This document shows, piece after piece, positions 1 to 64,000 of a stretch of 64,000 bases of DNA (its first letter is position 1; each line of letters opens with the position of its first letter). Made by a program: the position numbers and the translations under genes. The DNA is from Chlorobium sp. (lineage in GTDB: Bacteria > Bacteroidota > Chlorobiia > Chlorobiales > Chlorobiaceae), in contig SZXW01000002.1 in assembly GCA_005862285.1 (NCBI GenBank), forward strand, positions 124,001 to 188,000, written 5' to 3'. Below the pieces are notes generated by a model that saw only the letters and a list, made by a program, of their open reading frames with translations, had not been told where the DNA came from and ran no database searches.

Positions 1-1
1 G

Positions 2-2302
2 CTCTCTGCTTATGGCGGGGCTGCTGTAGGAGCCCTTGCTCTCGCCCTCTCCGACAGCTTCTGGTTCAATGCCGTCGAAACAAGCCTCTGGTCATCATCG
101 CTGTTTTTCATCGCCATGATAACCTGGCTGATTTTCCGCTGGTACGAAGAAGACCCGAAACCTGGCAACGAACGGTGGCTGATGCTTGTCATGTATATGA
201 TCGGGCTTTCGATCGGTGTCCATCTGCTCAGCCTCCTGACGATATTCGCTGTCTGCCTTGTTTATTATTTTAAAAGATACACGGTTACGAGAACCTCATT
301 CGCTCTGCTGGTTGTTGGATCCGGCAGCCTGTTTTTTCTGATCTATCTCGGAATAATCAAAGGCCTTCCCATTCTTGTGCATTATTCTTCATGGTGGGGG
401 TTTCTGCTGCTTGTCGCGCTCCTTGCATTCGCTACCTGGTATACCCACAAAAATCGGATGGCACTGCTCAATACTGCTTTTGTCTCGATTTTTCTCATAA
501 TCATCGGGTATACATCGTATGGGCTGATTTATGTCAGGGCCAATGCCGGGCCGCCGGTCAACGAAAACAATCCATCGACACCGGCAGCGTTTTTTTCCTA
601 TCTCAACCGTGAACAGTACGGCGATATGCCGATCTGGCCGAGGAGATGGTCGCCCGAGCCGGTGCACCAGTACTTTTATCAGCAGTATTCGAGCGATCTT
701 GACTATTTTCTGCGCTACCAGATGCAAAAGATGTACTTCCGGTATTTCGGATGGCAGTTTATCGGCCGAGAACACGATATGGAAGGTGCAAATGTCGACT
801 GGTCGATGCTCTGGGGGTTGCCGTTCCTGCTCGGTATGGCTGGTGCAGTAACTCATTTCAGGCGACAGTGGAAAATGGGCCTTGTTGTGACGGCCCTGTT
901 CGTCATGACCGGCGCTGCGCTCGTAGTCTACCTGAACCAGACCGAACCCCAGCCGAGGGAGCGTGACTACAGCTATGTAGCAAGTTTCTTCGCATTTGCG
1001 ATGTGGATAGGCATAGGTGTCGAGAGCATCTGGTGCAATGCCGCTGAAAAATTGAAAGCCGCAGGGCGTAACAATGCTCTTTTTCCTGTTGCAGTAATGA
1101 CTGTTGCTCTCTCCATGCTTCTCGTCAATGGCAGGATGCTCCAGGCAAACTACAGGGTGCACAACCGCTCAGGAAATTATGTCCCCTGGGACTGGGCATG
1201 GAACATGCTTCAGAGCTGTGAAAAGGATGCTATTCTGTTCACGAACGGCGACAATGACACTTTTCCGCTGTGGTATCTGCAGGAAGTTGAACGTATAAGG
1301 ACTGATGTGCGTGTTGTTAATCTCAGCCTCGCCAACACGGGCTGGTATCTTGCCCAGTTGAAAAATACTTCTCCACGCGGGGCCAAAAAAGTTGCCTTCA
1401 GTATGGACGATGAAGAGATTGCGGGTATCACCTACGAGCCGATCGATTCGGTCACAGCCGCACTGCCTTCATTGAAAGCGAAGCAGGATCTTTTACGGCT
1501 CTCAAGAGAGAACGGCCTCAAACTGCCGGAACTTCCTGCAGATTCCATTGCATGGATGCTCAAGCCGGGTCTCACCCTGGATGGTCAGGGGTACTTCCGC
1601 CCCCAGGACAAAGCCGTTTATGATATTGTCATGAATAATTTTGCCGGTCGGCCGATTTATTTTGCCCTGACAGTTGACCCTGAAAACATGATCGGTCTTG
1701 AAAAATTCCTCAGGCTTGACGGACTTGTTTACAAGCTTGTGCCGTTGAAAAGTGCCGATCCGATGAGTTACGTCGATTCTTCACTGCTTTTCAGGAACCT
1801 CCTCACGGTTTACCGGTTCAGAAATCTCAACAATCCGGGAGTTTATCTTGAAGAAACGTCGAGAAAACTCTGCGGAAACTATGCGCCGCTTTTTGTCAGG
1901 CTTGCGCTTGAACTGGCGGTTGAACCGGAAAGTACCATCAGGATAACCGATGTTTCAGGCCGCTGGAATACTGTCCAGCAGGGATCGCTTGCTTTGCAGG
2001 TACTCGACAGTGCATCAAAACTGTTTCCGCTTTCGCAGTATCCTGTGAATCCCGAACTTGCCGGTTCAGTTATCGCTCTTTACGTACGTCTTGGCGAAAA
2101 GCAGAAAGCTCTGTCGTATATTGCGTATCTGGAAAAACTCAGCAAAGGCTCGACACCGTCCTCAGAACCGAAACTTTTTTATGTTCTTGCACGGGCCTAC
2201 CGTAATATGGGCAGAAAAGATGAGGCAAGAACCATAATCGTCGAGATCGCAAAGGAACTGAATCAGCCTGATTTGGTAAAGGAATTTGAAACAATGAAGT
2301 AA
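2..2302 (+). CDS. DUF2723 family membrane protein, 5' end outside the window
   Basis: The frame is open from base 2, so the true start lies upstream. The first visible residues include a segment reading SDSFWFNAVE, which is characteristic of the DUF2723 family in Bacteroidota and Chlorobi. Several hydrophobic segments follow in the N-terminal half (visible residues about 1-160, then again about 250-360). A large soluble region comes next and ends in helix-rich, TPR-like sequence (LARAYRNMGRKDEA). The layout resembles GT-C type membrane glycosyltransferases, but I do not know an established reaction. The gene ends 10 bases before lpxA and may be co-transcribed with it. The family call is firm; the function is open. 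Confidence 0.85.
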   Translation, partial: LSAYGGAAVGALALALSDSFWFNAVETSLWSSSLFFIAMITWLIFRWYEEDPKPGNERWLMLVMYMIGLSIGVHLLSLLTIFAVCLVYYFKRYTVTRTSFALLVVGSGSLFFLIYLGIIKGLPILVHYSSWWGFLLLVALLAFATWYTHKNRMALLNTAFVSIFLIIIGYTSYGLIYVRANAGPPVNENNPSTPAAFFSYLNREQYGDMPIWPRRWSPEPVHQYFYQQYSSDLDYFLRYQMQKMYFRYFGWQFIGREHDMEGANVDWSMLWGLPFLLGMAGAVTHFRRQWKMGLVVTALFVMTGAALVVYLNQTEPQPRERDYSYVASFFAFAMWIGIGVESIWCNAAEKLKAAGRNNALFPVAVMTVALSMLLVNGRMLQANYRVHNRSGNYVPWDWAWNMLQSCEKDAILFTNGDNDTFPLWYLQEVERIRTDVRVVNLSLANTGWYLAQLKNTSPRGAKKVAFSMDDEEIAGITYEPIDSVTAALPSLKAKQDLLRLSRENGLKLPELPADSIAWMLKPGLTLDGQGYFRPQDKAVYDIVMNNFAGRPIYFALTVDPENMIGLEKFLRLDGLVYKLVPLKSADPMSYVDSSLLFRNLLTVYRFRNLNNPGVYLEETSRKLCGNYAPLFVRLALELAVEPESTIRITDVSGRWNTVQQGSLALQVLDSASKLFPLSQYPVNPELAGSVIALYVRLGEKQKALSYIAYLEKLSKGSTPSSEPKLFYVLARAYRNMGRKDEARTIIVEIAKELNQPDLVKEFETMK

Positions 2303-2312
2303 TAATCACGCT

Positions 2313-3110
2313 ATGCAGACCAGTATTCATTCAACCGCGGTCATCGATTCCGGGGCTGTTATCGGTGAAGGGGTTGTCATCGGGCCGTTTACGGTTATAG
2401 ATGAGGATGTTGAAATAGGTGCAGGCACCGTCATCGGTCCGCACGCCCACATTGCTTCCGGGACAAGGATCGGCAGCTCATGCAGAATCCATTCAGGGGC
2501 TGTGCTTGGCGGTGTGCCTCAGGACCTCAAGTTCGAAGGCGAAAAAACCTATCTGCACATCGGCGACCGGACGGTCGTGAGGGAGTGTGTCACGCTGAAC
2601 CGCGGGACAAAGGCAAGCGGAAAGACCATTGTGGGTTCCGATACCCTGATCATGGCATATGTACATGCCGGTCATGACTGCATCATCGGCAGCAATGTCA
2701 TCATCGCCAATTCCGTCCAGTTCGGAGGACATTGTGAAGTCGGGGATTATGCCGTGATCGGAGGCCTTACAGGTGTGCACCAGTTCGTACGGATAGGGCG
2801 TTACTCCATGGTTGGAGGTATCGCGAGAGCTTCCCTCGATGTTCCTCCTTTCGTGATGGCCGGGGGGCATGACTCTTTCCGGTATGAGGGCCTGAATCTG
2901 ATCGGATTGAAACGCAGAGGTTTCTCTTCCGAGAAGATTACCCTCATAAAAGATGCTTACAGAATTATTTTTCAGTCCGGGCTGCTGCTTTCGAACGCCC
3001 TTGAAACGGTTAAAGCGGAAATGCCGCAGGAACCCGAGATTGTCGAGATACTCGATTTTTTCACATCGGGTGCCAGCAACCGGAAGTTTCTCAAACCTTT
3101 CAACTCCTGA
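2313..3110 (+). CDS. lpxA: Acyl-ACP--UDP-N-acetylglucosamine O-acyltransferase (LpxA)
   Basis: LpxA catalyses the first step of lipid A synthesis, moving a hydroxyacyl chain from ACP to UDP-GlcNAc in the cytoplasm. The 265-residue protein matches the family length. Its first 190 residues are left-handed beta-helix hexapeptide repeats (IGEGVVIGPF and similar), and the helical C-terminal domain follows. The catalytic histidine appears to be His121 in the motif HAGHDC, equivalent to His125 of E. coli. Ten bases separate it from the DUF2723 gene and nine from the ROK gene, so an operon is likely. A second lipid A gene (LpxH-like) lies at 14.9 kb. Confidence 0.96.
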   Translation: MQTSIHSTAVIDSGAVIGEGVVIGPFTVIDEDVEIGAGTVIGPHAHIASGTRIGSSCRIHSGAVLGGVPQDLKFEGEKTYLHIGDRTVVRECVTLNRGTKASGKTIVGSDTLIMAYVHAGHDCIIGSNVIIANSVQFGGHCEVGDYAVIGGLTGVHQFVRIGRYSMVGGIARASLDVPPFVMAGGHDSFRYEGLNLIGLKRRGFSSEKITLIKDAYRIIFQSGLLLSNALETVKAEMPQEPEIVEILDFFTSGASNRKFLKPFNS

Positions 3111-3119
3111 GGCAGGCAG

Positions 3120-4109
3120 GTGCGCATGTCCAGATGGGCAATCGGCATAGATCTCGGAGGCACGGCAATCAAAGCCGCGGTTGTCGGTGAAGAAACGGGT
3201 ATAATCAAACATACGACGGTTCCTACCGATACAGCTTCCGGCCCTACAGGCATCATCGTCCAGCTTTCATCGATTGTTGCCGATCTTTACCGCAGTGCAT
3301 CGGTAACGCTCGATCCCGGAGATTTTGCCGGTATCGGACTTGGTGCACCGGGCGCGGTCGATTCTGAAAAGGGGCTCTTGAGTTATCCTCCGAACCTTCC
3401 GGGATGGACGGTTTTTCCTTTGCGTGATGAACTTTGTGCGTGCCTGCATGAAAAGGAAGATCTGACGATGCCTGTTATCGTTGACAATGATGCAAATGCA
3501 GCGGCATTCGGCGAAGCGGTCTATGGTGCCGGCCGTTATTTCCGTGATTTTCTGCTTGTTACGCTCGGGACCGGCGTCGGCGGTGGTATTATCCTGAACA
3601 GGAAGCTTTACAGGGGGCCGAACGGCACAGCCGGCGAAATCGGATTTATGATTATCGATTTTGAGGGGCCCGGCGTACATGCCGGTATACGTGGTACGAT
3701 CGAAAGCATGATCGGCAAGGAGCGGATCGTCGAACTCGCATGCCGGATGATTGCCGAGAGCCCGGCGGGTTCTTCGGTCGGCAAACTATGCAACCATGAT
3801 TATTCGAAACTTTCGCCCCGGCATCTTGAGTATGCGGCGAAAGAAGGTGACGAACTTTCCCTTGCCGTATGGAACAGGATAGGGTCAATCCTCGGTGTCG
3901 GGCTTGCCAATGTCACTGCCCTCATGGATATCCGGAAATTTGTCATTGGGGGGGGGATTTCGGCTGCCGGCCGTTTTATTTTCGATCCGGCTCTCGAGCA
4001 GGTAAAACGAAGCACGCTTCCTTCCATGCATGATGGGCTTGAAATTGTTCCGGCTCTTCTTGGCAACAAGGCGGGAATGTTCGGTGCTGCAGCTTTGTGT
4101 TTCGATTGA
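3120..4109 (+). CDS. ROK family protein (sugar kinase-like) lacking the zinc-site residues
   Basis: ROK proteins are sugar kinases or transcription repressors with an actin-like ATPase fold. Visible motifs are the N-terminal phosphate loop (GIDLGGTAIK, residues 9-18), VDNDANAAAFGEA with the catalytic-base Asp (about residues 121-133), and LGTGVGGGI (149-157). There is no N-terminal helix-turn-helix, so a kinase is more likely than a repressor. In typical ROK kinases a His in GEIGH and three Cys in CxCGxxGCxE bind zinc. Here the equivalents are Phe176, Val186, Ala188 and Thr193, so all four ligands are gone. A run of nine G lies in the coding sequence at 3948-3956. GTG is taken as start because GAGG lies 7 bases upstream; ATG at 3126 is possible. 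Confidence 0.88.
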   Translation: MRMSRWAIGIDLGGTAIKAAVVGEETGIIKHTTVPTDTASGPTGIIVQLSSIVADLYRSASVTLDPGDFAGIGLGAPGAVDSEKGLLSYPPNLPGWTVFPLRDELCACLHEKEDLTMPVIVDNDANAAAFGEAVYGAGRYFRDFLLVTLGTGVGGGIILNRKLYRGPNGTAGEIGFMIIDFEGPGVHAGIRGTIESMIGKERIVELACRMIAESPAGSSVGKLCNHDYSKLSPRHLEYAAKEGDELSLAVWNRIGSILGVGLANVTALMDIRKFVIGGGISAAGRFIFDPALEQVKRSTLPSMHDGLEIVPALLGNKAGMFGAAALCFD

Positions 4110-4124
4110 AAAGAGGGTACCGGA

Positions 4125-4817
4125 ATGATGGAAAAGATGTTTCATCTGCTTTTTCCAGACGTTTGTGTTATCTGCGGCTCATTGCTGAACGGAAGCGAGC
4201 GGTACTGCTGTACCGCCTGTATATCCGGATTCGACCGCTTCCGGAGCCCGTCTGAAGCTGAAGAAGTGCTTCGGCATGCGATTGCAACCCGTTTCAGTGA
4301 CAAGTTTCTCTTTGACCGGGGGTGGTCTCTTTTCTGGTTCCACAAAGATAATTCCTTACAGCAAGCACTCCATGCCATGAAATATGAAGGATTGTTCACG
4401 ATAGGCACGCTTTTCGGCCATCAGCTCGGGCAGTGGATGCTTCAGGGGGATGTTCCCGGTGATATTGATTGTGTCGTTCCTGTTCCGCTTCATTATCTGA
4501 AAAAAGTCGAGCGTTCTTTCAACCAGGCGGAAAAAATTGCCGAGGGCATAGCACAATCGATACACAAACCTGTTCGGCCCGAACTCCTCAAAAGAAAACG
4601 CTATACGGAATCGCAAACTTCTCTGCCTGCCCCTTTGCGCCGGAAAAATCCCGCAGGAGCGTTTCAGGCCGGAAAATCATCGATGCCTCCCCATGTACTT
4701 CTGGTCGACGATGTGATAACGACCGGAGCGACCATCGCCTCAGCTGCATCGGCACTGCGTGCCGCCGGAGTCAGGCGGGTTTCGATCGCTTCCGTTGCTC
4801 TGGCTGCAAAGGAATGA
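4125..4817 (+). CDS. comF: ComF family phosphoribosyltransferase-like protein
   Basis: ComF proteins are needed for late steps of DNA uptake in transformable bacteria and carry a phosphoribosyltransferase fold; the exact reaction is not settled. The 230-residue protein has an N-terminal zinc-finger-like set of cysteines (Cys14, Cys17, Cys29, Cys32). The PRPP-binding signature VLLVDDVITTGAT lies at residues 191-203. The length is normal for the family. It sits 15 bases after the ROK gene and 6 before rsmE. A dprA homologue, also a transformation protein, lies at 47.6 kb. Confidence 0.9.
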   Translation: MMEKMFHLLFPDVCVICGSLLNGSERYCCTACISGFDRFRSPSEAEEVLRHAIATRFSDKFLFDRGWSLFWFHKDNSLQQALHAMKYEGLFTIGTLFGHQLGQWMLQGDVPGDIDCVVPVPLHYLKKVERSFNQAEKIAEGIAQSIHKPVRPELLKRKRYTESQTSLPAPLRRKNPAGAFQAGKSSMPPHVLLVDDVITTGATIASAASALRAAGVRRVSIASVALAAKE

Positions 4818-4823
4818 ACGGGC

Positions 4824-5567
4824 ATGGAACTGTTTTACACCACTCGAGAGTTTATCGACCTTGATGCCGCAAAGGTAACTATAGCAGGTGACGAGTTTCA
4901 TCATCTTACACGTGTACTTCGCAAGAAGACCGGCGAGAGGATGCTTGTAACGGACGGTAATGGCCTCCGCTGCGAAGTCAACATTACTGCAGTGGGCAAG
5001 AAATCTCTTGAAGGTGAAATACTGGGTCACTCCCTCATTGAAAAGTCCGGGACAGAAGTTGCTGTTGCTTTGTCGATGCTTAAATCGCCTCAGCGTTTCG
5101 ATTTTTTTCTTGAAAAAGCTACCGAGCTGGGCATTTCCGAGATCATACCCATGATAACCCGGCGGACGGTTTCACAGCCGTCGAACGAAAAAATAGAGGG
5201 TAAAATAACTCGGTGGAACAATATTTTACTTTCTGCAGCAAGGCAGTCGAAACGGTATTATCTTCCAGAACTTCATGTGCCCAGGCCGTTTTCAACGGTT
5301 GTCCGCCTTGAAGGTTATGATGTGCGGCTGATTCCATACGAAGGTTCTGCAAAACCTCCGGTATTTGCCCCTTCGGGGTACAAAATACTCTTTCTGATCG
5401 GACCGGAGGGGGGCTTTACCCCGGGTGAGGTCGAGGAGGCAAAAGTTGAAGGTTTTATCGAGATGTCCCTGGGGAAAACAATTCTCAGGGCAGAAACAGC
5501 CGCGATTTTTGCGGTTGCCATGGTCCGGTCGCAGCTGCTTGAACGATCGGAAAAAGAGTGGTTGTGA
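4824..5567 (+). CDS. rsmE: 16S rRNA (uracil-1498-N3) methyltransferase (RsmE)
   Basis: RsmE methylates N3 of U1498 in 16S rRNA of the 30S subunit, using S-adenosylmethionine. The protein is 247 residues, as expected. The N-terminal PUA-like domain includes EFHHLTRVLRKKTGE (about residues 24-38). The C-terminal SPOUT knot shows the cofactor motifs GPEGGFTP (193-200) and SLGKTILRAETA (215-226). It starts 6 bases after comF and is probably in the same transcript. Confidence 0.95.
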   Translation: MELFYTTREFIDLDAAKVTIAGDEFHHLTRVLRKKTGERMLVTDGNGLRCEVNITAVGKKSLEGEILGHSLIEKSGTEVAVALSMLKSPQRFDFFLEKATELGISEIIPMITRRTVSQPSNEKIEGKITRWNNILLSAARQSKRYYLPELHVPRPFSTVVRLEGYDVRLIPYEGSAKPPVFAPSGYKILFLIGPEGGFTPGEVEEAKVEGFIEMSLGKTILRAETAAIFAVAMVRSQLLERSEKEWL

Positions 5568-5614
5568 GCGTTCATTACCCCAGGGCCGGATTTTAATACT
5601 ATCCACAAATCATT

Positions 5615-6691
5615 ATGAACAGTACCAGGGTAAACCAGATCATACTTCTTTGTTTCGTTCTGTTCATCAGTGCCATTTTTTTTGCCATGACAAGGTTTTT
5701 TCTCATGGCTATTTTTCTCGCCGCGATTTTTTCGGCTCTGGCAATGCCTGTTTTCAATGTATTTGACCGTTGGTTCAACGGGCACAGAACACTTAGTGCG
5801 GCCGTAACAATGCTTATGCTGTTTCTTATTGTTTTACTGCCATTGACGGCGTTTCTCGGTATTGTGGCATTTCAGGCAATAAGGCTCAGCCAGATTGCCG
5901 TCCCCTGGATTCAGTCGCAGATTCCAGAGCAGTCGGCCTTCGATGCACAGTTGCGTACACTTCCTTTCTATCCCCAAATTGAACTGTACAGGACACAGAT
6001 TCTGCAGAAAGCCGGTGAACTGGCCGGGCATGCCGGTTCGATGCTTTTCAACACACTTTCATCCCTGACCTATTCCGCCGCAGCCGATCTTTTTCTCTTT
6101 TTTGTTTTTCTCTACACCCTGTTTTTTTTCCTCAGGGACGGCAATATGCTCCTGGAAAATATCCTTTCCTGTATTCCTCTGTCGGAGCGCGATCAGCATA
6201 GGCTGCTCGAAAAATTTCTTTCAGTGACCAGGGCGACCCTGAAAGGAACGGTTGTTGTCGGAATTGTTCAGGGTTCGCTTGCAGGTACGGCACTGCATTT
6301 TGCGGGAATCGACAACGCTCTTTTCTGGGGTACGATCATGTCGGTGCTCTCGGTAGTACCGGTTTTCGGATCGGCGCTCGTCTGGCTTCCTACAGCCATC
6401 TATCTTGCGGCTGTCGGACAGTATGTTCAGGCTGCAGGGGTATTCCTTTTCTGCAGTCTTGTCGTCGGTCAGATAGACAACATATTGCGTCCCATACTTG
6501 TCGGCCGTGATACCCGTATGCATGAACTGCTCATTTTTTTCGGGACACTTGGAGGTATCGGGCTTTTCGGAGTGTTCGGCTTTATTATCGGTCCGATCGT
6601 TTCAGCACTCTTCATGACCGTATGGGAGATGTACGGTGAAACTTTCAGGGAGTACCTTTCTGATATCAAGAATGATAAAACTCACTCGTGA
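5615..6691 (+). CDS. AI-2E family transporter (TqsA/PerM-type permease)
   Basis: This 358-residue inner membrane protein belongs to the UPF0118/AI-2E transporter family. Members move varied small molecules; quorum-signal export is shown for only a few, so substrate cannot be assigned. Two hydrophobic segments start the protein (about residues 8-45 and 55-80). A soluble region with amphipathic helices follows, then a C-terminal helix bundle with the conserved-looking segments GTLGGIGLFGVFGFIIGP and DNILRPILVG. A gap of 47 bases after rsmE allows either co-transcription or a separate promoter. A hairpin follows at 6788-6840. Confidence 0.9.
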   Translation: MNSTRVNQIILLCFVLFISAIFFAMTRFFLMAIFLAAIFSALAMPVFNVFDRWFNGHRTLSAAVTMLMLFLIVLLPLTAFLGIVAFQAIRLSQIAVPWIQSQIPEQSAFDAQLRTLPFYPQIELYRTQILQKAGELAGHAGSMLFNTLSSLTYSAAADLFLFFVFLYTLFFFLRDGNMLLENILSCIPLSERDQHRLLEKFLSVTRATLKGTVVVGIVQGSLAGTALHFAGIDNALFWGTIMSVLSVVPVFGSALVWLPTAIYLAAVGQYVQAAGVFLFCSLVVGQIDNILRPILVGRDTRMHELLIFFGTLGGIGLFGVFGFIIGPIVSALFMTVWEMYGETFREYLSDIKNDKTHS

Positions 6692-6787
6692 TTCCGAAGG
6701 GTAAATGAATTTTTCGATCAGGTAGCAAGAGATGCCAACCGGGAGATCGGCGCTCCCGAGGTTGAATATTATGTTGCGAGGTAAATA

Positions 6788-6840
6788 TAAACGGAAGAGG
6801 CTTGCTTCTCTGTTGATGATGAGCCTGTCTCTTCCGTTTA
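6788..6840. terminator. Hairpin between convergent genes
   Basis: Perfect 12-base inverted repeat (6788-6799 and 6829-6840), with a further pairing of AGGCT and AGCCT inside the loop. It lies between the 3' ends of the permease gene (+) and ndk (-), where a two-way terminator is expected. There is no long T run, so function is inferred from position. Confidence 0.55.
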
Positions 6841-6853
6841 TTCAATGGGGTAA

Positions 6854-7276
6854 TCAGTTGACTCTGACAACATCTTCCGCCGAGAAGAAGAAAGCTCCCT
6901 CGATCGCTGCGTTTTCTGCCGAGTCAGAGCCATGGATGATGTTTTCACCCTTGCTGTCGGCATAAAGCTTGCGGACTGTGCCTTCATCCGCCTGAGCCGG
7001 ATCGGTGGCGCCGATGAGAATACGGAAATCGGCGACTGCATTTTCCTTTTCAAGAATCATCGGTACACAGGGACCTGAAGACATGAAGTCGACAAGTTCG
7101 CCGTAAAAAGGTCTTTCGCGGTGCACTGCATAAAATTCTCCGGCGGTTTCCTTTGTAAGTCTGGTTTTTTTCATGGCTACAATACGGAATCCGGCGCGTT
7201 CGATTTTGTCGATAACCGCACCGATAAGCTGCTTGCGGACACAGTCAGGTTTCAGAATGGTAAGCGTTCTTTCCAT
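6854..7276 (-). CDS. ndk: Nucleoside diphosphate kinase
   Basis: Ndk transfers phosphate from ATP to nucleoside diphosphates through a phosphohistidine. The 140-residue length is standard. The N-terminal [12 protein letters not shown] and the active-site segment NIIHGSDS are clear, with catalytic His115. It stands alone on the minus strand, convergent with the upstream permease. It is divergent from the SDR gene, with about 280 bases between the two starts. Confidence 0.98.
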
Positions 7277-7556
7277 GGTAAGTGTTCATTTGTGTTGCTG
7301 AAAAAAAGTTTGAGCGAAGATACACAAACATCAGGGATAATGGAAACGAAAGCACCAGGTTGAACAAGTCAAATCATCTTTCTCACTCCCGGTTCATTCC
7401 CCCATTTTTTTATCATTCATATTTTCAGTTTCCATATTAATGATTTTGAAATAAGATTAAAAAAGTCCACATTAAGGAATTATTAAAGCCGTTCATACAT
7501 TCCATAATCGTCAATGATGGTTTGTAATCGGGGAATTCAATGCTTGAAACACTGTG

Positions 7557-8270
7557 ATGGAAAAGTCCGAAGGAAAGGTTGCCATTATTACCGGGTCGTC
7601 GGGTACCCTCGGCAGCGCAGTGGCCGGAAAATTCTTTCATGAGGGAATGAAGCTGGTTCTGGTTCATCTGCATGAGCATGATCTGCCTGAGTCCTTCAGG
7701 GACAACAGGGATGTGCTTTCAATGGTTATCGATCTATCACGGCCCGATGCTGCGTTTTCCATGGCTCAGAAAGCTCTCGACCGTTTCGGGCGGATCGATA
7801 TCCTTGCAAATGTTGCAGGAGGATTTACCATGGGTACTCCGGTGCATGAAACTCCATTGAAAACATTTGATTTCATGCTTGCGCTCAATGCCGGGACGGT
7901 TTTAAATGCTTCCAGTGCAGTTATTCCCTCGATGATAAAGCAGCGCTATGGAAAGATTGTCAATGTCGCTGCCGGGGCAGCACTTTCGGGAAAAGCCCTG
8001 ATGGCACCCTATATTGTTTCAAAGTCTGCGGTTATTCGTCTTACGGAAAGTCTTGCCGCTGAAAACAGGGATTTCGGCATCAACGTCAACTGCGTACTGC
8101 CATCCATTATCGATACGCCTCAGAACAGGCGGGATATGCCTGACGCCGATTTTTCCCGATGGGTAGCTCCCGATGCGCTTGCTGATGTGATATCATTTCT
8201 CGCATCCGATGCGTCAAGGGCAATACATGGTGCGGCAATTCCTGTTTCAGGACTGAGTCAGGTATTGTGA
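7557..8270 (+). CDS. SDR family oxidoreductase lacking the catalytic serine
   Basis: This 237-residue protein has the Rossmann fold of classical short-chain dehydrogenases/reductases. The cofactor motif TGSSGTLG is at residues 12-19, Asn111 fits the SDR catalytic Asn, and Tyr152-x3-Lys156 (YIVSK) is intact. The catalytic Ser normally found 13 residues before Tyr is Ala139 (segment NVAAGAALSG), so standard chemistry may be impaired or altered. Substrate is unknown. I start at ATG 7557 rather than the adjoining GTG 7554. It is followed after 70 bases by cysK, but no functional link is evident. Confidence 0.88.
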   Translation: MEKSEGKVAIITGSSGTLGSAVAGKFFHEGMKLVLVHLHEHDLPESFRDNRDVLSMVIDLSRPDAAFSMAQKALDRFGRIDILANVAGGFTMGTPVHETPLKTFDFMLALNAGTVLNASSAVIPSMIKQRYGKIVNVAAGAALSGKALMAPYIVSKSAVIRLTESLAAENRDFGINVNCVLPSIIDTPQNRRDMPDADFSRWVAPDALADVISFLASDASRAIHGAAIPVSGLSQVL

Positions 8271-8340
8271 GAAACAAAGTTTATTGGCTATTATTATTTT
8301 CTTTAAACATTAAACGAAAGAGACCTACAATATCACAGAA

Positions 8341-9270
8341 ATGAAGGTTTTCGATTCAATAACCGGTACAACGGGCAATACACCACTCGTGAGGCTTCAG
8401 CGTCTTGACAATGAGTGCCGCGCATCCGTGCTTCTCAAGTTGGAATCATTCAACCCTCTGTCGAGTGTGAAGGACAGGATCGGAGTGGCCATGATCGAGG
8501 ATGCGGAGAAAGCCGGCAGGATCAACCCTGATACGGTTATCATCGAGCCAACCAGCGGGAACACCGGTATTGCCCTTGCCTTTGTCTGTGCATCAAAAGG
8601 ATACCATCTGAAACTGGTTATGCCTGATACCATGAGTATCGAACGGCGCAGGCTGATGCAGATCCTCGGTGCCGAACTTGTGCTGACAGACGGAACAGGA
8701 GGAATGTCCCTTGCGGTTGCTGAAGCTGAGAGGCTTGCTGCATCCACTCCGAACAGTATTATTCTCCAGCAGTTCCGTAACCCCTCAAACCCTGCTGTAC
8801 ACCGCAGGACCACCGCTCTGGAGATCTGGAACGATACCGATGGCAAGGTCGATGTTTTCATCGCAGGTGTAGGCACGGGCGGGACGATAACAGGAGTAGG
8901 AGAAACGCTCAAGTCCCGCAGGCCCGATATAAAAATCATTGCCGTGGAGCCTTCGGATTCGCCGGTACTCTCGACAGGAAAATCGGGACCTCACAAAATT
9001 CAGGGAATCGGGGCCGGTTTTGTTCCCGAAATTCTCAACCGGGAGGTCATAGACGAAATAATAACTGTCGATCATCAGGAAGCCGGCAGGATGGCAAGAA
9101 GCCTCGCTGCGGAAGAAGGCATCCTGTGCGGTATTTCTTCGGGAGCCGCTCTGAAGGTCGCTCTCGATGTTGCGAAGCGTGAAGGAATGGAGGGAAAAAC
9201 CGTCGTTGTGCTTCTTCCGGACACCGGCGAACGGTATCTTTCCACCTGGCTGTTCGAGGAGCAGGTCTGA
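8341..9270 (+). CDS. cysK: Cysteine synthase A (O-acetylserine sulfhydrylase)
   Basis: CysK makes L-cysteine from O-acetylserine and sulfide with pyridoxal phosphate. The 309-residue protein has the PLP lysine Lys44 in SSVKDRIG, the substrate loop [10 protein letters not shown] (about residues 77-86) and the phosphate-binding glycine loop GTGGTITG. Length and motifs fit CysK rather than cystathionine beta-synthase, which has extra domains. It stands directly before nifS and nifU, so the order of genes follows sulfur from sulfide to cysteine to Fe-S clusters. A sulfide-oxidising phototroph has ample substrate. Confidence 0.95.
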
Positions 9271-9319
9271 ACACTAATTTTCAATAAAAGCTTAGGCTGA
9301 AAAAGAATATTCAACAATT

Positions 9320-10525
9320 ATGGCAGACATGAAGGTTTATTTCGATAACAATGCCACCACTCCGCTGCACCCAGAGGTGAAAACGGAAATGATCGCAGCC
9401 ATGGAGGTCTTCGGCAACCCTTCCAGCATGCATGCCTATGGACGGGAAGCGAGAGCGAATGTCGATGCGGCACGCAGGAAAGTAGCCGACTTCATCGGCG
9501 CGCACGAACACGAAATTGTTTTTGTCGGCAGCGGTTCCGAAGCCAACAATACCGTACTTTCTCTTTTTGTCTGCGGTACCAGCCAGTGTATTCCCGGTAC
9601 CCGTATGCGCAGTACGATCATAACGACAAAAATCGAACATCCCTGTGTGCTCGAGACATCGGAGTGCCTTGCCCATCGCGGTGCAAATGTCAGGTTCCTC
9701 GATGTTGACCGGTACGGAAAAATAGATCTCGACCAGCTTGACAGCATGCTTGGCGACGATGTCGGTCTGGTATCGGTCATGATGGCCAACAACGAGATCG
9801 GCACACTGCAGGATATTGAAACCATCACAAAGATGGTGCATGAGCGGGGTGCCTATATGCATACCGACGCCGTTCAGGCTGTCGGGAAGGTGCCGGTGGA
9901 TGTCCGTAGGCTTGGTGTCGATTTTCTTACCCTTTCCGGACACAAGATTTACGGTCCGAAAGGTGTTGGCGCACTTTTTGCGAAAAAGGGCATTCCTTAT
10001 TGCCCGCTTATCAGGGGGGGGCACCAGGAGCGGGGAAGGCGTGCCGGTACTGAAAATACTCTCGGAATTCTCGGCCTTGGCAAGGCGGTTGAAATGCGGG
10101 CGCTCGAGATGGATGCCGAAGAGAAAAGATTGCTCGAACTGAAGAGTGTGCTTAGACAGGGTATCGAAGAGAGAATTGACGATATCCACTTCAACGGCCA
10201 TCCAGAGGATTCGCTTGCAGGCACACTCAATGTCTCCTTTGCAGGCGCTGAAGGCGAGGCTATCCTGCTGTATCTCGATCTCGAGGGGATTGCCGTTTCG
10301 ACCGGTTCAGCATGCGCTTCGGGATCACTCGATCCGTCGCACGTGCTTCTCGCTACCGGTGTCGATGCCGAAACGGCTCACGGTTCAATAAGGATCAGCA
10401 TGGGCAGGGAGAGCAATCTCGGGCAGGTGGAGTATCTGCTCGATGTATTACCAAGAACAATTCAACGAATAAGAAATATGTCAACGGCATATATAAAAGG
10501 AGGATGTCATGTTGCAGGCAGGTGA
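9320..10525 (+). CDS. nifS: Cysteine desulfurase NifS
   Basis: NifS removes sulfur from cysteine as an enzyme persulfide and gives it to the NifU scaffold for Fe-S cluster assembly. The 401-residue protein starts with VYFDNNATTPLHPEV. The PLP lysine is Lys209 in SGHKIYGPKG, and the catalytic cysteine is Cys332 in GSACASGS. A run of eight G lies in the coding sequence at 10014-10021. The last codons overlap nifU by 17 bases, and the nifU ribosome site lies inside nifS, so translation is probably coupled. No nitrogenase genes are in view; it may serve general Fe-S assembly. Confidence 0.95.
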   Translation: MADMKVYFDNNATTPLHPEVKTEMIAAMEVFGNPSSMHAYGREARANVDAARRKVADFIGAHEHEIVFVGSGSEANNTVLSLFVCGTSQCIPGTRMRSTIITTKIEHPCVLETSECLAHRGANVRFLDVDRYGKIDLDQLDSMLGDDVGLVSVMMANNEIGTLQDIETITKMVHERGAYMHTDAVQAVGKVPVDVRRLGVDFLTLSGHKIYGPKGVGALFAKKGIPYCPLIRGGHQERGRRAGTENTLGILGLGKAVEMRALEMDAEEKRLLELKSVLRQGIEERIDDIHFNGHPEDSLAGTLNVSFAGAEGEAILLYLDLEGIAVSTGSACASGSLDPSHVLLATGVDAETAHGSIRISMGRESNLGQVEYLLDVLPRTIQRIRNMSTAYIKGGCHVAGR

Positions 10526-11120
10526 ATGGGCTTATTCTGAAAAGCTCAAGGAGCATTTCATGAGCCCGAAGAATATCCTGCAGGGAGATAATACCGATGA
10601 TTTCGACGGTGTTGGAATGGAAGGTAACCTGCAGTGTGGTGACCAGATGATGGTTGCGATAAAAGTAGACAAGGAAAAAGAGGTCATTACCGACTGCAAG
10701 TGGAAAACTTATGGTTGTGCAAGTGCGATTGCAAGTACCTCGATCCTTTCGGAGATGGTAACAGGCATGACCCTTGACCAGGCCTTCCATGTTTCACCGA
10801 AGGACGTCGCAAAGGAACTCGGCGGCCTCCCCGATAACAAGATCCATTGTTCCGTGCTCGGTGACAAGGCATTGCGGGCAGCCATCAACAATTACTACAT
10901 CCGCAACGGCATGGAGGACAAGGTCAAGGAGGAGCAGGCGAAGATTGTCTGCCAGTGCATGAACATCACCGATCATGATATCGAGGATGCCGTTCTCGAA
11001 GGCGCACGGACTTATTATGAACTTCAGGAACACACCAAGCTCGGCACGGTATGCGGGCAGTGCAAGGATGAAGCGGAAGCGCTTCTTGAAAAATTCAAGC
11101 ATATCCATTTCGGTGCCTGA
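10509..11120 (+). CDS. nifU: NifU-type Fe-S scaffold, short form (IscU-like plus [2Fe-2S] domain)
   Basis: NifU receives sulfur from NifS and builds Fe-S clusters. The protein is 203 residues. An IscU-like domain carries Cys43, Cys70 and Cys114. A central BFD-like domain has Cys148, Cys150, Cys182 and Cys185, which fit a permanent [2Fe-2S] site. The C-terminal Nfu domain of the longer Azotobacter-type NifU (about 300 residues) is absent, and there is no open frame for it downstream before the terminator. A very strong ribosome site (AAAGGAGGATG) precedes the start. Confidence 0.93.
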   Translation: MLQAGEWAYSEKLKEHFMSPKNILQGDNTDDFDGVGMEGNLQCGDQMMVAIKVDKEKEVITDCKWKTYGCASAIASTSILSEMVTGMTLDQAFHVSPKDVAKELGGLPDNKIHCSVLGDKALRAAINNYYIRNGMEDKVKEEQAKIVCQCMNITDHDIEDAVLEGARTYYELQEHTKLGTVCGQCKDEAEALLEKFKHIHFGA

Positions 11121-11157
11121 CACATGAAATAACGGATTTATCAATAAAGTCCTGCTT

Positions 11158-11206
11158 ATAAAAATCAGTGAACGGGCGGCTGAAAGGTCGCCCTTCTGAT
11201 TTTTAT
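11158..11206 (+). terminator. Rho-independent terminator after nifU
   Basis: An 11-base perfect stem (11158-11168 and 11196-11206) encloses a second GGGCG/CGCCC stem. The 3' arm contains five T. It lies 38 bases after the nifU stop and closes the cysK-nifS-nifU block. Confidence 0.85.
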
Positions 11207-11291
11207 CGCTCTCGACGGAATAACCCGTTTATACAATGAGGCAAAATGTTTATTATCGCTCCGATTAATGTATTGATCCGTTGGCGTAAAT

Positions 11292-11380
11292 TATCATTCC
11301 GAGCGAAGCGAAGAATCCAGATGTTTTTGTTTTATAAGAAGATGGATTCTTCATTACGCTATGCTTCATTGCGGAATGAC
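11292..11380. repeat. Palindromic intergenic repeat (CATTCCGAGCGAAGCGAAGAATC type)
   Basis: The left arm at 11293-11319 begins ATCATTCCGAGCGAAGCGAA. The right arm at 11343-11380 is its imperfect inverted copy and ends GCGGAATGAC. The arms can form a long hairpin around a short AT-rich loop. This motif resembles a REP/MITE-like intergenic repeat that I recall from many unrelated bacterial genomes. It is the only copy I noticed in the window. The rest of the 417-base gap between nifU and miaB holds the nifU terminator and no credible gene; the 63-codon frame across the repeat is incidental. Confidence 0.7.
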
Positions 11381-11537
11381 AAACTTCTCTGCAGAATTTA
11401 TTTACGACTTATTTTTGCGGGAGTAATAATAAAATAAAGGGCGTGAAAGATCCGGTCGGCATGGCAGCGTTAAAGCATGAGCATATTTGCCGGCAGTTTT
11501 TTAAACTTGACAGGAACATCAGGAACAATCGGAAGAG

Positions 11538-12872
11538 ATGATGAGAGAGGAAGAACGATCGAGAACCTATTATATCCATACCTTCGGGTGCCAGATGAAC
11601 CAGGCGGATACGGGCATTATTTCTACACTTCTAAGGAACGAGGGTTACAAGCCGGCAGCTGCAGAAGAGGACGCCGGAATTATTCTGCTCAACACCTGCG
11701 CTGTCCGGGAACATGCCGTCGACCGCATAGAAAATTACCTCCAGCATCTGCAGGGGATGAAAAAAAGAAGAAAAGACCTGCTTGTCGGTATTACAGGCTG
11801 CATACCTCAGTACCAGCGCGAGGAAATGTTTTTCCTGTCACCGGCCATCGATTTCCTTGCAGGACCCGATACCTATCGTACCCTGCCGTCGCTTATCGAG
11901 CAGGCAAGGGCCGGGGCCCGTCTTTCGGCCCTTGATTTCAATGCCGCGGAAATGTATGAAGGGATTGACCAGGAAAGACCTGGTTCGATAAGCGCATTCG
12001 TTCCTGTAATGCGAGGCTGCAACAACATGTGCGCATTTTGTGTCGTGCCGTTTACCAGAGGGCGCGAAAGGAGCCATGCCTTCAGCACCGTCCTGAAAGA
12101 AGTCCGGCAGCTTGCAGAAGCAGGTTACCGGGAGATAACGCTGATTGGACAGAACGTGAACTCCTATTCCGACCCTGAAACAGGGCGGGATTTCGCTGAC
12201 CTGCTTGCAGCGGCAAGCCATGCTGCTCCGAAAACAAGGATCCGGTTCACTACTTCCCATCCGAAGGATATATCCGAACCGTTGCTGAGGGCCATAGCCG
12301 GGCATGAAAACATCTGCAACCATATACATCTTCCGGTTCAGTCAGGTTCAACGAGAATACTCGGGCTTATGAACCGTGGGCACAGTGTGGAAGAGTATCG
12401 TGGAAAAATCGATCTGATCAGGTCCATCATTCCAGGTGTTGCCATTACCACCGATCTCATCGCGGGATTCTGCAGCGAGACAGAGGAGGACCACCAGGCA
12501 ACGCTCAAACTGCTTTCAGATGTCAGATTTGATTCGGCATTCATGTTTTTCTATTCGACAAGGCCCGGCACGCTCGCAGCAAGAACCCTGCCCGACGATA
12601 TTCCCGAACAGGTGAAAAAACGCCGCCTGCAGGAGATCATCGATCTGCAGAACGAAATATCCTCGAAATTGTATGAAGAGGCAGTCGGAGCGGTTGTCGA
12701 GGTGCTTGCTGAATCGGAAAGCAAACGTTCCGGTCAGCAGTTGATGGGCCGGACAGCCACCAACAGGGTCGTGGTGTTCGATCGTGCCGGTCATGAGCCG
12801 GGCGACTTTCTCGATGTGCGAATTACCGCTGCGACATCCGCAACCCTGCTTGGAACAGCAGTCGATAATTGA
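11538..12872 (+). CDS. miaB: tRNA-2-methylthio-N6-dimethylallyladenosine synthase (MiaB)
   Basis: MiaB is a radical-SAM enzyme that adds a methylthio group to isopentenyl-adenosine 37 of tRNAs. The 444-residue protein has three domains. The N-terminal MTTase domain has Cys18, Cys54 and Cys88 for one [4Fe-4S] cluster. The radical-SAM motif is CNNMCAFC (Cys161, Cys165, Cys168). A C-terminal TRAM domain starts at about residue 370. ATG at 11538 or 11541 both follow GGAAGAG. It uses Fe-S clusters and sits downstream of the nifSU block, but behind a terminator and in its own transcript. Confidence 0.95.
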
Positions 12873-13032
12873 CCATGGTAAAGACTGCTCTTTTTCCATG
12901 AAAAGCACTTTTCTTTCAATGTTGATGTCTTACCTGTCAGTTCTTACGGGTCAGGGAGTTCTTTGCCCTTTACGAAGTTTTTTTATCTTGAGACGTATTT
13001 GTAAATTAGTTGTTTAAAAACTGAAGGTTAAC

Positions 13033-14073
13033 GTGCCCGACGGGCCCAAGAGAAGTAAACGCATGCCAGCTGCCGCAAGAATTGGATTTATCGATAAAGT
13101 CAGAGCTCATCTTGAATTGCTCGATCCTGTAACCTGGCTCAGCTGCTATCCCTGCCTTGCCGCCGGTGTCATGGCTTCAGGAGGCATGCAGCCCACATTG
13201 CGCGACTATATTCTCCTTTTTGCCATTTTTATGATGTTCGGTCCATTCGGTACAGGTTTCAGCCAGTCGGTCAACGATTATTTCGATCTTGATCTTGACA
13301 GGGTGAACGAACCGACCCGTCCGATTCCTTCAGGGCGGCTGACGGAAAAGGAAGGCCTTCTGAACAGCATCATCGCCCTTCTGCTTGCCATTGTCTGCGG
13401 TTTTCTGATTTTCAGGGAAATCGGCGGCACCCGCGGAATGGTTATCCTTATCTCTATTTTATCAGCACTGGTTGTGGCATATCTCTATTCGGCGCCACCA
13501 TTCAAACTGAAGAAAAACATTCTCACTTCGGCTCCCGCTGTCGGCTTTTCCTATGGCTTTGTTACCTTCATTTCCGCCAATGCGCTTTTCAGCGATATCA
13601 GGCCGGAAGCGATATGGCTTGCAAGCCTCAACTTCTTCATGGCCGTAGCGCTCATTATTCTCAACGATTTCAAATCTGCGGCAGGGGACAAGAAAGGAGG
13701 GCTGAAATCGCTCACGGTCATGATCGGTGCACGCAATACCTTCCTTGTCTCTTTCGTGATCGTCGATCTTGTGTTCGGTGTTCTGGCCTACCTTTCATAT
13801 ACATGGGGGTTCCATGTGCCGCTGGTGCTGGTGCTTGTAGGACTTTTACTCAACCTCGTACTGCAGATCCAGATCCTCATCGATCCGAAGGGCGGGATAT
13901 CGTTCGTGAACAATGCCGTCAAGGACGGCTTCGGCAATGCGATCGGACATAGTGAAGTGCAGGAACACAACGCTTTTCTCAGGTTCCAGGTGATCAACAA
14001 CATCCTGTTTCTTGTCAGCTTTCTGTTCGTTGCCGGAATGGTGGGTCTTAAATACCTGAATGTACCTCATTGA
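13033..14073 (+). CDS. bchK: Bacteriochlorophyll synthase, UbiA family (probably BchK, BChl c synthase)
   Basis: This membrane prenyltransferase attaches an isoprenoid tail to a chlorophyllide. In green sulfur bacteria BchK adds farnesyl to bacteriochlorophyllide c, and BchG and a ChlG-like enzyme act on other pigments. The 346-residue protein has about eight membrane segments and the two Asp-rich motifs of UbiA enzymes: NDYFDLDLDR (81-90, followed by NEPTRPIPSG) and NDFKSAAGD (from about 211). The choice of BchK over BchG rests on gene order as I recall it from C. tepidum (bchK to cruC). GTG with AAGG upstream is taken as start; ATG at 13063 is the alternative. Confidence 0.85.
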   Translation: MPDGPKRSKRMPAAARIGFIDKVRAHLELLDPVTWLSCYPCLAAGVMASGGMQPTLRDYILLFAIFMMFGPFGTGFSQSVNDYFDLDLDRVNEPTRPIPSGRLTEKEGLLNSIIALLLAIVCGFLIFREIGGTRGMVILISILSALVVAYLYSAPPFKLKKNILTSAPAVGFSYGFVTFISANALFSDIRPEAIWLASLNFFMAVALIILNDFKSAAGDKKGGLKSLTVMIGARNTFLVSFVIVDLVFGVLAYLSYTWGFHVPLVLVLVGLLLNLVLQIQILIDPKGGISFVNNAVKDGFGNAIGHSEVQEHNAFLRFQVINNILFLVSFLFVAGMVGLKYLNVPH

Positions 14074-14196
14074 TGGTGCTTTTGCCGGTAATCGCCGGAT
14101 GACGACGTTGCTTCGTATTTTAGTGGTAGAGAGGGTGGACCCGTTAGAACATACTGTTTTTTCCCGGGAATAACGCAACTTTAAAATACTAATGCC

Positions 14197-14910
14197 ATGG
14201 ATACTCTTCACGCAACGTTTTTTTCGCTCCCTGTCGTGTGGCATAATGCACTGGTTACGCTGCTGACCTTTGTCTATGTTTTCAGTGTTCCCCCTCTTAT
14301 GGATTATCTGGTGACCAATCATGGTCTTCCACGAGACATCAGCCGCAAGATCACCCATATCTGTGCCGGCTCCGTTATTGTTTTTCTTCCCCTGTATGTC
14401 GACGGGGACTGGTCACACTTTCTCAATATCACAGTTTTCGCTGTCTGGACGATCCTGCTTATCCAGAAAGGGCTCTTTGCGGCCGATGACGATCAGGCGG
14501 TGAAAACCATGACCCGTACCGGGGACAAACGAGAACTGCTGAAAGGCACTCTGTATTTCGTTCTTGTCGCCATGGTATGCGGGACCCTTTATTACAAGCG
14601 CATGGAAGGGGTGCTTGCCATGGCCATTCTCGGCTGGGGTGACGGTCTCGCACCGGTTATCGGCACAAGGTACGGCAAAATGAAATACCATGTTTTCAGC
14701 GACAAGAGCGTGGAAGGCAGCATTGCATTTCTTGTCGGCAGCGTTGCCGCAGGGCTTTTCTTCGTCAAGCTGATCCTTCCGGAATCTTTTGATCCGATGA
14801 AGATCATCGCTGTTTCAGTTATCGCGACAATCATAGAAGGGCTGAGCCCGAAGGAGGTCGATAACCTGACCATTCCTCTTGCTGTGGTCCTCGCGCTCAA
14901 GGTACTCTGA
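14197..14910 (+). CDS. Phytol/farnesol kinase-like membrane protein (VTE5/dolichol kinase family)
   Basis: This 237-residue integral membrane protein has about six hydrophobic segments. It carries the signatures of the CTP-dependent isoprenoid-alcohol kinase family: RKITHICAG (50-58), GWGDGLAP (146-153) and KSVEGS (170-175). Plant VTE5 phosphorylates phytol released from chlorophyll, and dolichol kinase acts on a longer alcohol. The gene follows the chlorophyll synthase by 123 bases, so recycling of farnesol or phytol for pigment synthesis is a reasonable inference. The substrate is not shown by the sequence. It ends one base before the next gene starts, which suggests coupling. Confidence 0.82.
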   Translation: MDTLHATFFSLPVVWHNALVTLLTFVYVFSVPPLMDYLVTNHGLPRDISRKITHICAGSVIVFLPLYVDGDWSHFLNITVFAVWTILLIQKGLFAADDDQAVKTMTRTGDKRELLKGTLYFVLVAMVCGTLYYKRMEGVLAMAILGWGDGLAPVIGTRYGKMKYHVFSDKSVEGSIAFLVGSVAAGLFFVKLILPESFDPMKIIAVSVIATIIEGLSPKEVDNLTIPLAVVLALKVL

Positions 14911-14911
14911 G

Positions 14912-15649
14912 ATGTCCGCTTCTTTTTTTATCAGTGACATTCACGTAGGTCTTCGGGACAAACAGGAAGAGAAGCTCAAGCTTGACAATCTCGAACGGCT
15001 TTTTGCCATGATAAAGGCAGAAGGCCGTTCACTGTATATGCTGGGTGATATTTTCGACTACTGGATGGAGTTCCGTCATCTCGTTCCAAAGGGATTCACG
15101 AGGTTTTACTGCATGCTTTCCGATCTTGTCAGCAACGGTATCAGGGTGACTTATTTTGCCGGAAACCATGATTTTTATCTTGGCCGTTTCTTTGACGAGG
15201 AACTTGGAGTGAAAACTTGTTACGGCATACAGGAGTTCACCATTGACGGTTCAAAGTTTGTACTCGCCCATGGCGACGGCCTCGGAAAAGGGGATTTCGG
15301 CTACAAGCTCTTCATACATGTCATAAGAAATCCGTTCAATATCGCTTTGCTGTCAAGGTTTCATCCCGATTTCGCCATAGGCATCATGAAAGGGTATTCA
15401 AGGTTCAGTCGTGACAAGAAATCAGGTATTGACGTTTTCGAGACGGACCGGTTATTGAATTTTGCCAAATCGCTGGCACAGGAAAAAGATTTCGATTATT
15501 TTATCTGCGGCCATAATCATGTCCACGGGATTACGGCGCTGCCGGGTACTTCTCACAAGTACGTCAACCTCGGTTCATGGATCGATGGTTCTTTACCCTA
15601 CGGGGTTTTCGATCGTGGCGTTTTCGAACTCAGGGAGTTATCACATTAA
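14912..15649 (+). CDS. UDP-2,3-diacylglucosamine hydrolase-like metallophosphoesterase (LpxH type)
   Basis: LpxH cleaves UDP-2,3-diacylglucosamine to lipid X in lipid A synthesis. The 245-residue protein has all calcineurin-like metal motifs: DIH (Asp9, His11), GDIFDYW (Asp46), GNHD (85-87), a His at 120 (HGDG) and GHNH (200-203). The open frame extends upstream to 14879, but ATG at 14912, just after the kinase stop, is the sensible start. LpxA at 2.3 kb supports a lipid A role. Some homologues with this build act on other pyrophosphates, so the symbol is withheld. Confidence 0.85.
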
Positions 15650-15668
15650 ACAACAGAAACAAGCAGAT

Positions 15669-16553
15669 ATGAGCAATGACAACAAAGTCCTGAAACTCGG
15701 GTTGCCGAAAGGAAGTCTTCAGGACTCGACAATAGACCTTTTCGCACATGCCGGGTTCCATTTTTCCGTTCAGAGCCGTTCCTATTTTCCATCCATAGAT
15801 GACGATGAACTGGAAGCTATCCTGATACGGGCACAGGAAATGGCCCATTACGTAGAGATGGGAGCTTTTGATGTCGGTCTTACCGGCAAGGACTGGATTA
15901 TCGAGACCGATGCCGATGTGGTCGAGGTCGCCGATCTTATCTATTCCAAAGCATCGATGAGGCCTGTCCGCTGGGTCCTTGCCGTACCGGAAAGCTCATC
16001 CATCAAATCTGTAAAAGATCTTGAAGGAAAACATATCGCTACCGAGGTTGTCAATATTACAAAGAAGTATCTGGCAAGCAACGGTGTGAATGCCTCGGTT
16101 GAATTCAGCTGGGGTGCTACCGAGGTCAAGCCGCCGGATCTTGCCGATGCCATTGTCGAGGTGACCGAGACCGGCTCTTCTCTCAGGGCGAACAAGCTGA
16201 GGATTGTCGAAACGATCCTCGAATCCAATACGAAGCTTATAGCGAACAAGGATTCCTGGAACGATCCCTGGAAACGCGAGAAAATCGAGAATATGGCACT
16301 GCTGCTCGAGGGGGCTATCAACGCCCAGGGAAAAGTGGGATTGAAAATGAACGCGCCTAAATCCTCGCTGGACAATATACTGTCCATTATTCCTGCTTTG
16401 CGTCAGCCGACCATATCATATCTTGTTGAAGCCGAATGGGTTGCGCTTGAAGTGATCGTTACCGAGAAAATCGTGCGCAAACTTATTCCCGAACTGAAGA
16501 AAGCCGGTGCCGAAGGAATCTTCGAGTATGATATCAACAAACTGATTGATTGA
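15669..16553 (+). CDS. hisG: ATP phosphoribosyltransferase, long form (HisG)
   Basis: HisG joins ATP and PRPP in the first step of histidine synthesis and is usually inhibited by histidine. From ATG 15669 the protein is 294 residues, the long form with a C-terminal ACT-like regulatory domain (from about residue 215, with [20 protein letters not shown]). Long-form enzymes do not need HisZ. The start [13 protein letters not shown] is typical. No other his biosynthesis gene is in the window. A strong terminator follows directly. Confidence 0.95.
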
Positions 16554-16580
16554 AACAGTCTCCTATTCTTTTCACTCAAG

Positions 16581-16606
16581 GCCGCCTGAGAGGGCGGCTT
16601 TTTTTA
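16581..16606 (+). terminator. Rho-independent terminator between hisG and the glycosyltransferase
   Basis: A GCCGCC/GGCGGC stem (16581-16586 and 16593-16598) with a six-base loop is followed by a run of seven T. It begins 28 bases after the hisG stop and ends within 10 bases of the next gene's ATG. Confidence 0.88.
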
Positions 16607-16614
16607 ACGTAGCA

Positions 16615-17757
16615 ATGCTTCTTCCTGTCTATCAGATACTGGTATTGTGCTCACTGCTCGTCTTTTTCGGGATATTGCTCAGGAATCTGGTCGATCTCTG
16701 TGGCTTGCCGGAAAATCCGCCGGATAACGGACCTTTTGTTTCCGTTCTTGTCCCGGCACGCAATGAAATGCTCAATATCGAGCGATGTGTTGTTTCCCTT
16801 CTGAAGCAGGATTACAGGGATCTCGAGATTATCGTGCTCGATGATGGTTCTACCGATGCGACACCCGATATACTGAAAAAAATTCAGGTGGATTCAGGCA
16901 GTCGTTTGCGTATTGTGCAGGGAGAACCGCTTCCCGAGGGATGGCATGGCAAAGCCTGGGCATGTTTTCAGCTAGCGCGTGAAGCAAGAGGAGACTTTCT
17001 GCTGTTCACGGATGCCGATACCCTTCATCTTCCTGATGCCCTTCGTAGGTCGCTTGGGGCATTGCAGGCGGCACATGCTGATATGCTTACCTTGACACCT
17101 CGACAGGAACTTGGTTCGTTCTGGGAAAAGCTCGTAGTGCCGCTTGTGTATGTTATCCTTATGTGCTACCTGCCACTCAGGTTTGTCAGCCGTACCAGAA
17201 TTCCCGCTTTTTGTTTTGCCGTTGGCCAGTTCATCCTGTTTCGGCGTGAACGATATGATCTTATCGATGGTCATGCTTCGGTTCGTGAATCTATTGTCGA
17301 AGATGTCTGGCTGTGCAGGGCGATAAAAAAATCCGGAGGAAAAGTAGTTGCATTTAACGGCACCGATGTGGTGAGCTGCAGAATGTACAGGAGTTTCAAC
17401 GATATCTGGACGGGGTTTTCAAAAAACCTTTTCGCAGGCATCGGGTATAGCACTCCAATTCTGATAATACTAATGCTGCTTGTCGCGGTTTTTTACATTA
17501 TTCCCTATGGATTCATTTTTTCTGCCTTTTTCTGCCGGGAATTCACCGCTCCGGTATTCTGGCTTCCTTTTGCCCAGATCATCCTTGCGCTTATCTGCCG
17601 GGTTATCATAGCCCTGAAGTTTCGTCAGCCTGTTGCCTCTGCATTTTTCAACGTCTTCTCTCAGCTCATTCTGCTTGCCATTGCCTGGCACTCTTTTTAT
17701 ATCATCAGAACAGGAAAAGGAGCGGAATGGAAAGGACGGCGGTACAATTTTTCCTGA
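16615..17757 (+). CDS. cruC: Membrane glycosyltransferase family 2, probable chlorobactene glucosyltransferase (CruC-like)
   Basis: The 380-residue protein starts with a membrane segment (residues 5-28). A GT2 catalytic domain follows, with SVLVPARNE (43-51), the nucleotide-sugar site DDGST (76-80), the metal motif DAD (133-135) and a putative base in IVEDVW (227-232). Two or three C-terminal membrane segments follow (about 275-370). In C. tepidum CruC glucosylates hydroxychlorobactene and its gene lies a few genes from bchK, as here. The functional assignment rests on that order and on the domain plan. The start at 16615 is chosen because the upstream frame extension would run through a terminator; its ribosome site is weak. 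Confidence 0.8.
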   Translation: MLLPVYQILVLCSLLVFFGILLRNLVDLCGLPENPPDNGPFVSVLVPARNEMLNIERCVVSLLKQDYRDLEIIVLDDGSTDATPDILKKIQVDSGSRLRIVQGEPLPEGWHGKAWACFQLAREARGDFLLFTDADTLHLPDALRRSLGALQAAHADMLTLTPRQELGSFWEKLVVPLVYVILMCYLPLRFVSRTRIPAFCFAVGQFILFRRERYDLIDGHASVRESIVEDVWLCRAIKKSGGKVVAFNGTDVVSCRMYRSFNDIWTGFSKNLFAGIGYSTPILIILMLLVAVFYIIPYGFIFSAFFCREFTAPVFWLPFAQIILALICRVIIALKFRQPVASAFFNVFSQLILLAIAWHSFYIIRTGKGAEWKGRRYNFS

Positions 17758-17873
17758 GAGCAGCCGGAATTCGGGGAAGGCGATAATTTTTTTTACATTA
17801 ACAGACATATTTCAAGATTGCGGGCGCATGCAGGCCTTAAAAAGGACAGTAAATCAAACCAGCTCTATTCACT

Positions 17874-18827
17874 ATGGGTTTTTTATCGAAAATATTCGGC
17901 AAGAAGGAAGAGGTTGAACTGAAACGTCCGAAACTCATTGAAGACGTGAACCTGATAAAAACGTTGGAAGGCCATCAGGACAGAGTGCTCGGTGTCACTT
18001 TCAGCCCCGACGGCAAAAAGATTGTGAGCGGAAGTTTTGATGAAAAAGTAATGCTGTGGGACGCTGAGAGCGGGAAAGCGTTGCACACCATGCCCGGCCA
18101 CACAACATGGGTCAAGTGTGTCGATTACAGCCCCAAGGGCGACAAGGTTGCAAGCGGAAGTATCGACAGCACCGTGAGGATATGGGACGCCGAGACTGGT
18201 AAATGCATCCATGTCTGCAAAGGCCATGATACCGAGGTCAGAATGATCGCATTCAGTCCCGACGGGAAAATACTTGCAAGCTGTTCCCGTGACGCAACCA
18301 TAAAACTCTGGGATGTCGAGTCGGGCAGCGAGATAAAAACGATTACAGGGCATAAATCGTATATTGAATGTGTCGTATTCAGCCATGACGGGAAGAAAAT
18401 CGCAAGCTGCGGAGAGGAGCCCATCATCAAGATATGGGACGCGGAAACAGGAAAAAATATTGCGAATTATAAAACCAACGATACTCTTTCTCACTGTGTT
18501 GTTTTCAGCCCCGATGACAAACTGATCGCTTTCTGCGGCCGCGATGCGAAAGTCAAGATTATCGATGCCGGAAGCGGCGAGATCATCAAGGTTCTGGAAG
18601 GCCATGAGGACGGTGTCCGCTGTGTCTGCTTCCATCCGGAAGGCTCAATGGTTGCAAGTGCGGCAAATGACGAGTCGGTGAGGCTGTGGGATGTCAAATC
18701 CGGACAGCTCTTGCATACATACAGAGGACATGTTCTTGAAGTTCAGTCGGTCGATATTTCTCCTGACGGCAAAATGATTGTCAGCGGAAGTGATGACCGA
18801 AAAATCAAGCTCTGGGGTATCCGGTAA
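17874..18827 (+). CDS. WD40 repeat protein, one seven-bladed propeller
   Basis: The 317 residues hold exactly seven WD40 repeats of 41-42 residues, beginning at about residue 28 (LIKTLEGHQDRV). Most repeats have a GH dipeptide, an FSPDG turn and a terminal (L/I)WD. Blade 5 is the most divergent, with ND replacing GH and IID replacing WD. A short basic-acidic N-terminus (FLSKIFGKKEEVE) precedes the repeats. There is no signal peptide or enzyme domain, so it is probably a cytoplasmic binding platform. Partners are unknown. It lies 116 bases after the CruC-like gene and ends before a strong terminator. Confidence 0.92.
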   Translation: MGFLSKIFGKKEEVELKRPKLIEDVNLIKTLEGHQDRVLGVTFSPDGKKIVSGSFDEKVMLWDAESGKALHTMPGHTTWVKCVDYSPKGDKVASGSIDSTVRIWDAETGKCIHVCKGHDTEVRMIAFSPDGKILASCSRDATIKLWDVESGSEIKTITGHKSYIECVVFSHDGKKIASCGEEPIIKIWDAETGKNIANYKTNDTLSHCVVFSPDDKLIAFCGRDAKVKIIDAGSGEIIKVLEGHEDGVRCVCFHPEGSMVASAANDESVRLWDVKSGQLLHTYRGHVLEVQSVDISPDGKMIVSGSDDRKIKLWGIR

Positions 18828-18896
18828 CCTGTATGTGCAGATAAATAAGTAATATAAAACTTCTGAAAGGAGTTTGGGGGCAGTGTCTACTCGCAC

Positions 18897-18932
18897 AAAA
18901 AAAAGTTGCGCAAAGTGTGCAACTTTTTTTTT
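18897..18932. terminator. Strong two-way terminator after the WD40 gene
   Basis: Eight A, then GTTGC, a 9-base loop, GCAAC and nine T form a 13-base stem with T runs suitable for either strand. It lies 70 bases after the WD40 stop and 115 bases before the cold-shock gene. Confidence 0.88.
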
Positions 18933-19046
18933 GAATAAACCTAAAGTGAGTAAATTATTTTTTACAAAAGATAAATTTTTTTTGGGCTTTTCCGACACGG
19001 GAAGTTCATGGTAACGCCAGGTAAAACCGGCAAAAAAGAGGTCAAT

Positions 19047-19256
19047 ATGGGTAATCAGGTTGAAGGAACTGTAAAATGGTTCAACGAAGAAAAAGGGTAC
19101 GGGTTTATTGAACAGAAAGGTGGAAAAGACGTTTTTGTGCATTACAGCGCAATCGTCGGCAACGGCCGCAAAACTCTTGTGGAAGGCCAGAAAGTGATGA
19201 TGGAAGTAGTTCAGGGATCAAAAGGTCTTCAGGCTGCCGGTGTAACCCCTGTTTGA
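19047..19256 (+). CDS. Cold-shock family protein (Csp)
   Basis: This 69-residue protein is a single OB-fold cold-shock domain that binds single-stranded RNA and DNA. The RNP1 motif is KGYGFIEQ and the RNP2 motif is [11 protein letters not shown] 19047 is preferred because AAGAGG lies upstream and the length is then standard; the frame also opens at 19008. It is monocistronic, between terminators. Cold-shock genes often have long regulatory leaders, and the AT-rich 115 bases after 18932 could be one. Confidence 0.95.
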
Positions 19257-19410
19257 CAGTCGGCCGGAACCAGCGTTCATTTTTTTCCGGTTACCCGAAG
19301 CGGTTTTATCAGTAATAAAAGAACAACCGATTTCTTTTTTTGCGGTTCATGTTCAGAACTATTATCTGGTTTTATCATTGCATAACCGGAAGGTGTTTTT
19401 TCTTGCTGAA

Positions 19411-19446
19411 AGAATGGGCATACGCTGGTGTGCCCATTCTTTTTTT
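19411..19446 (+). terminator. Rho-independent terminator 155 bases after the cold-shock gene
   Basis: A perfect 10-base stem (AGAATGGGCA at 19411-19420 with its complement at 19431-19440) is followed by a run of eight T. The distance from the csp stop leaves about 150 transcribed bases, which may be a long 3' UTR or a separate small RNA. Confidence 0.88.
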
Positions 19447-19528
19447 AAAACAATTCCATGATTGATCATACCCCGGTGACTCTGTTCCGGGTGTATGTTA
19501 TTGTTCCATTATCATTGTAGAGAATATC

Positions 19529-20437
19529 ATGCTTCAAACAAACGAAAAGCATCTTGTGGAGTTTTTGCTGCAGTGTCATCCCGGTCAGCCGAGAACGAGG
19601 GGAAACTGGGAAGTTGATCATCATGGCACACCTTTTATTCTGCCGTCAATCGGAGGGATAACCCTGAACGTCCAGGCTGGTGACCCTGCATTCGGATGGG
19701 TCGGTGATCATATAGAGCCGGGAGTGAGCTGTACGGCCGATACACATAAACCGTTCGAACACCCCAATGTCGGATTGCAGATCTATGCATGCGCCGGCAA
19801 CAAGGCCACTATTGTCACAGGAGATGCAAAAGGAGCAGAAGGCAGAGTACTGGGGCATCACGGAGGATCGGAACATGTTATTGTCGATTTTCCGAAAGAT
19901 GTCAAGGAAAAAATGCTGTACAGCGACACGATTGTTATAAGGGGAAAAGGACAGGGCCTGAGGCTTTCCGATTATCCCGATATCATCTTGTTCAATCTCG
20001 ATCCGGACTTGCTTCGCGCCATGATGATCCGTGAACTCGAAGGCGGGGTGCTCGAAGTGCCGGTTACCACCGTCGTGCCTGCAGTCTGCATGGGATCGGG
20101 CATCGGATCGGCCCATGTGGCGAAAGGCGACTACGATATCATGACGAGCGACGCGGACACGGTCAGGGAGTACGGTATAGACAAGATCCGTTTCGGCGAT
20201 TTTGTCGCCCTTCTCGATCATGACAACCGCTTCGGACGGGCATACCGAAAAGGCGCGATCACTATCGGGATCGTTGTGCACAGCGACTGTCTCGAAGCCG
20301 GCCATGGCCCCGGCGTCACGACGCTCATGACCTGTGCCTCACCACTGATCAAACCGGTCATCGATCCTGCAGCCAATATTGCCGATCGACTTGGAATCGG
20401 CACAATGTTGAAGAAGAAGCAGAAAGCGAAGAAATAA
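19529..20437 (+). CDS. DUF4438 domain-containing protein
   Basis: The 302-residue protein looks like the DUF4438 family, known from Thermotoga and scattered bacteria. It is soluble, with no signal peptide or membrane segment. It is rich in glycine, histidine and aspartate patches: EVDHHGTP near the N-terminus, GHHGGSEH near residue 110, and [13 protein letters not shown] near residue 250. These could form a metal or active site, but no reaction is established to my knowledge. The gene stands alone between the csp terminator and a hairpin shared with the convergent ABC exporter. Confidence 0.8.
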
Positions 20438-20440
20438 GCA

Positions 20441-20492
20441 AACCATACTTGATCAGATTCCTTCGAAAGAAAGGGGTTGATTAAGTATGGTT
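20441..20492. terminator. Hairpin between convergent DUF4438 and ABC exporter genes
   Basis: A 15-base stem (20441-20455 with 20478-20492; one G-T pair) occupies nearly all the space between the two stop codons. It has no T run, so a shared barrier to transcription is inferred from its position. Confidence 0.6.
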
Positions 20493-20493
20493 A

Positions 20494-22449
20494 TCACAAT
20501 GACGGAGTTGCACCGAACTGAAGCTCATAAAGTTTTTTATACACGCCATTGATGGCGATCAGTTCCTCATGGCTTCCTGATTCTGCGACTCTCCCTTTGT
20601 CCAGTACAACGATTTTGTCGGCGTTCTTGATGGTCGACAGGCGGTGGGCGACAACAAGTGCCGTACGATTTTCCATGGCCTGATCGATGGCTTGCTGGAC
20701 TATTTTTTCGGATTCGTTATCGAGAGCACTGGTAGCTTCATCGAATATCAGCAGTTCAGGGTTATTGACCATTGCCCGTGCGATGGCAATTCTCTGTCGC
20801 TGTCCCCCTGAAAGCTGGATGCCGCGGTCGCCGATCATGGTATCATACTGCTGAGGTTTTTCTGTAATGAATTCGTGAGCGTTTGACAGCTTTGCCGCCT
20901 GTTCGATGCGCGCTCGGCTGATTTCCCCATGAACGCCATAGGCGATATTCTGTTCAATGGTGTCGTTAAACAGTATGACCTCCTGGTTCACAACTCCGAT
21001 CATTTTGCGTAACTGTTTGTAGTCGTACTCACGGATATCTATTCCGTCGATCGTAATGCGTCCGGAGTCGACATCGTAAAAACGCATCAAGAGGTCGACA
21101 GCCGTTGATTTTCCTGATCCTGATTGTCCTATAAGAGCTACAACTTCGCCTTTATTGACCTCGAACGATACATGATCAAGTATATTGGAGGCAGATTTAT
21201 CTTCATTGTATTTGAAACAGACATTTTCAAACCTGATGTTGCCGGAGAATGTTTTTATATCACGGGTTCCATTGATAATTGCCGGCTCTGTGTCGAGAAG
21301 TTCGAATAACCTTTTAACGGAAATGAGTCCCATCTGAACTGAAGTGTTCGCTTCTCCAAGTGATTTGATGGGCCCCATTGTTGAATAGAGGGTAAATGCA
21401 AAAACCAGCAGTTCGTTGGCGGTCATTGCGCCGTTAAAGACCTGCAGTCCGCCAAACCAGAGCACCATGGCAATCGCTGCGATAAGCAGGGTTTCATTCA
21501 GAGGGGTGATCAGGTTTCTCAACTGAGCGATCCTGATGCCCAGTTTTCTGAATTCTCTGGTAAACGATTTGAACCTGTCGAGCTCGATCTCTTCGAATGC
21601 CGTGGATTTGATGACTTTTATGCCATTGAATTTTTCCTGCAGAACTGAGTTCATGTCGACCATTTTGGACTGCAGGTCGAAGGCCAGACTTTTGACATTT
21701 TTACTGATGCCGCGAATAACGAAGAGAATTGAAAGAGAAGTGAGTGCTGAAAAGAGTGTCAGTTTCCAGCTGAGAGCAAGGAGTACGATGAAGTAAACGA
21801 CGACGGAAAATGGGTTCTGCAGAAAATTGACGAATGTCGAACTGATGCTGTTATTGACGTTCTCAACATCGTTATAGACGTAGTTCATCAGGTTTCCTAC
21901 CCGATTTTTATTGAAATAATCGAGATGCATTTCAATGATACTGCTGAATACGTCGTCCCGGAGCTTTTTGGCGGTTTTGGTCTGAATTCTGTAAATAATC
22001 TGTCCGTTCAGGTAAATGAACAGGTTTTTAATGGCGAAAGCCGAGATCAGGAAGAAGCATATTTTCAGGAGTTTCACTTCTTTTTTTTCTGAGCTGAACA
22101 TCGCCTGGAATTTTTCAAGAGCCCACGTTTTAAGACGTTCCGTATCATTTACATCAAGCCTGACGGGAGCTTTTTCATTGGCTGGCGACAACGGCACGTT
22201 ATCAGACGAGCGGATGTTCTGCCTGCTCGCGGTTTGTAAATCCAGCTTTAGTTCTGGAGAAGTTTTGTGTGCGGCCTGGGTTGTTGTACCTGATGAAAAT
22301 ACTTCGTTAAGAAGTGGCAGGATTGAATAAATCGAGACAACGCTCAAGAGAGAGGTGATCATGCTTACCAGAACGACCAGCATGATCTTGCCTTTGGACG
22401 GAGAAAGATATCGGAGAATTCGCAGCAGTAATTTCATAGAAGCATTCAA
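20494..22449 (-). CDS. ABC exporter, MsbA/lipid-flippase type, with long first periplasmic loop
   Basis: This is a half-size type IV ABC exporter with fused membrane and ATPase domains, 651 residues. The ATPase has Walker A GQSGSGKST (441-449), signature LSGGQ (546-550) and Walker B LLIFDEA (566-572). The family includes MsbA and other lipid or peptide exporters. It is longer than MsbA (about 580) because a polar stretch of some 80 residues (about 48-128) lies between membrane segments 1 and 2, on the periplasmic side. It is adjacent and divergent to the glycosyltransferase cluster, which favours lipid or glycolipid export. Substrate is inferred, not shown. Confidence 0.9.
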   Translation of the reverse strand: MNASMKLLLRILRYLSPSKGKIMLVVLVSMITSLLSVVSIYSILPLLNEVFSSGTTTQAAHKTSPELKLDLQTASRQNIRSSDNVPLSPANEKAPVRLDVNDTERLKTWALEKFQAMFSSEKKEVKLLKICFFLISAFAIKNLFIYLNGQIIYRIQTKTAKKLRDDVFSSIIEMHLDYFNKNRVGNLMNYVYNDVENVNNSISSTFVNFLQNPFSVVVYFIVLLALSWKLTLFSALTSLSILFVIRGISKNVKSLAFDLQSKMVDMNSVLQEKFNGIKVIKSTAFEEIELDRFKSFTREFRKLGIRIAQLRNLITPLNETLLIAAIAMVLWFGGLQVFNGAMTANELLVFAFTLYSTMGPIKSLGEANTSVQMGLISVKRLFELLDTEPAIINGTRDIKTFSGNIRFENVCFKYNEDKSASNILDHVSFEVNKGEVVALIGQSGSGKSTAVDLLMRFYDVDSGRITIDGIDIREYDYKQLRKMIGVVNQEVILFNDTIEQNIAYGVHGEISRARIEQAAKLSNAHEFITEKPQQYDTMIGDRGIQLSGGQRQRIAIARAMVNNPELLIFDEATSALDNESEKIVQQAIDQAMENRTALVVAHRLSTIKNADKIVVLDKGRVAESGSHEELIAINGVYKKLYELQFGATPSL

Positions 22450-22772
22450 TAATTCATTTTTCCTTTGTAAAGAAAAAATATAAAAAATATGGGTTAATGG
22501 CTTGCCAACATGTCTTTTCCATCAAATACGAAGGTTTCTGTTGACAGATTTGGTGCTGTTTAATTGGTTTTATGTGATATATCTTATTATTTTTAAATGC
22601 ATTAATGAATCGGGAGAAAAATGATGAGAATTTCAGGAAATCAAAACATGGATTCAGAAAACCGGAGTCTGATTTGCGACCATGTCCAGGTTGTAAAGAC
22701 CTGAGAACAAAAAATCTTTTTGTACTTTCAATTCAGTCATTAAGTCATTAACAGTTACTTCCATCAACTCCT
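22450..22772. other. Divergent intergenic region between the ABC exporter and the glycosyltransferase cluster
   Basis: This 323-base AT-rich stretch must hold promoters for both directions. A 27-codon frame at 22621-22704 begins ATGATG after CGGGAG and ends in TGA. It has no recognisable product and may be chance or a leader. I see no repeat, RNA gene or terminator. Confidence 0.5.
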
Positions 22773-23600
22773 ATGTCAGTCAGCTTTGACCGTTATACCA
22801 TTGTGATACCGGTTTTCAACCAGTTGCAATATACAGTACAATGTGTAGAAAGTCTTCTCCGGCAGAATATCCAACCCGGCAATATCCTGATCATCGATAA
22901 TGCCAGCAGTGATGACACTCCTCTTTGGCTGTCACAACATAAAGAATTGAGACAGCTCCGCAATAGAACTAATCTTGGCTGCGGCTGTGCTTGGACACAG
23001 GGTATCGTGTTGAGCCTTGATTCAGAATGGGTTGTATTGTTGAACAATGATGTACTTGCAGTACCGGATGCGATCGACGCACTTCTCAACTCCGCCGAAC
23101 GTGAAAAACTCGGGGTGGCAAGCCCCGCATTGCTCGAGGGGCAGAACGACTACGATTTCAATACTTTCGCAATAAATTACAGTCAGAAGATGTCCGGGAT
23201 GATCCGCAGGGGAAAGTTCCACGGGGTCTGTTTCGCTGTTCATCGCGATGCATGGGAAAAAATCGGGTTCCCTGACACCGATCGAAGGCTCGGTGGTTAT
23301 GAAGATGCCGAGTACTTTTTCCGGTGCAAACGGGCAGGTATTCCAATGGGTTTTGTCGGAGATTCTGTTTTTCATCATTTCGGATCGATAACCCAGAAAG
23401 CGATTAAAAAGACAACGGGGCAGAAATCCCTCGGTGATCTTGCCTATTTCCGTTCAAGAGCCGGAACAGGGTGGCTGTCGAGAAAAAGGGACAAATTTAT
23501 GTCAAAGTATGAAAGCAGGAGATGGATCGATGCAGAAAAGGGTCGATCAGGTTATACTCTGCACATGCAGCGCCATGACGGAAAGTGGAAGGTCTTGTAA
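22773..23600 (+). CDS. Glycosyltransferase family 2
   Basis: The 275-residue protein has a GT-A fold of the GT2 family, similar to rhamnosyltransferases. It shows VIPVFNQ near the N-terminus, IIDNASSDDT, and NND as the metal-binding motif (LLNNDV). The putative acceptor loop is GGYEDAEYFFR, typical of the ED motif in these enzymes. There is no membrane segment, so it acts at the cytoplasmic face of the inner membrane. It opens a run of glycosyltransferase genes on this strand. Donor and acceptor sugars cannot be told. Confidence 0.9.
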   Translation: MSVSFDRYTIVIPVFNQLQYTVQCVESLLRQNIQPGNILIIDNASSDDTPLWLSQHKELRQLRNRTNLGCGCAWTQGIVLSLDSEWVVLLNNDVLAVPDAIDALLNSAEREKLGVASPALLEGQNDYDFNTFAINYSQKMSGMIRRGKFHGVCFAVHRDAWEKIGFPDTDRRLGGYEDAEYFFRCKRAGIPMGFVGDSVFHHFGSITQKAIKKTTGQKSLGDLAYFRSRAGTGWLSRKRDKFMSKYESRRWIDAEKGRSGYTLHMQRHDGKWKVL

Positions 23601-23658
23601 TCAATCATGTCTGTAATGAATCATAAAAAAGTGTTGAATATCGATAAAAAGAGGATTC

Positions 23659-24651
23659 ATGATGATCGATAATAAAGTGACTGTCACTTTTTTTCTCGTT
23701 ACCTATAATCAGGAAAAATATGTTCGAGAGGCAATTGAGGGTGCATTCAGTCAGACTTATTCACCTCTCGAGATTGTGATTTCTGATGATTGCTCGAAAG
23801 ACGGTACTTTCAGGATTATCGAGAAGATGGCGGCTGAATACAAAGGGCCCCACAGGATCGTAATAAACCGGAATAATGAAAATTTAGGCTTAATTCGACA
23901 TTCCAATAGAATAACTGAATTGTCTTCAGGGGAGTTGATAATTTGTGCTGATGGAGATGATATTTCACTTCCTCACAGGACCGCGAGGGTAGTTGAAAAA
24001 TATCTTGAGTCAAACCGAGAACCCGCAGTGATTTTTTCTTCCGTTAACCTTATTGATACCGAAGGAAACAAAATCGGCATAAGAGTTCCTCCAGTTATAT
24101 CACAAGGGATGAGTATAGAAGAAATGGCTGTAAGCGGTGCGTTGATTATTGGAGCGGCAAAGGCCATTACCAGGAAAATCGTAGAAACATTTGGTTCGAT
24201 AAAGTATGATAAATGTTCTGATGATCTTGTTATCGGATTTCGCGGCGCTCTGCTTGGCGGCTTTGAATATATTTCCGAACCTTTGATTCTCTACAGGCAT
24301 GAAGTTGGGATGTCATCAAGTTCAAATTTACAAAAACAGACATACGAACAGAAGGTTAACAGGCAAATTAAAAGTCAGGAAGTTTTTTTGGCGGTACTTT
24401 CCCAGCGAATGGAAGATTCGAAGAAAATCGGAAACGTCGATTTGCTTCAAATGATACACAGCAAGCGAACTGAAGAGTTGTTAAGAAGAAAAGTCTGGAC
24501 AGGAAACTATCCTTTCATGAAATTATTGTCCTATTCGATAAAAAAAAGGCTGTTTGGCGTGTTTTTACAGGGATTGCTCCGAGAGAGGAAATGGCGAATC
24601 TTCATACCATTAAGAAATTTACCTTCAAGAATATCGGCGATTCCTCAGTGA
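23659..24651 (+). CDS. Glycosyltransferase family 2
   Basis: The 330-residue protein has GT2 motifs: TYNQEKYVREAIEGAF, ISDDCSKDGT and the metal motif ADGDD. The C-terminal third is basic and helical and shows no second domain. The coding sequence is more AT-rich than the gene before it. GAGG lies 5 bases before ATG 23659. It ends 10 bases before the next gene. It probably adds one sugar to lipopolysaccharide core or a similar glycan; which sugar is unknown. Confidence 0.9.
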   Translation: MMIDNKVTVTFFLVTYNQEKYVREAIEGAFSQTYSPLEIVISDDCSKDGTFRIIEKMAAEYKGPHRIVINRNNENLGLIRHSNRITELSSGELIICADGDDISLPHRTARVVEKYLESNREPAVIFSSVNLIDTEGNKIGIRVPPVISQGMSIEEMAVSGALIIGAAKAITRKIVETFGSIKYDKCSDDLVIGFRGALLGGFEYISEPLILYRHEVGMSSSSNLQKQTYEQKVNRQIKSQEVFLAVLSQRMEDSKKIGNVDLLQMIHSKRTEELLRRKVWTGNYPFMKLLSYSIKKRLFGVFLQGLLRERKWRIFIPLRNLPSRISAIPQ

Positions 24652-24661
24652 ATGAAGGCAT

Positions 24662-25750
24662 ATGAATGATTGCAAAATAGAGCGTATACTGATCATAGTT
24701 CAACGTTCCAACGGGGATGTTTTTTTGAGTTCTCCACTGATCGAGGGGCTATTTCATGCTTACAGTGAACCTCGTATCGACCTTCTGATCAACGATGATA
24801 CACTTTCCATCGCGCGAACTCTTCCTCATATTGATAATATTTTCCTGTTCTCCTATGTGGATGCGGATAAAGGTCAAGGTTCACTGACTTTACACCTTCT
24901 CAAAAAGATTTTCAGGCGTTATGACCTGAGCATCTGTCTTACGTCAAGTGATCGTTCCGTATTTTTTGCATTGGCAGCTTCAGGGACTTCAATCAGTGCG
25001 GTTGATGCATCGCTGAAAAAATCCTGGTGGAAACGGTTGCTTCTTTCCTATCATTATAAATTCGATTCCTCAAGACATATCATAGAGAACAACACTACTC
25101 CGCTTGACCTGCTCGGTATAGGTTCCGGAAAGCAGGCGGTTTCTTCACACCATTCTTCTTCAGCGGCCGAAAATATCGAAAAGATGCTGGACAAGCATGG
25201 TATTTCCAGATTCGTTATTTTTCATCCCGGTGCACAATACAGTTATAAAGTATACCCTGAAACGCTCAGAAATATTTTACTGGAACAACTGAACAGTCTG
25301 GGAATCGCTCTGGTTGTTACGGGCTCGAAGAGTGCACTTGATCTTGAGATTAAAAGATCGATTCCCAAGCTCAAAAACGTCCATGATTTTATAGGCGAAA
25401 CCACTATTGATGAATTCATCGCGCTCAGCGAACGTTCACTTGCTTATATTGGAGCGGATACTCTCAATATGCATATCGCAGCATCGCAGAATAAACGCAT
25501 TTTCGCCATCTATGGGCCAACCTTTCTCAGCATGTGGTCTCCCTGGTGCAATGCGATTCATGCAGGGACAAGGGTGAACAAGCCGGTCCAGACCTATGGC
25601 AACATTACTCTTTTCCAGGCCGACATGCCCTGTGTCGCATGCGGCAAGGCCGGTTGTGACGACCATCACGGTATCAGCGAGTGCCTTTATCAAATCGATC
25701 CTCTTGTCATTAAAAAGGAAATCGAACAGTGGCTAACTACATTTCGGTAA
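24662..25750 (+). CDS. Glycosyltransferase family 9 (LPS heptosyltransferase family)
   Basis: The 362-residue GT-B protein belongs to the GT9 family of heptosyltransferases. The N-terminus QRSNGDVFLSSPLI is the acceptor-side loop. The C-terminal domain has FHPGAQ and GADTLNMHIAA, the equivalent of the nucleotide-sugar site, followed by AIYGPT. A run of four Cys (PCVACGKAGCDDHH and a later Cys) near the C-terminus is common in GT9 proteins. The last 22 bases overlap the next gene, which indicates coupled translation. Heptose transfer is probable but the donor could differ. Confidence 0.87.
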   Translation: MNDCKIERILIIVQRSNGDVFLSSPLIEGLFHAYSEPRIDLLINDDTLSIARTLPHIDNIFLFSYVDADKGQGSLTLHLLKKIFRRYDLSICLTSSDRSVFFALAASGTSISAVDASLKKSWWKRLLLSYHYKFDSSRHIIENNTTPLDLLGIGSGKQAVSSHHSSSAAENIEKMLDKHGISRFVIFHPGAQYSYKVYPETLRNILLEQLNSLGIALVVTGSKSALDLEIKRSIPKLKNVHDFIGETTIDEFIALSERSLAYIGADTLNMHIAASQNKRIFAIYGPTFLSMWSPWCNAIHAGTRVNKPVQTYGNITLFQADMPCVACGKAGCDDHHGISECLYQIDPLVIKKEIEQWLTTFR

Positions 25751-26499
25751 CTGTTCTGACGAAAAATTCAGAGGCTTACCTCTGCGAATGCCTTGAAGCC
25801 CTGAAGCCGTTCAGCGAGGTTGTTATCCTTGATAACGGTTCAACCGACAAGACGCTCGATATTGCGGGAAGTTTTGAGAATGTCAGGGTTTATGAGCATC
25901 CTTTCACAGGATTCGGGCCAATGAAAAACCTTGCTGTCGACAAGGCATCGAATGACTGGATACTTTCTATAGACAGTGACGAAATAGTCTCTTCCGAACT
26001 GGCGCGGGATATACTGAGCCGTGATCTTGAAGGCAACTGCCTTTACACGGTAGTGCGGGACAACTATTATCATGGGCGGTTGATCAGGGGCTGCGGCTGG
26101 CAGAATGACCATCTATACCGTTTGTTCAACAGAAAGAATAACCGGTTCAACAACAAGCTGGTACATGAAGGGATTGAAATAAAGGAGGGTATGAAAACGG
26201 CACTTCTCAAGGGCCGGCTGAAACATTACTCCTATGATAATGCATCTCAGCTCCTTCAGAAAATGCAGTACTATTCAACGCTCTGGGCAGAGGAGAATCA
26301 GAACAAAAAAAAAGCATCACCTTTCAAAGCCCTGATGTATGGAATGATTACTTTTTTTAAGTCATACGTGCTCCAGAATGGATGGTTAAACGGTTATGAG
26401 GGGTTATTGATCTCGATTACGGAAGCGAACGGGGTATTTTACAAATACATCAAGCTTTATGAAGCCGTCCGGTTCAGTTCCCACAAGTCTCGAACATGA
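25729..26499 (+). CDS. Glycosyltransferase family 2, WaaE/KdtX-like (LPS core glucosyltransferase type)
   Basis: The 256-residue protein matches the WaaE/KdtX group of GT2 enzymes, some of which add beta-1,4-glucose to the first core heptose. Motifs are ILDNGSTDKT, the metal site SIDSDE and the later VHEGIE. Translation starts at a GTG inside the end of the preceding heptosyltransferase, with AAAGGAAA upstream. The alternative start choices would lose the first beta strand. Its place beside two GT9 genes fits inner-core assembly. Confidence 0.85.
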   Translation: MANYISVTVLTKNSEAYLCECLEALKPFSEVVILDNGSTDKTLDIAGSFENVRVYEHPFTGFGPMKNLAVDKASNDWILSIDSDEIVSSELARDILSRDLEGNCLYTVVRDNYYHGRLIRGCGWQNDHLYRLFNRKNNRFNNKLVHEGIEIKEGMKTALLKGRLKHYSYDNASQLLQKMQYYSTLWAEENQNKKKASPFKALMYGMITFFKSYVLQNGWLNGYEGLLISITEANGVFYKYIKLYEAVRFSSHKSRT

Positions 26500-26617
26500 G
26501 CGATAACTCAACTAAAGTGCCTGATCCCCGAAAAAGTCAGGCAAATCAAAAAAATCTTTGCCGACTGATAGCCATTCGGTTTAAAATCAGCGACAAATAT
26601 TTCAAAAACGAACAACA

Positions 26618-27484
26618 ATGAAAATCAGTGCGTTTACTTTTATCAGGAACGGCTCTATCTTCGGGTTTCCATTCAGGGAATCGATTTGTTCAGTGCTGCC
26701 GATTGTCGACGAGTTTGTCGTCAACGTAGGCGTCAGCGATGATGACACGCTCGAAAGGATAAAACAAATCGGTGATCCGAAAATTCGTATCATCGAATCG
26801 CACTGGAATGACAAGATGAGGGTCGGAGGTTACGTCTACGGACAGCAGAAAATGATCGCCCAGTTCAACTGCACTGGTGATTGGGCGTTCTATCTGGAAG
26901 GAGACGAAATTGTTCATGAGAACGAGCTTGATAAAATCGTCGATGCCTGCCGGCGCAATCTTCACGACGAGCGTGTAGAAGTGCTTGCCTTCGACTATAT
27001 ACATTTTTATGGCAACGCGAACAGTTACCTCGATTCACCCGGCTGGTACCGGCAGGCGGCGAGGATTATAAGGACTTCCGTCAGGTCTTATGCTCCGGAC
27101 GGCCTTTTCTGGCATGTGCTTACTGACAGGAGCAAGGTCAGCCGATATCCGAGGGCGGCCAATACAGGCGCGACTATCTATCACTACGGGTGGGTACGAA
27201 GTGAGGAAGAGATGAACCGGAAACTGGAAAACGTTGAGAAGTACTGGAACAAGAACCACCGTCGATTAGACTACAGTGAGATAGATCAGAAGATTATCCG
27301 GGAGTTTACGGGTTCGCATCCTGAAATCATCCGCGAATGGCTTCCGAAAGAAAAAGGGATTTTTATTGCCAATCCGGATCACAAATTGACACCGCGGGAA
27401 AAAAAACACCGGCTGATGCTGCATGTTGAACGATGGTTCGGAATGGAACTGAGCAAAAAACATTTTATTCCGTTGAAATCATGA
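26618..27484 (+). CDS. Glycosyltransferase family 2-like protein
   Basis: The 288-residue protein begins KISAFTFIRNG and has the loop NVGVSDDDT and the metal-type motif EGDE (YLEGDEIV). This is a GT2-like pattern seen in many uncharacterised cell-envelope loci. The C-terminal part is rich in Trp, His and basic residues. There is no membrane segment. It lies 118 bases after the WaaE-like gene and 73 before waaF. The substrate is unknown. Confidence 0.8.
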   Translation: MKISAFTFIRNGSIFGFPFRESICSVLPIVDEFVVNVGVSDDDTLERIKQIGDPKIRIIESHWNDKMRVGGYVYGQQKMIAQFNCTGDWAFYLEGDEIVHENELDKIVDACRRNLHDERVEVLAFDYIHFYGNANSYLDSPGWYRQAARIIRTSVRSYAPDGLFWHVLTDRSKVSRYPRAANTGATIYHYGWVRSEEEMNRKLENVEKYWNKNHRRLDYSEIDQKIIREFTGSHPEIIREWLPKEKGIFIANPDHKLTPREKKHRLMLHVERWFGMELSKKHFIPLKS

Positions 27485-27557
27485 ATCCAGCTACTTACGG
27501 TTTCAAAGTTTGCGGATGGAGATCGAAAAAATATTGTAATTCTGTTTATCGGTACCT

Positions 27558-28505
27558 ATGAATTCTTCTGTTGTTCTCATGCCAAACTGGATAGGAGATA
27601 TGCTCCTTGCTCTTTCGATTGTTGAGAGACTGCCTGAAAGACGCCGCTTGAAAACAACGCTGCTGGTGCCGGGTCAGATGAGCGGTCTTGTCAGTCTGCT
27701 GAGTGACCTGCCCCGGATTGAGTTTGCCAGAGCAGATGCGGATGAGATGAAACGTACCGTGCAAGGCGTTCGCAGCAGGGGATTCGATACCATGTATCTT
27801 CTCCCGTTTTCATTCTCTTCCGCATGGTTCGGTATGAAGACAGGGGTTCCCGTCAGACGGGGTTTATCACTCGAAATGAGACGTTTTCTACTCACCGAGC
27901 CTTTATCGGGAAACCTCAGAGACAAGTCAAGTCACATTACGCATGAATATGCCAAAATCCTCGATACGCCATACAGTCCACCCGAAGAGTGGATCGGTAA
28001 AACGGTTATGCCGGACAGGAGTCATGCCGGTTCAATTGTTTTCTGCCCTGGCGCAATTTACGGTCCTGCAAAAAAATGGCGTCATTTTCCCGAGCTGGCA
28101 TTGTTGAAAGAGCGGGACAAGATCGTAATTCTTGGCAAACCCGAAGATCGGGAATCGGCAATGGAAATTGTCCGGATGGCGCCTGGAAGGATAACTGACC
28201 TGACCGGAAAAACCTCTTTGACAGAAGCGGCGTCGATAATGGCTGGCGCACGTGCGGTTGTTTCAAACGACTCCGGGCTGATGCATCTGGCGGCGTTTAT
28301 CGGCACACCGGTCATAGGGCTGTTCGGTTCAACGAGCCCGATTTGGACCCGTCCTCTTGGAAAGAGAAGCATAGCAATGAACTTTCCTGAACCGTGCGCA
28401 CCCTGTTTCGATCGTAAATGCAGATATGGGCATTACAGGTGTCTTGAAAACATAACGCCGAATATCGTAGCGGAGGCGATGGAGAAATTGTGCAACTCAA
28501 ATTGA
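27558..28505 (+). CDS. waaF: LPS heptosyltransferase II-like protein (WaaF, GT9)
   Basis: WaaF adds the second heptose of the lipopolysaccharide inner core at the cytoplasmic face of the inner membrane. The 315-residue protein starts with the family hallmark MPNWIGDMLLA. The C-terminal nucleotide-sugar domain shows SNDSGLMHLAAFIGTPVIG and LFGSTSP, and Cys-rich C-terminal sequence follows. It is a little shorter than E. coli WaaF (about 348). With the other GT9 gene it could supply both core heptoses. Confidence 0.87.
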   Translation: MNSSVVLMPNWIGDMLLALSIVERLPERRRLKTTLLVPGQMSGLVSLLSDLPRIEFARADADEMKRTVQGVRSRGFDTMYLLPFSFSSAWFGMKTGVPVRRGLSLEMRRFLLTEPLSGNLRDKSSHITHEYAKILDTPYSPPEEWIGKTVMPDRSHAGSIVFCPGAIYGPAKKWRHFPELALLKERDKIVILGKPEDRESAMEIVRMAPGRITDLTGKTSLTEAASIMAGARAVVSNDSGLMHLAAFIGTPVIGLFGSTSPIWTRPLGKRSIAMNFPEPCAPCFDRKCRYGHYRCLENITPNIVAEAMEKLCNSN

Positions 28506-28835
28506 TAAAATCCTGTGATACAGTTTACACTGACCAGCTTTATGATTGAAAAAAGTTCATAATAATTGCGTTTGTGGGCAACTTTTAAAAAGAAATTTTC
28601 CGGGCATGCGGCAGACGGGTATATCAGGGAAGTTGATGCTTTATTCTTTCCTGAAAAGGTTCTGCGATGATTGGGTGCGGTACTGGAATATATCCAGGTT
28701 AATAATGGATGTGACTTCATCTTCCTTTTTTTTCAGTCCAGTTAGCAGGGTTGTCTCAATAAGACCGGAAATTCAACTTTTTTCCATCGAGATAATGGAT
28801 GGGACTCAATAGAGTAGGGAAAAGAAATAACAATT
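28506..28835. other. Intergenic stretch within the glycosyltransferase locus, possible gene remnant
   Basis: These 330 bases hold no convincing gene. An 88-codon frame exists at 28546-28812 but has no family features. In another plus-strand frame, about 28576-28666 reads as plausible protein (ADGYIREVDALFFPEKV) and then meets a TGA at 28667-28669, after which the frame stays open for some 20 codons. This may be a decayed gene, but I cannot name it. Confidence 0.4.
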
Positions 28836-29729
28836 TTGAATGGCAGGGGTTTTGTTTTGAGAAATATCAGTGAGTTTACCTTTTTGGAATGGATGAAATT
28901 AGTGCCGTTGGTGCACGGTTTCAAGCAAATGCGTAATGACATCAACCTCAGGCGCTATATCAATATTTCTGCAAGTAACGAGTCAAGATTTTTGGAAAAT
29001 AACAAAGGACTTGCTGGAAAAAATTTATTGTTTGCTGTAGCATTTGAGCAGCCACTGACTTTAGAGTGGCTTATCAGGATGAGCAAAATATTTTTACTTG
29101 ATGCATGTATTGTTGTTGTAGACAATTCAAAACGGGATCAGACAAGGAAAGAGCTGTCCGAGCTTTGTGGTCGTTATGAAGTGCCTTACCTGGCGCTTCC
29201 ACGAAACAGGACAAAACATGCTAATCGTTCTCATGGGATGGCTTTGACATGGACTTACTACAGAATTATCAACAAGCTTAAGCCCGAAATATTTGGTTTT
29301 ATTGATCATGACATGATACCTGTTGCCCCGGTATCTGTAGAAGACAGATTGGGAAATCAGACTTTCTATGGATTAAAAAATCAAGGGGAAACGTATGCGT
29401 GGGGTTTATGGGCTGGTTATTGTCTCTATAATTATAAAAAAGTATCCTCCTGTAAATTAAATTTTCTGTATGATTTTTCTCGATATTTAGATACTGGCGG
29501 CAGAAACTGGTCTGTTCTTTATAAAAATGTGGATTTTAATCAGATTAGATTTGCTGATGCAGATATAAAGGAAATTGCTATTTCTGATGCTGATGGGACC
29601 TGTATACAATCAGTTCAATATGTTGATTCTGCTTGGGTACATATCGGAGGAGTTGGATATAACGATAATTTTATTCCTAAAAAGCACTTCTTTGAAATAT
29701 TTTTTGATTCATATTTGACGTCAAGTTAA
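28836..29729 (+). CDS. Putative glycosyltransferase, AT-rich gene
   Basis: The frame gives up to 297 residues. A segment with VVVDNSKRDQT, then FIDHDMIPV (a likely DxD metal motif) and GLWAGYCLYN suggests a GT-A glycosyltransferase of GT2-like build. The similarity is by pattern only. The gene is clearly more AT-rich than its neighbours and uses A/T-ending codons, as expected for recent acquisition. There is no ATG before residue 20. TTG at 28836, or TTG at 28857 behind CAGGGG, is the likely start; ATG at 28893 would cut the N-terminus. Confidence 0.7.
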   Translation: MNGRGFVLRNISEFTFLEWMKLVPLVHGFKQMRNDINLRRYINISASNESRFLENNKGLAGKNLLFAVAFEQPLTLEWLIRMSKIFLLDACIVVVDNSKRDQTRKELSELCGRYEVPYLALPRNRTKHANRSHGMALTWTYYRIINKLKPEIFGFIDHDMIPVAPVSVEDRLGNQTFYGLKNQGETYAWGLWAGYCLYNYKKVSSCKLNFLYDFSRYLDTGGRNWSVLYKNVDFNQIRFADADIKEIAISDADGTCIQSVQYVDSAWVHIGGVGYNDNFIPKKHFFEIFFDSYLTSS

Positions 29730-29920
29730 TGCCGCAATATAACCAAATGTCATTTTGATACCTGAAAATTCAGCAGCTTTGTACGATTCAATAATATTTT
29801 TTCTTGAACATATTCCTCGGTCGTAAATCGACTGGTTTTTCAGTGGTCATTTACTGGCAATTCAAGTTACTTCAGCTTCAAAAGTTTCAGTGAACTCGTT
29901 TTTCTTTTCGATAGATATCA

Positions 29921-30343
29921 ATGATGGATAGAGCCCGTTTTATCGTGAAACACTGTATTGCCTTAAGCATCATCCTGATTCAGCTTTTTTCAACATCTGC
30001 TGCTTTTTGTGAACCTCCCGATACGCAAATTCTTGAAAAACTCCGGCAAAATGGTGTCAATGATGACGCTGACGCAGAGTTCAATCTTGGACATATGTAT
30101 TTCTCAGGGTGGGGAGTCAAGCAAAATTATATGAAAGCAATGGAGTGGTATAAACGTGCTTCTGATAATGGTAGCGCCAAGGCGCAAAATGCTATTGGTG
30201 TTTTATATGAATACGGGCTGGGTGTTGACAAAGATTCTGCTGAGGCATCAGCATGGTACAAAAAAGCGTGCAATAACGGATTGCTGAGAGGATGTGAGAA
30301 CTTGCAGAAACTCAACCAGGAAGGACACTCGCGAAAGGAGTGA
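29921..30343 (+). CDS. Sel1-repeat protein with signal peptide
   Basis: The 140-residue protein has a signal sequence (basic start, hydrophobic core IALSIILIQLF, small residues near 25-30), so it is likely exported. Two clear Sel1-like repeats follow: AEFNLGHMYFSGWGVKQNYM with AMEWYKRA, and AQNAIGVLYEYGLGVDKD with ASAWYKKA. Two Cys in the last 25 residues could form a disulfide. Sel1 repeats bind other proteins. It is downstream of the glycosyltransferase genes, but no specific role is indicated. Confidence 0.85.
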   Translation: MMDRARFIVKHCIALSIILIQLFSTSAAFCEPPDTQILEKLRQNGVNDDADAEFNLGHMYFSGWGVKQNYMKAMEWYKRASDNGSAKAQNAIGVLYEYGLGVDKDSAEASAWYKKACNNGLLRGCENLQKLNQEGHSRKE

Positions 30344-30390
30344 GTGTGATGGTTTTGACTGATAGTCCAGCTTATATGTCTTTGGAGTAT

Positions 30391-30620
30391 TCATTTTGCA
30401 TGATATCCTGAAGTACCCCGTTTATCTTTCAGCAACTGATCGAAATATTCTTCAAGTCTGTCGGTCATTGCCTGCATGGTGAAATTTTGTTTTACCCTTT
30501 CGTAACCGGCATTTCCAAAATCGGAAAGCAGGGCATAATTATGCGGAATCGAAATGGAATAAGGTTTTCAGCTCCCGTATTATTGATGGCTGAATTGCAA
30601 TTTTCATACCGGTAAGGCTC
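30391..30620 (-). pseudogene. C-terminal remnant of a family 4 glycosyltransferase
   Basis: On the minus strand, one frame running into a TGA at 30391-30393 encodes GNAGYERVKQNFTMQAM and then DRLEEYFDQLL, the classic end of GT4 enzymes (AGxERVxxxFT...). Just upstream (30558-30584), a different minus frame encodes NNTGAENLI, which resembles the GT4 motif after the nucleotide-sugar site. About 35-40 residues that should separate these motifs are missing, and the frames do not agree. No start or N-terminal domain is visible. The gene therefore seems to have lost its 5' part and taken an internal deletion or frameshift. Confidence 0.65.
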
Positions 30621-30793
30621 AATTTGTTCGGTTCTGACGATGATATTTGCGCAATGGTATTGATAAAACCGGGAATTGTTGTAACTGTTCAACTGCTTGT
30701 ACTATCCTGAATCCGGTTTGAAGAAAACAACTGTTTCTTTTCCGTTCGATGTTCTCATGAAAATAATGTTAAAAGTAAAATTCGATTTGTTTT

Positions 30794-30823
30794 TTCCTGC
30801 AGCAATATCTATCTGTATATAAT
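30794..30823 (+). promoter_or_regulatory. Candidate promoter for the CPBP gene
   Basis: A perfect TATAAT lies at 30818-30823, 62 bases before the ATG. The best -35 match (TTCCTG, 18-base spacer) is poor, so this is tentative. Confidence 0.35.
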
Positions 30824-30885
30824 GTAATTACTTCCGAATGTTTTACATGTCATGGTATCCTGAATTCGCTGAATGTTGATCATCG

Positions 30886-31869
30886 ATGCAAAACGTGCAA
30901 CTATCTGACTCATTTGCCGGAAAGCGGCCATCCTTTATCGTCAATACCTTAGTACTGATCGGTATCATGGGACTCTATCTCGTTACGGGAGCGCTGATCC
31001 TGATTGTTACCGGTATCGGCAGCAGCGGAGAACAGGTTTCAGGGCTGACGCCGGCACTTGTCTCCCGGCATCTCGCCTCAATCCGTCTGGCCCAGGCCTT
31101 TGGACAGATACTTGTTCTTGCGATACCGGTTATACTGCTTTCCGCGATCCATACGGGATCCGGAAATCCATTTTCCCGGAAAAGCCTGGCATTTTTAGGT
31201 GTCGGCCGCATTCCGGATGGTAAAGTGCTGTTACTTGGTGTTTCAGGAATATTTCTTCTTCAGCCGCTTCTGCAGACGATTTCTTCGTTTGAGCAGCTTT
31301 TTCTCTGGCCTGCCCTTGGAAAGGCGGGAATGGAGGTTCTCAGGCAGCAGGAACAAATGGATGCATTTATCAGGGAACTTGCCCGGGTTCGCAGCGTGCC
31401 GGAATTTTTCCTGGTGATTTTTGTTCTGGCCCTTACTCCCGCGATATGTGAAGAGCTCCTTTTCAGGGGATATATCCAGCAGAATTTTACACGTTCTATG
31501 TCTTCAGGAAATGCGGTACTGTTGACCGGGGTGGTGTTCGCATTCTTTCATATGAGTGCATTCAATATTCTTTCTCTCGCTTTGCTTGGGTGGTTTATTG
31601 GCTATATTTATGCAAAAACAGGAAATCTTGCGGTTCCTGCTTTTGTGCATTTCGTGAACAATCTTGCCGCTCTGCTTGTCTTTTTTTTTACAGAGGGTAC
31701 CGGCCCTGACAGTGTTTCTCATCCGGAAAAAGTCATTTATTCTGTCTGGTGGTGGCTATTCCTTGCCGGGAGTTTATATTTTTTCATGAAATTGCTGCGG
31801 CGCCTGTCATCAGAAAATGTTACGAAGGGTCTTGCTTTAGATGACGACAGGGTTGATCCGGAAAAATAG
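30886..31869 (+). CDS. CPBP family intramembrane glutamic endopeptidase
   Basis: The 327-residue protein has about eight membrane segments. The three CPBP (Abi/Rce1-like) motifs are EELLFRGYIQ (Glu189, Glu190, Arg194), FAFFHMS (His222) and HFVNN (His255, Asn259). These residues form the intramembrane active site in the family, whose members cleave membrane or prenylated proteins, or act in bacteriocin immunity. The substrate here is unknown. It precedes cdsA by 19 bases, so co-transcription is likely. Confidence 0.92.
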   Translation: MQNVQLSDSFAGKRPSFIVNTLVLIGIMGLYLVTGALILIVTGIGSSGEQVSGLTPALVSRHLASIRLAQAFGQILVLAIPVILLSAIHTGSGNPFSRKSLAFLGVGRIPDGKVLLLGVSGIFLLQPLLQTISSFEQLFLWPALGKAGMEVLRQQEQMDAFIRELARVRSVPEFFLVIFVLALTPAICEELLFRGYIQQNFTRSMSSGNAVLLTGVVFAFFHMSAFNILSLALLGWFIGYIYAKTGNLAVPAFVHFVNNLAALLVFFFTEGTGPDSVSHPEKVIYSVWWWLFLAGSLYFFMKLLRRLSSENVTKGLALDDDRVDPEK

Positions 31870-31888
31870 GCAGTAACAAATACACGAT

Positions 31889-32710
31889 ATGGGCAATCTG
31901 TTAAGCATGAATCTCTTGCAGAGGGTTCTGGTGGCCCTTGCGGGAATTCCTTTTCTGTTATGGCTGATCCAGATTGGCGGAAGCTGGTTTTTCTGTTTTT
32001 TTCTTGTGCTTGCACTGGTCGCTGCTTTCGAGTTCCATCGTCTTGCCTGTCACAAGGCCAAGCCACCGTCATTATGGCTTGTCCTTTTCATAACGTTATT
32101 GTTTCAGCTGAACTTCTATCTCCATGTTCTGGAGGTATGGGAGCTGCTGCTCGCTGTTGTAATTATCCTTCTCGTGATCGAGCTTTTTTTAAAGGAAGGA
32201 TCGCCGCTGCTCAATCTTGGTGCTGCGCTTCCCGGCCTGCTTTACGTGAACCTGTCATTCGGTTCACTGTTGAGACTCCGTCTCGATTCAGCCGATGAAA
32301 CTGGAAGAACCATGGTTTTTCTCATGTTTCTCTGTGTCTGGGCTGCCGATATATCTGCTTTTTTCGGCGGCAGCCTTCTTGGCGGCAAATTCATTCATCG
32401 CAAACTTTTTGAACGTCTCAGTCCACATAAAACGTGGGAGGGGTTTTTGTTCGGTCTTGCCGGCAGCATTATAGTATCGTTGATTTTCGCCAACTATACT
32501 CCTCAACTGGCTTTGAAATCAGCATTTCTCACCGGTTTACTGATCGGGCTTGCAAGTCCGGCAGGCGACCTTATCGAGTCGATGTTCAAAAGAGATGCCG
32601 GAGTCAAGGATTCTTCAGCCCTGATCCCGGGCCACGGCGGAGTACTTGACCGGTTTGACACGATCATGTTTGTTTCTCCGTTCATTTACTTTATTACTTT
32701 TCGGCTTTAG
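31889..32710 (+). CDS. cdsA: Phosphatidate cytidylyltransferase (CdsA)
   Basis: CdsA makes CDP-diacylglycerol from phosphatidate and CTP, the branch point of phospholipid synthesis in the inner membrane. The 273-residue protein has multiple membrane segments, the SPHKTWEG motif and the family signature region ending GHGGVLDRFDTIMF. Residue count and motifs are normal. The start at ATG 31889 has no clear ribosome site; ATG at 31907 is an alternative. Confidence 0.94.
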   Translation: MGNLLSMNLLQRVLVALAGIPFLLWLIQIGGSWFFCFFLVLALVAAFEFHRLACHKAKPPSLWLVLFITLLFQLNFYLHVLEVWELLLAVVIILLVIELFLKEGSPLLNLGAALPGLLYVNLSFGSLLRLRLDSADETGRTMVFLMFLCVWAADISAFFGGSLLGGKFIHRKLFERLSPHKTWEGFLFGLAGSIIVSLIFANYTPQLALKSAFLTGLLIGLASPAGDLIESMFKRDAGVKDSSALIPGHGGVLDRFDTIMFVSPFIYFITFRL

Positions 32711-32827
32711 ATCGATGGGTTGCCGGTTCAGGAAATTGGGGAAAAATGTTTTTATATATTAAGGGTTCCATTTAGCTGAAGGTACTCATTAACAAGCGGA
32801 AGTGACTAACTGCACAAGGTTGTCAAC

Positions 32828-33298
32828 ATGAAAATAGAAGGTTTGCTTTCTGAAAAAAATATTGCTTTAAATCTTGACTTATCCACAAAGAGTCAGGTGA
32901 TCGATACAATGCTTTCCATAATAGCCGATCATGAGGGCGTAAACAACATTGACAAGCTCAGGACGGATGTTTTCAAACGTGAAGAGGAGATGTCAACAGG
33001 TATCGGAAAGCAGATTGCCCTGCCACATGCAAAAACTGATGCGGTAAAAATGCCGGTACTGGCTTTTGCAACACTTGGCAATGATGTCAACTTCGATTCG
33101 ATTGATAACGAGCCTGTCAGGCTTGTTTTTTTCCTTGCAACCCCGGAGAAGATGCTTTCGGAGCATCTGAAACTTCTCGGACGAATAACGAGGCTTGCCG
33201 GTCGGGAAGATGTCCGGCGGAAGCTTTTGCTTTTGCGATCACCTTCGGAAGTACTTGAATTGTTCAGAGAGGAAGAAAAAAACTTTCCTCAGATATAA
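32828..33298 (+). CDS. PTS EIIA domain protein, PtsN-like
   Basis: The 156-residue protein is a single mannitol/fructose-type EIIA domain. The phosphorylated histidine is His67 in IALPHAKT. PtsN-type proteins act in regulatory phosphorelays controlling potassium, nitrogen or envelope functions. No EI, HPr or sugar-specific PTS permease gene is in the window, so a regulatory role is more likely than sugar uptake. It is followed after 24 bases by hisS. Confidence 0.9.
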   Translation: MKIEGLLSEKNIALNLDLSTKSQVIDTMLSIIADHEGVNNIDKLRTDVFKREEEMSTGIGKQIALPHAKTDAVKMPVLAFATLGNDVNFDSIDNEPVRLVFFLATPEKMLSEHLKLLGRITRLAGREDVRRKLLLLRSPSEVLELFREEEKNFPQI

Positions 33299-33322
33299 TT
33301 ACCAGCAGGAATAATTAAGCAT

Positions 33323-34615
33323 ATGCCGCAGTATCAGGCAGTCAAGGGCTCCAGGGACATATTTCCTGAAGAAGCCGCACAATGGAAATATGTCGAGGGT
33401 GTCGTTCATTCTATAGCGTCGCTGTATGGATTCAGTGAAATCCGTACCCCGGTGTTCGAGTATACCGAGTTGTTTCAGAGAGGGATAGGATCGACGACAG
33501 ATATTGTCGGGAAAGAGATGTTTTCCTTCCAGCCGGATCCTCAAGGTCGTTCCATCACCCTTCGTCCGGAAATGACGGCAGGTGTCATGAGAGCTGTGCT
33601 CCAGAAAAACCTCCTTGCATCGGCACCGGTGCATAAATTGTATTATATCAGCGAGCTGTTTCGCAAGGAGAGACCGCAGGCGGGAAGGCAGCGCCAGTTC
33701 TCCCAGTTCGGTGCGGAACTGCTCGGAGCGTCTTCCCCCGCTGCGGTAGCTGAAGTGATTTCACTGATGATGCATGTTTTCGAGTCACTCGGTCTTCATG
33801 GGCTCAGGCTAAGGATCAATACCCTCGGCGGAACAGAAGACAGGATGCGTTACCGTGAAGCTCTTCAGGGTTATTTTTCGAAGTACCACACAAGTCTTGA
33901 CGAAGCATCGAAAGAAAGGCTCGAAAAAAATCCGCTCAGAATTCTCGACTCAAAGAATCCCGGTATACAGGAGATTGTTTCCGGAGCTCCCCGTCTTTTT
34001 GATTACCTCGGGTTGGAAGCTGTCGGTGATTTCGAGAAAGTTCTGTTCTACCTTGGAGAGCGGGGAATTGCCTGTGATATTGATTACCGTCTTGTCAGAG
34101 GACTGGATTATTACAGTTATACGGCGTTCGAGGTTACCAGTTCAGAGCTTGGAGCCCAGGATGCTGTTGGGGGCGGAGGACGTTATGACAGTCTTGCCCG
34201 TGAACTGGGCAGTTCTTCCGATATACCTGCAGTCGGATTTGCCGTAGGCATTGAAAGACTGCTGATGACCATGGAAAAACAGGGACTTTTTGCAGCTCTC
34301 ACACCTGATGCGCCTCTTGTTTTTGTCGTTCTTCAGCAGCAGGAATATTCGGACCATGCAATGCGGATCGCTTACCGGCTGAGAAAGGCAGGTATCAGGA
34401 CTGAAGTGGATCTGGTGTCGAGGAGCATGAAGTCGCAGATGCGGGAAGCGAACCGCATCCGTTCATCCTATGCCTTGTTTGTCGGTGAAAACGAAGTCGC
34501 GGCAGGGCAGTATACCCTGAAAAACCTTGTAACATCGGATCAGACAACCCTCTCGCTGGATGCCATCATTGAAATTCTTCATGAGCCGGCAATGAAGGAG
34601 TACGTGAAATCATGA
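33323..34615 (+). CDS. hisS: Histidyl-tRNA synthetase
   Basis: HisS charges tRNA-His. The 430-residue protein begins [14 protein letters not shown], typical of the family. Class II motif 2 is in [17 protein letters not shown] with the nearby [10 protein letters not shown]. The histidine-specific motifs are [15 protein letters not shown] and the class II motif 3 region [11 protein letters not shown]. The anticodon-binding domain fills the last 90 residues. Its TGA overlaps the ATG of the next gene (ATGA), so the two are translationally coupled. Confidence 0.97.
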
Positions 34616-34866
34616 CAGGCAAACTTCACACCATAACCTTGTACGGCAAGAAAGAGTGCTGCCTCTGTGACGAGGCAATGGAGGTGCTCGAAAGAGTTGC
34701 CGAATCACAGCCTTTTGAGTTTGAAAAAAAAGATATCACGGAAGATCCGGAAATGCTCGAACGGTTCGGAACTGTTATCCCTGTAGTATTTGTCGATGGC
34801 GAGCAGGTTTTCAGATACAGGATAAATGAAAACCGTCTCAGGGCATTGTTGAGCAAAGAGATGTAA
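34612..34866 (+). CDS. Glutaredoxin-like thioredoxin-fold protein
   Basis: The 84-residue protein is a single thioredoxin-fold domain of the glutaredoxin 2/DUF836 type. The redox motif is CCLC (Cys16 and Cys19) and the cis-proline region is [10 protein letters not shown]. It probably reduces or senses disulfides in the cytoplasm. It overlaps the hisS stop by four bases. No specific partner is indicated. Confidence 0.88.
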
Positions 34867-34955
34867 GGGGGATGATACGATCTCACGCTTTCTTATGTTC
34901 AGGGAAGGCTGCAGAAGGGTTGCGGAATATCACAAAACGGAATAATCGCTGCTTC

Positions 34956-35168
34956 ATGCTGAAATTCATTCTTTTTCTCATCGTTTTATTTCTTGTCATC
35001 CGTCTGGTGTTGAGAACATTCAGATTAAGGTTTTTTTTTCGTCATGAAAACCATCGTGATCCTTCCGTGCATTCTTCAGCGACATTTTCTTCCGGAAGGA
35101 GAGTCGAGGAGACTGATTACGAAATCGTCGACAGCCACCTTAATGATCCGAAAAGGAATGGTGATTGA
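34956..35168 (+). CDS. Small membrane protein, DUF4834-like
   Basis: From ATG 34956 the product is 70 residues: one N-terminal membrane segment (KFILFLIVLFLVIRLVL), a basic stretch, then a polar tail with EETDYEIVD. This plan matches DUF4834, a small family I associate with Bacteroidota and Chlorobi. The frame opens further upstream at ATG 34872, but that would put 28 polar residues before the membrane segment. Function is unknown. Confidence 0.65.
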   Translation: MLKFILFLIVLFLVIRLVLRTFRLRFFFRHENHRDPSVHSSATFSSGRRVEETDYEIVDSHLNDPKRNGD

Positions 35169-35240
35169 CATTTTTTGCTATTGCGATATTTTTTGTACAT
35201 TCATCTACTTGATTTGGCAGCAGTAGAATTCTTTTGAATG

Positions 35241-35263
35241 AAGTGGGGGATCCCCACTTTTTT
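35241..35263 (+). terminator. Terminator upstream of the rimP operon
   Basis: A 7-base stem (AAGTGGG with CCCACTT, loop GGATC) runs into six T. It separates the hisS-DUF4834 genes from the rimP-nusA-infB operon, whose promoter must then be close to or within the following 30 bases, or read-through occurs. Confidence 0.75.
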
Positions 35264-35294
35264 GTTTTCTGTTTATAGATTGTTAGAGGTGTTT

Positions 35295-35819
35295 ATGCAG
35301 GAAGAACGTGTCAGGCAATTTGTTCTCCAGGCTCTTTCAGAGTTGTCCGGAACAAAAAGCGAAGCGGCCTATCTTGTCGATCTCAGGATAAAAGGTCCGC
35401 AGAGAGGACGGAAAATAGAGATTATCGCTGATACCGATGCAGGCATCAGAATCAGCCAGTGTGCCAAAGTCAGCAGGCGGATAAGGGAAATGATCGAAAA
35501 CGACAGTGAAGCGCTTTCCTATGTGGGTGAAGATTTCGAGCTGATGGTTTCATCCCCGGGTCTTGGAGAGCCGTTGAAGTTTCCCAGGCAGTATATCAGG
35601 CATAGCGGAAAACTGTTAAGAGTTACCTATACGGATGAATCAGGTGTCCAGTCGGAACTTTTCGGCCGTCTTGTCGATCTTTCGCTCTCGGACGAGAGCA
35701 GGCAGTGGATTATGATCATGCCTGAAAAAAAACGCTCCAAAGGGGCAAAAAATGATAAAAATTCGGTAACGCTTTACCTTGACCAGATTGTACGATCGGT
35801 TCCCGAAGCCGAATTATAA
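35295..35819 (+). CDS. rimP: Ribosome maturation factor RimP
   Basis: RimP helps mature the 30S subunit. From ATG 35295 (AGAGGTG upstream) the protein is 174 residues, usual for the family. The N-terminal domain has the segment EIIADTDAGIRISQCAKVSRRI, split here as EIIADTDAGI and ISQCAKVSR. The ending VSSPGLGEPLK marks the domain boundary. The C-terminal SH3-like part is typical. The frame opens earlier at 35238, but that would include the terminator stem. It heads the conserved rimP-nusA-infB operon. Confidence 0.93.
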   Translation: MQEERVRQFVLQALSELSGTKSEAAYLVDLRIKGPQRGRKIEIIADTDAGIRISQCAKVSRRIREMIENDSEALSYVGEDFELMVSSPGLGEPLKFPRQYIRHSGKLLRVTYTDESGVQSELFGRLVDLSLSDESRQWIMIMPEKKRSKGAKNDKNSVTLYLDQIVRSVPEAEL

Positions 35820-35875
35820 AGGGTGTTTAAGGGGAACTCAGGAATTTCTTTAAATAAGCACAATAAAGCAGAGAG

Positions 35876-37438
35876 ATGGTTAGAAAGCAGATAAAAGATG
35901 AGGCGCAGGACAGGAGGTCCCAGATCGCGACCGCTTTCGGAGAGATCGAGCAGTCAAAAATCTTTCTGGATAAACGCACGGAGAGTGCGGCTGTAAAAAT
36001 GGATATCGCAGACCTGCTCAAGGATATCATCCAGAAGCAGCTTAGAAAGGATTATGATCCGGAAGTGGATGCCAACATCTTCATCAATCCTGAGCGTGGC
36101 GATTTCGAGGTCTATATCCTTAAGAAAATTGTGAAGGAAATTGATATTCCCGCTATTGAAATCACTCTTGATGAGGTGAGGAAAATCGATGATTCGCTTG
36201 AGGTCGGCGATTACTATGAAGAGGGTCCGATAAAGCTGGAAGATTATCTGAGCAGGAAGTCGATACAGATTATCAAACAGTCTGTCCAGAAGAAAGTGCG
36301 GGATCTTGAAAGGCTTGTGGTTTATGAAGAGTGCCTTGAGAAGGTCGGAGAAGTGGTTGCCGGGGAGGTTTACCAGATCCGCTCAAACGAGGTTATTTTC
36401 ACTTACAATACGTCAAAGGATCATCGTGTGGAGCTTGTCCTTCCAAAATCGGAGATGATGAAGAAGGATAATCCGCGCCGGACACCGAGGATGAAGCTCT
36501 ATGTCAAACGCATCGAACGTGAAAAAGTCAAGGTCAGGCTCGATGACGGAACGGTTGTTGAAAGGGAAAAGCCGGACGGTGGTATGAAAGTGATTGTATC
36601 GAGAGTTGATGACCGCTTTTTATACAAGCTTTTTGAACAGGAAGTACCTGAAATTCTCGACGGTCTGATTGTTATCAAGGCAATTGCAAGGGTGCCAGGA
36701 GAAAGGGCCAAGGTTGCCGTTGAATCGACCAGTGCCAGGATTGATCCGGTTGGCGCGACAGTCGGGTACAGGGGAAAACGTATCCAGAGCATTGTCAAGG
36801 AGCTGAACAACGAAAATATCGATGTTATCTATTATGCGGATGAGCCGCAGATCTATATATCGAGGGCATTGCAACCTGCAAAAATTGACCCGCTGACGGT
36901 TCATGCCGACCTGAAAACCCGCAAGGCCAGGGTGATGCTGAAGCCCGACCAGATCAAATATGCAATCGGAAAGAATGGCAACAATATACATCTTGCCGAA
37001 AGACTTACCGGTTACGAGATCGAGGTGTATCGTGATGTTATTGACAAATCCATGGAAGATCCTACCGATATCGATATTATCGAATTCAGGGAAGAGTTTG
37101 GTGATGATATGATTTATCAGCTTCTCGACGGTGGCCTTGATACTGCGAAAAAGGTATTGAAAGCAGGGGTTGATGAGATCGAAAAATCTCTGCTCGGTCC
37201 TTCAAAGCAGGAAGAGACAGTGGTTTTCACCAAAGGCCGCAAAAATATTCAGAAGCCGAGAGAACGTAAATTGACCGATGACGAAAAGCGTTACTGGAGG
37301 AAAATTGCGGAAAACATCTATAAAACCGTAAAGGAACAGTTTACCGAATCGGATTTTCAGGATATTTTCAAGGACGATGACTTTCCGGTATTTGATCAGC
37401 CGGAGTCGAACGAATCCGGATCACCTGACGAAGAGTGA
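35876..37438 (+). CDS. nusA: Transcription termination/antitermination factor NusA
   Basis: NusA binds RNA polymerase and modulates pausing, termination and antitermination. The 520-residue protein has the N-terminal polymerase-binding domain, an S1 domain (about residues 160-230) and two KH domains (GATVGYRGKRIQSIV near 285 and IKYAIGKNGNNIHLAERL near 360). After residue 450 the sequence is charged and acidic instead of the second Lys-rich HhH repeats of E. coli NusA. It lies 56 bases after rimP and 47 before infB. Confidence 0.96.
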   Translation: MVRKQIKDEAQDRRSQIATAFGEIEQSKIFLDKRTESAAVKMDIADLLKDIIQKQLRKDYDPEVDANIFINPERGDFEVYILKKIVKEIDIPAIEITLDEVRKIDDSLEVGDYYEEGPIKLEDYLSRKSIQIIKQSVQKKVRDLERLVVYEECLEKVGEVVAGEVYQIRSNEVIFTYNTSKDHRVELVLPKSEMMKKDNPRRTPRMKLYVKRIEREKVKVRLDDGTVVEREKPDGGMKVIVSRVDDRFLYKLFEQEVPEILDGLIVIKAIARVPGERAKVAVESTSARIDPVGATVGYRGKRIQSIVKELNNENIDVIYYADEPQIYISRALQPAKIDPLTVHADLKTRKARVMLKPDQIKYAIGKNGNNIHLAERLTGYEIEVYRDVIDKSMEDPTDIDIIEFREEFGDDMIYQLLDGGLDTAKKVLKAGVDEIEKSLLGPSKQEETVVFTKGRKNIQKPRERKLTDDEKRYWRKIAENIYKTVKEQFTESDFQDIFKDDDFPVFDQPESNESGSPDEE

Positions 37439-37485
37439 TTTTTCGGATAAAAAGAAATGAGTTTTTTAATCCATAGGAGGATGTA

Positions 37486-40272
37486 ATGGCCGTTGAGGAC
37501 ATGGAAAAGAAATATCGGATCAGTGATATAGCGAGGGAACTTCAGGTTAGTCCGCAGGAAGTATTACTTTTTGTCAAGAAGGAAGGTGGCAAGGTGGCCT
37601 CTACCTCCTCTATGGTCATTGAAGATATACGCGATATGATTTTCGACCATTTCAGTATAGAGAAGAAAATGGTCGATGAAACAAAAAAAATCAGAGCGGA
37701 AAAACAGTTGAGATTATCGAGGCTCGAAGAGCAGTCCCGAAAGACATACGAGAAAGAGAAGCACCTCAGTGAAACTCTCGCGCCGGCTGCAGTTCCAGTG
37801 CCCTTTGTTCATGAAGTGAAGAAAGATGCAGTTTCGACTCCGGTCATGCAGCCTCCTGTTATGGAAAGTATTTCTGAACCTGTCATCGAGCCTGAAGCCC
37901 CGGTCGTTGAAGCCCCGACGATCGTTGAAGTCCCGGTCGTTGAAGCCCCGGTAATTGAGGTGCCTGAACAGGAAGAGCCGGTGCACGTTGTGGAAGTTCC
38001 TCAGGAATCCGAGAAGAAGCCGGAAAAAGAGGAACCTGCCGTTAACGAGCAGCTTTTATCTTTTGATATTCCCCAGAATATCGGCGGCCTTACCGTACTT
38101 GGCACGCTTGATATGCAGGCAGGAAGAAGTGCGGAATCGGAACGCCGCAAGAAAAACCGTAAAAAGAATTTCAAGGAATCAGCTGATGCGCTGAAAGATG
38201 AATTTGAACCGAAAGTAGCCGAAGACCGGACAGAAGAGAAGGTTGTGCCGAAAAAGAAACCGGGCAAGCCGCCAGTCGAGGAAAAGGCCAAGGTAACAAC
38301 AACAATAGATGACAGTATCGGTCTGAGAAAGAAGAAAGGCAAGAAGAAAAAGAAACCTGAAGTTGATGACAAGGTGATTTCAGCCAATATCCGTACCACG
38401 ATCAGCGGCATGGATGATTCAGCAGGTTCAGGTTCCCGCCAGAAATTCCGCAGGCAACGCCGTCTTGATCGTGAAAGGGAGCTGGAAGAAGCTGAAGCTT
38501 TCCGTGAATCACAGCAAAAAATCGTCAGGGTTACCGAATTTGTTTCCCCGCATGAACTTGCCGAGCTGATGGGCATTACGGCGAAAGATATCATCCAGAA
38601 ATGTTTTTCTCTTGGAAAATTCGTCACGATCAACCAGCGTCTTGACAAGGAAACGATAGAGCTCATCGCACTTGAATTCGATTTCGAGGCGGAATTCGTT
38701 TCTGAAGTCGAAGCTACGGCCGTTTCCGTCGAAGAAGACGAAGACAGCGATCTCCAGACCCGTCCGCCTGTTGTCACGATCATGGGACATGTCGACCACG
38801 GCAAGACCTCCCTGCTCGATTACATAAGGAGCAGCAAGGTTGTTGCCGGTGAATCCGGAGGCATCACCCAGCATATCGGTGCTTATGAAGTTACCGTGGA
38901 AGGCGACAGAAAAATAACCTTCCTCGACACCCCGGGCCACGAAGCATTTACTGCCATGAGGGCTCGAGGCGCACAGGTAACCGACATCGTTATTCTTGTG
39001 GTTGCCGCAGATGACAGCGTCATGCCCCAGACCATCGAAGCCATCAACCATGCGAAGGCTGCAGGAGTGCCGATCGTCGTTGCAATCAATAAAATCGACA
39101 AGCCTGAAGCCAATCCTGAAAAAATAAAAACCCAGCTTTCCGAAGCCGGCGTGCTGGTTGAAGAATGGGGTGGTGAGCACCAGTGCCAGGAAATCTCCGC
39201 GAAGAAAGGTATCGGTATTGCCGAACTTATGGAAAAAGTCCTGACCGAGGCTGAAATGAGGGAGCTCAGGGGCAATTACTCCGCAGATGTCAATGCCCGT
39301 GGCATTATTGTCGAATCGGAGCTTGACAAGGGAAAAGGTGTTATATCCACAGTTCTCGTTCAGCGGGGACTTCTCAAGGTCGGTGATCCTTTTGTCGCCG
39401 GCAATACGATGGGCAAGGTACGGGCACTGATGGATGAAAGGGGCAAGAGAATTTCTTTTGCCGGTCCATCCCAGCCGGTCAGGGTGCTTGGTTTCGAAGA
39501 CCTGCCCCAATCCGGAGATGTGCTGACCGTAATGGATTCTGACAGGGAAGCGCGTGAACTCGCACAGAAACGTCAGATCATCAGGCGCGAGCATGATTTC
39601 CGGCGCAGTACAAGGGTAAAGCTCGACAGTATCGCTCGCCAGATCAAGGAAGGTTTGATGAAAGAACTGAGCGTGATTATCAAAGCCGATACCGATGGTT
39701 CCATACAGGCTCTCGCAGACGGTCTCATGAAAATCCAGAACGAAGAGGTGAAGGTTCAGATCATTCATCAGGGCGTAGGCCAGATTACCGAAACCGACGT
39801 ACTGCTTGCCGCAGCTTCAGATGCCATTATCATCGGCTTCAGGGTAAGGCCGAACGTGAATGCCAAGAAGCTTGCCGAGAAGGAAGACCTCGATATCCGT
39901 TTCTACAGCGTCATTTACCATGTGCTTGAAGATGTTGAAAAGGCACTTGAAGGCATGCTTTCCCCTGAACTGCATGAAGAAAGTCTCGGTTCCATTGAAA
40001 TCCGCCAGATCTTCAGAGTGCCGAAGGTGGGCAATGTTGCAGGCTGCTATGTGCTTGACGGCAAGATTCTCCGGGATTCAAAGGTCCGGCTGCTGCGCGA
40101 CGGCGTACAGATCTATGATGGACAGCTCGATACACTCAAGCGGTTCAAGGACGATGTCAAAGAGGTTGACGCCGGGTACGAGTGTGGTTTGAGCATCAAG
40201 AATTTTGATGATATAAAAGTCGGTGATATTGTTGAAGCTTACAAGATTGTTGAGAAGAAACGGAAACTGTGA
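37486..40272 (+). CDS. infB: Translation initiation factor IF-2
   Basis: IF-2 is the GTPase that recruits initiator tRNA to the ribosome. The 928-residue protein has a short N-terminal IF2N domain. A long low-complexity linker follows (about residues 100-330) with Pro-Val-Glu-Ala repeats and Lys-rich blocks. The second IF2N domain and the GTPase come next, with G1 GHVDHGKT (434-441), G3 DTPGHEAF and G4 NKID. Domains II-IV end with [13 protein letters not shown]. The Pro/Val/Glu stretch is encoded by a partly tandem DNA repeat at about 37895-37980. AGGAGG precedes the ATG. Confidence 0.97.
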
Positions 40273-40289
40273 ATATTGAACGTTGAAGC

Positions 40290-40649
40290 ATGTCAATAAG
40301 GACAAATAAAGTAGCGTCGCTGCTCCAGCAGGAGCTCGGCGCGATTCTTGAGAAAGAGCTGCCGAGGAGCGGGCCGATCCTTACTGTTGTGGATGTGAAG
40401 GTTACGGCTGACCTCGGTATTGCACGCATATATGTTTCCATCATCGGTACTCCCGAAGAACAGGCTGCAGCCATGGAGTATCTTCATGAGGAAACAAAGA
40501 GCATCAGGATGATTCTTTCTTCGAGAATCCGTCATCAGTTCAGACGTATTCCCGAACTCGAATTCTATGAAGATCACCTGTATGAACAGGCGAGCAGGAT
40601 CCAACAGCTTTTGAATGAGGTAAGGAAAAGTTCCGCAGACAGGAATTAA
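40290..40649 (+). CDS. rbfA: Ribosome-binding factor A
   Basis: RbfA binds the 30S subunit and is needed for late 16S rRNA maturation and cold adaptation. The 119-residue KH-like protein shows the conserved opening IRTNKVASLLQQELGAIL and the core VVDVKVTADLGIARIYVS. The C-terminal IRHQFRRIPELEFYED is also characteristic. It follows infB by 17 bases and precedes truB by 11. Confidence 0.96.
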   Translation: MSIRTNKVASLLQQELGAILEKELPRSGPILTVVDVKVTADLGIARIYVSIIGTPEEQAAAMEYLHEETKSIRMILSSRIRHQFRRIPELEFYEDHLYEQASRIQQLLNEVRKSSADRN

Positions 40650-40660
40650 CAGAGAACGGT

Positions 40661-41398
40661 TTGCCGACAGTGGTAAAAGATGAACAGCATATCGGGATGC
40701 CCATTCAGGATGAAGGCACTATCCTGCTGATAGACAAGCCTCTGGACTGGACATCATTTGATGTCGTTGCTAAAATAAGAAATACCTACAAACTCAGCGG
40801 TTTAAAACGGAAAGTAGGGCATTGCGGTACACTTGATCCCAAAGCGACAGGATTGCTTATTCTTGCTTCCGGCAGGAAAACCAAGTCCATTCCCGATCTT
40901 GAAATTCTTGACAAGGTTTATGAAGGAACCATCAAGCTTGGTGTCATGACCGAAAGCCATGATACAGAAACGGGAGAGTATGGTCATTGTTCCATAGAGC
41001 ATCTGACTGAAGATCAGATCATTTCAGCAGCTTCGACGTTTTTAGGCGACCGTCTGCAGCAGCCGCCCATGCATTCGGCTGCCTGGCATAATGGTAAACG
41101 TCTGTATGAACATGCCCGCAAGGGTGAGGTGATCAAGGAGAGGAAAGCAAAACAGATAGTCGTTCACCGTTTTGATATCACCCGGATCGAGCTTCCTCTT
41201 GTCCATTTCGAACTCCATGTTTCAAAAGGAGCATATATCAGAGTTATTGCAGATGAATTAGGCAGGCTGCTTGGTGTAGGCGGGTACCTTCTGAGTCTCA
41301 GAAGGTTGTCGATAGGGCAATACTCCCTTCATTCAGCAAGATCAGTGACAGAGACCATAGACGGGATTCTCTGCCAGACTTCAACTTCCATAGGTTAA
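40661..41398 (+). CDS. truB: tRNA pseudouridine-55 synthase (TruB)
   Basis: TruB makes pseudouridine 55 in the T loop of most tRNAs. The catalytic aspartate is Asp59 in GHCGTLDPKATG. Other motifs are ILLIDKPLDWTSFD and KGAYIRVIADELG. The product is 245 residues from TTG 40661, which has AGAGAA upstream. ATG at 40697 has no ribosome site but would give a more typical N-terminus. The C-terminal PUA-like part is minimal. Confidence 0.95.
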   Translation: MPTVVKDEQHIGMPIQDEGTILLIDKPLDWTSFDVVAKIRNTYKLSGLKRKVGHCGTLDPKATGLLILASGRKTKSIPDLEILDKVYEGTIKLGVMTESHDTETGEYGHCSIEHLTEDQIISAASTFLGDRLQQPPMHSAAWHNGKRLYEHARKGEVIKERKAKQIVVHRFDITRIELPLVHFELHVSKGAYIRVIADELGRLLGVGGYLLSLRRLSIGQYSLHSARSVTETIDGILCQTSTSIG

Positions 41399-41419
41399 GG
41401 GGAGGGGATACGGATAAGC

Positions 41420-42385
41420 ATGCTTATTGTTGAGTATGTCAATCATCAGGTTTTCACTTACGGTACCGGAGAACCTTCGGATCTGAAGCGTGAACCTTCT
41501 GCAGTAACGATCGGATCGTTTGACGGTGTCCATATAGGGCATCGCAGGATAATTTCAAGGATGCTTTCCGTTGCACAGCAACGTTCACTGAGAAGTGTGG
41601 TTATTACCTTCGAACCTCATCCTCGGAAAGTACTTAAAAATGAGACGACCGGTTTTTTCGGATTACTGACTACCCTTGAGGAAAAAATTGAACTTCTGCG
41701 ACAGCAGCAGGTCGATCTGCTTGTCATTGTACGTTTCACCAGGGAGTTTGCAGCAAGAAGTTCCGAAGATTTTATATGTAACGTTCTTGTCAGGCTTATC
41801 GGCGCCAAAAGCATTGTGGTCGGGTATGATCATGGTTTCGGCAGCAACAGGAGCGGAAGCGGAAAAACACTGGCACATATTGGTGAAGAACTTGGGTTCG
41901 ATGTCGAAATTATCGATGAAGTTCGTATCGGGCAGGAACATTTTTCGAGCACAAGGATACGCCGACTGCTCGAAGCCGGCATGATAGCTGAAGCAAATGA
42001 ATTTCTCGGTTCTCCCTATATGATAAGCGGAACTGTGATAGATGGTGACAAAAGAGGACGGGAGATCGGGTTCCCGACCGTCAACCTGAAGTTGTCCGAT
42101 CCGGACAAACTGCTGCCGCAGGCCGGAGTCTATGCCGCCCGGACTATGGTTGAAGGGATTTCCCGCGTGGCTATGATGAATATAGGGTTCCGTCCTACGG
42201 TTTCTTCCGAAAACATCAGGACCATAGAAGCTTATATCCTTGGCTTCAGCGGGGACCTTTACGGAGAACATCTTCGATTTACCCTCTCTGGTTTTATCAG
42301 GGAGGAAAAGAAATTTGACAATATCGAGCAGCTGAAAGCCCAGCTTGAAAAAGATAAAAAAACGGTGGAGTCGTATTATTATTAA
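41420..42385 (+). CDS. ribF: Bifunctional riboflavin kinase/FAD synthetase (RibF)
   Basis: RibF converts riboflavin to FMN and then FAD. The 321-residue protein has an N-terminal nucleotidyltransferase domain (GSFDGVHIGHRRI at about residues 34-46, and SSTRIRRLLEAG near 180). The C-terminal riboflavin kinase domain shows GDKRGREIGFPTVNL and later GEHLRFTLSGFIREEKKF. Both halves look complete. It is the usual neighbour of truB and rpsO. Confidence 0.95.
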   Translation: MLIVEYVNHQVFTYGTGEPSDLKREPSAVTIGSFDGVHIGHRRIISRMLSVAQQRSLRSVVITFEPHPRKVLKNETTGFFGLLTTLEEKIELLRQQQVDLLVIVRFTREFAARSSEDFICNVLVRLIGAKSIVVGYDHGFGSNRSGSGKTLAHIGEELGFDVEIIDEVRIGQEHFSSTRIRRLLEAGMIAEANEFLGSPYMISGTVIDGDKRGREIGFPTVNLKLSDPDKLLPQAGVYAARTMVEGISRVAMMNIGFRPTVSSENIRTIEAYILGFSGDLYGEHLRFTLSGFIREEKKFDNIEQLKAQLEKDKKTVESYYY

Positions 42386-42430
42386 TGCTATATTACAGGT
42401 CAACCGATTTAACATAACAAAAGAAGAGAT

Positions 42431-42700
42431 ATGAGTCTGACTAAAGAAGATAAAGGGCAGGTTATCCAGCAGTTCGGAGGTTCTGAAGCGAATACCGGAA
42501 AATCAGAAGTCCAGGTGGCTTTATACAGCCGCAGGATTTCCGATCTTACCGCACACCTTCAGCTTCATCCGAAGGATAAGCATTCCCGCAGAGGGTTGCT
42601 CATGCTGGTTTCCAAGCGTAAAAGGCTGCTGAATTACCTGAAAAATGTCGATATTGACAGGTATCGCAAGCTGATTGCCGATCTTGACCTTCGCAAATAA
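42431..42700 (+). CDS. rpsO: Ribosomal protein uS15
   Basis: uS15 binds the central domain of 16S rRNA. The protein is 89 residues, exactly the usual size. The conserved segments TGKSEVQVALYSRRI and HSRRGLLMLVSKRKRLLNYL are present. AAGAAGAGAT precedes the ATG. It closes the rimP-to-rpsO run; an 84-base gap separates it from yicC. Confidence 0.98.
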   Translation: MSLTKEDKGQVIQQFGGSEANTGKSEVQVALYSRRISDLTAHLQLHPKDKHSRRGLLMLVSKRKRLLNYLKNVDIDRYRKLIADLDLRK

Positions 42701-42784
42701 GCCGATAGTACTATTTTGCCGGATCTCTGCAGGGCTTTGCTCTGCAGTCTATCTTATTAACGAAGTAAGCAGCAGGGAGCCAGG

Positions 42785-43672
42785 ATGCTGGAAAGTATGA
42801 CCGGATACGGCAGCGCCGAGACAGTTGACAGTGGCGTTCGGGCTCTTGTCGAGCTCCGGTCGGTGAACAACCGTTTTGCCGAGATCAACGTCAAGCTTCC
42901 CCGCCAGTTGCTCGCTTATGAACTTGAAGTGCGTGAACTGATAAGGGCACAGTTTCAGAGGGGAAAGATCTCTGCGTTCGTACAGGTCCAGCTTGACGAG
43001 GAACAGCCCATTTCCGCAAGTGTCAATGCTTCTAAAGCGAGAGCTTACCGGACTTTGCTCGACGAGTTGCGAAATGAGGCAGGTATCGATGCACCTGTCA
43101 GCCTGGAACATCTTCTCCGGTTTCCTGAAGTTTTTGACAACGGGGCTACTCCGCTCGATAACGCTGAGCAGATTTGGCCAACGGTAAAGAACCTCATTCA
43201 GGATGCTGTAGTTCGTCTGAAGTCCATGAGACGCCGTGAAGGAGAGGAGCTTTCCCTTGATTTCACCAGCAGGATCACCGAGATCGAAAAAACGCTCGCT
43301 CTTATAAAAACACTTGCAGCTGATAATCTCGAGGCGATCAGAAAACGGCTTTCATCGAAAGTGGACGCAATTGCAGGAAAGGATCTTGCTTACAGCCGTG
43401 ACCGTCTCGAAATGGAGCTGGTTCTTGCGGCGGACAAACTCGATATCACCGAAGAGCTTACCCGTTTTGCCAGCCATAACAAGTTTTTTCTTGATGAGCT
43501 GCACAATGATGAAGCCGGCACCGGCAGAAAGCTGAATTTTCTTCTTCAGGAGCAATTGAGAGAAGCAAACACCATTGCTTCAAAATCCCAGAATGCTGAA
43601 ATTTCACAGAAAATCGTACATGTCAAGGAAGAACTCGAGAAAATCAGGGAGCAACTGCAAAATATAGAGTGA
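42785..43672 (+). CDS. YicC family endoribonuclease
   Basis: YicC proteins are RNA-cleaving enzymes involved in small-RNA turnover in E. coli. The 295-residue protein begins with the family hallmark MLESMTGYGSAE. It has the N-terminal YicC domain with ELRSVNNRFAEIN, and ends with the DUF1732 region ELHNDEAGTGRKLNFLLQE. Length is normal. It lies 5 bases before gmk, a common pairing. Confidence 0.93.
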   Translation: MLESMTGYGSAETVDSGVRALVELRSVNNRFAEINVKLPRQLLAYELEVRELIRAQFQRGKISAFVQVQLDEEQPISASVNASKARAYRTLLDELRNEAGIDAPVSLEHLLRFPEVFDNGATPLDNAEQIWPTVKNLIQDAVVRLKSMRRREGEELSLDFTSRITEIEKTLALIKTLAADNLEAIRKRLSSKVDAIAGKDLAYSRDRLEMELVLAADKLDITEELTRFASHNKFFLDELHNDEAGTGRKLNFLLQEQLREANTIASKSQNAEISQKIVHVKEELEKIREQLQNIE

Positions 43673-43676
43673 TTTC

Positions 43677-44261
43677 ATGGCTGGAAAGAAAATACGGCAG
43701 GGGAAACTTATTGTTTTTTCAGCTCCTTCAGGTACGGGAAAGTCAACCATCGCGAAAATGGTGCTCAAGCGATTACCCGATGTCAGGTTTTCCGTGTCGG
43801 CCACTACCCGCAGGAAGCGGGATGGAGAGCAGGAAGGGGTCAACTATTATTTCCTGACCCCGGTAGAGTTTGAAGAGAAAGTCAGGAGCGGCGGATTTAT
43901 CGAGCATGAATTTTTTTTCGGAAATCATTACGGGACGCTGCTCGATAAAACAAGGGAAGTTATCCAATCCGGAGCAAGCATTCTTCTTGATCTTGATGTG
44001 AAAGGTGCGATGAACCTGAAAAAGATTTTTTCCGATCAGGCGCTTCTGCTGTTTATAATGCCTCCGAGCATGGAGTCCCTTGAAGAGAGGCTTAAAAACC
44101 GGGACAGCGAAAACGAAGCTGAGCTGAAAATGCGTCTCGAACGTGCACGGCTTGAAATGGAATACGCTGATAAATTTGATAAAGTAATTGTCAATGATGA
44201 TCTTGAGCAGGCGGTTGATGCGATTACTTCTATCATGAGTGAATTTATATCAAAAACGTAA
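43677..44261 (+). CDS. gmk: Guanylate kinase
   Basis: Gmk phosphorylates GMP to GDP. The 194-residue protein has the P-loop SAPSGTGKST (15-24). The GMP-binding region follows with SVSATTRRKRDGEQEGVNYYF and EHEFFFGNHYGT, in the usual order. Length is standard. The order gmk-rpoZ is conserved in many bacteria and is seen here. Confidence 0.97.
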   Translation: MAGKKIRQGKLIVFSAPSGTGKSTIAKMVLKRLPDVRFSVSATTRRKRDGEQEGVNYYFLTPVEFEEKVRSGGFIEHEFFFGNHYGTLLDKTREVIQSGASILLDLDVKGAMNLKKIFSDQALLLFIMPPSMESLEERLKNRDSENEAELKMRLERARLEMEYADKFDKVIVNDDLEQAVDAITSIMSEFISKT

Positions 44262-44273
44262 ATATATATTGTG

Positions 44274-44627
44274 ATGTCTGTTAAACCTGTTGATCTGAAC
44301 AAGCTCAGAAATACTCACTCCAATTTGTACGAGACGGTGGTTGCCATTGCAAAAAGAGCGAAGAAAATTCATGACGAAGAGCGTTCGATGCTCGAAGAAA
44401 AACTGCTTCCCTACAAGGAGATGATCCGCAATCCGAGCAGTGAATCCGAATCAGACAAGATCTTTCCTGAGCAGATTGCAATCAGCCTTGAATTTGAAGG
44501 CCGTGAAAAAGCATCACACAGAGCTGTTGCAGAGTTTTTCGAGCAGAAATATGACTATACGCTTGAAAAACCTGCTGAAAAAAAGATAATTCAATCCGAG
44601 GAAGAAGATGAAGCTGACGGGGATTAA
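44274..44627 (+). CDS. rpoZ: RNA polymerase omega subunit-like protein
   Basis: Omega supports assembly of RNA polymerase. The 117-residue protein resembles the divergent Rpb6-like omega of Bacteroidota and Chlorobi, with NLYETVVAIAKRAKKI replacing the usual RPxxxAxxRARQL region. It ends in an acidic tail (EEEDEADGD). Its place after gmk supports the call. ATG 44274 follows an in-frame GTG at 44271. The last 20 bases overlap the VOC gene. Confidence 0.82.
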   Translation: MSVKPVDLNKLRNTHSNLYETVVAIAKRAKKIHDEERSMLEEKLLPYKEMIRNPSSESESDKIFPEQIAISLEFEGREKASHRAVAEFFEQKYDYTLEKPAEKKIIQSEEEDEADGD

Positions 44628-45102
44628 TCAGATTACTCTTCGGGTCAATGACCTTCGTCTTGCCGAAGAATTTTACAGTAATATTCTTGGTCTAAAACTC
44701 GATCACCGGGTTGGTGCCAATATCAGTTATCTGAGGGTCAGCTCTGATTTGCTTGTGCTTGTCAAGGCGGAAACACCCGGTTCACCTGAAGCAAGGGACA
44801 TCAGGGTTGATCATTTCGGTTTCAGGCTCTCTTCCGATGCAGAAGTGGATGCCGCTGCCGATTATCTTGACAGCAAAGGGGTGCACTTTGTAACACGTCC
44901 GGCGCATCGAAGGGAAGGAAGGGCTTTCTTTGTCATGGATCCCGACGGCAACCTTATTGAATTTTACTCGATGCATGAAACCGGGATATTGAAAGAGGGC
45001 CAGGGAATCGATTCATCCTCCCCCGGAACCATTGCGACCGGCACCCGCAAGAAAATTGGTGATGACATAGCTGACAAAAAGCCCCGCCGTTCAAGAAAGT
45101 AA
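44608..45102 (+). CDS. VOC (glyoxalase/dioxygenase) superfamily protein
   Basis: The 164-residue protein has one VOC domain. Paired beta-alpha-beta modules are visible: GINQITLRVNDLRLAEEFY with a later VDHFGFRLS, and the closing FVMDPDGNLIEFY. Likely metal ligands are His (DHFGF) and Glu (LIEF). A basic 40-residue tail follows, rich in Lys and Arg. Substrate is unknown; family members include glyoxalase I, epimerases and resistance proteins. It starts inside the end of rpoZ. Confidence 0.88.
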   Translation: MKLTGINQITLRVNDLRLAEEFYSNILGLKLDHRVGANISYLRVSSDLLVLVKAETPGSPEARDIRVDHFGFRLSSDAEVDAAADYLDSKGVHFVTRPAHRREGRAFFVMDPDGNLIEFYSMHETGILKEGQGIDSSSPGTIATGTRKKIGDDIADKKPRRSRK

Positions 45103-45120
45103 GCATGCGTTTTCAGTCTG

Positions 45121-45150
45121 GCAGGCATTTCGTTCATGCCTGATTTTTTT
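45121..45150 (+). terminator. Terminator after the VOC gene
   Basis: A CAGGCAT/ATGCCTG stem with loop TTCGTTC runs into eight T. It lies 19 bases after the VOC stop and abuts the stop codon of the convergent GlmU-like gene. Confidence 0.85.
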
Positions 45151-45899
45151 TAAGTAATCAGTTCCTCTCTTGAACGAAGTTCCCGTTCAACTTCCTGAAG
45201 CTGTTCCGGCGTATTGATACCGAGGATTTCAGTGGGATTGTCTGTCTTGAACGCACACACTTTTTCACCGTTCCTGAAACAGATTCCAAAAACATCCGTC
45301 AGATAATACTCTTTCTGGGCGTTGTCGGTAGTGATCTGTCCAAGTGCCTTGAACAGCATCCGTGCGTCAAAAACATAAACTCCCGAGTTGATCTCCCTCA
45401 CCTTCCGTTCCTCTTCGGAAGCATCCTTGTGTTCAATGATTTTAAGGACTTGTTCCGTGCCGTTATTCCTGATTACTCTTCCGTATCCGGTCGGATCATT
45501 GATGTCGGCAGTCAGGACGGTGGCAACGGCATGTTCGGCATGGTGCATCGTGATCAGTTTTTCAAGGGTATCGCTTTTGACCAGCGGAGCGTCACCTGAC
45601 AAAATAAGTATGTCTCCATTGAAATCGTGAAGGGCGTTTTCCGCCTGCATGACAGCGTGGCCTGTTCCAAGTTGCGGTTCCTGGACAACCGCGGTAACAG
45701 GGTACCGTGAAGTGGCATTTCTTACCAGTTCAGCAAGATGTCCGATAATCAGAACCGTTTGAGATGGTTCGAGAGAAAGTGCTGTATCGATGACATATTC
45801 AATCAGGGGACGTCCGTTTGCAGAATGAAGAACCTTTGGAAGGTCCGACTTCATTCTGGTTCCTTTGCCGGCCGCCATGATAATAATTGCAAGTGCCAT
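45150..45899 (-). CDS. Sugar nucleotidyltransferase, GlmU N-terminal domain only
   Basis: The 249-residue protein matches the uridylyltransferase half of GlmU, which makes UDP-GlcNAc from GlcNAc-1-phosphate. Motifs are IIMAAGKGTRMKSDLPKVLH, PQLGTGHAV, LSGDAPL and INSGVYVFD. The beta-helix acetyltransferase half of E. coli GlmU (456 residues) is absent, and downstream DNA holds the terminator instead of more coding sequence. A separate N-acetyltransferase would be needed, or the substrate is different. Phosphoglucosamine mutase, which feeds this pathway, is at 54.1 kb. Confidence 0.88.
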   Translation of the reverse strand: MALAIIIMAAGKGTRMKSDLPKVLHSANGRPLIEYVIDTALSLEPSQTVLIIGHLAELVRNATSRYPVTAVVQEPQLGTGHAVMQAENALHDFNGDILILSGDAPLVKSDTLEKLITMHHAEHAVATVLTADINDPTGYGRVIRNNGTEQVLKIIEHKDASEEERKVREINSGVYVFDARMLFKALGQITTDNAQKEYYLTDVFGICFRNGEKVCAFKTDNPTEILGINTPEQLQEVERELRSREELIT

Positions 45900-45929
45900 T
45901 TATGAGGGATTTATGAAATTATTGAGGTC

Positions 45930-46316
45930 TCAGGATAACGGCTCATCTTCCTCACCAATACGATGCCGCCTTTTCGGATTGTTCCGTCGGTCAACAATAA
46001 GTACCATTGGTTTGAAATTCCTGGCTTCTTCCTCGTCCAGGACGGCGAATGTCATGATAATGATTTCATCGCCGACAAGGGCGCATCTTGCCGCTGCTCC
46101 ATTCAGCTGGATCTCCCGTGAACCGGGTGCACCCTTGATAATGTATGTTTCGAAGCGTTCACCGTTATTGTTGTTGACCACGAGCACTTTTTCATTTGGA
46201 ATCATATCGGCAAGTTCAAGGAGCTCACTGTCGATGGTTATGCTGCCTTCGTATTCAAGGTCACCACTCGTTACGATCGCATTATGGATTTTTGATTTTA
46301 ACAGCTGTAATTTCAT
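45930..46316 (-). CDS. panD: Aspartate 1-decarboxylase (PanD)
   Basis: PanD makes beta-alanine for pantothenate and CoA. It is made as an inactive chain that cuts itself before a serine to create a pyruvoyl group. The cleavage site is Gly24-Ser25 in EYEGSIT, at the standard position. Tyr58 in [12 protein letters not shown] and the loop [12 protein letters not shown] are also typical. The 128-residue protein carries a basic C-terminal tail. It lies 30 bases upstream of the GlmU-like gene on the same strand. Confidence 0.96.
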
Positions 46317-46336
46317 GAAAAGATTGACTTCATTAT

Positions 46337-46897
46337 TTATTTATTGATAACAGCTTCTCCGCTGACCTGGAATATCCGGTATTTTTTCAACTCCTGATCG
46401 CTTTCAAAACCTTTTCCGGATATCGTCTGATTTGGTCTTGTAATTGTAACCAGCCTGTTTGAACGAATCATTTTGTCCTTGACTGTCCATATGGCATACT
46501 CTGTTTTTACCACGGTGTTGTCCTTTGAAGTCATGATAACATTACCAAGAATTTCGATATCCCGGTTATCATGAATCACGGCTTTTTGAGCGGTTAAGGT
46601 AGTATTAGTGAGACCGTTGATATCGAAGAAGGTTACTTTCAACCCGTTTTCAAGGTGATGTTCTGTTCCTGCATTTGTCTGGAATTCAGCTCCGTACCCG
46701 GCTTCAACGACGGCACGTCTTATACCTGACTTTGTTACGGTAAGCCGAAGGTTCCAGCTTTCATGCAAAGGATGATTGATCCCGACATATGAGGTTTCGT
46801 GAGAAGGGCGATCCTTTTGCGGATCGCCGCATCCCGATGCCATTACCGTAACAACAGACAGAAGCAGAATGCAAGACCTTTTCAATGCTGCCTGCAA
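46337..46897 (-). CDS. LptC-like lipoprotein (LPS export)
   Basis: The 186-residue protein has an N-terminal lipoprotein signal ending in ASGC, then a beta-rich domain of the LptC/OstA type ([27 protein letters not shown], and [15 protein letters not shown]). LptC links the inner-membrane ABC transporter to LptA in lipopolysaccharide export. A lipid anchor in place of the usual membrane helix is known in some groups. The start is TTG 46897, directly after the Skp stop; TTG 46885 is an alternative. No lptA or lptB is in view. Confidence 0.8.
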
Positions 46898-47446
46898 TTA
46901 CTTGACGTTCAAACGGTTCATTACCTTGTAAGTGAGGTCATGTTCAGGCAGTACGTAGAGTGAGACACCTTTGTCCACAATAACTGCGTATCCTTCCTGC
47001 TGAGCGATAGCCTCAATGGCGCCGAACTCTTTCTGACGTATTGGAGCCAGCAGTTCCTGCTGTTTTTTCTCAACAACCCCGCCACGCCCGAATTTTTCCA
47101 GCTGGTATTTTTCAATAGCCTGTCCTTTCCCGATAAGCTCTTTTTCTTTCTGATCCCTGGCCGGTTTCGCCATGGATGCAGCCTGCTGTTTATACGCTGC
47201 TACAGCTTTCTGGTATTCCACCTGCATGCGCTCGAGCTCTTTCTGAAGAGGGAGAACTGCTGCGTCAAGTGTAGCTTTGGCCTGTTTTGTTTCCGGCATG
47301 AGCTGCATGATTTTTTCTGCATCTACAACACCGACTTTTTCAGCTCCCTGTGCGGCAAATGTTTGAGGAACAGCGAATACAAGGCCCGTGACAATCCCCA
47401 TAATGATACGGCGAGACTTGGTCATAATTCTTTCTGAATGGTTCAT
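46898..47446 (-). CDS. Skp/OmpH-type periplasmic chaperone
   Basis: OmpH/Skp proteins hold outer membrane proteins in the periplasm on the way to BamA. From ATG 47446 (AGGAAT upstream) the product is 182 residues, with a signal peptide (RRIIMGIVTGLVFAVPQTFA). The mature start VGVVDAEKIM is typical. A long coiled-coil middle (about residues 55-130) forms the arms, and the C-terminal strand YAVIVDKGVSLYV completes the base. BamA-like and porin-like genes are at 62.7-64 kb. Confidence 0.9.
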   Translation of the reverse strand: MNHSERIMTKSRRIIMGIVTGLVFAVPQTFAAQGAEKVGVVDAEKIMQLMPETKQAKATLDAAVLPLQKELERMQVEYQKAVAAYKQQAASMAKPARDQKEKELIGKGQAIEKYQLEKFGRGGVVEKKQQELLAPIRQKEFGAIEAIAQQEGYAVIVDKGVSLYVLPEHDLTYKVMNRLNVK

Positions 47447-47594
47447 CAATATTCCTGTTTAAGGTGTTTTCATGTTATTTGGCCAAAATCGTATAACGTC
47501 AAGTTGATCACAATTATACATCCTAAAGTAATAATTCCCATTAAAAAAACTATAAAAAGCAGAAAGAGCAATAAAGCCGGAATAAAAAGATGTA

Positions 47595-48728
47595 TCAACG
47601 GTATTTTTTCTGGAAGAATTGTCCCGGAAATTGGGTTACAATGCCTTTTAATTCAAGCTCGAACAGATTGACAAGGAGATTGGGAATATCGATACCTGAT
47701 TCAGCGGCGAGCACGTCGATGTGAACGCTCTGTTTATCCAGTCGATCAACGATTTTCTTTTCGATGGGAGTGAAGTTCATTTCCGGCAGGATGGTTTGAG
47801 ATTCCTGCCGTTCAGAACAGCCTGTGCCGAATTGCGGGCCGAGCTCGGCGATGATGTCTCCGACGTTCATAACTGCTTTCGCGAGACCTTTCTGGATAAG
47901 GTCGTTCGTTCCTCTCGATGTTTTTGAAAAAATATTTCCAGGAACGGCAAATACTTCACGGTTCTGTTCGAGAGCTGCCGCAGCAGTTATCAGTGAACCA
48001 CCTTTCAGATCGGATTCTATAACAAGTGTTCCGGAAGACAATCCTGAAATGACGCGGTTCCTTTTCGGGAATTTTGCAGGTATGATTTCAGAACCGAGCC
48101 ATTCTTCCGAAACAAGTGCACCCTGCTCGATAATTTTCGGCCACAGTGTCCCTTTCGGATCGGTATAGATGGTGTCCACACCTCCGGCAAGAACTGCGAC
48201 TGTGGTTCCACTTGCTTCGAGAGCGGCAGTGTGTGCCGCCATATCGATGCCGTATGCCAGTCCGCTGAATATGACAGCGCCGCTGCCGGCAAGCTCCCTG
48301 CAGAACATCGAAGTGCATTGTTTTCCATATGGAGTCGCTTTCCTTGTTCCTACAACGGCGATTCCTGTTTTACCGAGGCATTGAGGATTTCCCCGGACAA
48401 AGAGACAGGGAGGAGGATCATAAATTTCCCTGAGAAGGGAAGGGTATAAAGGGTCGGACAGCGTCAGCAGACAGGCGCCGATACGATGAAGTTTTGCAAG
48501 CTGTTCTTCTGCGGCTTTTTCTGCATTGCCGAGCAGTTGCCGGTCACGGAAAAAATCATGGACCTGACGGGCCAGTGGTTCACCGATTCCGTGGATCCGG
48601 GCAAGCATCAGGATATCGGCGAAAGGCAGGTCTTTCAGGTCAGGGAAATGGCCGGCAATTGCCTTGATTCTTGCCGGTCCGATGCCCGGAACAAGAGAGA
48701 GTACAAGAAAGCGTTTACTGGTTTCCAT
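47595..48728 (-). CDS. dprA: DNA-processing protein DprA
   Basis: DprA binds incoming single-stranded DNA and loads RecA during natural transformation. The 377-residue protein has an N-terminal helical region with helix-hairpin-helix-like sequence (VPGIGPARIKAIA). The Rossmann core follows with VVGTRKATPYG, SGLAYGIDMAAH and FPKRNRVISGLS. A C-terminal winged-helix domain ends the protein. All motifs look intact. With comF at 4.1 kb it hints at competence, although DprA is widespread. Confidence 0.95.
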   Translation of the reverse strand: METSKRFLVLSLVPGIGPARIKAIAGHFPDLKDLPFADILMLARIHGIGEPLARQVHDFFRDRQLLGNAEKAAEEQLAKLHRIGACLLTLSDPLYPSLLREIYDPPPCLFVRGNPQCLGKTGIAVVGTRKATPYGKQCTSMFCRELAGSGAVIFSGLAYGIDMAAHTAALEASGTTVAVLAGGVDTIYTDPKGTLWPKIIEQGALVSEEWLGSEIIPAKFPKRNRVISGLSSGTLVIESDLKGGSLITAAAALEQNREVFAVPGNIFSKTSRGTNDLIQKGLAKAVMNVGDIIAELGPQFGTGCSERQESQTILPEMNFTPIEKKIVDRLDKQSVHIDVLAAESGIDIPNLLVNLFELELKGIVTQFPGQFFQKKYR

Positions 48729-48758
48729 GTCAACATCGGCCTGTCACGAACAAACTTT

Positions 48759-49757
48759 TCAGAAATCCCGTTTCATGAGAATGTTTGCAAATCCTCTCAG
48801 ATACTCCCGGCCTTCAGCATAAGGCAGCGAGTCAATTGCGCTGAGAGCCTCTTCGGTTGTGCGGTTGATGAGCTCCGCCGTTTCTTCAAGCACCCCGCAG
48901 CGCTCATAGATCGACTTTACATCGGAGACTTTGTCCGGATTTATTCCTTTGTTGGTGAACACGGATTGCAGAAGATCATGGTCATTGCCTGAAGTCAGCT
49001 CGAGAGAACGGAGCAGAAGACAGGTTTTTTTACCGTTTATGATATCTCCACCGGCAATTTTTCCTGATTTTCCGTCAACTGCCATAATGTCAAGGTAATC
49101 ATCCTGGATCTGGAAAGCTCTGCCGATCTTTTCTCCGAAAATGACAAGGTTCCGCAGCTGTTCGTCGGTTCCGTTGCCGGCTACGCCGCCGGCTTCGAGG
49201 GCAGCGGAAATAAGGCGCCCTGTTTTTTTCGCGATCATGTCGAGATAATCCGAGATGGTGGCGTCCTGCTTGTTTTCCAGCTCCATATCGAGTGCCTGAC
49301 CTTCGCAGATCGTGATATTGGCATGGTTCAGGATATGAATCAGTTCCCTGTGCCTGATGCTCTCCGCTTTAAGCGCAAGATCATAGGCATAGGCGATCAT
49401 CATGTCTCCGGTCAGTATCGCGGTATTGACGTTCCACTGCTTGTGAACGGTCGGTCTGCCGTGGCGAAGATCTGCCTGGTCCATGATATCGTCGTGAATC
49501 AGTGTGAAATTATGCAGGATTTCGACTGCGAGGGCAACGTTCAGAGCACTGTCAGACGATCCGCATACCGCTTCCGAGGCGAGTAACGTCAGGAACGGCC
49601 GGATTCTCTTGCCCTTTCCATCGAGAATATACCTTGCAGGTGCATAAAGGGTGTCGGGTTTTTCTATATCGAAGCAACGTGCGAGTGCCGTATTTATTCG
49701 AGTGTGATAGAGGCGATATTTCTGTTCGACGAGATCCTGTGTTATATGCATATTCAT
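48759..49757 (-). CDS. Polyprenyl diphosphate synthase (FPP/GGPP synthase family)
   Basis: This 332-residue trans-isoprenyl diphosphate synthase has both aspartate-rich motifs: DDIMD (89-93) and DDYLD (219-223), plus the substrate-binding GKGKRIRP (47-54). The first motif has no two-residue insertion. Product chain length (farnesyl, geranylgeranyl or longer) cannot be fixed by eye. It lies 8 bases after the IPP isomerase on the same strand, so the two form an isoprenoid unit. Products would feed bacteriochlorophyll tails, carotenoids and quinones. Confidence 0.92.
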   Translation of the reverse strand: MNMHITQDLVEQKYRLYHTRINTALARCFDIEKPDTLYAPARYILDGKGKRIRPFLTLLASEAVCGSSDSALNVALAVEILHNFTLIHDDIMDQADLRHGRPTVHKQWNVNTAILTGDMMIAYAYDLALKAESIRHRELIHILNHANITICEGQALDMELENKQDATISDYLDMIAKKTGRLISAALEAGGVAGNGTDEQLRNLVIFGEKIGRAFQIQDDYLDIMAVDGKSGKIAGGDIINGKKTCLLLRSLELTSGNDHDLLQSVFTNKGINPDKVSDVKSIYERCGVLEETAELINRTTEEALSAIDSLPYAEGREYLRGFANILMKRDF

Positions 49758-49764
49758 ACTGAAA

Positions 49765-50838
49765 TCAAGGTTTTATAATAAGGCGTTTATTCCGGAGCTG
49801 TTCTATTGTTGCTGCACCGCAGAGGAACATGACCACTCTGAGATCGTTCAGCCAGATTTCAATGGTTTTTTCAAGGTTTTCCTCATGGAGGGCCTTGAGT
49901 ATCTGTCCGGCGGATGCCGCGATCCGGGCACCGAGCACCAGGGATTTTGCTATATCGATTCCCGATGAAATGCCGCCTGAAGCTACAACTTCAAAACCGG
50001 CGTGTTCCGGAAACTCATTTTTCAGTTCATTCATGGCTGTCAGGCATTGTGCCGTAGGTATACCCCAGTTCAGCAGTTCATCGAGGGCTTCGAGGCTGAA
50101 ACGGCTTTCCTTGCCGAACTGTCTGGTATAACGGACCTCCTCGACTTTCTGCCAGCTGATTCCCCCGGCTCCCGCAACATCGATAACTTTTACGCCTGCC
50201 TGAAGCAGTTTATGCGCGGCTGATTTGGAAATGCCGCATCCGACCTCTTTTGCGATGACCGGGACCGGAATGGTGGCAGTGATATTGCCCAGTTGCTCGA
50301 GAACATGCCGGAAATCGGTATTTCCTTCAGGCTGAAAAAGTTCCTGGGCGGGGTTCAGGTGGACAATCAGTCCATCGGCTTCCAGCATGTCGAGCATGGT
50401 GCCGATTTCCTCCCGGCTCAAACCCCTTGCAACCTCGGGCGCACCGATATTGGCGAAAATCTGGATTGAAGGAGCGTATTTCCGGACAATCGAAAAACTT
50501 TCCCGGTATGAAGCATTTTCAAGAGCCTGGCGCATACTGCCGACACCGAGAGGAATACGGAAATGTTCGGCAGCTTCGGCGAGACGCTGATTGAGAAGGG
50601 AGGCAGCACTGTATCCGCCGGTCATTGACGAGATCATGAACGGTGCGCCGATTTTTCTTCCGAGAAATGCTGTCGAGAGGTCTATTTCAGCGAAAGAAAT
50701 TTCAGGGAGGGCATTATGCTCGAATTCGTATCGTTCAAAGCCGGTGGTTTTGCCATTGAATCCAACATCCTGATGCAGGCATATTTCAACATGGCTATGC
50801 TTTCGTTCGATTGTTATATTGTCCGTTCTTTCTTTCAT
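49765..50838 (-). CDS. fni: Type 2 isopentenyl-diphosphate delta-isomerase
   Basis: This FMN enzyme interconverts isopentenyl and dimethylallyl diphosphate. From ATG 50838 the protein is 357 residues; the frame opens earlier at 50955, but that extension crosses the divergent gene's start. Family segments are [52 protein letters not shown] and [10 protein letters not shown], all in the usual TIM-barrel order. It is followed by the polyprenyl synthase. Confidence 0.93.
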
Positions 50839-50942
50839 GCGGACGGGATATGTTAGGCTTGCAGGATTTGTTATACTTGTAGAAAAATAAAAGGTAATAA
50901 AAATATCCGATATCTTTCTCTGCATCAACATACGCATCGAGA

Positions 50943-52211
50943 ATGCTGAAAACATTGTTCAATATCGCCGTCCGTCACCTGGTCGGCCGTCGCAGGCAGA
51001 CACTGACAACTATTTTCGGTGTTGCGGTCAGCACCATGGTACTTATTACGACCAATTCACTGACCCGCGGTCTGCTTGATTCCTTTGTCGAAACTATTGT
51101 CAATGTGGCGCCCCACATCACGATCAAAGGTGAAAAAATTAATCCCGTGCCGGTCAATGTCATCGAGGCTGTCAACCCGTCATCGATAGCGTTTGTCGAT
51201 AACAATATCAAAAAACAGGATCGTGATGAAGTGATCAATTACCGTCAGATCCTCGGTCTGCTCGGAACGCCGGAATACCGTAAACGTGTTCTTGCAGCTT
51301 CGCCTTACGTCGATTCCCAGGTAATGGCTGTCAAGGGAAGCCTGAATGAGTCCCTGCTTCTGAAAGGTATTCTCATAGAAAAGGAAGATGCTATCAGCGG
51401 AATCCGGAAAAAACTGGTTCAGGGAGACATCTCCATGTTCGAGAAAACGCCGAACGCTCTTCTTGTCGGCCGGACGGTTGCGAAAAATATGGGACTTCAG
51501 GTCAATGACAACATTACAATTATTCCTTCTTCGGGAAAAAGCCTGCAGTGCAAAGTTGCCGGTATCTTTTTTTCAGGTGTCAATGTTGTCGACAACAGTG
51601 TTTTTGTCTCCCTAAAGCTCGGGCAGATCATCGAAGGAATGCCTGTCAACAAGGTTACCGGGATTTCTCTCAAGGTCAGCACTCCTCTCGATGACGAACC
51701 TCTGGCGAAGGAGCTGGAACGTGCTACGGAGTACCGCTGCATAACCTGGCAGGAAGAGAGCGCAAGCATTCTCTCTCTCTTTGCTCGCATCGGATATATC
51801 GTTTTTTCACTGGTGGCTTTTGTGGGAGTTGTTTCCGGGTTCGGAGTGGCTAATATTCTTGTCACTACCGTGTTCGAGAAGAGCAGGGACATTGCCATCA
51901 TGAAATCTTTCGGATTTTCAGCTTTCCAGATCATCTTTCTCTTTGTTCTTGAAGGTTTCATGGTCGGACTGGCCGGAGCACTTACGGGAGGAGTGCTTGC
52001 TGTCGGTTCCATAAATGTGTTTGCAAACCTTCCCATCGAAAGTTCACAGGGACCTCTGACCAAAACAGGCTTCAGCATGTCCTACAACCCGATCTATTTT
52101 TTGCTTGTCATAGGGGTGACTGTTCTGATCAGCACGCTTGCCGCTATTCTGCCTTCCGCACGGGCGGCAAGACTTGAACCCGTAAGTGTGCTCAGGGACA
52201 GCAGTCTGTAG
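50943..52211 (+). CDS. FtsX-like ABC transporter permease (LolC/MacB type)
   Basis: The 422-residue protein has an N-terminal membrane segment, a large periplasmic MacB-like domain (about residues 45-260) and three C-terminal membrane segments with the FtsX fold ([18 protein letters not shown]). The end [12 protein letters not shown] is typical of LolC/LolE-type permeases, which extract lipoproteins or export peptides. The required ATPase is not next to it, so it must come from elsewhere. The last 20 bases overlap the convergent ABC exporter. Confidence 0.9.
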
Positions 52212-54021
52212 ATACCTTCTGTTCGGGATGCTGCAGGAGGTAAAGTTTGTAATAGAGGCCTCTTTCTGCAAGAAGTTCCTGGTGGTTTCCCGTTTCCCTG
52301 ATGACTCCCTTGTGCAGGACGATAATCCTGTCTGCTTTCTGAACGGTGGAAAGCCTGTGGGCGATGATGATCGATGTCCTGTTGTTCATGAGGTGAGCGG
52401 TTGCCGAATCGATCAGGACTTCCGTTTCGGTATCGACCGAACTGGTAGCTTCATCCAGCACAAGAATCTGCGGATTGTACAGAAGAGCACGGACAAATGC
52501 GATCAACTGTTTCTGTCCTGAAGAAAGACCGGTTCCGTTTTCAAGCACACGGTAATCATAACCTCCGGGCAGCTGACTGATAAAGCGGTCAGCCCCGACA
52601 ATCCTTGCGGCCTCGCGTATTTTTTCTTCCGGAATATCCGGGTTTCCGAATGCGAGATTTTCACGGATGGTTCCGGAAAAAAGAAAAACATCCTGCATGA
52701 CCACTCCTACCAGTTTTCTCAGGGCGTGTTCGTCGATGTCCTTCAGCGGAATGCCGTCGAAAGTGACCGATCCTTTCGAGTATTTGTAAAGTTTCGAGAG
52801 AATATTGATCATAGTGGTTTTTCCGCTTCCGGTTGCCCCGACTATCGCAATTTTTTCCCCCTGCCTGATTTCAAACGAAATGTCTTTCAGAACCCAGTTT
52901 TCCTCGTCGTAGGCGAACCAGACATTTTCGAACCTGATGGATTTTTGGAAAGAGCCGGGAGCTGCAAGGCCGCTGCGGGTTTCTATGCCCTGTTTTTCGT
53001 CAAGCAGTTTGATGATGCGGTCTGAGCTTGCAATGGCGGTCTGAATGACGTTGAACCTGTCGGAAAGATGCTGCAGAGGACGGAAAAAAAGCCAGATATA
53101 CTGAACGAAAGAGATGACCACCCCGATGGTGAGATCAGCCTTAATCAGGCGGATGCCGCTGTACCATATCACCAGGGCTGCCGCAATGGAACTGAGTACT
53201 TCGATCAAAGGAAAATAAATGGAGAAATACAGTACTGTCCTGATATTGGCATCTCTGTAATCTCCGACGATGGCAGCATATTTTCCGGATTCCCGCTGTT
53301 CCCGGTTGAACAGTTGAACGATTGCCATTCCGGTAACATGTTCCTGGAAGAAAGTATTCATCCTTGCAAGCTGGGTGAGTACATCCTGGAAGGCAACCCT
53401 GACTTTGTTCTTGAATGTCATGGTCGCGTAAATCATGAGCGGAAGGATTGAGAGTACGATCAGGGTAAGCTGCCAGTCGATCCAGATCATCAGGACAACA
53501 ATGAAAAAGAGCTGCAGGAGATCTCCGAGAATGGTGATGATGCCGCTCGACAGCATCTCGTTCAGTGATTCGACATCATTGGTGGTCCTGGTAATCAGTC
53601 TTCCGATCGGGTTCCGGTCGAAAAACCTTGCCGGCAGTTTCTGCAGATGACTGAAAATATCCTTCCGAAGATCAAAGACAGCTTTCTGGCCTATTACCGA
53701 TGTCATCCATGTTACGATATACTGCTTGATTCCGTCAAGAACGATGACTCCGGCGATAATGATGCTGATCATGGTCAGCCCCCGGACATCACCGTGAGCC
53801 ATATACTTGTCAACGGCGATCTTTGTCAGGTAAGGCCTGAGCGGTCCGAGGAACGAACCGGCGATGGTGACCGCTATCGCAATGGCAACGAGTGCCTTGT
53901 AAGGTTTGATATAGGCGAAAAGGCGCGAAATGATGTACAGATCCACAGACCCTTTTTTCTTCTTTTGAAGGGTGTCATCCTGCTGGGTTGTGAAACTTTT
54001 TCTTTTCGGGCTCTGGCTCAT
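52192..54021 (-). CDS. ABC exporter with fused membrane and ATPase domains
   Basis: This half-size type IV ABC exporter has six membrane segments in the first 310 residues, then an ATPase domain with Walker A GATGSGKTT, signature LSSGQ and Walker B ILVLDEATS. The signature has a Ser in place of the usual first Gly (GLSSGQKQL). It is of the MsbA/MdlB kind; substrate is unknown. I start at ATG 54021 (609 residues); an upstream TTG at 54048 adds nine. It ends inside the 3' end of the convergent permease gene. Confidence 0.9.
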   Translation of the reverse strand: MSQSPKRKSFTTQQDDTLQKKKKGSVDLYIISRLFAYIKPYKALVAIAIAVTIAGSFLGPLRPYLTKIAVDKYMAHGDVRGLTMISIIIAGVIVLDGIKQYIVTWMTSVIGQKAVFDLRKDIFSHLQKLPARFFDRNPIGRLITRTTNDVESLNEMLSSGIITILGDLLQLFFIVVLMIWIDWQLTLIVLSILPLMIYATMTFKNKVRVAFQDVLTQLARMNTFFQEHVTGMAIVQLFNREQRESGKYAAIVGDYRDANIRTVLYFSIYFPLIEVLSSIAAALVIWYSGIRLIKADLTIGVVISFVQYIWLFFRPLQHLSDRFNVIQTAIASSDRIIKLLDEKQGIETRSGLAAPGSFQKSIRFENVWFAYDEENWVLKDISFEIRQGEKIAIVGATGSGKTTMINILSKLYKYSKGSVTFDGIPLKDIDEHALRKLVGVVMQDVFLFSGTIRENLAFGNPDIPEEKIREAARIVGADRFISQLPGGYDYRVLENGTGLSSGQKQLIAFVRALLYNPQILVLDEATSSVDTETEVLIDSATAHLMNNRTSIIIAHRLSTVQKADRIIVLHKGVIRETGNHQELLAERGLYYKLYLLQHPEQKVSTDCCP

Positions 54022-54058
54022 GGATTTCTGACTAAGGGGCCGGTTCAATTTCCGGCGT

Positions 54059-55483
54059 TCATTTCACGGGGATTCTCTCTTCAATGTTCCGCTTCAGCAA
54101 GCCGGCAAGTTCTTCGGCCCGGGACTTCGAAGGAGCTTCCGCATAGATACGGACAATCGGTTCCGTATTTGACGGCCTCAGATGTACCCAGCTATCCTCA
54201 AAGTCGAGTTTCAGTCCGTCGAGAGTATTTGCTTCCGCCGGGCGGTACATGGCGGCAATATCGGAAAAAATGGATTCGAGCGCTTCCCGTCCTTTTAAGC
54301 CAAGGTCGATTTTCTGCTTTGACATGAAATAGTTCGGGAACCGCTGCCTGAACTTTGAAAGCGTTCCCCCATTGTTTTCCTTGCGCCAGTTGGTGAATGC
54401 CTGGACAAACAATGCTATTCCGGCAAGGGCATCCCTTCCGTAATGGAGCTCAGGCAGGATAATCCCTCCGTTACCTTCACCGCCGATTACCGCCTGTTTT
54501 TCCTTCATGACGTCAGTGACATTGGCTTCGCCGACTTTTGCGCTGTAGCATGGAACGCCATGCCAGGATGCTATATCCCGAAGTGCGCGGCTGCTGGAAA
54601 GATTGTTCGCGACCGGTCCGTTTCTGTGTCCGAGGTAGAAATCGGCACAGGTGACAAGGGTATACTCTTCTCCGAATAACGACCCGTCCTCGCATATCAC
54701 GGCCAGCCGGTCGACATCAGGATCGACGACAAGGGCAAAATCGCAGCCGCTTTCCCTGAGCGTTTCGATAGTAGCTGCAAGGTTTTCCTCGATCGGCTCA
54801 GGGTTGCGCGGGAACAGGCCGCTTCCCTTGCAGGCAACTTCCGTTATCTGTTCAATACCGAGCTTCCGGCAGAGCCTGGGTACGATCGAATATCCCGCGC
54901 CTTCAACACAATCCACCAGCACCTTGAACTGCTGGCCGGCAATTCCTTCAGTGTCAACCCATGGGCGTTCAAGAATTTTATTGATATGCACATCATCATA
55001 CCGGTCGATCTGCTGCAGGGAGCCGATTGTATCCCATGAAGCCGTGTGAAACAGTTCTTTTTCAGCGATTTCGAGCAGCTCCCCGACCTCTTCGGCATTC
55101 AGGAACTCTCCCTTGTGGTTCAGCATTTTCAACGCATTCCATGCAACGGGGTTGTGCGAAGCTGTAATGATCAGACCTCCATCAGCATTTTCTCCGGGTA
55201 CCGCCAGTTCGACAGTCGGTGTCGTTGCAATACCGAGGTCGGTCACATCGCATCCGCAGAGTAAAAGAGCATTGCTGACAAGATCGCTGATCGCCTTGCC
55301 GGTAGGCCGCGTGTCCCGGCCTATAACGATCCTTGGTTTTGCGGTTTCGGGTCCATTCTGATGCTGCTGTTTCCTGCGGGTAACCCAGGAAGCGAAAGCC
55401 ATGGCAAATGCAGTGAGATTTTTCGGGGTCAGGCTTTCGCCTACAATACCCCTGATACCGGAAACGCTGATCATCAGGCTCAT
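54059..55483 (-). CDS. glmM: Phosphoglucosamine mutase/phosphohexomutase (GlmM-like)
   Basis: This enzyme isomerises a 6-phosphosugar to the 1-phosphate, probably glucosamine for UDP-GlcNAc. From ATG 55483 it is 474 residues. The phosphoserine is Ser109 in TASHNP. The metal loop is DPDVDR, the sugar-binding loop is GEGNGGI, and the phosphate loop [15 protein letters not shown] is near the end. Phosphomannomutase activity is also possible in this family. The GlmU-like gene at 45.2 kb would use its product. TTG 55522 is a less likely start. Confidence 0.9.
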
Positions 55484-55652
55484 AATGGCTCGATTGCTAT
55501 AGTGTTGGAATAATGCAGCCAAATATACTGAAAAAGTGGGGGAAAGTCTCCGGAGGCATATAGATGTATACGATATTGGCTGTTCTTTGCTGCATGACGG
55601 AGGAAACCGGAGAATGTACTGATATCCGTCAAGGAAATTTGTTGTTTAACTT

Positions 55653-55680
55653 TTGATTTCTTGCTTCTTTCGTATATATT
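55653..55680 (+). promoter_or_regulatory. Candidate promoter for rpsT
   Basis: TTGATT (55653-55658) and TATATT (55675-55680) are 16 bases apart, and the pair lies 69 bases before the rpsT ATG in an otherwise gene-free divergent region. Confidence 0.5.
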
Positions 55681-55748
55681 AAAAGCCTTTTGTTATGAAT
55701 CAAGAATTCCTTGATAAACATTCTATTTATTTTTAACAGCAACCGTAT

Positions 55749-56024
55749 ATGCCTTTACACAAATCCGCTGAAAAAAGACTGCGGCAGTCGGAAAAAAGAA
55801 ATGCCAGGAACAGAGCGAGAAAAAAAGAACTCAAGGTCCTTGTGAAAAATATGCAGAAGCTCATTGATACCCGTGCCGACAAGGCGGATGTCGAAGTTGC
55901 TTACCGCTCGGTTGTTCAGAAGCTCGATCGCCTTGGTGTCAAGAATTACATTCACGCGAACAAGGCATCCCGTAAAAAGTCCCAGCTGACCCGTCTTTTC
56001 AACAATTACGCGAAAGCCGAGTAA
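55749..56024 (+). CDS. rpsT: Ribosomal protein bS20
   Basis: bS20 binds the 5' domain of 16S rRNA. The 91-residue protein is highly basic and helical. It has [21 protein letters not shown] at the start (in family style) and [18 protein letters not shown] near the end. Length is standard. It is divergent from glmM with 265 bases between starts, and ruvA follows after 115 bases. Confidence 0.97.
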
Positions 56025-56139
56025 CGGTTCGCAATTTTTTTTACGGTCGCTACAGATTTTCATTCTCAGACATCCGGCCTGAAAGAACTGCACAGGTAAC
56101 GACGCGGTCTTTTCAGCCCGGATTTCCATATCAGCTCTC

Positions 56140-56745
56140 ATGTTTGCATATTTTCGAGGCAGGCTGGTTTCGATCCTGCCGGAAGAGGCTGTCGTGGAAG
56201 TTTCCGGTATCGGTTACCGCTTCCTGATTTCCGCCAACACAAAACGACGCTTGCCGGAACCCGGCAATGAAGTCTTTTTATTTTCTCATCTTGCCGTCAG
56301 GGAGGATGCCTTTCAGCTTTACGGATTTTCAACGGAGGAAGAACGGCAGTTGTTCCGGCTGTTGCTGCTTACATCGGGAGTTGGTCCCAAGCTTGCGATT
56401 GCCGTATTGTCGGGCCTGGAAGTGCAGGCAGTTCATGAGGCGATCCTTTCAAATACTCCCGAACGGCTTTATGGAATAAGCGGTGTCGGAAAAAAAACCG
56501 CGGCAAGGATAATTCTGGAACTGCGCGATAAAATCCTGAAACTATCTCCACTATCCGGCATTTCAGTTTCCGGATCGGCACAAACGTCCCAGAAGAGAGA
56601 CGATGCGGTCAATGCACTTGTCACTCTCGGGTTTTCCCGGACCGTCGTTCAGAAAGCTGTTACCGCAATCCTTGAACAGAATGCCGGACTCACGGTCGAA
56701 GATATCATCAAATCCGCTCTTGTTTCAATTCACAATGCTCAGTAA
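56140..56745 (+). CDS. ruvA: Holliday junction DNA helicase subunit RuvA
   Basis: RuvA binds four-way DNA junctions and brings RuvB for branch migration. The 201-residue protein has the OB domain ([20 protein letters not shown]), two helix-hairpin-helix motifs ([14 protein letters not shown] and [19 protein letters not shown]) and a C-terminal three-helix domain. Length is typical. ruvB and ruvC are not in the window. folC starts 6 bases later with GTG. Confidence 0.96.
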
Positions 56746-56751
56746 TCACCG

Positions 56752-58032
56752 GTGACCTATCAGGAAGTTCTCGATTTTCTTTTTCCCCTTCACAGGTTCG
56801 GCATGAAACCCGGCCTCGAGCGTGTCCTTGAGCTCATGGAAGTTCTCGGCTCGCCTCAAGAACGTCTTGGTCAGGTTATCCATATTGCAGGGACCAACGG
56901 TAAAGGTACCGTAGCTGCCGCAACCGCTTCGATTTTTCAGACGGCGGGAAGAAAGACAGCCTTGTATACCTCACCGCATTTCGTCGATTTTACCGAGAGG
57001 ATCCGTATTGACGGGCAGCAGATCCCCAGGGAAAAGGTTGCATATTATTGCTCAAAGCTCAGAGATTCCGTGATTGAAAAGCATGCAACTTTTTTTGAGG
57101 CAACGACCGCGATCGCGTTTGCCTGGTTTGCCGATGAGGGGGTAGAGTGTTCCGTAATTGAAACGGGCATGGGCGGCCGTCTCGATGCAACCAACATCGT
57201 CCAGTCCGATTATGCGGTTATAACAAGCATAGGGCTTGACCACACGACCTGGCTCGGCAGTACCATTGCGGATATTGCGGCAGAAAAAGCCGCCATCATC
57301 AAAAAAGGCTGCCGTGTATTCACCGCGGTTGAAAATCCGGATGCTTTTCAGCCGATTGCCCGGCAGGCTGCCATGTGCGATGCCCCAATATTCATTGCGG
57401 GAAGGGATGTCGCCTGCAGTGTCGTCAAGGCGGAGGAAATGATGCTGGAGATCGGGATCAGAACAGCCAGACATGATTATAATGCATTGAAAGCGCCTCT
57501 GACAGGATCATTTCATGCAGCCAACCTTACTCTTGCCGTTATGCTGGCTGAAGACGTCGGAATCGCACCAGGGGATATTCAAATCGGAATTGAACAGTTG
57601 AATCAGACTGGCTACAGGGGGCGGCTTGAAAGGATTGGTAAAAGCCCGACGCTGTTTCTCGATGTTTCACATAATCCCGATGGCATGCGCGAGACAGTAA
57701 ATGCACTGATGCCATTCCGTAATACCTATATGGATGTCTACATCATGCTCGGGCTGGCTTCCGACAAGGATGCGCTGTCGATCGTAAGAGAGCTGTGCCG
57801 GCTCGGCGGTTCGTTTGTCACAGTTGGCATTCCCTCCGAACGAAGCATTTCCCCTGATGATCTTGGCGCAATATGCAGAAACGAGAAGGTTCCCGTGGTT
57901 GTCTTTGATAGCGGAAAAGAAGGTTTGCACTATCTCCGTGAAAAGGCCAAGCCTGAAGATATGGTCCTCGTGACAGGCTCCTTTTATCTTGCAGGAGATA
58001 TTATTTCACAATATGATAAAGCGATTTGTTGA
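56752..58032 (+). CDS. folC: Folylpolyglutamate/dihydrofolate synthase (FolC)
   Basis: FolC adds glutamate to folates, and in many bacteria also to dihydropteroate. The 426-residue Mur-ligase-fold protein has the P-loop GTNGKGTV (47-54), the metal region ETGMGGRLDATN and the hinge DVSHNPDGM. Translation starts at GTG 56752, close behind ruvA. Length is normal. Confidence 0.94.
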   Translation: MTYQEVLDFLFPLHRFGMKPGLERVLELMEVLGSPQERLGQVIHIAGTNGKGTVAAATASIFQTAGRKTALYTSPHFVDFTERIRIDGQQIPREKVAYYCSKLRDSVIEKHATFFEATTAIAFAWFADEGVECSVIETGMGGRLDATNIVQSDYAVITSIGLDHTTWLGSTIADIAAEKAAIIKKGCRVFTAVENPDAFQPIARQAAMCDAPIFIAGRDVACSVVKAEEMMLEIGIRTARHDYNALKAPLTGSFHAANLTLAVMLAEDVGIAPGDIQIGIEQLNQTGYRGRLERIGKSPTLFLDVSHNPDGMRETVNALMPFRNTYMDVYIMLGLASDKDALSIVRELCRLGGSFVTVGIPSERSISPDDLGAICRNEKVPVVVFDSGKEGLHYLREKAKPEDMVLVTGSFYLAGDIISQYDKAIC

Positions 58033-58331
58033 GTAATACTTTTTTATGGAAATGTTTTATATTGGAAGCAGGCTCACAAAAATATCCATTTGCGACAGGG
58101 AACATTCCGTCGCATTAATCCTTGTTTGTGCTTATCCCTTTTACAAGAATAGATTGTCATCCCCTGTCATCTTCTTTGTCCTGCTTTCATGTTATATCGC
58201 AAGGCGTTACAAATGCTGTCCGTTAATTATTCCAGGTATACCCTTCTGAATTCCTGAATGTTCAGTAATGGAGTGCATGCCGGCTTATATTCCTTTGCTT
58301 TATTAAATAACAAGCGTTGAAAACAAATACA

Positions 58332-59621
58332 ATGTCTAACAATTCGGTTGTTAAAGGTCTGGACATCAACATGCTCCAGAAAAAGAAAGTTCATGAGCTG
58401 CATGCTCTGGCAAAAGAGATCGGCGTCAGTGCGGCAGGTTTGCGCAAGGAAGAGCTGATTTTCAAGATTATCGAAGCGCAGTCACAAAAAAACACCGACA
58501 CGGAAAACGCTACGGTGATGGTCAATACCGGCGTACTCCAGGTTATACCGGAGGGCTATGGATTTTTGCGGTCAGCGAACTACAACTATCTCTCATCACC
58601 TGACGATATTTATGTCTCTCCTTCGCAGATCAAACGCTTCAATATGCGTACCGGCGACACGGTTTCCGGGCAGGTGCGGGCTCCCAAGGAGGGTGAACGG
58701 TTTTTCGCTCTGTTGAAAATCAATACGATCGACGGAAACGATCCGGAAATTACCCGTGAGCGGCCTTATTTTGAGAACCTGACCCCGCTTTTTCCTCGCG
58801 AACGTCTCAAACTCGAAACCAAGCAGTCTGAATATTGCGGTCGTATCATGGACATCTTCACTCCTATCGGAAAAGGCCAGAGAGGCTTGATCGTCGCTCA
58901 GCCTAAAACCGGTAAAACCATGCTGCTTCAGATGATTGCAAACGCTATCATCAAAAATCACCCTGAAGTTTTTCTGATCGTGCTCCTCATTGACGAGCGG
59001 CCGGAAGAGGTTACCGACATGGCACGCAGCGTCGAAGCGGAAGTCGTGAGCTCTACATTCGACGAGGACCCTGAACGGCATGTGCTTGTTGCCGATATGG
59101 TACTTGAAAAAGCCAAACGGCTTGTCGAGGTCGGAAGGGATGTTGTCGTGCTGCTCGATTCGATTACAAGGCTTGCAAGGGCGCATAATACCATCATTCC
59201 ACATTCCGGCAAGATCCTGTCAGGCGGTATCGATGCCAATGCGCTTACCAAACCGAAGCGTTTCTTCGGCGCAGCCCGAAACATCGAGGAAGGCGGAAGT
59301 CTTACAATTATAGCTACGGCACTTGTCGATACCGGATCGAGGATGGATGATGTTATTTTTGAAGAATTCAAGGGTACCGGCAACATGGAGCTTCTACTGG
59401 ACCGAAGGCTTTCAGAACGCAGGATTTTCCCGTCGATCGATATTCTTCGTTCCGGAACGAGAAAAGAAGAGCTGCTGTTTACACAGGAAGAGCTTTCGCG
59501 GACCTGGCTTCTCAGAAAATACCTTGCTGACAAAAACCCGATTGAATGTATGGAGTTCATGCGGGAGAAAATGGCCGAGACGAAAGACAACAAGGAGTTT
59601 TTCAAATATATGAATGCCTGA
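58332..59621 (+). CDS. rho: Transcription termination factor Rho
   Basis: Rho is the RNA-dependent ATPase helicase that ends transcription. The N-terminal helical domain ([15 protein letters not shown]) leads to the RNA-binding OB fold ([22 protein letters not shown]). The motor has Walker [11 protein letters not shown], Walker B VVVLLDS and the R loop [19 protein letters not shown]. About 429 residues from ATG 58332; TTG 58317 adds five. The 299-base gap before it has no convincing gene (a 67-codon frame at 58046-58249 has no family features) and may include a leader. Confidence 0.96.
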
Positions 59622-59628
59622 CCTTTTC

Positions 59629-59661
59629 ACCGGTATTCATTTCATTACAATGAATTACGGT
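59629..59661. terminator. Hairpin after rho
   Basis: A 13-base imperfect stem (11 pairs; 59629-59641 with 59649-59661) lies 8 bases after the rho stop. There is no T run, so its role in termination is uncertain. Confidence 0.35.
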
Positions 59662-59678
59662 CCGCTCAGAATAAAAGT

Positions 59679-59706
59679 TTGCGGATTAGAAAAAACTTCC
59701 TATATT
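59679..59706 (+). promoter_or_regulatory. Candidate promoter for the COX24-type ORF and tRNAs
   Basis: TTGCGG (59679-59684) and TATATT (59701-59706) are separated by 16 bases and end 38 bases before the small ORF's ATG. Confidence 0.5.
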
Positions 59707-59743
59707 ATCAGCCTTTAAAACAAGCGCGAAGACATTTTACTAC

Positions 59744-59851
59744 ATGCCCTGCGGAAAAAAGAGAAAACGTCATAAAATGGCGGTACACAAGCGTAAGAAG
59801 GCGCGCCGTAAGAACCGGCACAAGAAGCGTCAGAGATACCAGAACAAGTAA
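59744..59851 (+). CDS. Tiny basic protein, AURKAIP1/COX24 domain (mS38-like)
   Basis: The frame encodes 35 residues, of which 19 are Lys or Arg. The sequence begins MPCGKKRKRHKM and continues with AVHKRKKARRKNRHKK. This matches the very short AURKAIP1/COX24-domain proteins annotated in Bacteroidota and Chlorobi. The domain is named after mitochondrial ribosomal protein mS38, so an rRNA-binding role in the small subunit is a reasonable inference. A promoter-like sequence precedes it and tRNA-Lys follows 35 bases later. The size makes it easy to miss in automatic annotation. Confidence 0.82.
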   Translation: MPCGKKRKRHKMAVHKRKKARRKNRHKKRQRYQNK

Positions 59852-59886
59852 GTTCCGGTAGCACTGCTGTACCCTGGTCATTGGTT

Positions 59887-59959
59887 GAGAATATAGCTCA
59901 GTCGGTAGAGCATCTGCCTTTTAAGCAGAGGGTCGAAGGTTCGAGTCCTTCTATTCTCA
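59887..59959 (+). tRNA. tRNA-Lys (anticodon TTT)
   Basis: All arms can be drawn: acceptor stem GAGAATA/TATTCTC, D stem GCTC/GAGC, anticodon stem TCTGC/GCAGA with loop CTTTTAA, and T arm GAAGG-TTCGAGT-CCTTC. The discriminator base is A and CCA is not encoded. The anticodon TTT reads AAA and AAG. Confidence 0.97.
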
Positions 59960-59985
59960 CTGGATTATTCATATCCTGTATTGTA

Positions 59986-60067
59986 GCCCGAGTGGTGAAA
60001 CTGGTAGACACACCATCTTGAGGGGGTGGCGCCGAAAGGTGTAGGAGTTCGAATCTCCTCTCGGGCA
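59986..60067 (+). tRNA. tRNA-Leu (anticodon GAG)
   Basis: Class II tRNA of 82 bases. The acceptor stem is GCCCGAG/CTCGGGC. The anticodon stem CCATC/GGTGG holds loop TTGAGGG with anticodon GAG. A long variable arm (CGCCGAAAGGTG region) and a T arm with TTCGAAT follow. CCA is not encoded. It is probably co-transcribed with tRNA-Lys, 26 bases upstream. Confidence 0.96.
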
Positions 60068-60074
60068 CATATGG

Positions 60075-60101
60075 AAAAAGTCGCTTACGGCGGCTTTTTT
60101 T
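60075..60101 (+). terminator. Terminator after tRNA-Leu
   Basis: AAAAAGTCGC pairs with GCGGCTTTTT (one T-G pair) around a short loop, followed by more T. It closes the tRNA transcript 8 bases after tRNA-Leu. Confidence 0.8.
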
Positions 60102-60227
60102 GTTTCCGTTCTCCGTTTGCTGTTTTCTTTCACGGCAGGCAACTCTTTCCGAAATGAATAATTCCCATAAACTGCTTATTATACAGCCTCAACAGGGAAG
60201 AACGTTTGTTCATGATTATTCGATGAT

Positions 60228-60974
60228 ATGAATATAGCTGTAACTGTCTGTTTTGTTCCGGACACCGCTTCCGTTATTGAAATATCCAATGGAGAGCTGG
60301 ACCGTTCGAGGATAAACGATATAATCAATCCCTATGACGAATATGCGCTTGAGGAAGCCGTGAGATGCAAGGAACGTGCAGGAAACGGCATGGTAACGGT
60401 ATTCAGCGTCGCCTCGGAGTCCTCGAAGGAGCTTTTGCGCAAAACACTTGCAAAAGGAGCTGACAGAGCTGTTCTGGTAAATAATGCAGCACAAGCAGAT
60501 CCCGGTGAGACAGCACTTATCCTGAGCCGTGCAATTTTGTCTGTTTACAGTGGAACATTGCCTGACCTGATTTTTTGCGGCAAGCAGTCCACTGATTTTC
60601 AAAGTGCACAGGTGCCTCCCATGCTTGCGGAAATCCTTCGTATCAATTCTGCCTGCGGGGCTTCTGTTTTGAAAATATCAGGCGACAAAGTGGAAACCGA
60701 AAGGGAAATTGAAGGGGGCATTGAATATATTGATATGAAACTTCCCGCATTGCTCAGTATTGAAAAAGGTCTGAATACCCCCCGTAATACCACCATAAAA
60801 GCAGTCATGGAGGCAAGAAAAAAGCCGATTGACCTTGTATCTGTTGCAGTGGATACTCAACCGTTTGTGCGTCTTGGAAAACTTTATGCTCATGATCAAA
60901 AAAGAAGATGCCTTTTTATATCCGGCGAGCAGGAACTTGTCCGCCTTCTCAGTCAGGATCTGAAGCTGATGTGA
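60228..60974 (+). CDS. etfB: Electron transfer flavoprotein subunit beta
   Basis: EtfB with EtfA forms a flavoprotein that carries electrons between dehydrogenases and the quinone pool or other acceptors. The 248-residue protein has the adenine nucleotide-binding fold, with NPYDEYALEEAVRCKE, CGKQSTDFQSAQVPPMLAE and the closing LPALLSIEKGLNTPR. It is a complete EtfB. etfA follows after 6 bases. No acyl-CoA dehydrogenase or ETF dehydrogenase is in the window, so the partner is unknown. Confidence 0.93.
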   Translation: MNIAVTVCFVPDTASVIEISNGELDRSRINDIINPYDEYALEEAVRCKERAGNGMVTVFSVASESSKELLRKTLAKGADRAVLVNNAAQADPGETALILSRAILSVYSGTLPDLIFCGKQSTDFQSAQVPPMLAEILRINSACGASVLKISGDKVETEREIEGGIEYIDMKLPALLSIEKGLNTPRNTTIKAVMEARKKPIDLVSVAVDTQPFVRLGKLYAHDQKRRCLFISGEQELVRLLSQDLKLM

Positions 60975-60980
60975 GAGACA

Positions 60981-61985
60981 ATGACGGCAGGAAATGTGAC
61001 AATGAAAAATATTCTGGTATTTCTCGAACAGCGCAATGGCATTGTGAAACAGGCCTCTATCGAAGTCTGGAATGGTATTCAGGCATGTGCAGGATCGAAA
61101 CCGGGAAATGCAAAGGTTTTCGGTATTGTGGCAGGACCACTGGAACAAGGTGATCTCGAAGGTATGCTTTCCGGAGATGGGGTGGTTTACCATGATGCTG
61201 ATGATGATCTGGCACTCTACAATTCGGAAAACTATATCGCTGTTATATCCGAGCTGATTGATAAGGAGTCCTGCTCGACGCTGCTTTTTGCAGACACCGC
61301 ATTGAGCAGGGATCTTGCACCAAGGCTTTCCATACGTCTTCAAGCCGCTCTTCTTTCCGGATGTGAGCCGGAGCAACCCTTATTTAAGGGTATTTGCCGT
61401 CGTCCTGTTTATTCCGGCAGGGTGATTGCTGTATATTCCGCACAGTCTGACCGGACAATTTATACCCTTGCATCTACGGCAGGACATCCAGAAACGCTGC
61501 CTGAAGGCAAAATCGTTTTCAAAAGCTATAAGAAAAGTTATGTTACAGACCTCCATCCAGCTTCGATTGTCCGCAAGGTTGTCTTGATCCAGGGCAGGCC
61601 TGATGTGGCAGAAGCCCGGATCATTGTAGCAGGTGGACGAGGAATGGGTGGCAGGGAAAGTTTTGGAATGCTCGAAGAACTTGCAGAAGTACTGGGCGGC
61701 GCTGTTGGTGCAAGCCGTTCGGTCGTTGATGAAGGCTGGCGGCCTCATGCCGAGCAGATCGGGCAGACCGGAAAAGCGGTCGCTCCTGCGCTGTATATCG
61801 CCTGCGGAATATCCGGGGCGGTTCAGCATCTTGCCGGAATCGGTGCGGCAGGAACAGTGGTCGCCATCAACAACGATCCTCACGCACCGATTTTCACCAG
61901 GGCCGATTATGGTATTGTCGGTGATGTACATACCGTTATTCCCAATATAATCGGAGAATTCCGGGATTTTTTGAAGAAGAAATGA
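60981..61985 (+). CDS. etfA: Electron transfer flavoprotein subunit alpha
   Basis: EtfA carries the FAD of the electron transfer flavoprotein. The 334-residue protein has an N-terminal alpha/beta domain. The C-terminal FAD domain has GRGMGGRESFGMLEELA, GASRSVVDEGW, IGQTGKAVAPALYIACGISG and INNDPHAPIFTRADYGIVGD. Length is standard. ATG 60981 is taken as start; ATG 61002 would remove seven residues. Two-gene operon with etfB. Confidence 0.94.
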   Translation: MTAGNVTMKNILVFLEQRNGIVKQASIEVWNGIQACAGSKPGNAKVFGIVAGPLEQGDLEGMLSGDGVVYHDADDDLALYNSENYIAVISELIDKESCSTLLFADTALSRDLAPRLSIRLQAALLSGCEPEQPLFKGICRRPVYSGRVIAVYSAQSDRTIYTLASTAGHPETLPEGKIVFKSYKKSYVTDLHPASIVRKVVLIQGRPDVAEARIIVAGGRGMGGRESFGMLEELAEVLGGAVGASRSVVDEGWRPHAEQIGQTGKAVAPALYIACGISGAVQHLAGIGAAGTVVAINNDPHAPIFTRADYGIVGDVHTVIPNIIGEFRDFLKKK

Positions 61986-62066
61986 TTAACGCTACATTTC
62001 TGTTTAAGAACAGGGAATTATGCATCATGTAATATTCCCTGTGCAATACAACATAGTTATCAGACA

Positions 62067-62660
62067 ATGCGTAAAATTCAGGTAGATATTCTCGGGCTTT
62101 CCACAAGCCCCCATACGAACGGAGCATATGCCCTTATTCTTTATGAACTTGACGGGAAACGCAAGCTTCCCATTATCATCGGCGGTTTTGAAGCCCAGGC
62201 AATAGCCCTGAAACTTGAAAATATCAAGCCTCCCCGTCCGTTTACTCACGATCTATTCAAAAATATAGCCGATGTTTTTCACCTGCATGTCAACGAAGTC
62301 ATTATCGATGAACTGCACAATGAGACGTTCTATGCCAAGGTGGTTTGCGAAGCCAACGGCGAGGTTCATGAAATTGATGCCCGTCCGAGCGATGCAATCG
62401 CTATTGCCGTTCGTTTCAACGCGCCGCTTTATGTTACAGAAGAGATCATGAACGAGGCTGGAATCCGCGAAGAACAAAAGGAAGAAGGCGAGGAAAGCGA
62501 GATCCCGCAGGAAGTCGAAAAGCCGGTTTCTCTTCCGGTCACTTCCGAGACGAAGCTCGAAGAATTGCAGAACGCCCTCGGCGATGCTATAAATAATGAA
62601 AACTATGAAGAAGCTGCAAGGCTCCGCGATGAAATCGCCAGGCTGAAAAGCAGTTCATGA
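62067..62660 (+). CDS. Bifunctional nuclease family protein (BFN/DUF151) with UVR motif
   Basis: The 197-residue protein has an N-terminal DUF151 domain (about residues 1-135), with ILGLSTSPHTNGAYALIL, KLPIIIGGFEAQAIAL and IDARPSDAIAIAVRF. The name comes from a plant nuclease; in bacteria the activity is rarely tested. A linker leads to a C-terminal UVR motif (about 163-195, NENYEEAARLRDEIARL), as in UvrB, which mediates protein contact. It is followed by a two-way terminator. Confidence 0.92.
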   Translation: MRKIQVDILGLSTSPHTNGAYALILYELDGKRKLPIIIGGFEAQAIALKLENIKPPRPFTHDLFKNIADVFHLHVNEVIIDELHNETFYAKVVCEANGEVHEIDARPSDAIAIAVRFNAPLYVTEEIMNEAGIREEQKEEGEESEIPQEVEKPVSLPVTSETKLEELQNALGDAINNENYEEAARLRDEIARLKSSS

Positions 62661-62686
62661 TGGGAATGTTAACCCGTTCGGGAAAA

Positions 62687-62716
62687 CAAAAAAGGAGGCG
62701 TTTGCCTCCTTTTTTG
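62687..62716. terminator. Two-way terminator between the BFN gene and the outer membrane protein gene
   Basis: CAAAAAAGGAGGC and GCCTCCTTTTTTG form a perfect 13-base stem around GTTT, with A and T runs on the two sides. It serves convergent genes ending at 62660 and 62738. Confidence 0.92.
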
Positions 62717-62737
62717 TTACTGACATAAGGGTATATC

Positions 62738-63388
62738 TTAGATGTCGACTCTCAGGCCGAGCAGAACGCTGTGGCTGGAGACGTTGGTACGAACCTCTTC
62801 GCTGTGAAATCCCTGAGATGGGAAAGTGAAGTCCATCGTTGCGAAATAGCGGTACCGTGCATCGAGCATAACACCTTTGCTGACAGGGACGGCAAGACCT
62901 GCTCCAAGCTGGTAAGCGAAAGCTGTTTCTTCGGTATTGTAATTCCATGTAACAGACTGCTGTCTCTCATATCCATAATTACAAGTATGGCTGCCCTGCA
63001 GGTTTACACGGGCAACACCGGCACCGGCCATACCATAAAGTTCGACTTTGCTGCCGACAGGAATATCGTAGAACCCGTTTGCCATGATGGAATAGACCTG
63101 TACTTTTCCATCGGTAGAATCCTTGATGGTATTTCTCTGGTAACCGAGCTCGAGTTCCGCCCTTGTTGAGCCGTAATCACAGCCAACTGCTGCTACGCCT
63201 GTAAAGCCGGCATCGAAAGAAATAACATCAGGTGTCGCTGTACTTCTCTGGTAAACACCATTGATGTCGCTGTCCTGGAACCAGGAAATACCTGCAGCTG
63301 CGCTGACATAACGCTGTGAAGCGTGTGCTGGTGCTGCTGCGATACCCGCGGCGGCAACGACAGCCAATATTGCAAGAGTCTTTTTCAT
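62738..63388 (-). CDS. Outer membrane beta-barrel protein
   Basis: The 216-residue protein has a clear signal peptide (KKTLAILAVVAAAGIAAAPAHA, cleavage likely after AHA). The mature part alternates short amphipathic strands as in small eight-stranded barrels (YVSAAAGISWFQD, AELELGYQRN, VELYGMAGAGVARV, MLDARYRYFATMDF). It ends LLGLRVDI. It resembles OmpA-like/opacity-type barrel proteins. Two Cys (in VGCDYG and SHTCNYG) are unusual for such barrels. GGAGG lies 7 bases before the ATG. It stands downstream of the BamA-like gene. Confidence 0.85.
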   Translation of the reverse strand: MKKTLAILAVVAAAGIAAAPAHASQRYVSAAAGISWFQDSDINGVYQRSTATPDVISFDAGFTGVAAVGCDYGSTRAELELGYQRNTIKDSTDGKVQVYSIMANGFYDIPVGSKVELYGMAGAGVARVNLQGSHTCNYGYERQQSVTWNYNTEETAFAYQLGAGLAVPVSKGVMLDARYRYFATMDFTFPSQGFHSEEVRTNVSSHSVLLGLRVDI

Positions 63389-63522
63389 TATAACCTCCGT
63401 ATTTTGTGTGTGTGTTCGTATACGATAGTTCTTTGTAAAACGAACGTAAAAAACAGTAAAGAACTATGATTAATTATAAGATAAATCAATGCGTTATCCA
63501 ACCGAAACATGGAATTTTTTTA

Positions 63523-64000
63523 TCAATCTTCCTGATTGCCGAAGCTGAATGTAAATTTCCATCCTGATTTGGCGCTGTTGCTGCTTTCGACGGCATCGAA
63601 CCCATAGCCGTAGTCAAAGCCTATTTGTCCTATAATGGGGATGAAAAGGCGCAAGCCAAGACCGGCTGACTTTTTCAGATCCCCGTAGCTCACTGATTTT
63701 GCATTTTCCCAGAGCCCGCCTGCTTCGGCAAATGCAAGCCCGTAAATACTGACATCTCCGGAGAGAACAAACGGGTAACGCAGCTCCGAAGTAAACTTCG
63801 AGTAAACTCTTCCGGCATAGAGGGTTGATGTCGAATTGGATGGATCGAGTTTAACGCCGAGGCTGCGGTCATCATATCCACGCAGAGGAATGGTCGGCAG
63901 AGTTGACATACCGCTTCCTCCCATATAGAAGTAATCAGTATAGGGTATGTAATCATCGTTTTTGAACGTTGCGAGATAGCCGTGCTGAGTTGACAGGTTC
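63523..64000 (-). CDS. BamA/Omp85 family protein, C-terminal part
   Basis: The frame is open from the window edge to a TGA at 63523-63525, so the N-terminus is outside. The visible 158 residues are the end of an Omp85 barrel: FYMGGSGMSTLP, the lid motif LRGYDDRSLG, SELRYPFVLSG, FAEAGGLW, KKSAGLGLRLFIP and the final strand GWKFTFSFG followed by four polar residues. The full protein would insert outer membrane proteins if it is BamA; other Omp85 members exist. The Skp-like chaperone gene lies at 46.9 kb. Confidence 0.9.
   Translation of the reverse strand, partial: NLSTQHGYLATFKNDDYIPYTDYFYMGGSGMSTLPTIPLRGYDDRSLGVKLDPSNSTSTLYAGRVYSKFTSELRYPFVLSGDVSIYGLAFAEAGGLWENAKSVSYGDLKKSAGLGLRLFIPIIGQIGFDYGYGFDAVESSNSAKSGWKFTFSFGNQED

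Follow-up and report, generated by a model that had tools for sequence, protein, structure and literature searches.

A probable bS22 ribosomal protein gene of Chlorobium, first in a conserved array with tRNA-Lys and tRNA-Leu

Ribosomal protein bS22 is known from structures of several bacterial ribosomes, where it forms a short basic element close to the decoding centre. In Borrelia burgdorferi it occupies a 16S pocket of h2, h27, h44 and h45 and touches H68 of the 23S rRNA; the F. johnsoniae protein has been placed in the 30S pocket as well, with the same pocket and bend stated for both relatives (PMC10618245). The same report describes the Borrelia protein as closer to its F. johnsoniae than to its M. 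smegmatis counterpart and as analogous to mS38 and eL41, and, in its available sections, notes that the Borrelia gene had received no transposon insertions (PMC10618245). Tryptic mass spectrometry in that study did not pick up the Borrelia bS22, perhaps because peptides so rich in Lys and Arg tend to escape this method. A COX24-type bS22 is known in Mycobacterium and Cutibacterium; the Cutibacterium protein lies between h27, h44 and h45, forms a bridge with H67 and places its N-terminus on h44/h45 at the neck (PMC10085706). These actinobacterial proteins and mitochondrial mS38 (COX24/AURKAIP1) share with the F. johnsoniae and Borrelia relatives the 30S pocket and a basic helix, and eL41/aL41, described in the available text as a single unbent helix of 24 residues, sits in the same small-subunit pocket (PMC10618245, PMC10085706). 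In yeast lacking mS38, the decoding centre is reported to be affected, as is initiation on certain mRNAs (PMC6582356). The F. johnsoniae ribosome is represented by 7JIL, and according to the available part of the same source a ribosome of the Chlorobia had yet to be solved in 2023 (PMC9976891), which is why we infer the presence of bS22 on the Chlorobium ribosome.

We analysed a 64,000-nucleotide stretch of Chlorobium DNA (the window) and conclude, from comparison with chains of solved ribosomes, that a short ORF within it is very probably the Chlorobium gene for bS22 of the Bacteroidota/Spirochaete type, standing first in a bS22-tRNA-Lys-tRNA-Leu array (Table 1). The ribosomal protein type is a known one, and the Chlorobium protein is a well-supported member of it, with an order-specific tail and a conserved tRNA array. 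The first-pass annotation had described a very basic protein of 35 residues, over half of them Lys or Arg, and had proposed that it might be a tiny ribosomal protein. Both statements were borne out. The ORF has exactly the described extent, its translation is MPCGKKRKRHKMAVHKRKKARRKNRHKKRQRYQNK, and 19 of the 35 residues (54%) are Lys or Arg, in keeping with the length (about 28-35 residues) and composition (more than half Lys/Arg) of the bS22 type. The protein is homologous to the bS22 chains of 7JIL, 8FMW and 9I5V, and its relatives share the mS38 site (PMC10618245, PMC10085706).

Table 1. Features of the Chlorobium locus and of viral contigs with bS22-like genes
Feature	Position	Strand	Remarks
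Promoter-like core: TTTG (59678-59681), 19 nt, TATATT (59701-59706)	59678..59706	+	conserved block
rho-like gene, upstream neighbour outside the unit	58317..59621	+	ORF
bS22 gene (probable)	59744..59851	+	35 aa, ATG start, TAA stop
tRNA-Lys (UUU), second gene in the unit	59887..59960	+	ARAGORN; Rfam RF00005, 79.5 bits
tRNA-Leu (GAG), third gene in the unit	59986..60068	+	ARAGORN; Rfam RF00005, 46.7 bits
Hairpin resembling a Rho-independent terminator, with T run, closing the unit	60071..60103	+	fold -14.6 kcal/mol
Viral bS22-like gene	L061 3001-3093 (= L143 9109-9201)		contig of 297,623 bases
Viral bS22-like gene	L146 3342-3434		contig of 231,285 bases
Viral bS22-like gene	L142 8820-8912	-	contig of 18,050 bases

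A phmmer search of the PDB with the Chlorobium protein returned three bS22 chains, 9I5V_10 (E 5.5e-7), 7JIL_5 of F. johnsoniae (E 5.8e-7) and 8FMW_V of Borrelia (E 1.3e-6), followed in the fourth row by a bS20 at E 2.1. With a 19-member profile the same chains were matched at 1.2e-14 (7JIL_5), 3.2e-13 (8FMW_V, the Borrelia sequence itself being one of the 19 rows) and 6.7e-13 (9I5V_10), and up to E 10 nothing further in the PDB was found, neither an mS38 nor an actinobacterial chain. Because sequences rich in Lys and Arg can match by composition alone, each pairwise comparison was set against 2000 shuffles. The similarity proved to lie far above composition, with z values of 13.2 against the F. 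johnsoniae chain, 13.5 against the Borrelia chain and 16.7 against a common Bacteroidota bS22 sequence. Family models were less informative: Pfam gave no match, NCBIfam one at chance level only (E 2.2) and PHROGs none to bS22, and the Pfam and NCBIfam models tried miss the Chlorobium protein. Among the names that depositors gave to the 7JIL chain sequence are '30S ribosomal protein S22' and also '50S ribosomal protein L38', although the F. johnsoniae protein has been placed in the 30S pocket (PMC10618245).

The likeness to 7JIL chain 5 and 9I5V chain 10 runs over residues 1-29, in the pattern MPxGKKRKRHKxAxHKRKK...NRHKK. The Chlorobium protein differs from these two in about five or six extra C-terminal residues (...QRYQNK), and its gene in belonging to a tRNA array that is absent from the 34 examined loci outside the order. 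Alignment with the Borrelia protein (8FMW chain V) extends over 28 residues and includes a shared MPCG start and the HKRKK..RKNRHKK core, although the Borrelia protein is a 28-residue chain with a GUG start, unlike the 35-residue, ATG-initiated Chlorobium product (PMC10618245). GTG start codons were also seen in eight of the bS22 genes collected here (L027, L028, L069, L070, L080, L081, L090 and L126), and annotation easily misses such genes, as in Borrelia.

For comparison within the lineage, the window was assigned to the order Chlorobiales and, following GTDB, to the phylum Bacteroidota, and 26 Chlorobiales loci were examined, out of 37 genomes of the order in a sample of 148 genomes of the phylum. 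All 26 keep the 35-codon ORF, whereas the protein measures 29-32 residues at each of 32 other loci of the phylum (L029-L060); two loci whose GTG starts escaped the search motif (L027 and L028) were left out of the counts of length, Shine-Dalgarno (SD) sequence and rho. The Chlorobiales genes occur in 23 distinct DNA versions that encode 9 proteins, with pS 0.617, pN 0.060 and pN/pS 0.098, and their codons are under purifying selection. The genome of the window itself has one match to the protein, that is, a single gene.

Across the phylum the gene is a near-universal single copy, with one match in each of 147 of the 148 sampled genomes; the exception (G147, family f33) also gave no match by profile, in a search that had no positive control. 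The nearest named relatives, a Chlorobium MAG (L062) and a Chlorobiaceae MAG (L063), are 97% identical. Beyond Bacteroidota, profile searches centred on a Treponema MAG and on a Neomarinimicrobiota MAG matched (E <= 0.001) 115 of 149 and 53 of 61 genomes of the respective phyla, both centre genomes having been chosen because they match and being counted among the 115 and the 53. The first-pass annotation had suggested a protein restricted to Bacteroidota/Chlorobi and mitochondria. These matches contradict that restriction, and we rejected it on their account and on account of the COX24-type bS22 of Mycobacterium and Cutibacterium. Instead, one recognisable bS22 sequence type spans Bacteroidota, Spirochaetota and Neomarinimicrobiota; bS22 is therefore not a Mycobacterium or mitochondrial oddity, and for green-sulfur bacteria a further component of the ribosome has, very probably, been identified. 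A wider scan for relatives, which was no census, yielded at least 588 stretches, of which at least 137 were confirmed and 80 kept. Matches recorded as SAR202 (L084), Armatimonadetes (L125) and UBP2 (L065) may be misbinned and were not counted as further phyla; L084 encodes a protein of the Flavobacterium type, and the L125 protein together with its upstream 25 bases is identical to that of L127, a Chlorobiota MAG.

The surroundings of the gene are conserved within the order. That it lies beside tRNA genes had been noted in the first-pass annotation and is correct, both tRNA genes following on the same strand. Conservation next to tRNA-Lys had been put forward as a check, and it held within Chlorobiales only: tRNA-Lys(UUU) and then tRNA-Leu(GAG) follow bS22 on the same strand in 26 of 26 loci, whereas of 34 loci examined elsewhere in the phylum, out of 111 other genomes, none has the pair. 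In two other families a tRNA-Thr(CGU) lies directly 3' of bS22 (L037, 3043-3116; L060, 3143-3216), a pairing apparently independent of the Chlorobiales array, and in an Ignavibacteria MAG (L137) a tRNA-Thr(CGU) lies about 0.35 kb downstream.

Upstream of the gene, the DNA has diverged across loci except for a TTTG-N19-TATATTA block and a short leader. Bacteroidetes promoters have the form TTTG/TAnnTTTG, which the block resembles. Counted without a chance control, [TC]TTG-N16-22-TATATTA precedes bS22 at all 20 loci of the window's family, and the looser TTG-N17-22-TAnnTT[TA] in the same 20 and in five of six loci of the order's two other families. The earlier proposal of a promoter-like sequence belonging to the gene itself thus stands as regards the conserved block, but finds no echo in a sigma-70 consensus scan, which did not list the block and whose sole site (59624-59651) is one found against 1.3 expected. 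At the other end of the unit, 25 of 26 Chlorobiales loci have a GC hairpin with a T run behind tRNA-Leu, compared with 2 of 520 single-base shuffles, as counted by a script whose limits were set after the sequences had been viewed; the 26th locus (L023) has a longer hairpin there, found by eye. A general terminator scan listed none at 60071-60103.

The upstream neighbour encodes a protein that reads like Rho. Within about 3 kb upstream of bS22, a rho match is present at 19 of the window family's 20 loci (at the 20th, L009, the contig ends too early) and absent from all six loci of the order's two other families. The bS22-tRNA array is therefore stable while its upstream neighbour changes. Expression of bS22 only within a rho operon was considered and rejected, given the absence of rho matches within that distance at those six loci and the conserved promoter-like block. 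The arrangement suggests that bS22, tRNA-Lys and tRNA-Leu are co-transcribed as one transcript, from which tRNA-processing enzymes would cut the tRNAs, and a shared transcript of this kind would tie the supply of bS22 to that of the tRNAs. About 3.7 kb upstream of bS22, an ORF at 55749-56024 (+) reads like ribosomal protein bS20.

By homology with the published structures of relatives, the Chlorobium protein would be a bent basic helix lodged in the 16S pocket between h2, h27, h44 and h45, below the decoding centre, and would touch the 23S helices H67/H68. There it may stiffen the top of h44 and so brace the decoding-centre region, and may add an inter-subunit bridge to the 50S, in the manner of those relatives. 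The extra C-terminus (35 against 29-32 residues) could reach further along the 50S side of this bridge. With the gene recognised in three phyla, the role of an h44-bracing peptide becomes testable in harmless model bacteria.

How far this bS22 type is related to COX24 and mS38 is a separate question. The label 'mS38-like' in the first-pass annotation fits the expected position and the character of the protein; at the level of sequence it finds no support, as the COX24_C model (PF08213) does not match the protein up to E 10 and alignment with M. smegmatis bS22 scores no better than its own shuffles (z 1.12, p 0.15). The M. smegmatis protein, our positive control, matches COX24_C at 46.2 bits (E 4.2e-12, curated cut-off 23). 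A PF08213 search of the Chlorobium genome gave no match; among 14 control genomes three matched, one of them over the cut-off. Nor did M. smegmatis bS22, which represents the COX24 type in these pairwise comparisons, show significant similarity to a Borrelia sequence, two from Bacteroidota and two from phages (z -0.44 to 1.44). On the scores above, the Chlorobium protein falls in the Bacteroidota/Borrelia bS22 type and outside the COX24/mS38 sequence family. Its link to the COX24/mS38 type would rest on published structures, sequence kinship not being demonstrable here. Common descent of all these proteins with mycobacterial bS22 and mitochondrial mS38, as one universal family, has several points in its favour: the published structures show a shared pocket, bend and similar composition (PMC10618245, PMC10085706), Cutibacterium and F. 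johnsoniae bS22 are given as 37% identical and the name uS22 has been proposed (PMC10085706), mycobacterial bS22 and mS38 are taken to have a common origin (PMC6582356), and COX24_C is touched weakly by 5 of our 19 aligned relatives (best E 0.063). Set against this are the results above, including the failure of the 19-member profile to reach any mS38 or actinobacterial chain, and the convergence considered for eL41 and mS38 (PMC6582356). We regard a single universal family as plausible but somewhat short of an even chance.

Assignment to the bS22 type leaves room for different views of what the protein does. One view is that it serves initiation on mRNAs that lack an SD sequence, a role that has been suggested for both mS38 and the mycobacterial bS22. 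In Chlorobia and Bacteroidia the majority of mRNAs have no SD sequence (PMC9976891), and of 54 long ATG ORFs of the window 15 have an SD-like 4-mer at -20 to -4, compared with 9 in a control stretch (for 5-mers the counts are 5 and 1); nor does any of the 26 Chlorobiales bS22 genes have an SD 5-mer in the 15 bases examined. Elsewhere, however, bS22 genes themselves carry SD-like 5-mers, at all 8 loci from spirochaetes, at 3 of 4 from Neomarinimicrobiota and at 12 of 32 from other Bacteroidota, which weakens the idea, and we consider it unlikely. It is far less probable still that the protein is a basic peptide acting outside the ribosome, as an antimicrobial or nucleic-acid-binding agent. Its extreme composition would suit such a role, and the Cutibacterium bS22 peptide inhibits both the growth of other bacteria and cell-free translation (PMC10085706), but homologues are built into ribosome maps, near-universal presence and strong sequence constraint fit a structural ribosomal part, and no secretion signal is apparent on direct reading of the 35 residues. 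A short, low-complexity sequence beside tRNAs might also be read as a chance ORF, or as a non-coding leader ahead of the tRNAs on their transcript, but the low pN/pS, the length fixed in every Chlorobiales locus and the homologues in three phyla reduce the probability of this almost to nil, and the chance ORF was rejected on the first two of these grounds. A structural part of the ribosome, of the bS22 type, is the reading we retain.

Relatives of bS22 in viral contigs are a part of this picture that a specialist would not expect. When 2.9 million viral contigs (IMG/VR) were scanned with the 19-member profile, one of 40 pattern matches was confirmed as a relative (L061). One pattern scan of viral contigs gave two loci, L142 and L143, the latter on the same contig as L061, and another gave five, L142-L146; the five-locus pattern with one Arg changed to Lys gave no matches. 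We took L145, at a contig edge, as a chance match, and did the same for L154-L158 in a scan with 8 viral loci and for L159-L165 in one with 10. Searches of 50,697 phage and 72,556 plasmid records with the common Bacteroidota bS22 (limits E 1 and E 0.01) gave no match, and neither did searches of the phage records with the phage-type or the mycobacterial protein.

The three bS22-like proteins that emerged, from related contigs (Table 1), have 30 residues each, begin MSGAKKKK and keep the HKRKK..RK[ND]RHK core in all three, with an N-terminal MSGAK as against the cellular MP[CS]GK. Codon differences are largely silent between L142 and L143 (9 synonymous, 1 non-synonymous), and L146 differs from each of these by 13 synonymous and 6 non-synonymous changes. 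Against cellular bS22 of the Bacteroidota/Spirochaete type the viral proteins reach z values of 7.3 to 9.8, which selection by pattern inflates, the chance locus L145 itself reaching 4.2 to 4.7; in phmmer the Borrelia chain is matched at E 2.1e-4 and that of F. johnsoniae at 4.3e-4. Both large contigs match terminase (4.5e-42 and 7.6e-50), with a T4-type terminase domain, and, over the Pfam cut-off, bS21 (1.2e-11 and 1.6e-12), and one has a T4-like portal (2.9e-60); in the largest, bS21 (about 54 kb) lies far from bS22 (about 295 kb). The small contig showed no terminase or bS21 but encodes a phage lysozyme and, in the pieces fetched, has two genes in common with L143 and one with L146. Any of the three contigs may be a fragment.

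Bacteroidota are the probable hosts, as judged from two genes of the largest contig. Among the best 10 of 2185 matches to its terminase, Flavobacterium phage terminases are best covered (99%, 28% identity, E 3e-50), with the lowest E belonging to a Microcystis phage (5e-53, 92% covered), and the PDB chains nearest to its bS21 are those of 9I5V (1.3e-7) and F. johnsoniae (8.3e-6). Phages of Bacteroidota are known to encode bS21 (PMC9723584; PMC6375957), and both large bS22-bearing contigs encode it alongside terminase. However, bS21 by itself is no proof of bS22, because the contig of the chance locus L145 has it too. The available main text of PMC9723584 and PMC6375957 contains no occurrence of bS22, and we found no report of a phage bS22 in the open-access literature. 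On balance we lean towards the reading that large T4-like phages, probably of Bacteroidota, carry a bS22 of their own together with bS21 and replace both host proteins, yielding ribosomes that favour phage mRNAs. In such a swap bS21 would control access to the anti-Shine-Dalgarno sequence, and bS22 would act as the h44 brace below the decoding centre. If the phage copies are real, phage takeover of the ribosome would extend from bS21 to the protein under the decoding centre. A further contig (17,874 bases), which has neither bS21 nor terminase, contains between other viral genes a TTG-start ORF of 31 residues (L144, 9557-9652) with GAGGAGG upstream and the bS22-like core KKHKRKKKRRKQRHKSK, a possible fourth viral bS22.
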